Shown here piece after piece: positions 1 to 39,306 of a stretch of 39,306 nucleotides of DNA. Numbering within the stretch: the stretch's first letter is position 1; every line of letters starts with the position of its first letter. A program made the translations under genes and the position numbers. The DNA is taken from assembly GCA_937922655.1 (NCBI GenBank), contig CALAJH010000023.1, positions 1 to 39,306 of the forward strand, written 5' to 3'. Under the pieces are notes generated by a model, which was given only the letters and a program-made list of their open reading frames with translations, made no database searches and was not told the DNA's origin. Source of the DNA: an uncultured Bacteroidia bacterium. Its GTDB lineage: Bacteria; Bacteroidota; Bacteroidia; J057; CALAJH01.

Positions 1-1076
1 CCTCGGGGCAGCGGCAGTGGGCCACCTACTACGGCGGCGACGGCCTGGATGAGGGATTGGGGGTGGCCGTGGCTTCGGACGGCTCGGTGTATCTGGCCGG
101 AGATACGACTTCCAGGTCCGCGATTGCGGCGGGCGGCCATCAAAACACTTTCGGCGGCGGCGAAGTGGACGCGTTTTTGGTCAAATTCAATGCCTCGGGA
201 GCATGGCAGTGGTCGACCTACTACGGCGGCGCCGGCCGGGATAAGGGATTTTCGGTGGCCGTGGCGCCAGACGGCTCGGTGTATTTGGCCGGATTGACAA
301 GCTCCGACTCGGGAATTGCGGCGGGCGGCCATCAAAACACTTTCGGCGGCGAATCGGACGGGTTTTTGGTCAAATTCAACGCCTCGGGCGAACGAATTTG
401 GGCCACCTACTATGGGGGCGCCGGCGACGATTACGCATCGGGGGTGGCCGTGGCTTCGGACGGCTCGGTGTATCTGTCCGGCGGTACGACTTCCTCGTCG
501 GAAATTGCGTCGGGCGGGTATCAAAACACCCTCGGCGGCGAATCGGACGCTTTTTTAGTCAAATTCAATGTGTCCGGGATACGTCAATGGGCCACGTATT
601 ACGGCGGCACGGGAGACGACGGCATGGGCATGGATACGGATACCAAAATCAACGTGGCTTTGTCGTCCGACGGTTCGATATATCTTTCGGGGGATACGGA
701 TTCCCCATTGGGGATGGCTTCCGGTGGGCATCAAAGCGGTTTGGGCGGCCAATTCGACGCGTACTTGGTAAAATTTGTGGAGGACGGGACGACGGGCATT
801 GTCGAGACGCGTGGGTCGGTTCGTTCGGCGTACGTCGAGGCGTTGTACCCGAATCCGAACCGGGGTTCGTTCACGGTGCGGGTGGCGTCGGAAAAAGCGC
901 AAACGGCGCTCTTGCGCTTGACGGACGTTTTGGGCGCCGTAGTGTGGCAAAGCAACGTTTCACTGGTTCCGGGCACGAACGAGACGGAGGTTTCGGCCAA
1001 AGTTGCGTCGGGCGTTTACGCCCTGACGCTGAACGTGAACGGCAAAGTTCACACGGCGAAAGTCGTCGTCGAATAA
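1..1076 (+). CDS. T9SS-exported SBBP beta-propeller-repeat protein, 5' end missing
   Basis: The reading frame is open from the left edge (first full codon at base 3) to a TAA at 1074-1076, so this is the C-terminal part of a larger secreted protein. Four repeats of 63-64 residues start at about 18, 210, 399 and 588. Each begins W-A/S-T-Y-Y-G-G and continues through D-G-S-V/I-Y-L and D-A/G-F/Y-L-V-K-F, the pattern of SBBP beta-propeller repeats. The last ~75 residues begin LYPNPNRGSF and end in a short beta-rich tail, matching the type IX secretion C-terminal sorting domain (Por_Secre_tail). The product is therefore probably exported by T9SS and either anchored at the cell surface or released. 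Its ligand or activity cannot be inferred, and the signal peptide lies outside the window. Confidence 0.88.
   Translation, partial: SGQRQWATYYGGDGLDEGLGVAVASDGSVYLAGDTTSRSAIAAGGHQNTFGGGEVDAFLVKFNASGAWQWSTYYGGAGRDKGFSVAVAPDGSVYLAGLTSSDSGIAAGGHQNTFGGESDGFLVKFNASGERIWATYYGGAGDDYASGVAVASDGSVYLSGGTTSSSEIASGGYQNTLGGESDAFLVKFNVSGIRQWATYYGGTGDDGMGMDTDTKINVALSSDGSIYLSGDTDSPLGMASGGHQSGLGGQFDAYLVKFVEDGTTGIVETRGSVRSAYVEALYPNPNRGSFTVRVASEKAQTALLRLTDVLGAVVWQSNVSLVPGTNETEVSAKVASGVYALTLNVNGKVHTAKVVVE
18..776 (+). repeat. Four tandem ~190-bp SBBP repeats
   Basis: Units begin at 18, 210, 399 and 588, with spacings of 192, 189 and 189 bp. Units 1-3 share long near-identical stretches of DNA, for example around the G-G-H/Y-Q-N-T segments and the L-V-K-F-N segments. 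The fourth unit is more divergent and carries a short insertion. Confidence 0.85.
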
Positions 1077-1099
1077 ACGTTTTTTTCTTGGTTTTGCAG

Positions 1100-1134
1100 C
1101 CGCCGCCCCCGAAAAGGGCGGCGGGTGTGTTTTA
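1100..1134 (+). terminator. Hairpin terminator after the T9SS repeat protein
   Basis: A 9-bp GC stem (1100-1108 with 1116-1124, loop CCGAAAA) is followed by a moderately T-rich stretch. It lies between the convergent repeat-protein gene and purC, and the T-rich side favours termination of the plus-strand transcript. Confidence 0.5.
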
Positions 1135-1218
1135 TCGGGTTGGCGGACGAAGGAGGGGCGCCGAAGGCATGGGTCGAATTTTGGGTCTTGGACGCGGCGG
1201 GAAAAATGCATGCGTTTT

Positions 1219-2169
1219 TTATGCCAAGCCCAAGTTTTTCAACGCTTCGACGACGCGGTTTTCAAGGTCTTGAAGGGTTTCGTTTTCGGGACGGGGGACA
1301 AATTCGCGTCCCGTAAGCGTTCGATAGACTTCGATGTACCGGTCGGAAACTTCGCGTATCGTTTCTTGGGGCATGCGGGGCGGTTGTTGTCCTTCCAAAC
1401 CTTGAAAGCCGTTTTCCATGAGCCATTGTCTGACGAACTCTTTGGAAAGTTGTTTTTGGGGCAAGTTCTGCGCCTGCCGTTCCTCAAAACCGTCGGCGTA
1501 AAAATACCGCGACGAATCGGGGGTATGGATTTCGTCGATGAGGTAGAGGTCGAAATCTTTGGAGCCGAATTCGTATTTGGTGTCGGCAAGGATGAGTCCG
1601 CGTTCTCGGGCGTGTTGTTGGCCGTCGGCGAAAAGTTGTAGGGCGCGAAAACGGATTTCGGCCCATTGGTCGGGGGAAACGAGTCCGGCTTTGACGATTT
1701 CGGCTTCGGAGACGTCGATGTCGTGTCCGATTTTGGATTTGGTTGAGGGGGTGATTAAGGGTTCGGGGAAGGGGTCGTTTTCTTTGAGGCCGTCGGGCAT
1801 TTTGACGCCGCAAAGCATGCGTTCGCCCGTACGGTAGACGCGCCACGCATGGCCGCACAAATGGCCTCGGACGACGACCTCGACGGGATAGGCCTCGCAC
1901 TTGACGCCTATGGTAACGTTGGGGTCGGGAAAGGCGAGGGCGTGGTTGCGGCATATCGAACGGGTGCGCTCCAAAAAATACGCCGCCGTTTGGTTCAAGA
2001 CCGCGCCCTTGTGGGGGATGGGGTCGGCAAGGATATGGTCGAAGGCCGAAATTCTGTCCGTGGCCACGAAAACCATCGCCTGCTCTTCGACGACGTAAAC
2101 GTCGCGCACCTTGCCCCGATAGACGCTCGTAACGCCGGGTAAGCGAAGTTCGGTTTTTTCGATAATCAT
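1219..2169 (-). CDS. purC: Phosphoribosylaminoimidazole-succinocarboxamide synthase
   Basis: SAICAR synthetase joins CAIR and aspartate with ATP in the eighth step of de novo purine synthesis in the cytoplasm. The 316-aa product has the family's N-terminal G-K-V-R-D-V-Y and A-T-D-R-I-S-A-F-D motifs, the central E-P-L-I-T-P-S-T-K-S-K segment and the L-A-D-T-K-Y-E-F-G motif. Its length fits the longer (~300-aa) branch. The ATG at 2169 overlaps the stop of the upstream DUF983 gene as ATGA, which argues for translational coupling and against the longer in-frame start at 2394. Confidence 0.95.
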   Translation of the reverse strand: MIIEKTELRLPGVTSVYRGKVRDVYVVEEQAMVFVATDRISAFDHILADPIPHKGAVLNQTAAYFLERTRSICRNHALAFPDPNVTIGVKCEAYPVEVVVRGHLCGHAWRVYRTGERMLCGVKMPDGLKENDPFPEPLITPSTKSKIGHDIDVSEAEIVKAGLVSPDQWAEIRFRALQLFADGQQHARERGLILADTKYEFGSKDFDLYLIDEIHTPDSSRYFYADGFEERQAQNLPQKQLSKEFVRQWLMENGFQGLEGQQPPRMPQETIREVSDRYIEVYRTLTGREFVPRPENETLQDLENRVVEALKNLGLA

Positions 2170-2570
2170 GACCAATAACGGGGGTCGAATTTGGACGCGG
2201 CCGAGGAAAAATACAACATCAGCACCCGGGAATAACGGTTCATTTTCGGCCACAACAAAAATATCGTCAGCAGGTAGGCCCCGCCAATGAGTGCATAACC
2301 TTCGACGCTTCGGGGTTTGAAAATAAAATAGACGATAATATAAGCGACCAAAAACGCGCTGGTGAAGATGTAATTGACGTACATGGCCCCCCAATAAAAC
2401 CCGGTTTCGGGTTCGAAGTCAAAGCCGCAGTGCGGACAGGTTTTGTGCATTTCCAGATGCTTGGTAATTTTTTCGTAGGCTTTGTATTTGAACATATCGC
2501 CTTTTCGGCACCGGGGGCATTTGCACTGAACGATGGCCGAAAGCATGCTTGGCGCTTTGGATTTGGACAT
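2166..2570 (-). CDS. DUF983 family membrane protein
   Basis: This 134-aa protein has two CxxC pairs near the N-terminus (CPRC and CPHC) that look like a zinc ribbon. Two hydrophobic segments follow, at about residues 65-85 and 92-110, separated by a short charged loop. This is the DUF983 architecture common in Bacteroidota and Proteobacteria; its function is unknown. It lies 2 nt downstream of lepA and its stop overlaps the purC start by 4 nt, so it is the middle gene of a lepA-DUF983-purC transcript. A role in purine metabolism cannot be inferred from linkage alone. Confidence 0.88.
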   Translation of the reverse strand: MSKSKAPSMLSAIVQCKCPRCRKGDMFKYKAYEKITKHLEMHKTCPHCGFDFEPETGFYWGAMYVNYIFTSAFLVAYIIVYFIFKPRSVEGYALIGGAYLLTIFLLWPKMNRYSRVLMLYFSSAASKFDPRYWS

Positions 2571-2572
2571 GG

Positions 2573-4363
2573 TTAATCGTCAAGTTTGAGTACGGCCATA
2601 AAAGCGGATTGGGGCACCTCGACCGAACCGATTTGGCGCATACGTTTTTTGCCTTTCTTTTGTTTTTCGAGGAGTTTGCGTTTACGGGAAATGTCGCCGC
2701 CGTAGCATTTGGCGGTAACGTCTTTTCTTAGGGCGCGTATGGTTTCGCGGGCGATGATGCGCGTTCCGATTCCGGCCTGAATTGCGATTTCAAATTGTTG
2801 GCGCGGAATGAGTTCTTTAAGTTTGACGCATATTTTTTTGCCGTAGTCGTAGGCTTTGTCACGGTGAATGATGGCCGAAAGCGCGTCGACGGGGTCGCCG
2901 TTGAGCATGATGTCGAGTTTGACCAGATGGGACTCTCTAAATCCGATGAGTTCGTAGTCGAGCGAGGCGTAGCCGCGCGAAATGGTTTTGAGCCGGTCGT
3001 AAAAATCGAAAACAACCTCGGCCAGCGGCAGGTCGAATATGATTTCGACGCGCTCGGGGGTGAGGTAGTGTTGGTTGCGGAAAACGCCGCGTTTGTCGAT
3101 GCACAGGCTCATAATCGCGCCGATGTATTCGGACTTGGTAATGATTTGGGCTTTGACAAAGGGCTCTTCGACGTGTTTGGTACGGGCGGGGTCGGGCAGG
3201 TCGGAGGGACAATTGACGGGCAGACGCGTGCCGTCGTTGAGTTCGGCGATGTAGGCGACGTTGGGAACGGTGGTGATGACCGTCATGTTGAATTCGCGTT
3301 CGAGGCGCTCCTGCACGATTTCCATGTGCAACATGCCCAAAAAACCGACGCGAAACCCAAAACCGAGGGCGGCGCTGGTTTCGGGTTCGTAAACGAGCGA
3401 GGCGTCGTTGAGTTGAAGTTTTTCGAGCGAGGCACGCAAATCTTCGAATTCGTCGGTATCGACGGGATAAACGCCGGCGAACACCATCGGTTTGACCTCT
3501 TTAAAGCCTTGAATGGGGGCGTCGGCGGGCCGGTCGCGGGAGGTTATCGTATCGCCGACCTTAACCTCTTTGACCTCTTTGATACCCGAAATGAGGTAAC
3601 CGACGTCGCCGCAGGCGACGGTTTGACGGGGTTCTTTGTCGAGGCGGAGGATGCCGATTTCGTCGGCTTGGTATTCGGCGCCCGTGGCCATGAATTTAAG
3701 CCATTCGCCTTTGGACATTTGGCCGTCGAAAATGCGGAAATAGGTAATGGTGCCTCGAAAGGGGTTGTAGACCGAATCGAAGATGAGGGCTTTGAGCGGG
3801 GCGTGGGGATTGCCTTGGGGCGGCGGCACGCGTTCGATGACCGCTTCCAATATTTGGGTAACGCCGATGCCTTCTTTGGCGCTGGCGAGAATGACGTCCT
3901 CGGGTTCGCATCCCAAAAGATTGACGACTTCGTCGGTAACGACGTCCACGCGGGCGCCGGGCAGGTCGATTTTATTGAGTACGGGGATGACGGTCAGTTC
4001 GGCGCCGAGCGCCAGATAAAGGTTGGCAATGGTTTGGGCTTGAATACCCTGCGAGGCGTCGACGACCAAAATCGCGCCTTCGCACGACGAGATGGCCCTT
4101 GAAACCTCGTAACTGAAGTCCACGTGGCCGGGGGTGTCGATGAGGTTGAGCGTGTACACCTTGCCCTTGTGGTGGTAGTTCATTTGGATGGCGTGGCTCT
4201 TGATGGTGATGCCTTTTTCGCGTTCCAAATCCATGTCGTCCAACACTTGGGCCATCATTCGCCGCTGTTCGACGGTCTGCGTCGCTTCCAAAAGTCGGTC
4301 GGCCAAGGTGCTTTTGCCGTGGTCGATGTGGGCGATGATGCAAAAATTGCGCAGGTGTTCCAT
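2573..4363 (-). CDS. lepA: Elongation factor 4 (LepA, ribosomal back-translocase GTPase)
   Basis: This 596-aa translational GTPase matches the normal LepA length. The G1 motif AHIDHGKS is at residues 11-18, G3 is DTPGH and G4 is NKID. Domain II, the EF-G-like domains and the LepA-specific C-terminal domain (ending in a lysine/arginine-rich stretch, [15 protein letters not shown]) follow. EF4 acts on stalled or mistranslocated ribosomes and influences initiation. A perfect TAnnTTTG element at 4380-4387 lies just upstream, so lepA probably heads its own transcript with DUF983 and purC. Confidence 0.97.
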
Positions 4364-4379
4364 TGTTTAAAATAGAACG

Positions 4380-4387
4380 CAAAAATA
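4380..4387 (-). promoter_or_regulatory. TAnnTTTG promoter element for lepA
   Basis: On the minus strand the sequence reads TATTTTTG, a full match to the Bacteroidota -7 box, about 17 nt before the lepA ATG. This implies a very short leader. I see no convincing -33 TTTG at standard spacing. Confidence 0.6.
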
Positions 4388-4404
4388 CGGTTTTTTGTCC
4401 CGTT

Positions 4405-4899
4405 TCAACGGGCCCGGTTCAAGGCAATCACGTCTTTGATTTGGAAGAGGTGTCGTTCGGTGTGGGCAAGACCGAAATACAGCCATTCGAGCTTGGTCAT
4501 CGGCCCCAAGAGCGGGTGGGCGAAGGTTCCCGTTTGTTCGTGGACTTTGTTTTCGGCCATGTCGAACAACGTTTGGCGTTGGGCGAAAAATTTTTCCGTC
4601 GCTTCTTGCCACGTCGAAAAGCGTCCGTTGGGAAGGATGAAGTCGGGCGCGGGGATGCGCGCATGCCGGTTGGCCAACGCCGATTGTATCCGCATCACGC
4701 CCGGGGTTTCGGGCGAATCCTCGTCCAACTCCATTTTCAGCACGTTAATGACGCTTTTTTCGACGACGACGATATGCTCCAAACAATCGAGCGCCGACCA
4801 TGTTGCGTCGTCGGGCCGGATGCGGCACTCGTTTTCGTTTACGGTTGCGAACACTTGTCGTGCTTTTTCGTTCGATTCCAGAATATCGTTTTGGAGCAT
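4405..4899 (-). CDS. DinB-superfamily protein (DinB_2-like)
   Basis: The 164-aa helical protein has the DinB/YfiT layout. An N-terminal helix is followed by W-S-A-L-D-C-L-E-H-I, with a histidine in helix 2, and then the late L-A-H-T-E-R-H-L-F-Q-I segment, which supplies two more histidines for the usual metal site. Members are metal-dependent enzymes such as thiol transferases, or proteins of unknown role, and the substrate cannot be deduced. It ends 41 nt before lepA, and both have their own TAnnTTTG boxes. Confidence 0.8.
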   Translation of the reverse strand: MLQNDILESNEKARQVFATVNENECRIRPDDATWSALDCLEHIVVVEKSVINVLKMELDEDSPETPGVMRIQSALANRHARIPAPDFILPNGRFSTWQEATEKFFAQRQTLFDMAENKVHEQTGTFAHPLLGPMTKLEWLYFGLAHTERHLFQIKDVIALNRAR

Positions 4900-4921
4900 G
4901 GTACGTTGGTCGTTTGCGAAG

Positions 4922-4953
4922 CAAAGTTAGGCGTTTTGGCGATGGCAAACAAT
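4922..4953 (-). promoter_or_regulatory. Promoter of the DinB-fold gene
   Basis: The minus strand has TAACTTTG (4929-4922) with a TTG 20 nt upstream (4952-4950), which is the standard Bacteroidota -33/-7 spacing. The ATG is about 23 nt downstream of the box. Confidence 0.6.
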
Positions 4954-5095
4954 GAACGTTAAACGAAAAGGGGCGCCGCGCGTCGGTCTTGTGTTACGGC
5001 GAAGGCGTTGCGCTCTTGGCCTTGGGCATTGGCGACGTGAATGAAAACGAGATGCCGGAATTTGTGATTTAATTCGATATTTGGCGAACAAACGC

Positions 5096-5103
5096 TATTT
5101 TTG
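5096..5103 (+). promoter_or_regulatory. TAnnTTTG promoter element upstream of the small outer-membrane-like gene
   Basis: TATTTTTG matches the -7 consensus. A TTTG lies at 5080-5083, but its 12-nt spacer is shorter than usual. Transcription starting near 5110 would exclude the in-frame TTG at 5101 as a start codon. Confidence 0.5.
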
Positions 5104-5157
5104 CGGCGGTCTCGTTCGGCGGGCAAATTTCGACCACGGACAAGGGTTGTTCACCGC

Positions 5158-5754
5158 GTGCAAAAAACATTGGATTTGGCAAAAATCGGAAAATTATTGG
5201 CGTTGGCCGTAGGGTTGGTCGTCGCGGAAGGGGGCGGTTTGCGGGCCCAGCCGTTTGGAAAACAAGGCGACGCCTACATCGCCTTCGGTTTGCAAAAAGG
5301 CGTGTATTTTCGCGGTCCCGTGGCCGTCGGGCCGAAAATCGGTTACGGCAACTTCATTCGCCGACACTTTCTCATGGGCGCGCAAATGGCTTTGGCTTTT
5401 TCCGTCGTCCCCAAACAGCCGCTGACGACCGTAACCGTCGGCGGACTTTTACGCCCCTACTTTATACGGCGGAAAAAATGGGATTTTTTTACCGAAATTT
5501 CTTTGGATGCGGGAATGCTTCGCGGCGTGCCGATGAACGTCGGACGCACCGACATCGAATGGATACGTCGTCAAGGCGGCGCGGGGATTTTGGCCACGGC
5601 GGGCGCCGGCCCCGGCGCGGGCATTCGCGTAAATTCCCAATGGACGCTCGATTTGTGTTTGCGTTATAATTTTTATTCGTCCTTTCGCACCCGGCACATG
5701 GAATCGGGAATATTTTTAACCACGGGAGCCGCCTTTTATTTGGAAATGGAATAA
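5158..5754 (+). CDS. Small secreted or outer-membrane beta-barrel-like protein
   Basis: With the GTG at 5158 as start, the 198-aa product has a basic N-terminus, a hydrophobic core (about residues 11-24) and a likely cleavage site around R-A/Q. The rest alternates short glycine- and aromatic-rich strands and ends F-Y-L-E-M-E, as expected for a small outer-membrane barrel. The in-frame TTG at 5101 overlaps the promoter box, so I prefer the GTG. I recognise no specific family. The next gene starts 38 nt downstream, so the two could be co-transcribed. Confidence 0.6.
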   Translation: MQKTLDLAKIGKLLALAVGLVVAEGGGLRAQPFGKQGDAYIAFGLQKGVYFRGPVAVGPKIGYGNFIRRHFLMGAQMALAFSVVPKQPLTTVTVGGLLRPYFIRRKKWDFFTEISLDAGMLRGVPMNVGRTDIEWIRRQGGAGILATAGAGPGAGIRVNSQWTLDLCLRYNFYSSFRTRHMESGIFLTTGAAFYLEME

Positions 5755-5792
5755 CGATAATTTTATAAATTGCATACATTAACGAAGTGGCA

Positions 5793-8450
5793 ATGAAGTT
5801 ATCGACATTGGTTTTTTTGGCGCTCGGCTGTACATGGCTTCGAGCGCAAAACGGAACGTTCGTTCCGGAAAACGCCGATCTTAGTCGTCCGAGGGTCCTG
5901 TTCAAACTCGAACGGTTGAGCGAATTGCAAGCCTCGTTCGATGCCCCGCATCGAAAAAACCTGCTTGAGTACCAAACGAACATGGCATTCAATTTTGCCA
6001 TCTTTGAAGACTCAAGTTATATTTCGCGCCAAAACAACGCACGCGTTGCTTTGGCCTCTTGTTTTCTTCTCGCGCTGGGTTATCGCACGGATTTGTTCTC
6101 CAACGAAATCATTCCCCTTTCGGAAGACGACCGTCAAATGCTTTTTGAAAAAACGCTGGCCCACTTGCACGGCATGCTTACCGACGTCGTGTTTTTGACC
6201 GTCGACAATCTGACCACGGGCAGTTACCATTGGCAGCACGACGCGACGATTCTCACCCAGTCGTTGGCTTGTTACGATCTGCTTGCGGCTTTGGGTTACG
6301 AGGAGGAGATTTTGGCGCCGGCAAGGGCCAAATTGACCGACTATTTGCAAAACATGTATCGTGCCGCCGCCGATACGGTCGTCGGCGTCGGGCCGATTAC
6401 CTTTTTCGATTATATAAAAAACAACCACGCGCTCAAAATCGCGGGCGCGCTGGGGCTGGGCGGCGTGGTCTTGGGCGAATACGGCGCCCCCGAACCCTTT
6501 CGACAACCCCGGCGATGGCTCGAAACCGCCCTTTTCATCATCGACAACTGCCTTTGGCGCGACCCCTACCGCCAATCCGAACCCGACCGCATCAACGGAT
6601 ACGCCGAGGGCCCATTTTATTTCAGCTACGCTTTCGTCAATTGCCTGCCGTTTTTTCGCGCCTTGAAAAACTATTGGCCGCACGACGACAGTTTGCACGC
6701 AGAGTTTCGCGGCGTCCAACGACGCGTTAGAAATCCCTATTTCGACCCCGTTTACGACCTTCTTTACGAATGGACTGTTCGCACGGCTTTGCCCGACGGA
6801 CGGTTGGCGCCCATCGACGACTCTTATTTGGAACGTTCAACGTTGTTTTTGACCGCTTTGGAAAAACCCCGTTACCACATTCCCGTGGATTTTTCGGGCT
6901 TCTTTCCCACCCAACCCATTACCTACGGACAAATCCTTTCCGCGCCTTTCGATTTTGGGGTTTTTTATTTGGCCACGAATATTCCGTTTTCGGATTTTTC
7001 CGACCGACCGAAAAACGACTTTTTTCCCCACGCGGGCAACGCCGTTTTTCGTTCCGATTTTTCGTCCAAAGCGACGTATTTGCACGTGGTTGCCGAAAAC
7101 GGACGGGCGCGCACCCAAGGCGCGGGCCACAATCAAGGCGACGTTGGCTCGTTTTTTCTTTGCAAGAACGCCGAAATACTCGCCCTCGACCCGGGATATG
7201 TAAGCTGGAATCAGCGCAACCTCGTCGGCAACGCCGACAACCACAACCTCGTTCTTTCCGGCGATTGCGGCCCGCTCATCGGCACCCCGCTCAATCCCAA
7301 CGACGCCGACGGTTTTCTCAACGACTTTATCGATCTGCCCGGTTTGGCGGCCGTCGAGGCCAAAACCCGCTACTGTTCGACCGACGTGCGGCGCGATTTC
7401 GTTTTTGCGGGCGAAAGGGCCGTTTTTGTTTACGACTTCGTGGACAGAGGTTCAACGGCGACGCATTTTCGTTGGCAGTTGCACGGCAACGGACGCGCCG
7501 GCGCCGATTTGCAAACCGTCGGCACGTTCGAACCTACGGAACACGGCGGCGTATGGCAACGCCCTTACGCCGGCCTTCGATTGCACATCCAATCCCCGGA
7601 AACGTGTACGCTTTCCACCCGACTCTCGCCTCATGAAATCGCCTTCAACCAAACCGAAGAACACACGACGCTCGAAGCCCGGGTAAACAATCAAAGTCGA
7701 GCAAGTTTTTTGGCCGCTTTGATTCCTTTCCACACGGGCATGGAAACGCCCGTCGTAACCGCGCCTTCCGTTCCGGGAGCGGCGGCGTGTGCTTACGACG
7801 ATTTCGTCGCCTTCGCTCAAACGGAAAAACAGCCTCGACAATTTTCCGCCACCGACCAAACCGTTGCCACCGACGCGCTTTTCGTCCTTTACAACGATTC
7901 GACGTTCGTCATGCGTGCGGGCGAAGGCGGTGGTTTTTTCGACGCAACATTCAAGGCCGAACGCGCCCAAGCGGGTAAGACGGCGTGGTCGATTTCCGAG
8001 AACGGCGTATGGCGCGGGTTTTCCACGCCCGGACAAACGACGGTTTTTACGGGCCGCGCCCCCGAGTATTTTAACGGCGCCGACGCATGGAGCTACAACC
8101 CCGAAACGGGGCGGCTGACGTTCTCTCTTGCGGCGGCGGGTTACTTTGAATTTCGCCTCAGCGACGCCGAGGACGTATTGAGCGCCGTTTGGCCCGGCGA
8201 CGCCAACGACGACGGCCTCTGCGACTCAATTGATTTTTACTTGACGGCGGCGGGCTACGGTAAATTGGGGCCTATACGCCTCGATTCGGGCGCCGAGTGG
8301 CGAGCGCACGCCGCAAGTTCGCGATGGAGCGATTTTATCGAATACCGGGACGGGCAACTGCCCGCCCGATTCTTGGACGCCAACGGAGACGGCGCCGTCA
8401 ATTTGTTCGATTTATCGGTTTGCGTGGCGAACCGGGGATTGAGTCGCTAA
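5793..8450 (+). CDS. Secreted heparinase II/III-like polysaccharide lyase with dockerin-like tail
   Basis: The 885-aa exported protein has a signal peptide at residues 1-19, ending L-R-A-Q. An alpha-helical region of about 300 residues follows, resembling the alpha/alpha toroid of polysaccharide lyases. The beta-sandwich that follows includes H-N-Q-G-D-V-G-S-F-F-L and N-A-D-N-H-N-L-V-L-S, which matches the Hepar_II_III domain. Such enzymes cleave uronic-acid-containing glycans by beta-elimination; the substrate here is unknown. The last ~90 residues start V-W-P-G-D-A-N-D-D-G and contain two calcium-loop-like D-x-N-x-D-G segments, like the dockerin-type tails seen on Saprospirales secreted proteins. 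There is no T9SS tail. I chose the ATG at 5793 over the GTG at 5787 because the signal peptide begins there. Confidence 0.82.
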   Translation: MKLSTLVFLALGCTWLRAQNGTFVPENADLSRPRVLFKLERLSELQASFDAPHRKNLLEYQTNMAFNFAIFEDSSYISRQNNARVALASCFLLALGYRTDLFSNEIIPLSEDDRQMLFEKTLAHLHGMLTDVVFLTVDNLTTGSYHWQHDATILTQSLACYDLLAALGYEEEILAPARAKLTDYLQNMYRAAADTVVGVGPITFFDYIKNNHALKIAGALGLGGVVLGEYGAPEPFRQPRRWLETALFIIDNCLWRDPYRQSEPDRINGYAEGPFYFSYAFVNCLPFFRALKNYWPHDDSLHAEFRGVQRRVRNPYFDPVYDLLYEWTVRTALPDGRLAPIDDSYLERSTLFLTALEKPRYHIPVDFSGFFPTQPITYGQILSAPFDFGVFYLATNIPFSDFSDRPKNDFFPHAGNAVFRSDFSSKATYLHVVAENGRARTQGAGHNQGDVGSFFLCKNAEILALDPGYVSWNQRNLVGNADNHNLVLSGDCGPLIGTPLNPNDADGFLNDFIDLPGLAAVEAKTRYCSTDVRRDFVFAGERAVFVYDFVDRGSTATHFRWQLHGNGRAGADLQTVGTFEPTEHGGVWQRPYAGLRLHIQSPETCTLSTRLSPHEIAFNQTEEHTTLEARVNNQSRASFLAALIPFHTGMETPVVTAPSVPGAAACAYDDFVAFAQTEKQPRQFSATDQTVATDALFVLYNDSTFVMRAGEGGGFFDATFKAERAQAGKTAWSISENGVWRGFSTPGQTTVFTGRAPEYFNGADAWSYNPETGRLTFSLAAAGYFEFRLSDAEDVLSAVWPGDANDDGLCDSIDFYLTAAGYGKLGPIRLDSGAEWRAHAASSRWSDFIEYRDGQLPARFLDANGDGAVNLFDLSVCVANRGLSR

Positions 8451-8458
8451 AAAACAAA

Positions 8459-8482
8459 GGCCCCGTCCAAAAGGACGGGGCC
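8459..8482. terminator. Bidirectional terminator between the lyase and hsp20 genes
   Basis: A perfect 10-bp stem (GGCCCCGTCC with its complement) has an AAAA loop and sits between convergent genes. On the minus strand it is followed by TTTGTTTTTT, a good U-tract for ending the hsp20 transcript. On the plus strand the tail is less T-rich. Confidence 0.85.
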
Positions 8483-8506
8483 GTGTTCGACGATTTTCGT
8501 AGCGCT

Positions 8507-8914
8507 TTACTTGATGGCGATTTGCCGGGTCGTGATTTTTTCACCGTCTTTGGGGGCGTAAATTTTGAGAACGCCGTCTTGATACTCGGCTTCGAGGCTG
8601 TCGGGTTTGACGTTGTCGGGCAAAGTGAAGCTTCGGCTGAATTTACCGTAGCTCGTTTCCACTTTGTGCCATTTGCGTCCTTGCGTTTCGCCTTCGGAGC
8701 TTTGTTCGAACTTGCGCTCGCCCGAGATGGTCAATACGCCCTTGTTGAATTCGACGGTAAAGTCCTCTTTTTTCATCCCCGGCGCCGCCACGTGGATTTC
8801 GTAACGCGCGTCGGTTTCGGCCACATCCACCGAAGGGAAAAAGCTGCGGCCGGCGGCCTCGTTAAAGAATCGGTCCAAGAGGCCTGCGGTTTCCAATGGT
8901 CTTAATGCCAACAT
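8507..8914 (-). CDS. Small heat-shock protein, Hsp20 family
   Basis: This 135-aa ATP-independent chaperone binds unfolding proteins. It has a short N-terminal arm (L-L-D-R-F-F) and an alpha-crystallin domain (about residues 25-125) with Y-E-I-H-V-A-A-P-G-M and the signature G-V-L-K-I-Y-A-P-K. The C-terminus carries an I-x-I motif (I-A-I) of the kind that docks between dimers. It lies 54 nt downstream of a second hsp20 gene, probably in the same transcript. Confidence 0.95.
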   Translation of the reverse strand: MLALRPLETAGLLDRFFNEAAGRSFFPSVDVAETDARYEIHVAAPGMKKEDFTVEFNKGVLTISGERKFEQSSEGETQGRKWHKVETSYGKFSRSFTLPDNVKPDSLEAEYQDGVLKIYAPKDGEKITTRQIAIK

Positions 8915-8968
8915 GGTGATTTGATGATTGATTTGGGTGAATAATTGGTTTAAGGTGAATAATCGAAC

Positions 8969-9301
8969 TTATTTGACGGCGACTTGTACGGCGGGTACGC
9001 GTCCAACGACCACCGACAACAAACCGTTTTCGAGTTTGGCGTCGACGGATTGAAGGTCGGCGTCGGAGGGAAGGCTGAACTTGCGGCGAAACTTGCCCGA
9101 CGGATTTTCCCTGCGAAGGTAGTCGGTACGGGAGATTTTTCGTTCGCCGCTGACCACCAAGCCGCCGGCTTCCAATCCCACCGTAACGGCGTCTTTTTCA
9201 ACGCCCGGCAACGCGAACTCAAACACGTAGCCCGTTTCCGTTTGATAAACGTCCGCGTAAGGCGTGTAAACGTTTTCAGAATAGCATTTTGCGTAACTCA
9301 T
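8969..9301 (-). CDS. Short Hsp20-family chaperone
   Basis: This 110-aa alpha-crystallin-domain protein has A-D-V-Y-Q-T-E-T-G-Y, F-A-L-P-G-V and the G-L-L-S-V-V-V signature. The C-terminal I-x-I is replaced by V-A-V. It has almost no N-terminal arm and is shorter than its neighbour, so it may form smaller oligomers or hetero-oligomers with it. No TAnnTTTG box is obvious upstream, which would allow a stress-specific promoter. Confidence 0.9.
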   Translation of the reverse strand: MSYAKCYSENVYTPYADVYQTETGYVFEFALPGVEKDAVTVGLEAGGLVVSGERKISRTDYLRRENPSGKFRRKFSLPSDADLQSVDAKLENGLLSVVVGRVPAVQVAVK

Positions 9302-9642
9302 ATCTTTCTTGTTTAATGATTACCTTTACGCCCCTAATTTATCCGGAGGCGTGCCGGAAGCGAATTTAACGACAAATGCAGTCATTTTGGCACAAATTAA
9401 AATTATACATGACAAACATTCATCGTTTTCGACCAAACAAAAGACATTTATCGGCCCCCACTACCTGAATACGGCTTGCGTGGAAAATGTCCCGAAAACC
9501 AAAACAAAACACGGCACATCCCAAAGTCCCCCCGCCTTAATCTACGCATGGATTGTCTGCGCCCCGTTTAAACTTTGCGCAACGTTTCGTATCTTCGCAA
9601 CGTATAACGTTCAACCATGTATCCACCCCAAAACATGAAGCG
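9302..9642. other. Intergenic region with a possible promoter only
   Basis: This divergent spacer lies between the hsp20 pair and the coiled-coil gene. It contains a near-match -7 box, TATCTTCG, at 9590-9597 for the plus-strand gene. A 109-codon frame at 9309-9638 shows no family features and is probably spurious. I see nothing else recognisable. Confidence 0.5.
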
Positions 9643-10266
9643 ATGAAACGAGCGTTGAGCCTGACTTTGGCCGTCGCAACGGCCTTCTCTTGCGTTTGGG
9701 CGCAGAACGAACAGCCCGCGCGAAAAAGCAAATACGACGACCCCCGACTAAACACCCCCGTGCCGTTCACCCTCGGCGACCGCGACCGCATACACACCAT
9801 CGAACTCAATCTCGAAGAGATGGAAAAGCGAATCGACATAAAGTTCGATGCGATGAACCAACGCATTGACGACGTCAACCGCCGTATCGACGACGTCAAC
9901 CAACGCATGAACGACCTTCACCGTTCGCTCGAAGCAACCAACGAACGAATGCTTTGGATTTTCGGCATCCTCGTCGCCATCGGCGGAGCTATTTTCGCCT
10001 ACCAAAACATCAAATTCGACAAACGCTTTGAACAAGTCGACCGAAGATTCGAACAAGTCGACCGACGATTCGAGCAAGTCGACCGACGATTTGAGCAAAT
10101 GGAGATGCGAATGGATATGCGCTTCGAACAAATGAACAAAAAATTCGACGCCGTCATCGAACGCCTTGGCGCCATCGAAGTCAAGCTGGAAAGGGTCGTC
10201 GCAAAAACCGACGAACTCGAAAAACGACAAGACAAAATCGAATCCGAACTCCTCGCCTCCCGATAA
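9643..10266 (+). CDS. Exported, membrane-anchored coiled-coil repeat protein
   Basis: The 207-aa product starts with a signal peptide (residues 1-21, cleavage near W-A-Q). A heptad-rich region (R-I-D-D-V-N repeats) follows, then one transmembrane segment (about residues 104-124) and a second long coiled coil with four R-F-E-Q units. The sequence is highly charged and predicted to be all helical. The layout resembles general membrane-tethered coiled-coil scaffolds, and I cannot name a family. The ATG at 9643 is preferred over upstream in-frame starts because the signal peptide begins there and a TATCTTCG box sits at 9590-9597. It converges on lnt. Confidence 0.7.
   Translation: MKRALSLTLAVATAFSCVWAQNEQPARKSKYDDPRLNTPVPFTLGDRDRIHTIELNLEEMEKRIDIKFDAMNQRIDDVNRRIDDVNQRMNDLHRSLEATNERMLWIFGILVAIGGAIFAYQNIKFDKRFEQVDRRFEQVDRRFEQVDRRFEQMEMRMDMRFEQMNKKFDAVIERLGAIEVKLERVVAKTDELEKRQDKIESELLASR
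10024..10107 (+). repeat. Four 21-bp tandem repeats encoding R-F-E-Q-V-D-R heptads
   Basis: Units start at 10024, 10045, 10066 and 10087. The first three are nearly identical and the fourth diverges in its last third. Each unit is exactly one coiled-coil heptad, so changes in copy number would stay in frame. Confidence 0.85.
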
Positions 10267-10316
10267 AAATCTACGTTTTCATTTGCCAATCGGGGCGAAA
10301 CGGATAAAGCAAAATT

Positions 10317-12005
10317 TTAACTTCCGTTTCTTTGCTTTGTTTTTTTGACGGCGGCAAAGAAAATCAAAGCAAAGACCGTCATGACCGCCCATCGCCCGGG
10401 CCAATCGCCGAAACGCATAAAAAACGTCGTGTGGTCGTAAAGATTGAGTTTTCTATCGAGGGTTCCCTGCGTCCACCAACCAAGCCGTTCGGGAAAATAA
10501 GCGCCGTTGCGGTCGCCAAAAAGTGAAATGCCGGTGTTGGCGCTGCGGGCGAGGTCGCGCCGGGTTTCGATGCATCGCAAGCTCGCCAAATGCGCATGCT
10601 GGATATGCCCCGACGATTCGCCGAACCATCCGTCGTTGGTAATGACACACAAAACATGCGCACCCTTTTTAACGACCTCGGCCGTCAATTCGCCAAATTC
10701 GGACTCGTAACAAATCAAGGGCGCAACGCCCACGCCCGAACGGGTACGCAAAATCATGAGGCTGTCCGGCTTTCCAAAACCACCGAAATGGCCGCCCATC
10801 GTGAAATTAAACGCCTCCAAAAACCGCAAATACTCCAAAAACGGCGTTCGCTCGGTAAACGGCACCAACTTCGATTTGACGTAATATCGGTCGTCGGATT
10901 CGGGCATAATCGCCGCGTTGTACGATTCGTAACGAACGGTGTCCACGCCGTCAAAAAGTACTTTTGTCGAGGCCGACGTTTTTTCCCCCTCTTTGTACAA
11001 ACGATAGACGATGGCTCCGGTAAGAACGTTTAAGCGCGGATATTGACGGACAAGTTCGCGAATTTCTCCCAGATAAACGGTGTTTTTGAGGTCGTGCGCC
11101 ATAAGCCCTACCGGAATCGCCGTTTCGGGCAAAACGACCAAGTCGATGGTGTCCACCCCGGGACGACGTACGAGTTCGGCAAATTGACGCATCTGAACGT
11201 CGGGCGGCAAAACGGCGAATTTGTTGTAAGGGTCGACGTTCGGTTGTACGACGCGGACGTTGATTTGGCCAACGGGGGAAAAACGCTCGGAACGCGCCAA
11301 AATCGGATACAACAACAAGGGAAAAACCGGCCAAAAGACCCAAAAAATCGTCGATTTGGCGGGTAAGGGTTGCCCTTGGGCCGTCGCTTCGACGGCCGCC
11401 GCCAACGCCGCCGTGGCCGCCAAAGTGTGTACCGACGTTCCCAACACCCCCGTAAATTCAATGTACTGCAAATAAAACGGGTAGTAAGTGAAAGCGTGGC
11501 CAAGCGTTATCCACGACCACGTCAGGTCCCAACGAAAATGCAAAAATTCAAAACCAACCCAAAACGGAACAAAAATCAGGTATTTAAGATAAATTTTAGG
11601 GGTGTTGAGGCGCTTACGGACGAAATAATACAAAAGAACGGGCAAGGTCATAAGAACGGCGTTGACCAAAACGGCCATGATTCCGGCAATAAGGGCGGCG
11701 GTTCGTTCGTCTTCGCCGACGCTCAAGGCCGTCATCGCTATCCAATAACACGTAAGCGCGTTCCACAGTGCGAAGGGGGGGTAAACAAGGGCGAAAACGC
11801 CGAGGTAGGAACGGGCGCCGCGTCGCTCCAAGCGTCGTTCGACGACCCAAAGCAAAGGCGCAAAGCCCAAAAACGCCAAAAACGCCAACGGCGACGGCGG
11901 AAACGCCGCCGCCAACAATACGCCGCTAATCGTTGCCGTCGTCCGCGGCCGGGTCGAAGCCCGCGACCACCAAAACGAACTCGCCTTTTGCCACGCCGTT
12001 TTCAT
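10317..12005 (-). CDS. lnt: Apolipoprotein N-acyltransferase
   Basis: Lnt transfers the third acyl chain to lipoproteins at the inner membrane. The 562-aa product has about six N-terminal membrane segments, a periplasmic nitrilase-like domain and a final membrane helix. The nitrilase triad is visible as E294 (L-P-E-T-A), K379 (S-K-L-V-P-F) and C432 (I-C-Y-E-S). The only upstream ATG (12005) lies 80 nt inside rsmI. A later TTG near the end of rsmI would still keep the first helix, so the start is uncertain. It is the last gene of the rpmF-plsX-lipoprotein-rsmI-lnt cluster. Confidence 0.92.
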   Translation of the reverse strand: MKTAWQKASSFWWSRASTRPRTTATISGVLLAAAFPPSPLAFLAFLGFAPLLWVVERRLERRGARSYLGVFALVYPPFALWNALTCYWIAMTALSVGEDERTAALIAGIMAVLVNAVLMTLPVLLYYFVRKRLNTPKIYLKYLIFVPFWVGFEFLHFRWDLTWSWITLGHAFTYYPFYLQYIEFTGVLGTSVHTLAATAALAAAVEATAQGQPLPAKSTIFWVFWPVFPLLLYPILARSERFSPVGQINVRVVQPNVDPYNKFAVLPPDVQMRQFAELVRRPGVDTIDLVVLPETAIPVGLMAHDLKNTVYLGEIRELVRQYPRLNVLTGAIVYRLYKEGEKTSASTKVLFDGVDTVRYESYNAAIMPESDDRYYVKSKLVPFTERTPFLEYLRFLEAFNFTMGGHFGGFGKPDSLMILRTRSGVGVAPLICYESEFGELTAEVVKKGAHVLCVITNDGWFGESSGHIQHAHLASLRCIETRRDLARSANTGISLFGDRNGAYFPERLGWWTQGTLDRKLNLYDHTTFFMRFGDWPGRWAVMTVFALIFFAAVKKTKQRNGS

Positions 12006-12618
12006 AAATTTGGGTCAATTCTCCGAGGGTTCCCCTCAGGGTTTGTTCGTAAATTTTGGAAATTTCCCGGCAAACGGCGGCCCGTCGTTGCGCCCCGAAC
12101 AACGCCGTCAAGTCGTGCAAAGTTTTGGCCACGCGGTGCGGGGATTCGTAAAAAACCATTGTTCGGGGTTCGTTTTTGAGGGATTCGAGTCGTTTTTGCC
12201 GGCCTTTTTTGACGGGTAAAAATCCCTCGAAACAAAAACGATGCATGGGCAGTCCGCTGTTGACGAGGGCGGGGACAAAAGCCGTCGGTCCGGGAAGGGT
12301 TTCGACGTCCCAGCCGCGTTCGATGGCGGCCCGCACGGCCAAAAACCCGGGGTCGCTCACGCCCGGCGTTCCGGCGTCGGTTACCCACGCCAAAACGCCG
12401 TCCTCAAAACGGTCGAAAATTTCGGGAAGTTTGCGGTGTTCGTTGTGGGCGTGGACGGCAACCACGGGCGTGGCCACGCCGTAATGCTTGCACAACACGG
12501 CCGTTCGGCGCGAATCTTCGGCGGCGACAAGCCGGGCGGTTTTCAGCGTTTCAACGGCTCGAAAAGTCATGTCGCCCAAATTGCCCAAAGGTGTAGGAAC
12601 CAAAACCAACTTCGGCAT
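11926..12618 (-). CDS. rsmI: 16S rRNA (cytidine(1402)-2'-O)-methyltransferase
   Basis: RsmI methylates the ribose of C1402 in the decoding centre using S-adenosylmethionine. The 230-aa protein carries the family signatures V-P-T-P-L-G-N-L-G-D, A-E-D-S-R-R, D-A-G-T-P-G-V-S-D-P-G, F-Y-E-S-P-H-R and C-R-E-I-S-K-I-Y-E. It starts immediately after the stop of the upstream lipoprotein gene and overlaps the annotated lnt start. Confidence 0.95.
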   Translation of the reverse strand: MPKLVLVPTPLGNLGDMTFRAVETLKTARLVAAEDSRRTAVLCKHYGVATPVVAVHAHNEHRKLPEIFDRFEDGVLAWVTDAGTPGVSDPGFLAVRAAIERGWDVETLPGPTAFVPALVNSGLPMHRFCFEGFLPVKKGRQKRLESLKNEPRTMVFYESPHRVAKTLHDLTALFGAQRRAAVCREISKIYEQTLRGTLGELTQIYENGVAKGEFVLVVAGFDPAADDGND

Positions 12619-13104
12619 TTAATATCGGTCCAAAATACGCAAAAGAGCCTCTTCCATACGCTCTTTTCGGGGTTTGACTTTGATACGCCCGAGTTCCACG
12701 CCTTTTGTGTCGAAGAAAATAAAAGTGGGAACGGAATCCACGCGAAAAGTTTTCCAAAGCCCGGCCGCGTCCTTTTTGCTCGTATCCACGCCGACAAGGG
12801 TCATGCGGCGAATCGGCAAATCGGCATAAAGATGCATAAAACGGGGGACGTGTTTGCGGCTGTCGGAACACCAAGTTCCGAGAAAAAGCGTGACGTCGAC
12901 GCTGTCGCGCAAAGCTTTGAGTTTGTCTCGCACCTCGGCTTTGGGCCGGTAACGCGAAGCGATTTTACGCCTCCAAGTACAATGGGCAAGATATTCGTCG
13001 CGGTTGAAGGAGCCGACCCACGGCGCGGGTTCGCATCCCCAAAACGTCAGCGCCACTGCGACGATTGTCAATGTCTTAATTTTGTTTGTTTGTCGTGCCT
13101 GCAT
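12619..13104 (-). CDS. Thioredoxin-like lipoprotein with single active-site cysteine
   Basis: With the ATG at 13104 the 161-aa product has a hydrophobic segment ending in a lipobox-like L-T-F-W-G-C, so it is probably a lipoprotein. The rest fits a thioredoxin fold: T-L-F-L-G-T-W-C-S-D-S-R, then V-D-T-S and the cis-proline segment S-V-P-T-F-I-F-F. The motif is C-S-D-S, without the second cysteine of CxxC, so it may not act as a simple dithiol oxidoreductase. A TAnnTTTG box at 13144-13151 argues against the in-frame start at 13203. It abuts rsmI. Confidence 0.8.
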   Translation of the reverse strand: MQARQTNKIKTLTIVAVALTFWGCEPAPWVGSFNRDEYLAHCTWRRKIASRYRPKAEVRDKLKALRDSVDVTLFLGTWCSDSRKHVPRFMHLYADLPIRRMTLVGVDTSKKDAAGLWKTFRVDSVPTFIFFDTKGVELGRIKVKPRKERMEEALLRILDRY

Positions 13105-13143
13105 GACGACGGCGCGGCCAATTTTCCGCATCGGTTGGACGGG

Positions 13144-13151
13144 CAAAAATA
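13144..13151 (-). promoter_or_regulatory. Internal TAnnTTTG promoter before the thioredoxin-like lipoprotein
   Basis: TATTTTTG lies on the minus strand in the 111-nt gap after plsX. It would start transcripts near 13139 and so separate lipoprotein-rsmI-lnt from rpmF-plsX. Confidence 0.55.
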
Positions 13152-13215
13152 CGCCAAAAAACAAAACAATACCCTCGAAAAAGAAAGGACGCGGAAACGG
13201 CAAGATTTATGTGAA

Positions 13216-14160
13216 TTATGCGGGTCGAATGGCGGCGGCGATTTTTTCGGCCAATCGGGATTCGGCGACGGATTCGGCGCGAAGCAACATATTTTTGTAT
13301 GCCTCGGGACCCGAACGCCCGTGGCCCACAATCATATAACCATTGACCCCCAAAATCGGCAGTCCGCCTATGGCCTCAAAATTAAAACTTTCGACGGCCA
13401 CGTCCGACGGCAGACGCGCTTTCAAGAACGGATAGAACGATTCGGCAAATTTTAACAAAATATTGCCCACAAAACCGTCGCAGATGTAAACGTCGGCCAC
13501 GCCGCGAACCATGTCGTGTCCCTCGGCGTTGCCAATGAAGTTGATTTTGGGGTCTTGGGACATCAACGCGTACGCCTGCTGAACCGCTTGATTGCCTTTG
13601 GTCTTTTCTTCGCCGACGTTCAAAAGCGCAACGCGCGGATTTTTGTAGCCGAACATCGTTTCGACGAAAATCGAACCGAGCAGACCGAACTGAGCCAGAT
13701 GTTCGGGTTTGCAATCGACGTTCGTACCGACATCGCAAAGCAACGAAAAACGGTCTTCAAGCGGGTAAAGGGCGCCGACGGTCGGGCGATGCAGTCCTTC
13801 AAAGACCCCCAGCCCAACCACCGAGGCAACGAGCATCGCGCCGGTATTGCCTGCGCTGACAAAAGCGTTGAGGTTGCCGGCCTTGATTTCCCTGACCCCC
13901 GCGCCAATAGTCGAATCGGGTTTTTGTAAAAAAGCCCGGGTCGGATGGTCGGACATCGAAATGTAATCCGCGGCATGGACGACGTCGAAGCCGTCCATGC
14001 TCGCACCGACCCGTTGAAATTCGCTTTCTATCAAATTTTTGTCCCCGAACAGCACCGGTAGGGTGGCGGGTTTGAGCAGGGGACGAGCGGCAAGGGCGCC
14101 CGCGATTTGTGGAGCGGGAAATACATCCCCTCCCATGACGTCCAAGCCTATTCTCAACAT
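13216..14160 (-). CDS. plsX: Phosphate acyltransferase
   Basis: PlsX converts acyl-ACP to acyl-phosphate for the first step of phospholipid synthesis. The 314-aa protein has the family features: R-I-G-L-D-V-M-G-G-D at the N-terminus, S-A-G-N-T-G-A, D-V-G-T-N-V-D, N-V-G-E-E-x-x-K-G and a C-terminal V-G-H-G-R-S-G. It begins 1 nt after the rpmF stop, the common rpmF-plsX arrangement; no fabH follows. Confidence 0.96.
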   Translation of the reverse strand: MLRIGLDVMGGDVFPAPQIAGALAARPLLKPATLPVLFGDKNLIESEFQRVGASMDGFDVVHAADYISMSDHPTRAFLQKPDSTIGAGVREIKAGNLNAFVSAGNTGAMLVASVVGLGVFEGLHRPTVGALYPLEDRFSLLCDVGTNVDCKPEHLAQFGLLGSIFVETMFGYKNPRVALLNVGEEKTKGNQAVQQAYALMSQDPKINFIGNAEGHDMVRGVADVYICDGFVGNILLKFAESFYPFLKARLPSDVAVESFNFEAIGGLPILGVNGYMIVGHGRSGPEAYKNMLLRAESVAESRLAEKIAAAIRPA

Positions 14161-14161
14161 G

Positions 14162-14371
14162 TTATTCTTCGTCGATGTAGGTGGGCCTGCGGTCTTCGTT
14201 GCTTTCCATCATTTTTCGGCCGCGATAGTAACCGCTTTCAAGGCAAACGCGATGATAAAGCGTAGCGGCTCCGGATTCGACGTCGATGTAATAAGGTTTG
14301 GATTTGAGGGCGTCGTGGGTTCTGCGTTTGTCGCGGCGCGTGGTGGAGTGCCGCCGTTTGGGATGTGCCAT
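14162..14371 (-). CDS. rpmF: 50S ribosomal protein L32 (bL32)
   Basis: The protein starts M-A-H-P-K-R-R-H-S-T-T-R-R-D-K-R-R, typical of bL32. It then shows a partly kept zinc-site region (a single cysteine in H-R-V-C) and the G-Y-Y-R-G-R segment. With the ATG at 14371 it is 69 aa, a normal length. Only one cysteine is present, as in zinc-independent forms. A one-mismatch -7 box (GATTTTTG) lies upstream on the minus strand. Confidence 0.95.
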   Translation of the reverse strand: MAHPKRRHSTTRRDKRRTHDALKSKPYYIDVESGAATLYHRVCLESGYYRGRKMMESNEDRRPTYIDEE

Positions 14372-14441
14372 TTTAATTTTATTTAAGGCGCAAAAATCCA
14401 AAAAAAAAACGCTCCATGCAACCTTTTGACGTGTTTTTCGT

Positions 14442-14449
14442 TAAATTTG
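14442..14449 (+). promoter_or_regulatory. TAnnTTTG promoter of the subtilase gene
   Basis: TAAATTTG is a full match. It ends 1 nt before the in-frame ATG at 14451, so that ATG would lie upstream of the transcript start. This supports the ATG at 14481. Confidence 0.6.
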
Positions 14450-14480
14450 CATGGGCATTCTATTTGCCCCCACAATTATC

Positions 14481-16013
14481 ATGGAAGTATTTTCGGTATT
14501 GCTGTGCATCGTGGCGTTTTCGATGTTCGCTTACGGTCAAGCAAGCGTCGCCCGGCATCAAAAATTCCCGTGGCTTTTGCCGACGGTGCTCTTGGTCGCG
14601 GCCGCCCCCTTGTTTCGGTGGGTGTTCGGATGGGGTTTCGGGACAATGAGTTTCTGGGAAACTTTGGCGGGAATGTTGCGCGACGTCGCCATCGGCCTTC
14701 TGGTCAGCGCCCTTGTTTCCCTGCTCAAAAAAGGAAACGTCAAACTCTTTCTCGTACCGGGCATTCTGCTCATCGTCGCCTACGTTATCGTTACCCTTGC
14801 GGGAAAAACGATTGACTTCGTCAAAGAAAAATTCGCGACGCCCAACGACGACGCCCCCACCGAACTCTTGGTCGAACTCGGGCCCGACGACGAGGTTTCC
14901 GAAATTGAAGGAATACTTAAACGCCACGGCGCCGTGGCCGTTCGCGCCTTTGCCAACGTCGAGCTAACCGAGGACGAAGATTTGGCGCAATTTTTTGTGG
15001 TAAAGGTTTCGCAATCTTCGGCAAAAGCGTTGAAAAAAGAACTTTTGGCCGACGTCGAAAACGTCGATTACATCGAGGCCAACATGCCGATGCGTCTTTT
15101 CGAGCCGATTCCGTCGGGGCGAACGTGGAGTTGGACAAGCGAAGCCATCGAACCCAACGACCCTCGCGCCCACGAACAATGGGCGTTGAAAGCTTCGGGG
15201 GAAAGCGCGGCTTTTGCCCGTTTGAACGGCGCCAAACCTAAAAAACGCGCCAAGGTCGCGATTTTGGATACGGGCGTTGATGCAACACACGAAGATTTGT
15301 CAAGCGTTTTCGGCAACAGCCCCGGCAATACCGACTTGCACGGCCACGGCACGCACTGCGCGGGCATCGCCGGCGCCGCCACCCACAACGGCAAAGGCAT
15401 CGCCTCCCTGAATTGGGGAGGTAAATTCATTGAAATTCGCGGCTATCGCGCACTCGACGAACGCGGCTCGGGCACCTTGGAATCCATCGCCCAAGCGATT
15501 ATCGACGCGGCCGAAGACCAAGCGGACGTGATTTCGTTGTCGTTGGGCGGCCCTTCGCCCACGCCGCCGCGCGTTTTGGTCAAAGCCGTCGAATACGCCC
15601 GCGGCCTTAACGCCATTGTCGTCGTCGCCGCCGGCAACAGCAACAAAGACGCCGCAAACTATTCGCCGGCCAACGTTCCGGGCGTGATTTGCGTCGCCGC
15701 CTCCGACCCCAACGACCAAAAAGCCCCGTTTTCCAACCTTACCCCCACCCTCGACATGGCCGTTACCGCTCCGGGCGTGGACATCCTTTCGCTCAAAACG
15801 GGCGGGGACTACGTCTCTTACAGCGGTACTTCGATGGCCACGCCCATGGTCGCGGGGGTACTGGGCGTTATGCGCGCCCTCGAACCCGAACTCGACGCAC
15901 GCACCGCCTTTAACATTCTCCGTTCCACGGGAAGAACGCCCCAAGGCAGTTCGCTTATCGGCCCCATCGTCCACGCAGACGCCGCCATCGCCGCCGTCGT
16001 CAAAAACCGATAA
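14481..16013 (+). CDS. Membrane-anchored subtilisin-family (S8) serine protease
   Basis: The 510-aa product has about four N-terminal hydrophobic segments within residues 1-110. A propeptide-like domain (~125-210) ends D-Y-I-E-A-N, as in inhibitor_I9 domains. The S8 catalytic domain has D263 (I-L-D-T-G-V-D), H289 (H-G-T-H-C-A-G), the oxyanion Asn in A-A-G-N-S and S451 (S-G-T-S-M-A-T-P). All catalytic residues are intact. The membrane part in place of a signal peptide is unusual for subtilases. The protease could face either side of the membrane; topology has not been resolved. It is monocistronic, with its own promoter and a strong terminator. Confidence 0.92.
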   Translation: MEVFSVLLCIVAFSMFAYGQASVARHQKFPWLLPTVLLVAAAPLFRWVFGWGFGTMSFWETLAGMLRDVAIGLLVSALVSLLKKGNVKLFLVPGILLIVAYVIVTLAGKTIDFVKEKFATPNDDAPTELLVELGPDDEVSEIEGILKRHGAVAVRAFANVELTEDEDLAQFFVVKVSQSSAKALKKELLADVENVDYIEANMPMRLFEPIPSGRTWSWTSEAIEPNDPRAHEQWALKASGESAAFARLNGAKPKKRAKVAILDTGVDATHEDLSSVFGNSPGNTDLHGHGTHCAGIAGAATHNGKGIASLNWGGKFIEIRGYRALDERGSGTLESIAQAIIDAAEDQADVISLSLGGPSPTPPRVLVKAVEYARGLNAIVVVAAGNSNKDAANYSPANVPGVICVAASDPNDQKAPFSNLTPTLDMAVTAPGVDILSLKTGGDYVSYSGTSMATPMVAGVLGVMRALEPELDARTAFNILRSTGRTPQGSSLIGPIVHADAAIAAVVKNR

Positions 16014-16032
16014 TACGCTTCGGGTTTGGAAA

Positions 16033-16065
16033 GCCGCCGACGGACGTCCCCGTCGGCGGCTTTTT
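16033..16065 (+). terminator. Strong intrinsic terminator after the subtilase gene
   Basis: An 11-bp stem (16033-16043 with 16050-16060, loop ACGTCC) is followed by TTTTT. Confidence 0.92.
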
Positions 16066-16105
16066 ATTGCCCAAAACCAAACGGCATAATACACCGACAG
16101 CATCC

Positions 16106-16168
16106 ATATTTTACCAAAACCCTACTTTGGTAAAATATAATTATTTATCTTTACCGAAAGTAAAATAT
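16106..16168 (+). promoter_or_regulatory. Operator-like inverted repeats in the fic promoter
   Basis: A perfect 13-bp inverted repeat (ATATTTTACCAAA, 7-nt spacer, complement) covers 16106-16138. A second, smaller one (TTTAC, 5 nt, GTAAA) covers 16150-16164, and the complement of ATATTTTAC recurs at 16160-16168. The right arm of the first repeat contains TTTG (16126-16129), 16 nt before a one-mismatch -7 box TATCTTTA (16146-16153). The sites therefore straddle the promoter, up to the ATG. This is the arrangement expected for repression. Confidence 0.75.
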
Positions 16169-17302
16169 ATGCACCGCATCGTGTTGGAAAAGTGGAAGTC
16201 GGGGACGTTCGACGAATCAAGGATTTTTCATCCCTCGGAAATCAACGGGGAATGGATATGGACCGAACCCGCACTGACCCAAGCCCTGACCGAAGCGGCC
16301 TCCGTCGTCGGCGAACTCAAAGCCGTCTCCCGACTCACACCGAATATCGACCGGTTTATCGGCCTGTACGCCGTCCGCGAAGCCGTGGAATCGGGTCGCA
16401 TCGAGGGTACGCGCACCAATGTCGAAGAGGCCCTGCAAAAAGAGGACGAAATCCCCGACGAAAAACGCGACGACTGGCGCGAAATCCAAAACTACATTCA
16501 AGCATTGCAAGAGTCTATCGCGGCGTTGAACGAGTTGCCGTTTTCCCTGCGCTTGATTCGCATGGCGCACCAAAAATTGTTGCAAGGCGTTCGCGGCGAA
16601 AACAAAATGCCCGGAGAATTTCGACGCACACAAAATTGGATAGGCGGGGCAACGTTGGCCGACGCGGTTTTCGTTCCCCCGCCCCATACCGAAGTCATGC
16701 GTCTCATGGGCGACCTCGAAAGCTTTTTGCAAAACGACCGAATTTCGACTTCGCCGCTTGTCCGCGCGGGCATTGCCCATTACCAATTTGAGACCATACA
16801 CCCGTTCTTGGACGGCAACGGGCGCATCGGACGACTTTTGGTCGTGTTGTATCTTCTCGACCAAAAATTGTTATTGCACCCGACGCTCTACCTTTCCGCC
16901 TTCTTTGAAAAACACAAGCCCGCCTATTACGACAAGCTCATGCGCGTTCGGGAACGGCACGACATGGCGGGTTGGCTGAAGTTTTTTTTGCATGGCGTTC
17001 GTGAAACGGCGGAGGCGGCTTGCAACCTGATTTCCGCCGTCGTCGAACTCAAAAAAACGTGCGAGGAAAAAATCAAAACCGGCGGAAAGCGTACGGCCAA
17101 CGGTCTCAAGTTGCTCGACGAACTTTTTGCGCGTCCGTCGGTCGGAGTGGCGGACGTGGCGGAAATGCTCAACGTTACGCATAAAACCGCCGGCGACCTC
17201 GTCGAAATCTTTGTCGATATCGGCATTTTACACGAAAAAACGGGCTTCAAACGCAACCGCGTCTTTCTTTTCCGTTCCTACGTGGATTTGTTCAACAATT
17301 GA
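16169..17302 (+). CDS. Fic-family protein with N-terminal inhibitory motif and C-terminal winged helix
   Basis: Fic proteins transfer AMP or another group from a nucleotide to target proteins. The 377-aa product has a Fic_N-like region with the inhibitory-helix motif S75-G-R-I-E79-G80, i.e. (S/T)xxxE(G/N). The catalytic motif H211-P-F-L-D-G-N-G-R-I-G-R is intact. The C-terminal ~70 residues look like a winged helix-turn-helix (V-A-D-V-A-E-M-L-N-V-T-H-K-T-A-G-D-L-V). The motif on the N-terminal side marks an auto-inhibited (class II) Fic enzyme. The DNA-binding-like tail and the inverted repeats at its promoter suggest autoregulation. No separate antitoxin gene is adjacent. The ATG at 16169 is chosen because the operator and promoter lie directly upstream. 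Confidence 0.93.
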   Translation: MHRIVLEKWKSGTFDESRIFHPSEINGEWIWTEPALTQALTEAASVVGELKAVSRLTPNIDRFIGLYAVREAVESGRIEGTRTNVEEALQKEDEIPDEKRDDWREIQNYIQALQESIAALNELPFSLRLIRMAHQKLLQGVRGENKMPGEFRRTQNWIGGATLADAVFVPPPHTEVMRLMGDLESFLQNDRISTSPLVRAGIAHYQFETIHPFLDGNGRIGRLLVVLYLLDQKLLLHPTLYLSAFFEKHKPAYYDKLMRVRERHDMAGWLKFFLHGVRETAEAACNLISAVVELKKTCEEKIKTGGKRTANGLKLLDELFARPSVGVADVAEMLNVTHKTAGDLVEIFVDIGILHEKTGFKRNRVFLFRSYVDLFNN

Positions 17303-17351
17303 ACGAACGCTAGCGTGCGACCGCATAATTTGTCGCCGAAAAATGGCGGCT

Positions 17352-17367
17352 ATGCGTCAAAACGCAT
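17352..17367 (+). terminator. Weak hairpin downstream of fic
   Basis: The stem ATGCGT/ACGCAT with loop CAAA is perfect, but only CTTATTT follows, so termination is uncertain. A 10-bp palindrome ACGCTAGCGT lies at 17307-17316. Confidence 0.3.
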
Positions 17368-17484
17368 CTTATTTCGGAGTTGAGAAAACGTATTGTTGAT
17401 ATTTGGCAACAACCACGCGCGTCCGGTTGTTGGCCCGCTCAATATTTTCAATTTAATTTGCGATAACTTTTTTTATTGCAACCA

Positions 17485-18530
17485 ATGAAATTTTGGACGA
17501 CGGCCGTTTTCGTTTTGGGGATGCTTTGCGAGTTGGGCGCGCAGCCGGCTTACACTCCCCAAGCAAACATTGGCAGAAGAAAAAGGTATCTGAATTTAGG
17601 CGGCGACGTCCAAAAAGTTCAAACTTTGGCCAAAGAAAAAAAATCAACGAAGCCATCCGCGAGGCGGAGCTAACCTTCATTTTCAACACCGAGCCCCGAT
17701 ACCGTATCTCTCAGATAACCACTTGGACCGGCGAGAAAAAGTCTTTTCTTGACCTAAGCAACTATAAAATGCACTCGGTGTATTTTCGGGCGATAGGCCG
17801 GCATTTGCCGATTTTCAGCGCCCAAACCGACTCCGTCGGAAAAAGCGGATTTAACAACACCGAATTTAGCGCCCAAAGCGTATTTTCGACGGAAAAAAGT
17901 TCGGCGCTAACGGCGGGCTGGATTTTTTCCATCAACGAACAGGAATCGGACGGACGCGGCACCCACGCTCTCAACGGTTACAAAGCCCGACAAAAACGTA
18001 TTTTCGTCGAGTTGAACTACGGGTCTGCCGTACGAACGGACACTCTCGCCGGCACGCGGGCCCGCATTCACATACCCAACCTTACCGTCGGCGGACAATG
18101 GCTTTATACCACGGCGGGGAAACTCAACCTACAAGAACGGGACAGGACGTTCATGGAATTCGGGTTAAGCGTTTTTGCAAGAACGGGCTTGATATACAAG
18201 GACGGAACGGCGGGCGAGGATTTGGGCGAGGGCGACTATCTGTCCGTTAGCGGCGGCGGGGTACGCCTGCATTTCATGTTCGACATTCCCGCCGCCACGC
18301 TGAACCCTGTCGGAATCAAAACCAACGCCACCGTTGGAGCGTATGCCGAAGCCGTCAGCCTTTACGCCGCCGGCTTGGAACAATCGCCGTATTTCGTCAA
18401 TTCGGGCGGAGAAAGCGTTCGTTTTTATTGGGGTTTTGTGTTCAACGTTCCTTTTTACGGCTCGAGCGTCAAAAATTTCAACCGCCCCAAAGACTTTGAA
18501 ACGGACTATTCGCCGGGTACGTTGAAGTAA
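17485..18530 (+). CDS. Exported outer-membrane-like protein, interrupted by a -1 frameshift at an A8 run
   Basis: The frame from the ATG at 17485 encodes a signal peptide (residues 1-22, ending L-G-A-Q) and then stops at 17671-17673. The rest of the protein continues in the -1 frame from about 17643 to the TAA at 18528-18530. Joined, the product is about 348 aa: a signal peptide, a short charged region, then glycine- and aromatic-rich beta-strand-like sequence suggesting an outer-membrane barrel. The switch point is the A8 run at 17636-17643; one extra A restores a single frame (A-K-E-K-K-I-N-E-A). It could be a sequencing error, a phase-variable or decayed gene, or programmed slippage. I recognise no family. 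Confidence 0.7.
17637..17643 (+). other. Slippery A_AAA_AAA heptamer at the frame switch
   Basis: In the frame of the signal peptide the codons read gaA AAA AAA tca, a classic X_XXY_YYZ heptamer. A -1 slip here enters exactly the downstream open frame. No Shine-Dalgarno-like enhancer or strong stem-loop was identified by eye. Confidence 0.5.
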
Positions 18531-18818
18531 TGCGAAACCGCAATGTTTTTGTCGGTGTTTGCGGACAAGCGCCGCGGCAAAGGCCGCGGATTCAACCCGC
18601 CATTGAATTGCGCGTTCTTCATCGTTTTGTAAACAACGGGGGCATCGGCGGTAGGCGAACGCCGCGCCGGACGTTGAACAAGTTTTTATTGGGAAACGAC
18701 CCAACGAAGAAAGGGGACGGATACGGGTTGACGGGAAAATTTGCGCCGCTTACTCAAAAAAAATGGAAAATAGGCGCTAAATTTGCCGGCGATAACCATG
18801 CCCTTATCAAAAGCAACG
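18531..18818 (+). other. Intergenic region holding only a promoter
   Basis: This 288-nt spacer lies between two exported-protein genes. The only clear element is the TAAATTTG box near its end. A 120-codon frame at 18530-18892 is arginine-rich, lacks family features and overlaps the next gene, so I do not call it. Confidence 0.5.
18778..18785 (+). promoter_or_regulatory. TAnnTTTG promoter of the 687-aa exported protein
   Basis: TAAATTTG is a full match. Transcription from about 18792 would leave a short leader before the ATG at 18819, and almost none before the in-frame ATG at 18798. Confidence 0.55.
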
Positions 18819-20882
18819 ATGCGATGGCTCCGTATACTCTTGGCCGGATGGATGCTTACGGAATGGGGCCGCGCCCAAGAATCCGTCTTTGAATTTATAT
18901 TCACCACGGACGGCCGGGTTGCGCACGCCGGCGACCCGGCCATGCCCTATCGCATCGACGTCGGCCCGGCGTTTCTCGACGGTTTCGTCTCCGGATTTCG
19001 TGCGGGCAAAATCAAGGTTTACGACGACTTTGAGTGCAAGGCCCCCCTTTCCTACAATTCTTTTTGTCAGTTTTCGCACGTCAAGGAATACCTCGAATCC
19101 GAAAATCGGGAACGTATATTGACGCACGGCTTCAGCATTTGGCTCCATCAGCGCTGGGAGTACGACAACGGGCGCTGGTTGAACGTGAGCCTTACGGCGG
19201 GCCTGCGCTGGGACGACCCCGTCGGCGTATTGACCTCGAAAACGGTGTTTTTTCGTTATACCGACGCACAAGAGTTGTTCGACGTTCTGGAACTCACGCG
19301 TCGTTACAACGCCTTCCACGAAGAGACGGCGGGAGCCGTACTGACCCAATTGCGTTATAATTTCGACGTGATTGCCTTTCGTTCGTCGGCCAGCCCCCGA
19401 TGGACCTTCCACCCCGAATACAATCTCGACTACGGATTTCCGGTACAGGGGGTCAAAAGTAATTTTCGGGACAGCGTCATGGCGTTGGTACCCAATCGTC
19501 CGGTGTTCGTGCCGTCGGAGCGTTATCCGATACGGACGTTTTCGCCGTTTACGATAGCGCTTCCCGCGCCGGTGGCGAGCAAAGGCCCCGCGGACAGGCA
19601 TTTGACGTTTACGCCCGAGGAGGCGCCGTTTTGCGATTGGGCCTTTACCCAAAACTACATTTTTTACGAGAACGTCGTTCGGCAAATCCCCTATCTTTTG
19701 GCGGGCAAACAAATCACGGCTTACCATCCGGACTCGCCCGGCGTGGCGCTTTCGCCTTCGCGTTTGTTGGCCTTCGTTTCGTTGTTGGCGGGAAGCAACC
19801 ACGCGCCGCCGCCGTCCCAATGGACGGACTTTGAGGACAACGACGACGACGGCGAAAGCGAAGCCGACACCGACGACCCCCCCGCCCCGCCGCAAGACTT
19901 CGCCGCTTTTCCCCGCCTGCTCCGTGCCGACAACACCTATTGCATGGTGCGCGGCAAAATGAAGCTACACGCCGCGGGCGCCGAATTTACGCCCGATAGA
20001 TTGATACTCGGCTACAAAGACCCGGCCAACCTTGTTTCCGAAAGGCCGTTGGCCGAATTCGATCTTCAAGATTTGGCGCGGCTTTCGACGGGAAAAATCC
20101 TCGACCGCACCCTGCCCGAATTTCTTGCCTCGCTCGATTTCCGTTATCATCCCGTACAAATCAACGACTACCGCCCGTCTTCGCAAGAAGAGGCCCGGGC
20201 GTTGGCTTACGCTTTTGAAAGCACGGAGCGCAACGAACTCTTGGAACTCAAAGACCTCACGCAACGCATCACCCCCAACGTCATTCGCGCCCGCAATTTG
20301 GAAAAAGGCGCGTGTTCGCCCGCCGATTCCGCTTTTCGCGCCCTGATTCTTTTGGGCGTCGCGAACATGAAAACCGTTTCCAACACCGAAAGCATGACCA
20401 TTTACCCTTACGTGGTCAGAATGTTTCACGCCCTTACGCCCGACAGCGTTTTCAAATTGAGCGATACGGAAAAAACCAACCTCAAAACAACGACCAAAGA
20501 TTTGGAGAAAGCATACGGCAAGGTCACGGGTAAAGACCGTCCGCCGTTCGCGTTGGTGGAAATTCGAGTAGAGGGAACGTTCTCCTACAACCCCGACACC
20601 CTCGTCTTTGCCCCGACGCTCGTTCGGTTTTTACATTCGGGTAAAGAAGCGGGAATACTTTCGCTGACGACGCAAGCGGGCGAAACCAAAATCAACGGGT
20701 TGGCGGCGGCGGAGTACGCCGCAAGGCTCGAATATCCCCACCGGGTGGTAAAGGCGGGAAAGTGGACGGCGCCGAACGCCGAAGCCGCGGAAATTCTTCG
20801 TTCGGCCTTCGAAAACCGTCGCACCGAAAAATTACAAAACTTGGGCGTTTACTGGAAACGCGAATTTTGGGCCGCTCCTTAA
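18819..20882 (+). CDS. Large exported protein of unknown function
   Basis: The 687-aa product has a signal peptide (residues 1-20, M-R-W-L-R-I-L-L-A-G-W-M-L, cleavage near G-R-A/Q). The N-terminal half is rich in tryptophan and aromatic residues. An acidic, proline-ended linker follows at about residues 340-360 (D-N-D-D-D-G-E-S-E-A-D, P-P-A-P-P). The C-terminal half is more helical, with a duplicated feel: each half contains a loop of the A-G-K-I-K-V or S-T-G-K-I-L type. There are no metal or catalytic motifs I can assign and no T9SS tail. An alternative start is the ATG at 18798. With the upstream frameshifted gene it may form a two-gene envelope unit, but it has its own promoter. Confidence 0.7.
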   Translation: MRWLRILLAGWMLTEWGRAQESVFEFIFTTDGRVAHAGDPAMPYRIDVGPAFLDGFVSGFRAGKIKVYDDFECKAPLSYNSFCQFSHVKEYLESENRERILTHGFSIWLHQRWEYDNGRWLNVSLTAGLRWDDPVGVLTSKTVFFRYTDAQELFDVLELTRRYNAFHEETAGAVLTQLRYNFDVIAFRSSASPRWTFHPEYNLDYGFPVQGVKSNFRDSVMALVPNRPVFVPSERYPIRTFSPFTIALPAPVASKGPADRHLTFTPEEAPFCDWAFTQNYIFYENVVRQIPYLLAGKQITAYHPDSPGVALSPSRLLAFVSLLAGSNHAPPPSQWTDFEDNDDDGESEADTDDPPAPPQDFAAFPRLLRADNTYCMVRGKMKLHAAGAEFTPDRLILGYKDPANLVSERPLAEFDLQDLARLSTGKILDRTLPEFLASLDFRYHPVQINDYRPSSQEEARALAYAFESTERNELLELKDLTQRITPNVIRARNLEKGACSPADSAFRALILLGVANMKTVSNTESMTIYPYVVRMFHALTPDSVFKLSDTEKTNLKTTTKDLEKAYGKVTGKDRPPFALVEIRVEGTFSYNPDTLVFAPTLVRFLHSGKEAGILSLTTQAGETKINGLAAAEYAARLEYPHRVVKAGKWTAPNAEAAEILRSAFENRRTEKLQNLGVYWKREFWAAP

Positions 20883-20896
20883 CGGCTCGGAAAGCA

Positions 20897-20951
20897 AAGC
20901 ATTGCCGGTAATATTGTCTTTTTTACGCATAAAAGTATGCCTACAATGCTT
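20897..20951 (+). repeat. Nested inverted repeats in the exbB promoter region
   Basis: An outer 8-bp inverted repeat, AAGCATTG (20897-20904) and CAATGCTT (20944-20951), encloses an inner GCATA/TATGC hairpin with an AAAG loop. The outer right arm touches the TTG at 20950-20952 that may serve as the -33 box. It could be a regulator site or an mRNA 3' structure of the preceding gene; no T-run follows. Confidence 0.4.
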
Positions 20952-20976
20952 GTGTAAAAAAAAGTTGCTATTTTTG
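20950..20976 (+). promoter_or_regulatory. Promoter of the exbB-exbD-exbD-tonB operon
   Basis: TATTTTTG (20969-20976) is a full -7 match, with TTG at 20950-20952 16 nt upstream. This spacer is somewhat short compared with the usual 19-21 nt. The leader to the exbB ATG is about 80 nt and AT-rich. Confidence 0.55.
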
Positions 20977-21063
20977 AGGGTCAAACGCAAGTTTTTGCTA
21001 AACGTTTACCCATTTAAAAATAATTTAACCCAAATTTGAAATAAAATACGAAATTAAGTATCA

Positions 21064-21891
21064 ATGGAAGCAACAACAACGAACGTAGAGGCCGGCAAAA
21101 AGTCCGGCGGGCTGAAAGGACTTTTCGGACCGATAACGGTATTCGGTTCGATTTTCGTCGGCATACTGATTTACACCTTGATATTAGGAGACTCTCAAAA
21201 TTTCGACGAGGAGGGTCACCCGGTTAAAGAAGGATTGCGTCACTGGCTGGGCCTGATGTACAAAGGCGGCTTTATGGTGCCGGTGGCTTTGGGCTTGTTT
21301 TTCACCGTTATCGTTACGTCCATCGAACGAATGATTACCCTCGGCCGGGCGAGCGGTAAAGGCAACCTCGACGTTTTTGTCAAAAAAATTCAAGATTTAC
21401 TTCAAGCGCGCGACGTCGAAGGCGCGATGCGCGAATGCGACGAACAACGCGGCTCGGTTGGCAACGTTGTTAAGGAGGTATTGGTCAAATACCGCGAAAT
21501 GGAGCGCGACACCACCCTCCCCAAAGACCAAAAAATCTTGGCCATACAAAAAGCGCAAGAAGAAGCCGTCGCCCTCGAACTTCCGATGCTGGAAAAAAAC
21601 TTCGTCATCATTTCGACGATCGTTCCGGTAGCCACGCTCGTCGGGCTTATTGGAACGGTATTGGGGATGATTCGGGCGTTCTCGGCTTTGGCCTCGTCGG
21701 GTACGCCGGATACGGCCTCGCTTTCGACGGGTATTTCCGAGGCCTTGATTAACACCGCGCTCGGTATCACGACCTCGACCATTGCGACGGTCGTGTACAA
21801 CTACTTTACCAGCCGCATCGACGCCATGACCTTCCGTATGGACGAGGCGGGCATGAGCATCGCCGCCACCTTCGCCGAAAAACACGCCTAA
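21064..21891 (+). CDS. exbB: ExbB/TolQ/MotA-family proton channel protein
   Basis: This 275-aa inner-membrane protein forms the stator-like motor that harvests the proton gradient to energise TonB. Hydrophobic segments lie at about residues 26-42, 68-86, 176-200 and 215-240. The long cytoplasmic loop between the second and third and the conserved T-L-V-G-L-I-G-T-V-L-G-M followed by G-I-S-E-A-L-I-N-T-A-L-G are ExbB signatures. It is the first gene of a four-gene operon, with 15 nt to exbD. Confidence 0.95.
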   Translation: MEATTTNVEAGKKSGGLKGLFGPITVFGSIFVGILIYTLILGDSQNFDEEGHPVKEGLRHWLGLMYKGGFMVPVALGLFFTVIVTSIERMITLGRASGKGNLDVFVKKIQDLLQARDVEGAMRECDEQRGSVGNVVKEVLVKYREMERDTTLPKDQKILAIQKAQEEAVALELPMLEKNFVIISTIVPVATLVGLIGTVLGMIRAFSALASSGTPDTASLSTGISEALINTALGITTSTIATVVYNYFTSRIDAMTFRMDEAGMSIAATFAEKHA

Positions 21892-21906
21892 TTCCTGTAA
21901 GCGCTT

Positions 21907-22545
21907 ATGGGAAAAATTGCCGTCAAACGCAAAAGTACTTTCATCGACATGACGCCGATGGTCGACCTTGCGTTTTTGCTTATCACCTTCTTTATGCTGA
22001 CGATTAAGTTCGTACCGCCCGAATCGGTAGAGGTGAGCATGCCGTCGTCGATTGCGACGACGGCACAGCCGCCCAAAAACCTCATGACCATCATCATCAG
22101 CCAAGAAGGACGCGTCTTTTTCGGCGTTTCCAATCCCGACGACCGCGTCAATATCCTTCGACGCATGGGCAAGGAATACGGATACACTTTCACCGCCGAA
22201 CAAGAAAACCAATTTCGCCTGCTCAACGACGTGGGCGTCGATATCAAAACCCTCGGCCAATTCTTGGACTTGTCGCCCGAAAAACGCAAAGAAGTATTGA
22301 AAACGACGACGGGCGTACCGATAGATTCCACCAACAACCAATTGGACAAATGGGTGATTCAATCGCGCTTTGCCACCAACGACGGATTAAGCCTTGTGAT
22401 AAAAGCCGACCAAAAAACGCCGTACACGGTCATACGAGAAGTCGTCAATACGCTTAAAAAGCAAAAACTCAATCGGTTCAACCTCATCACGATGCAGGAA
22501 GCGGACCCGCGTCCGGGCCGCGTCGAAACCAATGAAAAAAAATAA
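21907..22545 (+). CDS. exbD: Biopolymer transporter ExbD (first copy)
   Basis: This 212-aa protein has one transmembrane helix carrying the proton-binding Asp (D20 in D-M-T-P-M-V-D-L-A-F-L-L) and a periplasmic domain. The periplasmic part is longer than in E. coli ExbD, as is usual in Bacteroidota, with an insertion around residues 80-140. It works with ExbB and the second ExbD. Confidence 0.94.
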   Translation: MGKIAVKRKSTFIDMTPMVDLAFLLITFFMLTIKFVPPESVEVSMPSSIATTAQPPKNLMTIIISQEGRVFFGVSNPDDRVNILRRMGKEYGYTFTAEQENQFRLLNDVGVDIKTLGQFLDLSPEKRKEVLKTTTGVPIDSTNNQLDKWVIQSRFATNDGLSLVIKADQKTPYTVIREVVNTLKKQKLNRFNLITMQEADPRPGRVETNEKK

Positions 22546-22558
22546 ACGTATATAAGAC

Positions 22559-23251
22559 ATGGCAGCGGAAGTAGGCGGCGACGGCGGGGGAAAGAAAAAG
22601 CAGAAAAAGGGCCGAAAAAAACGGGCCATCCCCCGCATTGACATGACCCCCATGGTGGACCTTGGATTCTTGTTGCTAACGTTTTTCGTCTTGACGGCCC
22701 GTTTGAGCGTACCGACGGTCATGCCCGTCGTCGTTCCCGCCGACAAAGACCCCAACGACAAAGAACAAGACAAGGTCTCGGAAGAAAAAATTCTCAATCT
22801 TATCCTCACGGGTAAAGACAGAATTTATTGGTACAAAGGCGGCGGAAAAAAAGAGGGCGTCGAAATCAACCGCACCTTTTTCGAGGGTGCGGCGAAGAAA
22901 TCCGACCCCGCCGCCGAAGAATCGTCGAGCCGCCCGGCCTATTGGGGCGAAGGCGTACGCAAGGTCATTTTTGAAAAAAAGCAAGAGCTCAAAAAACGCC
23001 GGCGAGAACTCAATTTCACCGAGGAAGACCCGCTCATCGTACTCATCAAAATGACCGACGACGCCGTCTATCGCAATATGGTCGACATTCTCGACGAAAT
23101 GAACATTACCGAACAAGGCAAATACATGCTTTTGGACGCCGACCCCGCCGAGATTGAAATCATTAAAGCCTATGAGGAAAACGAGGGCAAAGGCTTTTCG
23201 GTAGAAAAAAGTTTGGCCAAAATTGCTTCGGGCGCGGGCAACAAAAAATAG
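22559..23251 (+). CDS. exbD: Biopolymer transporter ExbD (second copy)
   Basis: This 230-aa paralogue of the preceding gene has a lysine-rich cytoplasmic start, one transmembrane helix with the key Asp (D34 in D-M-T-P-M-V-D-L-G-F-L-L) and a lysine- and glutamate-rich periplasmic domain. Two different ExbDs beside one ExbB is common in Bacteroidota and suggests a hetero-dimer in the channel. It starts 13 nt after the first exbD. Confidence 0.94.
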   Translation: MAAEVGGDGGGKKKQKKGRKKRAIPRIDMTPMVDLGFLLLTFFVLTARLSVPTVMPVVVPADKDPNDKEQDKVSEEKILNLILTGKDRIYWYKGGGKKEGVEINRTFFEGAAKKSDPAAEESSSRPAYWGEGVRKVIFEKKQELKKRRRELNFTEEDPLIVLIKMTDDAVYRNMVDILDEMNITEQGKYMLLDADPAEIEIIKAYEENEGKGFSVEKSLAKIASGAGNKK

Positions 23252-23299
23252 TTTTTGTACGTATATGAAAAAGACAAACCACTCAAACCTTCAACGCTT

Positions 23300-24124
23300 A
23301 TGGCAGAAGTAACCGTCATGCCGGCCGATTTGGACGAAATTGTCTTTCGAGGCCGCAACCGCGAATACGGCGCCTACGACCTGCGCCGCGTTTTTCCCCG
23401 CAACATGGGCATCGCCTTTGCCATAGGGGCCGGCTTGATTCTGCTCTTGATTTTGGCGACGGTGTTGTCGAAGTTCATCGGCTCGTCAGGTCCGGAGGAC
23501 GCCGAACTGCAAGAGGTGGTGGCCTCGCTTTCCGAACCGCCGCCCCTCGACGAAAAACAACCCGAAGAAATCAAGGTCGAACCCCCACCCCCGCCGTTGA
23601 AAAGCGAAGTCAAGTTCGTGCCTCCGGAAGTCGTCGAACACGAAAAAGCCGACCCCGAAGTCAAAATTATCGAAAAAGACTCGCTCCTCGAATTGAAAGC
23701 CGACATCGGCTCCCAGAACGTGCAAGGCGACGACGACGCGCCGCCGAACATCGGCTACGTCGAAGAAAAAGGCACCGGTACCGCGCCCGTTGAAATCGCC
23801 CCCGTCGAAAAAGACCCCGAACCCGACGAATTCGTCGCCGTTGAAAAACAACCTGACCCCGTGAATTTGGCCGACATCAAAAAGGCCATCGTCTATCCGC
23901 CCATCGCCAAAGACAACGGCATACAAGGCAAAGTCTTTATCCGTATGCTCGTCAATAAAGAGGGCGTTCCCGAAAAACACATCGTCGTCAAGTCCCCGCA
24001 CGAACTTTTGACCAAAGCCTGCGTGGACCAAATCTACAAACTACGCTTCACCCCCGGCATCCAAGCCGGAAAGCCGATTAAAGTTTGGGTGATGATACCG
24101 TTCGACTTCAGCTTGCGCAACTAA
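23300..24124 (+). CDS. tonB: TonB-family energy transducer
   Basis: TonB carries energy from ExbBD to outer-membrane receptors. The 274-aa product has an N-terminal cytoplasmic part (E-I-V-F-x-G-R-N-R-E-Y-G-A-Y-x-L-R, a Bacteroidota TonB signature), one membrane helix at about residues 36-58, a long proline- and glutamate-rich periplasmic spacer and a C-terminal TonB domain (Y-P-P-I-A-K-D-N-G-I-Q-G-K-V through L-R-F-T-P-G). I use the ATG at 23300, not the upstream TTG at 23255. It is the last gene of the operon and is followed by a strong terminator. Confidence 0.94.
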   Translation: MAEVTVMPADLDEIVFRGRNREYGAYDLRRVFPRNMGIAFAIGAGLILLLILATVLSKFIGSSGPEDAELQEVVASLSEPPPLDEKQPEEIKVEPPPPPLKSEVKFVPPEVVEHEKADPEVKIIEKDSLLELKADIGSQNVQGDDDAPPNIGYVEEKGTGTAPVEIAPVEKDPEPDEFVAVEKQPDPVNLADIKKAIVYPPIAKDNGIQGKVFIRMLVNKEGVPEKHIVVKSPHELLTKACVDQIYKLRFTPGIQAGKPIKVWVMIPFDFSLRN

Positions 24125-24128
24125 TTCC

Positions 24129-24156
24129 ATCCCCCCGGCTTCGGGGGGATTTTTTG
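24129..24156 (+). terminator. Intrinsic terminator of the exb-tonB operon
   Basis: An 8-bp stem (ATCCCCCC with its complement) and a six-base loop are followed by TTTTTTG, just after the tonB stop. Confidence 0.92.
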
Positions 24157-24191
24157 TCGTTGCAAAACGACGGACTTTTCTCTAAACTTAC

Positions 24192-24199
24192 TAATTTTG
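24192..24199 (+). promoter_or_regulatory. TAnnTTTG promoter of nadE
   Basis: TAATTTTG is a full match, about 35 nt before the ATG at 24235 and downstream of the tonB terminator. It rules out the longer frame starting at 24085 inside tonB. Confidence 0.6.
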
Positions 24200-24234
24200 C
24201 ACATTCCCGTTGCAAACAAGACGGGTCATGCTTT

Positions 24235-26163
24235 ATGCAGGCGATAATTTTGGCGGGTTCCTGCCTCAATCAAACCCCCTTGGATTGGAAAGGCAACCTT
24301 GAACGAATACTTAAAACCGTCGAAGCGGCCAAGGCGGCAAAAGCCGCCGTGCTTTGTTTGCCCGAACTTTGTTTGTCGGGTTACGGATGCGAGGATGCTT
24401 TTTTTTCCGATTCGACGGTCGAGCGCTCGCTGACGGGATTGGAAAAAGTGATAGCGGCAAGCAAGGGTTTGGCCCTATCGGTCGGTTTGCCCTTACAATA
24501 CGAAAATTGTCTTTACAATTGCGCGGCCATGGTTTTCGACCGAAAACTTTTGGGTTTTTACGCCAAAAACGAACTCGCCGGCGACGGCATACACTACGAA
24601 CCGCGTTGGTTCAAGCCGTGGCCCGACGGCGAACTCGTCGAATACGACTTCAAAGGCAAAGCCTATCCTTTCGGCGACACGGCTTTTGAAATCGGCGGCG
24701 TACGCATCGGCTTTGAAATCTGCGAAGACGCATGGAACGGCGTTCGTCCCGCACAACGCCATTATCTCAACAACGTCGATGTTATCCTCAACCCGTCCGC
24801 TTCGCATTTCTCGTTCGGAAAAACGAAATTGCGCCGGGGTTTGGTCGTCGAAGCCTCCCGTTCCTACGCCTGCGCCTACGTTTACAGCAACCTCTTGGGC
24901 GTCGAAGCCGGGCGCATTATTTACGACGGTGAAATCATTATCGCCCAAGCCGGCAAACTATTGGCCCAAAACCAACGCTTTTCTTTTCAAGACTTTCAAA
25001 TCCTGACGGCGACGGTGGATTTGGACGGGCCGCGACGCGCGCGAAAAAAACTATTTGGTTTTCGTCCCAACGTGGTGGCGGAAGTCGAGGTCGCCGAAGG
25101 CCGTCTTTCCGAAACCCGTTTCGTCCCTCCCGCGCCCGACGCGATTGCGCCCGACATGGACAAAAACGAGGAAATCTATCGGTCGCTAACGCTGGCGATG
25201 TTCGATTACATGCGTAAAAGTTACAGCAGGGGGTTTGTGGTTTCGCTTTCGGGGGGGGCCGACTCGTCGGCGTGTGCGGTTTTGGCCGCGCGGGCCATCG
25301 TCGAAGCCGAAAAGGAATTGGGCGCCGAAGAGTTTGCCCGAAAAACCGCCTATTTGCAAGACCGTTCGGTTTCCGCCCTTTTGACGTGCGTTTATCAGGC
25401 GACGCAAAACAGCAGCGCCGCCACCGAAGAAAGCGCCCGTGAACTTGCCCGAGAACTTGGCGCCGCTTTTCATCGGTGGAGCATCGACGAACTGCTCGAA
25501 GATTACGTCCAAAAAGCCGAGGCCGCCATCGGACGCAAAACTTCGTGGGAATCCGACGATATCGCCCTACAAAACATTCAGGCCCGGGTGCGGGCGCCCG
25601 GCGTATGGATGTTGGCCAACGTCTTCGGGGCCCTGCTTATCACTACCGGCAATCGAAGCGAAGCCGCCGTCGGTTACGCAACCATGGACGGCGACACCGC
25701 CGGCGGACTCGCACCCCTCGGCGGACTCGACAAAGCCGCCTTACTCGACTGGCTGCGTTGGGCCGAAAAACAACTCGATTTGCCCGGACTGCGTTTCGTC
25801 AATAAGCTTCGCCCCTCCGCCGAACTTCGCCCACTCGAACACGACCAAACCGACGAGGACGACCTCATGCCTTATCCCATCCTCGACGCCATCGAACGTT
25901 GCGCGATTCACGAGTATAAATCCCCGTTGGACACGTTCCTTACGCTTCGAGGCGTTGTCGAGGACGAACGCCTCAAAGGCTACGTTCGCAAATTTTTCGG
26001 CTTATGGGCGAGAAACCAGTGGAAACGCGAACGTTACGCCCCCTCGTTTCACCTCGACGACGCCAACCTCGACCCCCGAACATGGTGCAGGTTCCCCATT
26101 CTTTCCGGCGGCTTTGTCGAAGAATTGGCCGAACTCGAACGCTTTGACGTCAAGAGTCGCTAG
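24235..26163 (+). CDS. nadE: Glutamine-dependent NAD+ synthetase
   Basis: NadE makes NAD+ from deamido-NAD+, ATP and glutamine. The 642-aa protein has an N-terminal nitrilase-type amidase with triad E44 (L-P-E-L), K111 (Y-A-K-N-E) and C163 (E-I-C-E-D), which supplies ammonia. The C-terminal synthetase has the PPi-loop S339-G-G-A-D-S. The length matches the long two-domain form. It is monocistronic, with its own promoter. Confidence 0.96.
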   Translation: MQAIILAGSCLNQTPLDWKGNLERILKTVEAAKAAKAAVLCLPELCLSGYGCEDAFFSDSTVERSLTGLEKVIAASKGLALSVGLPLQYENCLYNCAAMVFDRKLLGFYAKNELAGDGIHYEPRWFKPWPDGELVEYDFKGKAYPFGDTAFEIGGVRIGFEICEDAWNGVRPAQRHYLNNVDVILNPSASHFSFGKTKLRRGLVVEASRSYACAYVYSNLLGVEAGRIIYDGEIIIAQAGKLLAQNQRFSFQDFQILTATVDLDGPRRARKKLFGFRPNVVAEVEVAEGRLSETRFVPPAPDAIAPDMDKNEEIYRSLTLAMFDYMRKSYSRGFVVSLSGGADSSACAVLAARAIVEAEKELGAEEFARKTAYLQDRSVSALLTCVYQATQNSSAATEESARELARELGAAFHRWSIDELLEDYVQKAEAAIGRKTSWESDDIALQNIQARVRAPGVWMLANVFGALLITTGNRSEAAVGYATMDGDTAGGLAPLGGLDKAALLDWLRWAEKQLDLPGLRFVNKLRPSAELRPLEHDQTDEDDLMPYPILDAIERCAIHEYKSPLDTFLTLRGVVEDERLKGYVRKFFGLWARNQWKRERYAPSFHLDDANLDPRTWCRFPILSGGFVEELAELERFDVKSR

Positions 26164-26277
26164 TTTCCGCATGCCGGTTCCATCTTTCGCCGTCGGCTTG
26201 TTTTTTGTGCAAACCAAAGACGTTTTTACCAAAACCAAGGGATTAGGCAATCACATTGCCGCCGAAGTCTAATCCGG

Positions 26278-27177
26278 CTATTGATACTCTTCGGGACGCA
26301 GGCCCGTAACGTCAAAAATAAATTCCGGATGGTTGCCGGCGGCTTGAAGTTTTCGTGCAACCGTTCGCATCTTTTCGGCCGCGAGTTCTTCCACCGCGAG
26401 TTTTTCCGCCGCGAGTTTTTCCGCCGCTACCGCCTCGCGGATTTGACGTTGGATGTCCTCCAAAATGAATTCGCTGACAAACGGCGTGTTGTACGCCAAG
26501 TCCAACGAAAATTCGCGTCCATAGTCTACGTTTCTTACCATTTCCGCCATAAATGAATGATAAAAATCCTGCTCGAAAATACCTTTTTTGTGTGCCAAAG
26601 ATACGCCGATGACGAGTTGGTCCCATTGTCTTGCGGTACACAGAGGGGCCACGCGACGATAACTTTCAATGATTTCTACGCGTTCGATGCCCGAAAGGTT
26701 GCAAAAAATGCCGATGGCAAAACCTTTGGGCGTATTTAAATCGAAAAGCGGACGCGCGGGAATGTCCATAAATCGAAAAGCACGCACCATGAGCAAAGCC
26801 ACGACCTCGCCCCGTTCGTTTTTGACGGGCAATCCCGCCGAAAAATCACGTATCCGGCTACCCAAAAAACCAATATACTGTGTGGGGTAACGCTTATAAG
26901 CCACTTTTGCCGCCACCAATTGACCGATGAGTTTGTCGGCCAAACCGGGGTCTTCGCCCGTCTCCTCCTCGATTTGCACCAAATCCGTTCTTCCGTCCGC
27001 GAACGTTATTTCAAAAGCAAAGTCGAGGTCGCGGTTGAGTACCGTGTGAGTCAAATCGGTTTCCAACGCTTGGGCCGAGACCACCCGTTCCCCCGACACC
27101 AACGACAACAACGTCGGTAAAACTTCGGGCAGGTTTTCTTTGAAATAAGCGTCGTAGGCCTGATGCGGTATTTCCAT
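26278..27177 (-). CDS. Rpn/PD-(D/E)XK nuclease-family transposase-like protein
   Basis: The 299-aa product begins M-E-I-P-H-Q-A-Y-D-A-Y-F and contains D-L-D-F-A-F-E-I followed by D-L-V-Q-I-E-E-E. This matches the restriction-like PD-(D/E)XK core of Rpn/YhgA-like proteins, although the usual Q or K in I-E-x-Q is changed. The C-terminus has a run of alanine/glutamate repeats (A-A-E-K-L units) and ends with the R-K-L-Q-A-A-G...V-T-G-L-R-P-E-E-Y tail common in this group. Such proteins promote recombination or are transposon-derived. No inverted repeats or transposition partner were seen. The in-frame start at 27327 is less likely because the family begins near residue 51 of that frame. Confidence 0.75.
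   Translation of the reverse strand: MEIPHQAYDAYFKENLPEVLPTLLSLVSGERVVSAQALETDLTHTVLNRDLDFAFEITFADGRTDLVQIEEETGEDPGLADKLIGQLVAAKVAYKRYPTQYIGFLGSRIRDFSAGLPVKNERGEVVALLMVRAFRFMDIPARPLFDLNTPKGFAIGIFCNLSGIERVEIIESYRRVAPLCTARQWDQLVIGVSLAHKKGIFEQDFYHSFMAEMVRNVDYGREFSLDLAYNTPFVSEFILEDIQRQIREAVAAEKLAAEKLAVEELAAEKMRTVARKLQAAGNHPEFIFDVTGLRPEEYQ
26381..26425 (-). repeat. Three 15-bp tandem repeats in the Rpn-like gene
   Basis: Units lie at 26381-26395, 26396-26410 and 26411-26425; the last two are identical and each encodes one A-A-E-K-L-type pentapeptide. Degenerate copies flank them. Copy-number changes would stay in frame. Confidence 0.8.
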
Positions 27178-27346
27178 GCAATCGAATCTCGGGAAAAAAT
27201 CGGCCCCGCAATTTTTATATTCGGTCCCGTGTCCCGAACCGTTTTTTTTCGCTCCGTTTTTGGGTTTGTAAAACCAAAGGCGGTATTGAGAAACGCCGTT
27301 TAAGCATCCCAACACCGCCTTAACCATGCAAACCCCGCCGCCGTAA

Positions 27347-29098
27347 TTAACGATTAACCACCAAGGTTTTGGCGACGCGGACGTTTTCGGTCGTCAGCAC
27401 GACGCGGTAAACCCCCGAAGGCCAACTTTCGGACGGCAATTCGATTTCGTGGGCAAAATTCGATACATAAACGGGACGGCCCAAAGCGTCGTAGACCATC
27501 GCCGTGCATAAAACTCCGTTTTTGAGCGAAACGCGAGCCACTCCCGAAGTCGGATTGGGATAAAGCGCAAACTCGAACGAATGGTCGACAATACCGGCGG
27601 TAGCGAACTCGAACGTCCGTTCGGCGTCGGGGAAACAACCTTTGGCGACGGCCTTGCCCAATTGCGCCTCGGCGGGCGTTACGCATATTTGCGTTCCGAA
27701 GCTTGTTTTAATCGATTGTCCGGCGGCGTTGAATATTTCCCAATCCACGGCTTCGGGCGTGGAAAAACAGTATTGATTGACGCCGTCGCCGGAAACGGAA
27801 ATCGTCGGCGACGGTCCGGGCGCATTGAACGTGATTGCCACGGGCGCCGAGTTACCCACACAGCCGTCGGCGTTGGTAACGACAACGGCGTAATTGCCCG
27901 TTTGGGTCACGACGATGGTTTGCGTCGTTTGCCCGCTTTCCCACGAATAGGCGGCCATGCCCGGCGGTGCGGAAAGCGTAACCGATTCGCCTTCACACAA
28001 AACCGTCGAACCGTTGACGGTAACGGTGGCGTCGGGCGCGGGTCTGAGTTCGACGAGGTGGCCGCTCGAAACAAGCGTACAACCGTCGGCGGTTACGGCG
28101 CGAACGCTGTACGTGCCGCCTTGCGTGGCCGCCATTTGGGCGCCCGTCTCGCCGGCGATAGGCGAGCCGTTGAGTATCCATTGGTAAGCGACGAAGTCGC
28201 CAACGACCGAAAGGGGTATGCCTTGCCCTTCGCAAACGGTGTTCGCACCCGTGATTTGCGGACTTTCGGCCGAGTTCGTCGGCGCCAACCAGCGAATCAA
28301 CTCCGTGGAATCGTTGGTTCCAACGGCAAATTCCAAAACGTTGAAATCCAAATTTTTGGCCCACCACGCGTAAGTGCGAGTGGTGTCCATACCGGTGGGC
28401 GGTACGCCGGGGATGTTGGCCAACTGCCATTGCGGATTTGGATTGACAAACGGTATGGGAGTGGCTTTGGTGTAAATGGTATCGAAATGGTATTCGATGC
28501 GCCGTTCGCGGAGTACGTCGGGAAACGAGCCGCAATTTATCGTCAACCGCCCCCAAGCGTCCATTTCGGCGTTGCGTATCGTACGCCGCTTCCACATCAC
28601 CGAATCGATGCCCAGCAAGGCAAGAGTTGCGTCGACGTCCGAACCTTTGAGGCGAATGCTGAAATGGGAAGTGTCGCGGATAACGTCGCCGTAGGAAGTG
28701 GGAAAAACCAAGGCGCGAACGGCCTTGTTGTTTTTGATGTAGTTGGGCGGAAGGTTGCCGACCGTGCCGCTTCCCCCCCACACTTTCAACGCCGCTTCCG
28801 ATACGTCAAAGTAAAACGTAAAACCCGATATTTCCATCGCCAAATTCGACTCCGGAAACCGGGAGGCAAACTGGGTTTGCGACGGGGATTTAAAAACGGC
28901 TTCGGCGTCGCCGTCGTCGGCGAAGGTAAAATTCCACGTTTGGTCGGCTCCGGCGGGTCCCGGAGACATTGTCGCCGTCGTCGTATCAATATTATACGTG
29001 CGCGTCGCGCCGACGGCGCCGATATCCGAACGGTCAAGGACGATTTGTGCCCGCAACGTGCCGGCACAAGCAATGATAACGGTAAGTATCCAAATCAT
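27347..29098 (-). CDS. T9SS-exported protein with Ig/PKD-like domains
   Basis: The 583-aa product has a signal peptide (residues 1-17, L-R-A-Q). An N-terminal domain of about 270 residues of unknown type follows. Then come two Ig-like modules of ~85 residues (V-C-E-G-Q-G and L-C-E-G-E-S-V-T-L starts, Y-Q-W-I-L-N-G and Y-S-W-E-S-G cores). A type IX sorting domain closes the protein (F-A-L-Y-P-N-P-T-S-G to A-K-T-L-V-V-N-R). It is likely a surface or secreted adhesin-like or lipid/glycan-binding protein; no enzymatic motif is visible. It has its own promoter and is separate from greA upstream. Confidence 0.88.
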   Translation of the reverse strand: MIWILTVIIACAGTLRAQIVLDRSDIGAVGATRTYNIDTTTATMSPGPAGADQTWNFTFADDGDAEAVFKSPSQTQFASRFPESNLAMEISGFTFYFDVSEAALKVWGGSGTVGNLPPNYIKNNKAVRALVFPTSYGDVIRDTSHFSIRLKGSDVDATLALLGIDSVMWKRRTIRNAEMDAWGRLTINCGSFPDVLRERRIEYHFDTIYTKATPIPFVNPNPQWQLANIPGVPPTGMDTTRTYAWWAKNLDFNVLEFAVGTNDSTELIRWLAPTNSAESPQITGANTVCEGQGIPLSVVGDFVAYQWILNGSPIAGETGAQMAATQGGTYSVRAVTADGCTLVSSGHLVELRPAPDATVTVNGSTVLCEGESVTLSAPPGMAAYSWESGQTTQTIVVTQTGNYAVVVTNADGCVGNSAPVAITFNAPGPSPTISVSGDGVNQYCFSTPEAVDWEIFNAAGQSIKTSFGTQICVTPAEAQLGKAVAKGCFPDAERTFEFATAGIVDHSFEFALYPNPTSGVARVSLKNGVLCTAMVYDALGRPVYVSNFAHEIELPSESWPSGVYRVVLTTENVRVAKTLVVNR

Positions 29099-29118
29099 GG
29101 TTAAACGACTTTATTTCG

Positions 29119-29126
29119 CAAAAATA
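29119..29126 (-). promoter_or_regulatory. TAnnTTTG promoter of the Ig-like T9SS gene
   Basis: TATTTTTG lies on the minus strand about 20 nt before the ATG at 29098, in the 46-nt gap after greA. Confidence 0.6.
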
Positions 29127-29144
29127 CGAATTTACGGGAACTTT

Positions 29145-29630
29145 TTAAGGCAAAAGTTCCAAAATTTCGATTTCGATTTGGCCGGCGGGAATGCGAACGC
29201 TTACCCTATCGCCGACTTTTTTCCCTAAAAGGGCTTTGCCGATAGGGGTATCGTAGGCGATTTTCTTTTGCGCCACCTCCGATTCGCCGTGGCCCACGAT
29301 TTCGTAAACACATTCTTGTACATGCCCGGGCTTGGGGCCGACCTGCTTGACGCGCGTCAAGGCGCCGATTTGCACCGTTTCCGTCGGGCGTTTTTCCACC
29401 ACGACGACCGTCGCCGATTCGACTTTGGCCAAAAGCTCGGTAAGTTCTTTAATCGCCCGATGCTCCATTTGTTCGAGCTGGTTAAAGCCCGGATTGTCGT
29501 GCCAACCGTCGCCGGAGGCGGTGTAGGCGATGGATTTCTCTTCTTGGATGTCGGCAACCTTGGCTTTCATCGCCAAAATTTTTTCTTGATACATGGCCTT
29601 GCCGGCCTCGGTGATATAAATTTTTTCCAT
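29145..29630 (-). CDS. greA: GreA/GreB-family transcription elongation factor
   Basis: The 161-aa product has the Gre layout: an N-terminal coiled coil (1-75) and a C-terminal FKBP-like domain. GreA rescues backtracked RNA polymerase by RNA cleavage. The coiled-coil tip reads G40-D41-G-W-H-D45-N instead of the usual G-D-L-S-E-N, so the two acidic residues are still present but spaced one residue further apart. The C-terminal signature (D-T-P-I-G-K-A-L-L-G-K-K-V-G-D) is normal. It lies 6 nt after the nucleotide-kinase gene, in an operon with it. Confidence 0.88.
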   Translation of the reverse strand: MEKIYITEAGKAMYQEKILAMKAKVADIQEEKSIAYTASGDGWHDNPGFNQLEQMEHRAIKELTELLAKVESATVVVVEKRPTETVQIGALTRVKQVGPKPGHVQECVYEIVGHGESEVAQKKIAYDTPIGKALLGKKVGDRVSVRIPAGQIEIEILELLP

Positions 29631-29636
29631 TGTCGT

Positions 29637-30281
29637 TTATTTTGAATAAAAAATGGGTACGGGAAATAAAATCTGTTCGATAATTTGTTGCACGCGACCG
29701 AAAACGACGTTCGGAGACGCGGCGCCGTCTACGATGTGCCATTGCGTGGAGCGCAGTTTTTTAATCCGGCACGTTTCTCGTATTTCGCGATAAGCGGCCA
29801 AATTTTCCTCGATACGCCAAAACGTTTCGTCGTGCTTTCCGTAGCTGCGGGTACGTTGAAACAAGCGTTTTTCAACGTCGCGATATTCAACGTTTAAGTA
29901 AACGATATGGTCGGGCGCGGGCATGAAGCCGTGACGCGCCTCGACGCGGGCAATGGTGATTTCGGGGTCGCCCCACTTTTGCCAACGGGTCATGTAACCG
30001 GTAACAACGCTGCGGTCGCCAAGCACCAAATCGGCGTCAAAATCGGCGTTTTCGTAAGCGTAACGGGCGCGATGACCGTAAAGCTCTTCGCGCCACAAAT
30101 CGTCGTCGGGTGAACGCGACAAGTTTTCACGTTCCCACCAAGTAAAGTCGGGCGACTTGCGCGTCGGGCAAAGGGTGGAATAACGTACGTCCGTCGTGTC
30201 GAGCCACGCAACCAAGGATTCGAAAACCGTCGATTTTCCACTGCCTTTCACTCCTTCCAAAGCGATGTAAACGGGTTTCAT
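29637..30281 (-). CDS. Thymidylate-kinase-like P-loop nucleotide kinase
   Basis: The 214-aa product begins with a Walker A motif (residues 10-17, G-V-K-G-S-G-K-S). It has the D-R-S substrate-binding segment (L-G-D-R-S-V-V-T-G-Y) and an arginine-rich lid (R-L-F-Q-R-T-R-S-Y-G-K). This matches the thymidylate/deoxynucleoside kinase fold but diverges from housekeeping Tmk, so the substrate is not certain. Its start overlaps the stop of the upstream cupin-like gene by 4 nt (ATGA), and greA follows 6 nt downstream. The strict coupling with the cupin-like protein suggests a shared role. Confidence 0.78.
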   Translation of the reverse strand: MKPVYIALEGVKGSGKSTVFESLVAWLDTTDVRYSTLCPTRKSPDFTWWERENLSRSPDDDLWREELYGHRARYAYENADFDADLVLGDRSVVTGYMTRWQKWGDPEITIARVEARHGFMPAPDHIVYLNVEYRDVEKRLFQRTRSYGKHDETFWRIEENLAAYREIRETCRIKKLRSTQWHIVDGAASPNVVFGRVQQIIEQILFPVPIFYSK

Positions 30282-30988
30282 AGCAAGGACAAAAAAAGAT
30301 TGAGCCGTTCTTGGACAAGGTTGAAATCAAGGCTTTGGCAAACAATCGGATTGGAGTTGTAAGCGTTGCGCGAATAAAGTAGACAATCGGGACGTTGGGC
30401 GGGGGCCGTAAGCACCAAGCTGAAAAACGGCTTTTTTTCCTTGAAAGTAAGATTGTGAAGCGTCGCCGGCAACATGACGTAAGAGCTTCCGGCGCAAAGC
30501 GTTGCTTCCGTTTCCACCGCCAAGCGAACCTTGCCTAGATATTCTACGCGATATTTGTTGGCGTCCAGACGTAGATAACGATGCTTTTGATAGTATTTTC
30601 CCGAATCGGCCTCGACAAAAAGCTGCATGCGGTAACCGCCGGAAAAAATGTACGACGCAAACGCCCAGCGATGGCTATGTACGTGTTCCATGGCCTCGGG
30701 GGCCGATACGACGTCCCGACAATGCAGGCGCAGTTTGAATTCGGGCGAATCCCACAACGTGATTTTATAAAAGCCGTTGGCGTGTAAATACGAACGGGCG
30801 CACACCGCTTCAAGCGCTTCAGGGTTTTGTTGAAGACCAACGACTGCGTTCTTGAGCCGTTCGCTTTCAAGAACGTAGTCGAGGCATCGACGAAGTTTGT
30901 CCGAATCCGCTGCGGTTAATTTTTTTCTCAACTCGGAAAGCACCGCGCCATCCGTACTCCGAATGCGGTTTTTTGTCAGACGTTTCAT
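30278..30988 (-). CDS. Cupin-like protein with HxHxH motif, coupled to a nucleotide kinase
   Basis: The 236-aa product has a helical N-terminal part (1-65) and a beta-barrel core. The core contains H102-V-H104-S-H106-R-W-A-F-A-S-Y and, later, L-P-A-T-L-H178-N-L. This is the pattern of cupin or cysteine-dioxygenase-like metal sites. I do not recognise a named family, and neither the metal nor the substrate can be derived. The gene is translationally coupled (ATGA) to a nucleotide kinase and heads an operon that ends with greA. It has one of the best promoters in the window. Confidence 0.72.
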   Translation of the reverse strand: MKRLTKNRIRSTDGAVLSELRKKLTAADSDKLRRCLDYVLESERLKNAVVGLQQNPEALEAVCARSYLHANGFYKITLWDSPEFKLRLHCRDVVSAPEAMEHVHSHRWAFASYIFSGGYRMQLFVEADSGKYYQKHRYLRLDANKYRVEYLGKVRLAVETEATLCAGSSYVMLPATLHNLTFKEKKPFFSLVLTAPAQRPDCLLYSRNAYNSNPIVCQSLDFNLVQERLNLFLSLL

Positions 30989-31037
30989 TTTAATAGTTGT
31001 TAAACAATTAGTTTTAATATCAATTATTTTCTAGGCG

Positions 31038-31068
31038 CAAACATAGTAAAAAGCTTTTTGCCTTCAAA
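31038..31068 (-). promoter_or_regulatory. Canonical promoter of the cupin-kinase-greA operon
   Basis: The minus strand has TTTG (31068-31065), a 19-nt spacer and TATGTTTG (31045-31038), an ideal Bacteroidota -33/-7 pair. It leaves a leader of about 40 nt. Confidence 0.8.
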
Positions 31069-31229
31069 AAAATGTGGATAATTTTTTTTCAAAAATCGGT
31101 TTACGACTTGTCTTTGGGGACGGAACAGACGATTATTCGATACGGCCTCCGACCAATACACGGATGAAACGTTGAACTTGCCGCCGAATGTGGCGCAGGC
31201 CGGCGCCTACACGTTTCTTCGGACGGTAC

Positions 31230-32462
31230 TTAACGCAAGGCGGCTTCGTCGTCGGCGGGATTAAGGCCCAATTCCAAAGAACGCCCCTCTTTCCCCACGG
31301 GAGACATCGCCCCTATCATCATCATCACCGCCGAAACAAATATTACAAAAAGCATTATCGAATCTCCAAATTGACTTATTTTATAATTTTCGGGTATCGA
31401 ATAATACAATAAAATAGTAATGAGTCCGCGCGGGGAGAGCAGAAGCTCGGGCATGATGCTCGTTTTGAGGAAAAATTTCAAATTGACGAAACGTACCGAA
31501 TAAAGAATGACGATTATCATTCCCCCAATGGCCACGACCTTGACGTCGGCCAAGGTGGGCAAATCGATGGACATTCCGAAAACGACAAAAAAGAACGTCC
31601 GCGCCAAAAACGCCGTTTCGGCCGTTAAGACGTGAAAATCGTGAACGACGGTTTCTATGCCCTGCGTCGGAATGTATTTTTTCAACCCGCCCCACATAAA
31701 CAAACCGATATTGTTCAAAATCAATCCGAAGGCGAAAACAATAACCAACGACGAAATATGCAGTTTTTTACCTATACCGTAAATCAAAAACAGCAAAGCC
31801 AAAATCAAAAACAGCTTGATTTGCGTACGTATTTTGGCCGTCAAATACAAAAGCGAATAACAGGCGACGACGGCGATAAGCAAGGTGAAAATCAAATTGA
31901 CGAAAACGTAAACGGCGACGGACGTTGTCGGGCCTTCGGCGCCGACAAAAAAGTTAAAGAACATAATGCCTAAAATATCCGAAAACGTGCATTCGTAAAT
32001 CAAAAATTCGCGTTTGCTTTCGGGCATGCGCGCCACCGACGGAATGACCATCGCACTGCTGACCACCGAAAGGGGAATGGCGTAAGCCATCGCCGACGAA
32101 AATTCGGCCTTGAAAAAATACGCGACGGTGAACGCAATCGCAAGCGCGGTAAAAAGCAGTATACTCGCCGCCGCACCCAACGAACGCAGTATCAGCGAGC
32201 GTTTGTCGGCCGTGATTTTCAAATCCATTCCGCCCTCCAAAACAATCATCACCAAACCCAACTGTCCCAAAAACGGGAGCAGTTTTTCCAACTGCCCCTG
32301 CGCCAAACCAATGGACGAAAGGTCGGCCGTACGCAACACTATCCCCGTCAATATCAAGAGCAGGACCGATGGAATTTTGGAAACCGTCGCGACAACGTTG
32401 AACAAATACGAAAATACAACGAGAAGGCTGACTCCGATAAGCAGGGCGTAAGGGTCTATCAT
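31230..32462 (-). CDS. Cation:proton antiporter (CPA family)
   Basis: The 410-aa inner-membrane protein has about 12 hydrophobic segments and matches the Na+(K+)/H+ exchanger domain (V-M-I-V-L-E-G-G-M-D-L, then F-S-D-I-L-G-I-M-F, which carries the usual Asp). The C-terminal tail is short and lacks a TrkA-type regulatory domain. It probably exports Na+ or K+ in exchange for H+; ion specificity cannot be read from the sequence. It begins inside the gatB stop (ATGA overlap), so it is translated from the gatB transcript. Confidence 0.9.
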   Translation of the reverse strand: MIDPYALLIGVSLLVVFSYLFNVVATVSKIPSVLLLILTGIVLRTADLSSIGLAQGQLEKLLPFLGQLGLVMIVLEGGMDLKITADKRSLILRSLGAAASILLFTALAIAFTVAYFFKAEFSSAMAYAIPLSVVSSAMVIPSVARMPESKREFLIYECTFSDILGIMFFNFFVGAEGPTTSVAVYVFVNLIFTLLIAVVACYSLLYLTAKIRTQIKLFLILALLFLIYGIGKKLHISSLVIVFAFGLILNNIGLFMWGGLKKYIPTQGIETVVHDFHVLTAETAFLARTFFFVVFGMSIDLPTLADVKVVAIGGMIIVILYSVRFVNLKFFLKTSIMPELLLSPRGLITILLYYSIPENYKISQFGDSIMLFVIFVSAVMMMIGAMSPVGKEGRSLELGLNPADDEAALR

Positions 32463-33907
32463 GACTGTAAAAGTTCGGTGACGATGCGATTGATTTCTTT
32501 GGGGTCGGCCTTTGCACCGAGGTTTTTCATCGCTTGTCCGACGAAAAAGCCAAGCAGACCGGTTTTTCCGTTCCGGTATTGTTGAACCTTTTCGGCGTGA
32601 GCGTCAAGCACGGCGCGGACTTGGGCGCGTTCGGCCTCGGGGTCTCGGACCGAAAGCCAATCGTTGGCGACGGCCACGGCTTCGGGGTCGTCGTCGGGAC
32701 GCTCCAACAAATGAACGAAGAGTTTTTCTTTGGCGGTGTTGAGGTTGATTTTGCCCGACTCGACCATTTCCACGACTTTTCCCAACGTTTGCGGTGCGAT
32801 GGGAAAAGCGGCGACGTCGGTGGCCGTTTCGTTGAGGTAAGCCCGGACGACGCCCGTCATCCAGTTGGCGACGGCTTTTTTATTTGCCCCCGACAAGGTT
32901 GCGGCCTCGAAGTAGTCGGAAAATTCGCGGCGTTCGGTGATGACGGTGGCGTCGAAGTCGGTCAGGCCCCATTCGCCGACATAGCGCCGATAGCGACTTT
33001 CGGGCAATTCGGGCGTAGCCGCGCGAATCGACTCAATCTGTTTTTGTGAAATGCGCAAGGGTTGCAAATCGGGTTCGGGAAAATAGCGGTAGTCGGCCGC
33101 CGATTCTTTGTCGCGCATGGAAAAAGTTTTTCCCGTCGCCGCATCCCAAGTGCGGGTTTCCTTTTGGACTTTTCCCCCCGATTCGACGATTTGAATTTGA
33201 CGCTCGATTTCGTAATTGATGGCGCGGGCGACGTTGGAAATCGAGTTCATGTTTTTGACTTCGACACGGGTGCCGAATTCGGTGGCGTCTTTGAGCATAA
33301 CGGAAATGTTGGCGTCGCAACGCAAACTTCCTTCTTCCATGTTGCCGTCGCAAACGCCGAGGTAACGGACGAGTTTTCGGATTTCGGTCAAATAAGCGGC
33401 GGCTTCTTCGGCGCACGCGATGTCGGGTTCGGAAACGATTTCGATAAGGCCGACGCCGGCGCGGTTGAGGTCGACGAGGGTGTCGAAGGGGTCTTGGTCG
33501 TGCAAACTTTTTCCCGCGTCCTCTTCAAGGTGGATGCGGGTGATGCCGATGGTTTTGGTTTCGCCGTTTTTAAGCCGGATTTCGAGTTTGCCGCCGAAAC
33601 AAATGGGGGTTTGGTCTTGGGTGATTTGATAGCCTTTGGGCAAATCGGGATAGAAATAATTTTTTCTGGCGAAATGACAGCTTTCGGCGATTTGGCAATC
33701 GGTGGCCAAACCCATTTTTATGGCCAAATCGATGCAGGCGGCGTTAATCGAAGGCAAGGCGCCCGGATATCCCAACGATACGGGCGAAATGCAAGTGTTC
33801 GGTTCGGCGCCGTAAACGACGGCCTCGGGACAAAAAAACTTGGCCCGAGTATCGAGTTGGGCATGCACTTCCAAGCCGATGACCGCCCGGTATTTTTCCA
33901 AATTCAT
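32459..33907 (-). CDS. gatB: Asp-tRNA(Asn)/Glu-tRNA(Gln) amidotransferase subunit B
   Basis: GatB, with GatA and GatC, converts misacylated Glu-tRNA(Gln) or Asp-tRNA(Asn) to the correct amide form. The 482-aa product has the family features: V-I-G-L-E-V-H-A-Q-L at the start, D-L-N-R-A-G-V-G-L-I-E-I-V, R-C-D-A-N-I-S, V-E-V-K-N-M-N-S and the C-terminal tail domain (G-F-F-V-G-Q-A-M-K). The ATG at 33907 is required because the TATCTTTG promoter box lies at 33915-33922; an upstream ATG at 33925 is outside the transcript. gatA and gatC are elsewhere. Confidence 0.96.
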   Translation of the reverse strand: MNLEKYRAVIGLEVHAQLDTRAKFFCPEAVVYGAEPNTCISPVSLGYPGALPSINAACIDLAIKMGLATDCQIAESCHFARKNYFYPDLPKGYQITQDQTPICFGGKLEIRLKNGETKTIGITRIHLEEDAGKSLHDQDPFDTLVDLNRAGVGLIEIVSEPDIACAEEAAAYLTEIRKLVRYLGVCDGNMEEGSLRCDANISVMLKDATEFGTRVEVKNMNSISNVARAINYEIERQIQIVESGGKVQKETRTWDAATGKTFSMRDKESAADYRYFPEPDLQPLRISQKQIESIRAATPELPESRYRRYVGEWGLTDFDATVITERREFSDYFEAATLSGANKKAVANWMTGVVRAYLNETATDVAAFPIAPQTLGKVVEMVESGKINLNTAKEKLFVHLLERPDDDPEAVAVANDWLSVRDPEAERAQVRAVLDAHAEKVQQYRNGKTGLLGFFVGQAMKNLGAKADPKEINRIVTELLQS

Positions 33908-33914
33908 CACGTTG

Positions 33915-33922
33915 CAAAGATA
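33915..33922 (-). promoter_or_regulatory. TAnnTTTG promoter of gatB with near-leaderless start
   Basis: TATCTTTG on the minus strand ends about 8 nt before the gatB ATG, so the transcript would begin only a few bases upstream of it. Confidence 0.6.
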
Positions 33923-33958
33923 CAAAGTCCGTCGGTTTTTTGAACGAAACCGGCGGTT

Positions 33959-34405
33959 TTAGTCGTCGGTCGTTGTAGGCGGCTTTTTGCGTGCGTCTTT
34001 TTCGGCGATTTTTTTGATTTTAAGGGCGGCGGCTTCCCATGTTTCGCTTGCCCACTCCAAACGGTCTTCGGCGCCGTCCCACGGCCCGACGGTGACGCAC
34101 AGGTCGCAAACGCTTTTTCGCGGCAGTAGCTCGTAATTTTCGACGAAATCGGTGGGCACGTCGGAATCGGGGCCGTCGAAGTACACGACGCGAAGTTCGG
34201 TTTCGTTGCGCAACACGACTTTTCCTTTGGCGAAAGGCGGGCCGCGGCGTTCGCGCCAAAGCACGAGGGCTCCGGGGCGCCACGTCGATTCGACGCGGCA
34301 CCCCGGAAAAAAAGCCTCGGCCCACGCTCCCGAGGTCAGCGTCTCCCACACTTTTTCGGGCGGGGCGCAAACTTCCAACCGCAATTCGATGAACGTGCCT
34401 TCCAT
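33959..34405 (-). CDS. SRPBCC (START/AHSA1-like) domain protein
   Basis: The 148-aa product begins M-E-G-T-F-I-E-L-R-L-E-V-C-A-P-P-E-K-V-W, the usual first strand and helix of the SRPBCC fold. A C-terminal helix (E-T-W-E-A-A-A-L-K-I-K-K-I) that would line a ligand cavity follows. Ligands in this superfamily are diverse and cannot be predicted. Its ATG overlaps the stop of the S24 repressor gene by one base (TAATG), so the two are translationally coupled. Confidence 0.8.
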   Translation of the reverse strand: MEGTFIELRLEVCAPPEKVWETLTSGAWAEAFFPGCRVESTWRPGALVLWRERRGPPFAKGKVVLRNETELRVVYFDGPDSDVPTDFVENYELLPRKSVCDLCVTVGPWDGAEDRLEWASETWEAAALKIKKIAEKDARKKPPTTTDD

Positions 34406-35121
34406 TAAGCGGTGCGCGGGGTTTTGACGGGCGGAGCGGGCAGGTCGAAGGTTACCCGCGCCTCCACGCGCCACACCTCTTTAATCTCGGGCAAGGTGTA
34501 TTCGTACGGCGGATAAAATTCGTTGTCGGACATGAGAATAATGGTATCGGGACGGGAACGGTCTTTGAGGGCCCGCTTGATAAGCACGTCGTTTTCGAGA
34601 ACGAAAACGTACAAAGCGCGGTCGCGCACCCAACGCGAATCTTCGAGCGCCGAGCAGACGACGACGTCGTTTTGGACGAGGGTGGGCTCCATCGAGTCGC
34701 CGTCGACTTCGAAGGCACGGTATTCGCCCTGTCTTAGACGGGGCAAAGGCAAATGAAACGCCGGCAGTTCGCTCAAATAATCGGCTTGCAGGCGTTCAAG
34801 GGCGTAGCCGGCCTGCGCCTTGACGGGAACCAACAAGATGTTGGGCCGGCCGTCGAGGCCGACGGTAACGACCTTCGGCGCCCCGGCGCCAAAGTCCGAT
34901 TTGTACATCGTTCCTTCGCCCATCATCAACCAATTGCAATTAAGATTGAACTCGCGGGCAATGGACGTCAAAAGTTCGGACGAGGGCTGATTTTTGCCCG
35001 AGATCATTTGCGATATCGCGCTCTGCGAAACGCCGATTTTTTGCGCGAGTTCGCTTTGCGTCATGCGGTGCTTGTGCAAGAGGATGCGCATGCGGTCGCC
35101 GATGCTCTGAATATGCTCCAT
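34405..35121 (-). CDS. XRE-type repressor with S24 LexA-like self-cleavage domain
   Basis: The 238-aa product has an N-terminal helix-turn-helix (residues 8-65, T-Q-S-E-L-A-Q-K-I-G-V-S-Q-S-A-I-S). The C-terminal S24 domain has a likely cleavage site A104-G105 and the catalytic pair S143 (G-D-S-M-E-P) and K182. Such proteins repress prophage, SOS or stress genes until cleavage. Here it is coupled to a SRPBCC gene and divergent from a small unknown gene with a palindrome in its leader. No phage genes are next to it. Confidence 0.93.
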   Translation of the reverse strand: MEHIQSIGDRMRILLHKHRMTQSELAQKIGVSQSAISQMISGKNQPSSELLTSIAREFNLNCNWLMMGEGTMYKSDFGAGAPKVVTVGLDGRPNILLVPVKAQAGYALERLQADYLSELPAFHLPLPRLRQGEYRAFEVDGDSMEPTLVQNDVVVCSALEDSRWVRDRALYVFVLENDVLIKRALKDRSRPDTIILMSDNEFYPPYEYTLPEIKEVWRVEARVTFDLPAPPVKTPRTA

Positions 35122-35187
35122 AATATCGATATACTTATAATGTTGATAACTTTATGGATAAAATTATCGTCTTTCTTATTAAAAAAT

Positions 35188-35219
35188 TTGGCGATTCGAT
35201 AAATGCCCCTTATTTTTGC
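35188..35219 (+). promoter_or_regulatory. Canonical promoter of the 149-aa unknown gene
   Basis: TTTG (35188-35191), a 20-nt spacer and TATTTTTG (35212-35219) form a near-ideal Bacteroidota promoter. Transcription should begin near 35226. Confidence 0.8.
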
Positions 35220-35233
35220 AACAAAATTACGAC

Positions 35234-35250
35234 GCTTTGATAATCAAAGC
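35234..35250 (+). promoter_or_regulatory. Perfect 17-bp palindrome just downstream of the transcription start
   Basis: GCTTTGATAATCAAAGC has 8-bp arms around a single central A and lies about 8-24 nt after the expected start. This position is expected for a repressor operator that blocks promoter clearance. The divergent XRE/S24 repressor is the obvious candidate binder, by inference. Confidence 0.65.
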
Positions 35251-35300
35251 AAATTTTTGCGAAAGAATTAAAACATAAACCAAATAAAATAATCAAGGAT

Positions 35301-35750
35301 ATGAATACATTATTCAGCGCCAACACGACCACGGCCCGTGAACGCATGGCCACATTGGAAAAACTTTTTCCCGCCGGCGGTACGCGTGAACCGCGTCGCG
35401 GGTACATCCCCCCGGCGCCCTCTCCAAAACCGGCGCCCGTTCGCCCGACCGAAAGCGAGATTACGGTCGGCTCCATCGTCAAGGTCAATCATTATCGCGG
35501 TACGGTACGCAAGGTTATCACGCACGTCGAAAGCCTCGACCGCGAAGCGGGCATAGTTCGCCGACTGCCCTTGGCCAATCCGCTTTACGAAATCGAACTC
35601 GACCTTGACACGCGTTACCGTTGGGTGGATTCGGCCTTGCAGGTGTTCGTGCCGCAGGGTTGTAAACGCCTTCGTCTTTTTTCCGACGAATTTCAACCGA
35701 TGCGCGAAGACGAACAGCCCATCCGCGAACGCGGCGGCGTTAAAGCCTAA
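35301..35750 (+). CDS. Small protein of unknown function under a strong promoter
   Basis: The 149-aa product has a disordered, proline-rich N-terminal third (P-P-A-P-S-P-K-P-A-P) and a compact C-terminal part. That part starts I-T-V-G-S-I-V-K-V-N-H-Y-R-G-T-V-R-K-V, which reads like a small SH3- or KOW-like beta-barrel. It has no signal peptide. It is divergent from the S24 repressor and shares a control region with it. Its 3' end overlaps the convergent xth gene by 11 bp. Confidence 0.65.
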   Translation: MNTLFSANTTTARERMATLEKLFPAGGTREPRRGYIPPAPSPKPAPVRPTESEITVGSIVKVNHYRGTVRKVITHVESLDREAGIVRRLPLANPLYEIELDLDTRYRWVDSALQVFVPQGCKRLRLFSDEFQPMREDEQPIRERGGVKA

Positions 35751-36486
35751 CCGAAACCGGGCAATGGTCGGACATATAAACGTCGGAATGAATGCGGGCC
35801 TCGGAAAAGGGCAAATCCTCCGAAGCGATTATATAGTCGATGCGCCAGCCCAAATTTTTCGCCCGCGCTTGCGAACGGTAACTCCACCACGTGTATTCGA
35901 CGGCGTGGGGATGGAGCCGGCGAAAACAGTCCACCCGGCCGCAAGCCAAAAACTTTCCGAACCATTCGCGTTCGTGCGGCAAAAATCCCGTGTGTTTGTG
36001 GTGGCGTTCGGGGTGATGAATGTCGATTTCTTGGTGGCAAATATTGAAATCGCCGGCGATAAGCGTGGGACGGGGCGGCAAAGCGGCACAATAGTCGAAG
36101 AAAAAATCCATAAAGCGCTCTTTAACGGCCTGACGCTCTTGCCCCGCCGACCCCGAAGGCAAATAAACGTTAATGAGGCGAAAACGCTCGAAGTCGGCTT
36201 GTATCATTCGTCCTTCACGGTCGTATTCGTCGTTGCCGCAACCGACCACGACGCGGTTCGGTTCGTGTAAGGTCAGTATCGCGACGCCGCTGTACCCTTT
36301 TTTTTCCGCGGTCGAAAAATAACAACGGTACTCGGAAAAAACGGCCTCGACTTGGGGCAAAAGGGAGCGGTCGGCTTTAAGTTCTTGAAAACAAAGGACG
36401 TCGGGCCGTGTTTGGGCGACCCAATGCGCCAAGCCTTTGTCCAAGGCCGAACGCACCCCGTTGAGATTAAAAGAAACGACAAGCAT
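35740..36486 (-). CDS. xth: Exodeoxyribonuclease III / AP endonuclease
   Basis: The 248-aa enzyme has the exonuclease-endonuclease-phosphatase fold and cuts at abasic sites in base-excision repair. Visible motifs are F-N-L-N-G-V-R, Q-E-L-K-A, Y-S-G-V-A-I, G-D-F-N-I (catalytic Asp/Asn) and S-D-H-C-P-V (catalytic His). It starts directly after the mreD stop and is the last gene of the mreC-mreD-xth unit. Confidence 0.94.
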   Translation of the reverse strand: MLVVSFNLNGVRSALDKGLAHWVAQTRPDVLCFQELKADRSLLPQVEAVFSEYRCYFSTAEKKGYSGVAILTLHEPNRVVVGCGNDEYDREGRMIQADFERFRLINVYLPSGSAGQERQAVKERFMDFFFDYCAALPPRPTLIAGDFNICHQEIDIHHPERHHKHTGFLPHEREWFGKFLACGRVDCFRRLHPHAVEYTWWSYRSQARAKNLGWRIDYIIASEDLPFSEARIHSDVYMSDHCPVSVRL

Positions 36487-36984
36487 CTACTTGCGAATAA
36501 AAATAACGGAAATAACGAGGCAGACGCTCAAAGAATACACCGTGCCGAAAAGGGCTTTGAGCCAAACGTCTGCGGAAAGAGATAAATTGGCCGCAACGGC
36601 GACGGTAAATTCGTAAATCAAGACCGGCGGCGCCATATACACCGGCCACGAACGCAAGGACATCCTTTCCAAGGCGATTTCGCTTACGCCTTTTTCGCCG
36701 AGGTTGGGATTGAGTACGGCAAGCCAACGCCGACGAAACCACGCGAGGGCCAAAAGCCCCACCGCGTGTGCGCCAATCGGCTTGGCAAACAGACCGACGG
36801 CCATGCCCATGCCGAAAACCGCCAAATATTCCCACGTCGGCGACAAGCGCAAAGGCAAAAACAAGGCCAAAACCAAATAAGCGCTCGGCGAAGCCAAATC
36901 CCAAAGCGTCATCCTGTCGAAAACCACGCCCTGTAAAACGAGCATCAACACGTATCCAAAAACGGTTTTTATCGTTTGTTCCAC
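36487..36984 (-). CDS. mreD: Rod-shape-determining protein MreD
   Basis: The 165-aa membrane protein has about five hydrophobic segments and fits MreD size and hydrophobicity. It uses a GTG start at 36984, 3 nt after the mreC stop. Sequence conservation in MreD is low, so the assignment rests strongly on its position after mreC. Confidence 0.85.
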   Translation of the reverse strand: MEQTIKTVFGYVLMLVLQGVVFDRMTLWDLASPSAYLVLALFLPLRLSPTWEYLAVFGMGMAVGLFAKPIGAHAVGLLALAWFRRRWLAVLNPNLGEKGVSEIALERMSLRSWPVYMAPPVLIYEFTVAVAANLSLSADVWLKALFGTVYSLSVCLVISVIFIRK

Positions 36985-36987
36985 GGC

Positions 36988-37842
36988 TTAGTTGATGGTG
37001 CGTAAAAGCGAATCGATTTCGTGCTTATGAGCGTGTTTGACGACGTAGAGAAAGTCAAGGGCGTGAAAATCGGTGTTGAGTTGCACGTCAAGGTCGTAAA
37101 AACCGTCGGACTCGCGCGAATTGATATGGCTGATTTTTCCGATAATCATACCCTCGGGAAAAATCGTGCTGTATTGACTGGTGGTTACCGTATCGCCGAC
37201 GGCAACCTTGTAATGCAAAGGGATGTAATGCAAAGAACCGTAACGCGGCGAACCGCCCTCCCACTGAAACGAACCCCGCACCTTTTTACCGTGGATTTGA
37301 GCGCTAAGTTTGAGGTTTTTGTTTAAAAGACTCATGCCCAAAGAATAATTTTCGCTAACCTGAGTAACAACCCCGGCCACGCCGTCGGCGGAAATAACGC
37401 CCATTTGCGGCTCGACCCCGTGCCGCCGGCCGACGTTCAAAACGATATGATTGTAGTTGTGAACGACACTGTTTTCTATTGCCCGGCAGGGAATAAAAAC
37501 ATATCTTGAAAGGGGAAAGGCAGAATCGGGCAAAACGGAAAAATCCGTCGAATACGGCGCCCGATATTTGTAAGTATTGAGTTGGGATTCGAGGGTAATG
37601 GCTTTTTGGCGAAGCGCCATGTTTTCGGCTTGAAGCTTGGCGTTTTCCTCGCCGAGACTGAGGTAATTGACGAGGGTCGAATGCTTGGCGTGAAAATATC
37701 CGCCCACCGCCAACGACCACCGGGTAAAAAAAAGCGACTGGTCCCGATTAAAACGCACAAGAATTCCCAGCGACAAGGAAAACAGCGCAACGAAGACCAC
37801 CGTATGGCGATAGGCAAGAAATAAAGCGAACAACCGACTCAC
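36988..37842 (-). CDS. mreC: Rod-shape-determining protein MreC
   Basis: MreC links the cytoplasmic actin MreB to the periplasmic elongation enzymes. The 284-aa product has a membrane helix (about residues 12-30), a coiled coil (62-90, E-E-N-A-K-L-Q-A-E-N) and the MreC beta domain with V-I-S-A-D-G-V-A-G-V-V and K-V-A-V-G-D-T-V. The start is a GTG at 37842, with a TAACTTTG box 20 nt upstream. mreB is not upstream, which is unusual. Confidence 0.94.
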   Translation of the reverse strand: MSRLFALFLAYRHTVVFVALFSLSLGILVRFNRDQSLFFTRWSLAVGGYFHAKHSTLVNYLSLGEENAKLQAENMALRQKAITLESQLNTYKYRAPYSTDFSVLPDSAFPLSRYVFIPCRAIENSVVHNYNHIVLNVGRRHGVEPQMGVISADGVAGVVTQVSENYSLGMSLLNKNLKLSAQIHGKKVRGSFQWEGGSPRYGSLHYIPLHYKVAVGDTVTTSQYSTIFPEGMIIGKISHINSRESDGFYDLDVQLNTDFHALDFLYVVKHAHKHEIDSLLRTIN

Positions 37843-37862
37843 GATTGCGGCGGATTAAGACG

Positions 37863-37870
37863 CAAAGTTA
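37863..37870 (-). promoter_or_regulatory. TAnnTTTG promoter of mreC-mreD-xth
   Basis: TAACTTTG on the minus strand lies about 20 nt before the GTG start of mreC. Confidence 0.6.
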
Positions 37871-38152
37871 CGCGGCTTTTTTGTTTTTTTGCTGTAAATA
37901 GGGCCGTGTAAATTAGAATTTCGCCGGCAAGCATTCGACGTGGTTCGCGCCAAAATTAAAATTTTTATTCGTTTGCACGTCGCTTTTGCAAACTTAGCCC
38001 TTGCAATCAAGTTTTCATATCGTTTTATTCGACGAACGCGTCAAAAACGACGACAAACTTCGCAACTTACGCCCCGGCCGCAAACCCGGCCATGAATTAA
38101 TTTCAACAAAATTTGTTTTATTTGTGACGGAATTCACTATGAACACAAACGT
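37871..38152. other. Divergent intergenic region between mreC and the PAS-sensor gene
   Basis: The region is AT-rich in parts and holds the mreC promoter. No clear plus-strand TAnnTTTG box for the PAS gene was found. The first copy of the 14-bp tandem duplication and a five-codon upstream ORF lie at its end. I see no RNA gene. Confidence 0.5.
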
Positions 38153-38165
38153 ATGAACACAAACG
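38138..38165 (+). repeat. 14-bp tandem duplication over the PAS-gene start codon
   Basis: TATGAACACAAACG occurs twice in a row (38138-38151 and 38152-38165). The first copy gives ATG AAC ACA AAC GTA TGA, a five-codon ORF whose TGA overlaps the second ATG (ATGA). Confidence 0.85.
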
Positions 38166-39306
38166 GAATGGAAAAGAAAAGCATTACGGTCACCATTTCG
38201 GTAGGAGAAGGCAACGAATTTCGGGCGGTTCACCCTTCCCAAACCATCTGGGTGGAGCCGGCCTTAACGCCGCCTACGGAAAAAGCCGTTCCAACACTAA
38301 TCTTCAAACCGGGAGACGAGCGCTTTGCCCATGCTTTTCGTCAAAGTTTGACGGCCGCCCTGCGCATACGCGAACCCAACCCCGAATGGTCGCACCTGCT
38401 CGACGTTCCGCTTGACGCCCTCCGCAACGTCGGCCTGCCCGATTTGCTGTCCGCCGAATCGCAAATCGCGCTTTACGGCCCGGTGGCCCAAGCCGCCGCC
38501 GGCAAACCCGTTTTCGACCTGCCCGTCAAATTTCGCACCCGATCGGGCGCGGGCATAGAAACACGCGTGGACTTGGCCGCCGTCGCCCCCAACGGCGAAC
38601 CCGACGGCTTCGAACTCACCGTCTATTATCGCGGCGAAGCCGCCGACATCGCACACATGCAGGCGCGCATCGCCGCCTTGCAAGCCGAAATTCAACAACT
38701 CAAACTTCACCCCGTCGCCTCCGACGAAGTCAAACTCCTTTCGCTCGTCGCCCAAAAAACCGACAACGCCGTCGTCATCACCGACAAATACGGCTTTACC
38801 GAATGGGTCAACGACGGTTTCGTCAAAATTACGGGGTATACGCTCGAAGAGGTCAAGGGTAAAAAACCCGGGGCGGTGTTGCAAGGTCCCGGCACCGACC
38901 CCCGCGCCGTCCAAGCCATTCGCGACGGCCTCAACCGCCGCCAATCTTTCACCCACCAAGTTCTCAATTACACCAAAGACCTCAGACCTTATTGGCTTGA
39001 ACTCAGCATTACCCCGGTTTTCGACGAAAACGGCGAACTCGTCCGATTCATCGCCATTGAATCCGACATCACCGAACGCAAAAAAAACGAAGAAAACCTC
39101 AAACGACTCTCGCTCGTCGCCGACAAAACCGACAACGCCGTCATCATCACCGACGCCCGAGGAATCATTCAATGGGTCAACGAAGGCTTTACCCGCATCT
39201 CGGGTTACGTTTTTGACGAGGCGATAGGCAAAAAACCCGGAGACCTTCTCCAAGGCCCCGACACCGACCCCGAAACCGTTAAACGCATCGGTCAAAAAAT
39301 TCGCGA
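38153..39306 (+). CDS. Multi-PAS-domain sensor protein, 3' end missing
   Basis: The frame is open from 38153 to the right edge (384 full codons seen). Residues ~45-165 are an N-terminal domain that resembles a degenerate PAS fold, followed by a short coiled coil (M-Q-A-R-I-A-A-L-Q-A-E-I). Two near-identical PAS/PAC units begin at about residue 197 (K-T-D-N-A-V-V-I-T-D) and residue 323 (K-T-D-N-A-V-I-I-T-D). Each has W-V-N-x-G-F and K-K-P-G-x-x-L-Q-G-P. Such proteins usually end in a histidine kinase, cyclase or other output, which is outside the window. An alternative start is the ATG at 38168. Confidence 0.88.
   Translation, partial: MNTNGMEKKSITVTISVGEGNEFRAVHPSQTIWVEPALTPPTEKAVPTLIFKPGDERFAHAFRQSLTAALRIREPNPEWSHLLDVPLDALRNVGLPDLLSAESQIALYGPVAQAAAGKPVFDLPVKFRTRSGAGIETRVDLAAVAPNGEPDGFELTVYYRGEAADIAHMQARIAALQAEIQQLKLHPVASDEVKLLSLVAQKTDNAVVITDKYGFTEWVNDGFVKITGYTLEEVKGKKPGAVLQGPGTDPRAVQAIRDGLNRRQSFTHQVLNYTKDLRPYWLELSITPVFDENGELVRFIAIESDITERKKNEENLKRLSLVADKTDNAVIITDARGIIQWVNEGFTRISGYVFDEAIGKKPGDLLQGPDTDPETVKRIGQKIR

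Follow-up and report, generated by a model that had tools for sequence, protein, structure and literature searches.

An alternating operator lattice upstream of a predicted self-repressing SoFic-type Fic gene

Background

Fic proteins of the SoFic type are anti-phage toxins with a wide distribution, which raises the question of how cells tolerate them. One such gene lies in the window, by which we mean the whole stretch of 39,306 nucleotides from an uncultured Bacteroidia bacterium that was analysed. A sequence-only reading of this DNA had drawn attention to an inverted repeat in the promoter of the fic gene and had suggested a single Fic protein that represses itself. Our results suggest an answer that may hold generally, in which the tail of the toxin would read an operator lattice in the toxin's own promoter, and a legible code would link helix and operator.

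Results

The fic gene (16169-17302, forward strand) encodes a protein of 377 aa of the class II Fic or SoFic type, composed of Fic_N, a Fic domain and a C-terminal winged helix; no other Fic domain was found in the whole 3.58-Mb genome. The catalytic motif HPFLDGNGRIGR (residues 211-222; 16799-16834, forward strand) satisfies the class II pattern HPFx[D/E]GN[G/K]RxxR, and its core is invariant in the alignment. N-terminal to it lies S75-GRI-E79-G80 (16391-16408, forward strand), identified from the sequence, which fits the class II inhibitory pattern [S/T]xxxE[G/N]. Residues S75, E79 and G80 of this S75-xxx-E79-G80 motif are invariant in an alignment of 44 proteins, in agreement with the earlier claim that the protein carries its own inhibitory motif. 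The winged-helix-like C-terminal domain that had also been proposed is found in the AlphaFold2 model (mean pLDDT 92.4), where it is predicted at residues 306-367 with helices 306-321, 327-334 and 338-350 and a wing. The last of these is the predicted recognition helix (17180-17218, forward strand; assigned with DSSP on the model).

PADLOC labels the protein SoFic (375 bits, E 1.2e-112, residues 18-376), and structure comparison matches the model over its full length to Shewanella SoFic 3zcn (Z 40.8, 350 residues); other Fic-HTH proteins likewise align with the model. The score against the NCBIfam equivalog ProtAdlyltaseSoFic is 182.9 bits, below the cut-off of 550. The window protein is a SoFic homologue and not the same equivalog as that NCBIfam entry; judged by these matches, it is probably an anti-phage, protein-modifying toxic enzyme of the SoFic type.

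Upstream of fic an S8 peptidase gene is closed by a terminator-like hairpin (16030-16068, forward strand; 14-bp perfect stem, T-rich tail), which suggests that fic is a separate transcription unit. Downstream follows an ORF without a Pfam match. As the sequence-only reading had held, no convincing antitoxin ORF adjoins fic: the intergenic ORFs are only 22-31 aa long and start with GTG or TTG, and a search downstream for an ATG-started ORF resembling the antitoxin AS1 gave none. Among the relatives described below, an ORF of 30-80 aa is present just downstream of fic in 27 of 75, a count made without a control. Elsewhere the window holds a LexA/CI-like regulator of 238 aa (34405-35121, reverse strand; HTH_3 and Peptidase_S24) in an otherwise housekeeping stretch, possibly an SOS- or prophage-type repressor. 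An otherwise unassigned 887-aa ORF (5787-8450, forward strand) resembles the heparinase II/III C-terminal domain, weakly and below threshold. Secreted proteins of the same genome carry T9SS sorting domains, which makes an origin in Bacteroidota probable.

The perfect 13-bp inverted repeat is confirmed: ATATTTTACCAAA (16106-16118) and TTTGGTAAAATAT (16126-16138) are separated by a 7-bp spacer, and the 13-mer has no second copy in the 3.58-Mb genome. Only one other perfect inverted repeat of at least 13 bp with a spacer of at most 45 bp occurs in the 39.3-kb window, and it is the terminator-like hairpin that closes the S8 peptidase gene. Loosely matching TTTACC..GGTAAA places number nine in the genome, and the extension as TTTACCAAA..TTTGGTAAA is seen at fic only.

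The two arms contain half-sites that belong to a longer series. Half-site 1 (ATATTTTACCAA, 16106-16117, reverse) lies within the first arm and half-site 2 (TTGGTAAAATAT, 16127-16138, forward) within the second, 21 bp further on. Half-site 3 (TATCTTTACCGA, 16146-16157, reverse) follows 19 bp from half-site 2 and exactly 40 bp from half-site 1, and it overlaps a possible -7 element, TATCTTTA (16146-16153). A lattice score was defined for three alternating half-sites with a period of 39-41 bp, taken as significant at p <=0.05; the window reaches 27/33 (p about 0.01), and none of 100 shuffles equals it. The 13-bp inverted repeat is the best-preserved portion of a larger operator, made of three alternating half-sites with a 40-bp period between copies of the same orientation.

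The earlier statement that half-sites continue as far as the start codon holds in part. The reverse half-site 3 is in register, and a further forward half-site, AAAGTAAAATAT (16157-16168), does abut the ATG at 16169, but this direct-repeat match is displaced by 10 bp, or one helical turn, from the lattice. The window consequently has three half-sites in register, one full pair and a half, and a fourth off register. The latter agrees with the family consensus AAAGTAAAATA at 11 of 12 positions, closer than the in-register sites do. The sequence-only reading had the repeat overlap a probable -33 box; a sigma-70 scan upstream of fic gave no sigma-70-like promoter, and TTTG at 16126-16129 together with TATCTTTA is only suggestive of Bacteroidota promoter elements.

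For comparison we used two sets of relatives, about 110 in all. The first comprises 80 proteins from many phyla, 46-55% identical to the window protein, whose upstream regions were compared together with that of the window (81 regions); the second comprises 32 loci from the order and class to which the window belongs. Repeats of the same orientation exactly 40 bp apart are present in 56 of the 81 regions, where dinucleotide shuffles predict 7.4 (z 16.6), and the next commonest distances are 41 bp (29 regions) and 35 bp (21 regions). The lattice is significant in 65/81 regions, the window among them. At equal lattice score, other periods are found at 5-18 loci against 58 for the 39-41-bp period. 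The second set gives a similar picture (28/32), as do more distant plasmid-borne relatives of 41-44% identity from Phyllobacterium, Microvirga, Rhodoferax, Azospirillum, Sinorhizobium and Thermus (6/9). Control stretches score far less often: 2/67 far upstream (537-700 bp) and 12/78 just downstream. Where the half-site is the commonest one, AAAGTAAAATAA, the distance from a forward to a reverse copy and that from a reverse to a forward copy each have their peak at exactly 20 bp. Three to five half-sites are present at most loci, and the median gap between them and the first matched codon is 24 bases. By this comparison the alternating lattice, as a predicted operator, is a property of the Fic family.

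The searched sets hold no relative more than 55% identical to the window protein; the window's own family, represented by one genome, gave no close orthologue, and the best match within the order is 54% identical. One homologue (locus L100, 1501-2595) has an in-frame TAA stop and is apparently broken, and its upstream lattice still scores 31/33. On two Thermus plasmids (L121, L128) there is an overlap between the fic homologue and the start of a DUF1156 domain gene, and a helicase-related gene lies next to the homologue; the Thermus SoFic relative may be part of a larger defence-like cluster.

Relatives differ in half-site sequence, and these differences parallel those in the Fic recognition helix. 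Proteins with S-Y/F-K-A-A-N-D are accompanied by AAGTAAAATA, those with S-K-K-A-A/T by AAGTAAACTA, those with S-Y-N-A-A-N-S by GAGATA and those with S-K-Q-S-A-N by TTGACTAA. Helices reading S-T-A-L-R-L go mostly with GCAAATATAA or GCAATTATAA, and S-T-A/S-H-R-L with GCGAATATAA in two of three cases. The window helix, T-H-K-T-A-G-D, goes with GGTAAAATA, a half-site common to L007 and L099 (T-x-K). The window's GGTAAAA variant is confined to a few T337/K339 relatives (L007, L099 and partly L044), and L042 has T337 and K339 as in the window, yet its half-site is AGTAAAA. The idea that T337 alone determines GG was rejected, since GG is present in only part of the T337-K339 proteins. Four loci from Muricauda, Croceitalea, Balneolia and Algoriphagus (L053, L072, L075, L080) form a subgroup with the helix LSLPSAYKL, half-sites of the CTTAAATAAG type and a weaker lattice fit.

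This covariation was measured among related sequences, with kinship corrected through core identity only. Half-site similarity follows helix similarity with a partial r of 0.38 after correction for core identity, against a maximum of 0.12 in 500 permutations; its relation to core identity, corrected for the helix, is lower (0.15). Among pairs of 60-70% core identity, which are not independent of each other and for which p-values are therefore nominal, the median half-site similarity is 2.95 when helix residues are shared and 2.07 when they are not. A scan of all 329 alignable protein columns identified K339 and D343 as the two best predictors of the half-site after identity correction. Both stand where the recognition helix begins, and T337 and G342 are also in the top eleven. 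The core columns T239, T41, R55, W31 and A52 likewise exceed the permutation maximum, so some residual phylogenetic signal remains. That the half-sites track the recognition helix speaks strongly, on comparative grounds, for binding of each Fic to its own operator, which the winged helix of the protein very probably reads. The search for the repeat upstream of homologous fic genes, proposed along with the sequence-only reading, has thereby given a positive answer: the alternating operator is kept family-wide and covaries with the recognition helix.

Discussion

We consider it very likely, from comparative sequence evidence, that this locus encodes a single-gene, self-limiting toxin of the SoFic type that represses its own promoter through its winged helix on alternating half-sites. 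Fic, probably as a dimer, would bind half-sites 20 bp (two helical turns) apart through its C-terminal domain. Such half-sites would share one face of the DNA and lie about 68 angstroms apart in B-DNA, so that the strict 20-bp spacing would place a geometric constraint on the dimer. In CccR of Yersinia pseudotuberculosis, likewise a class II Fic protein, the DNA-binding helices of the dimer are reported to be 70.2 angstroms apart (PMC9755527); given this similarity two adjacent half-sites could accommodate a single dimer, beside which others could bind cooperatively. Bound to the lattice, Fic would block RNA polymerase and keep its own level low, which fits with half-sites near the first codon, where the polymerase must necessarily be positioned.

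The toxin would in this way be kept under two locks: autorepression for low synthesis, and the N-terminal inhibitory helix, which would keep the enzyme quiet, for low activity. Both are presumably opened during phage infection, a trigger suggested by the relationship to SoFic. Physical binding, repression and the dimer's use of half-site pairs are what we infer from these data, and the repressive sign is taken by analogy from CccR. With that qualification, the single-protein, self-repressing Fic first proposed for this locus is supported by the domain architecture and the covarying operator, though not as a 'switch' of bistable kind. The 40-bp lattice and the SoFic homology go beyond what that proposal had claimed.

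The repeats might instead be the site of another host regulator, of stress or of defence. Being AT-rich, the half-sites could serve a range of regulators, and many winged-helix repressors use sites of this type. An unrelated regulator would not, however, follow the Fic helix, as the half-sites do, and the geometry is common to several phyla while the exact element occurs in the window's genome at fic only; we give this reading very little credence. Just as improbable is that the inverted repeats form hairpins in the 5' leader RNA and so govern how well the fic mRNA is translated or how stable it is. The half-sites do extend up to the start codon and RNA folding of this stretch is favourable (-20.5 kcal/mol, z -3.1), though good folding is expected of any inverted repeat. 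A hairpin requires one dyad, whereas here conservation extends to both dyad orientations, at 20 bp, and to copies of like orientation, at 40 bp; these spacings are DNA helical turns, and a link to recognition-helix residues is not expected of RNA.

Readings that keep Fic as the DNA-binding protein are somewhat less remote. Fic could bind its operator to activate the gene, or could regulate a wider target set, as proposed for CccR, which changes how other genes are expressed (PMC9755527). Matches to a single half-site with at most two mismatches do exceed the control (108 against 57, forward), but the genome holds no second paired site resembling the fic operator, and half-sites just upstream of a start codon occupy the usual position for repression, which makes this unlikely. 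The operator DNA could also act as the antitoxin, with Fic dimers parked on the lattice and held in an inhibited or deAMPylating state. This long shot recalls CbFic2 of Coxiella burnetii, for which a switch between AMPylation and deAMPylation upon DNA binding has been proposed (PMC10628234). If it were true, loss or titration of the operator, for example by a phage degrading or outcompeting host DNA, would activate the enzyme and derepress the gene at once.

The preferred reading, autorepression through the lattice, has a precedent in CccR, which carries a C-terminal HTH and binds an inverted repeat to repress the gene that encodes it (PMC9755527), so the kind of system is already known. CccR and the window Fic are both class II proteins with an N-terminal inhibitory motif, a C-terminal DNA-binding domain and an inverted repeat at the promoter, binding being a prediction for the window. 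The operators differ: that of CccR is one AGATAATCAT-N26-ATGATAATCT pair with 10-bp arms, 36 bp from start to start. Such a 26-bp-spacer repeat was rejected for the Fic family studied here, which has half-sites every 20 bp and a 40-bp period instead. CccR is moreover a T6SS effector, whereas the window Fic is without sign of secretion. The literature searched, with preprints and most subscription journals outside it, contains no family-wide Fic operator, 20/40-bp lattice or recognition code; the lattice and the code, and how widely the lattice occurs in SoFic proteins, appear undescribed.

A close structural counterpart is Shewanella SoFic (3eqx, 3zcn), with a full-length fold match at about 27% identity; as of 2023, SoFic was said not to have been demonstrated to bind DNA (PMC10628234). 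Sofic of E. coli has a 47-aa downstream antitoxin, AS1 (PMC12249575), and no such ORF is seen at the window fic. CbFic2 (8cil) is a class II Fic that binds DNA through its C-terminal HTH (PMC10628234); only random DNA was tested, host histone is the proposed target and no operator is known, whereas the window fic has a predicted one. Finally, the type II toxin-antitoxin systems with Fic-fold toxins (Phd-Doc, VbhTA and FicTA) are autoregulated and have promoter repeats, as at the window fic. Their antitoxin is a separate protein, whereas the window Fic would unite inhibitor, toxin and presumed repressor in one chain.
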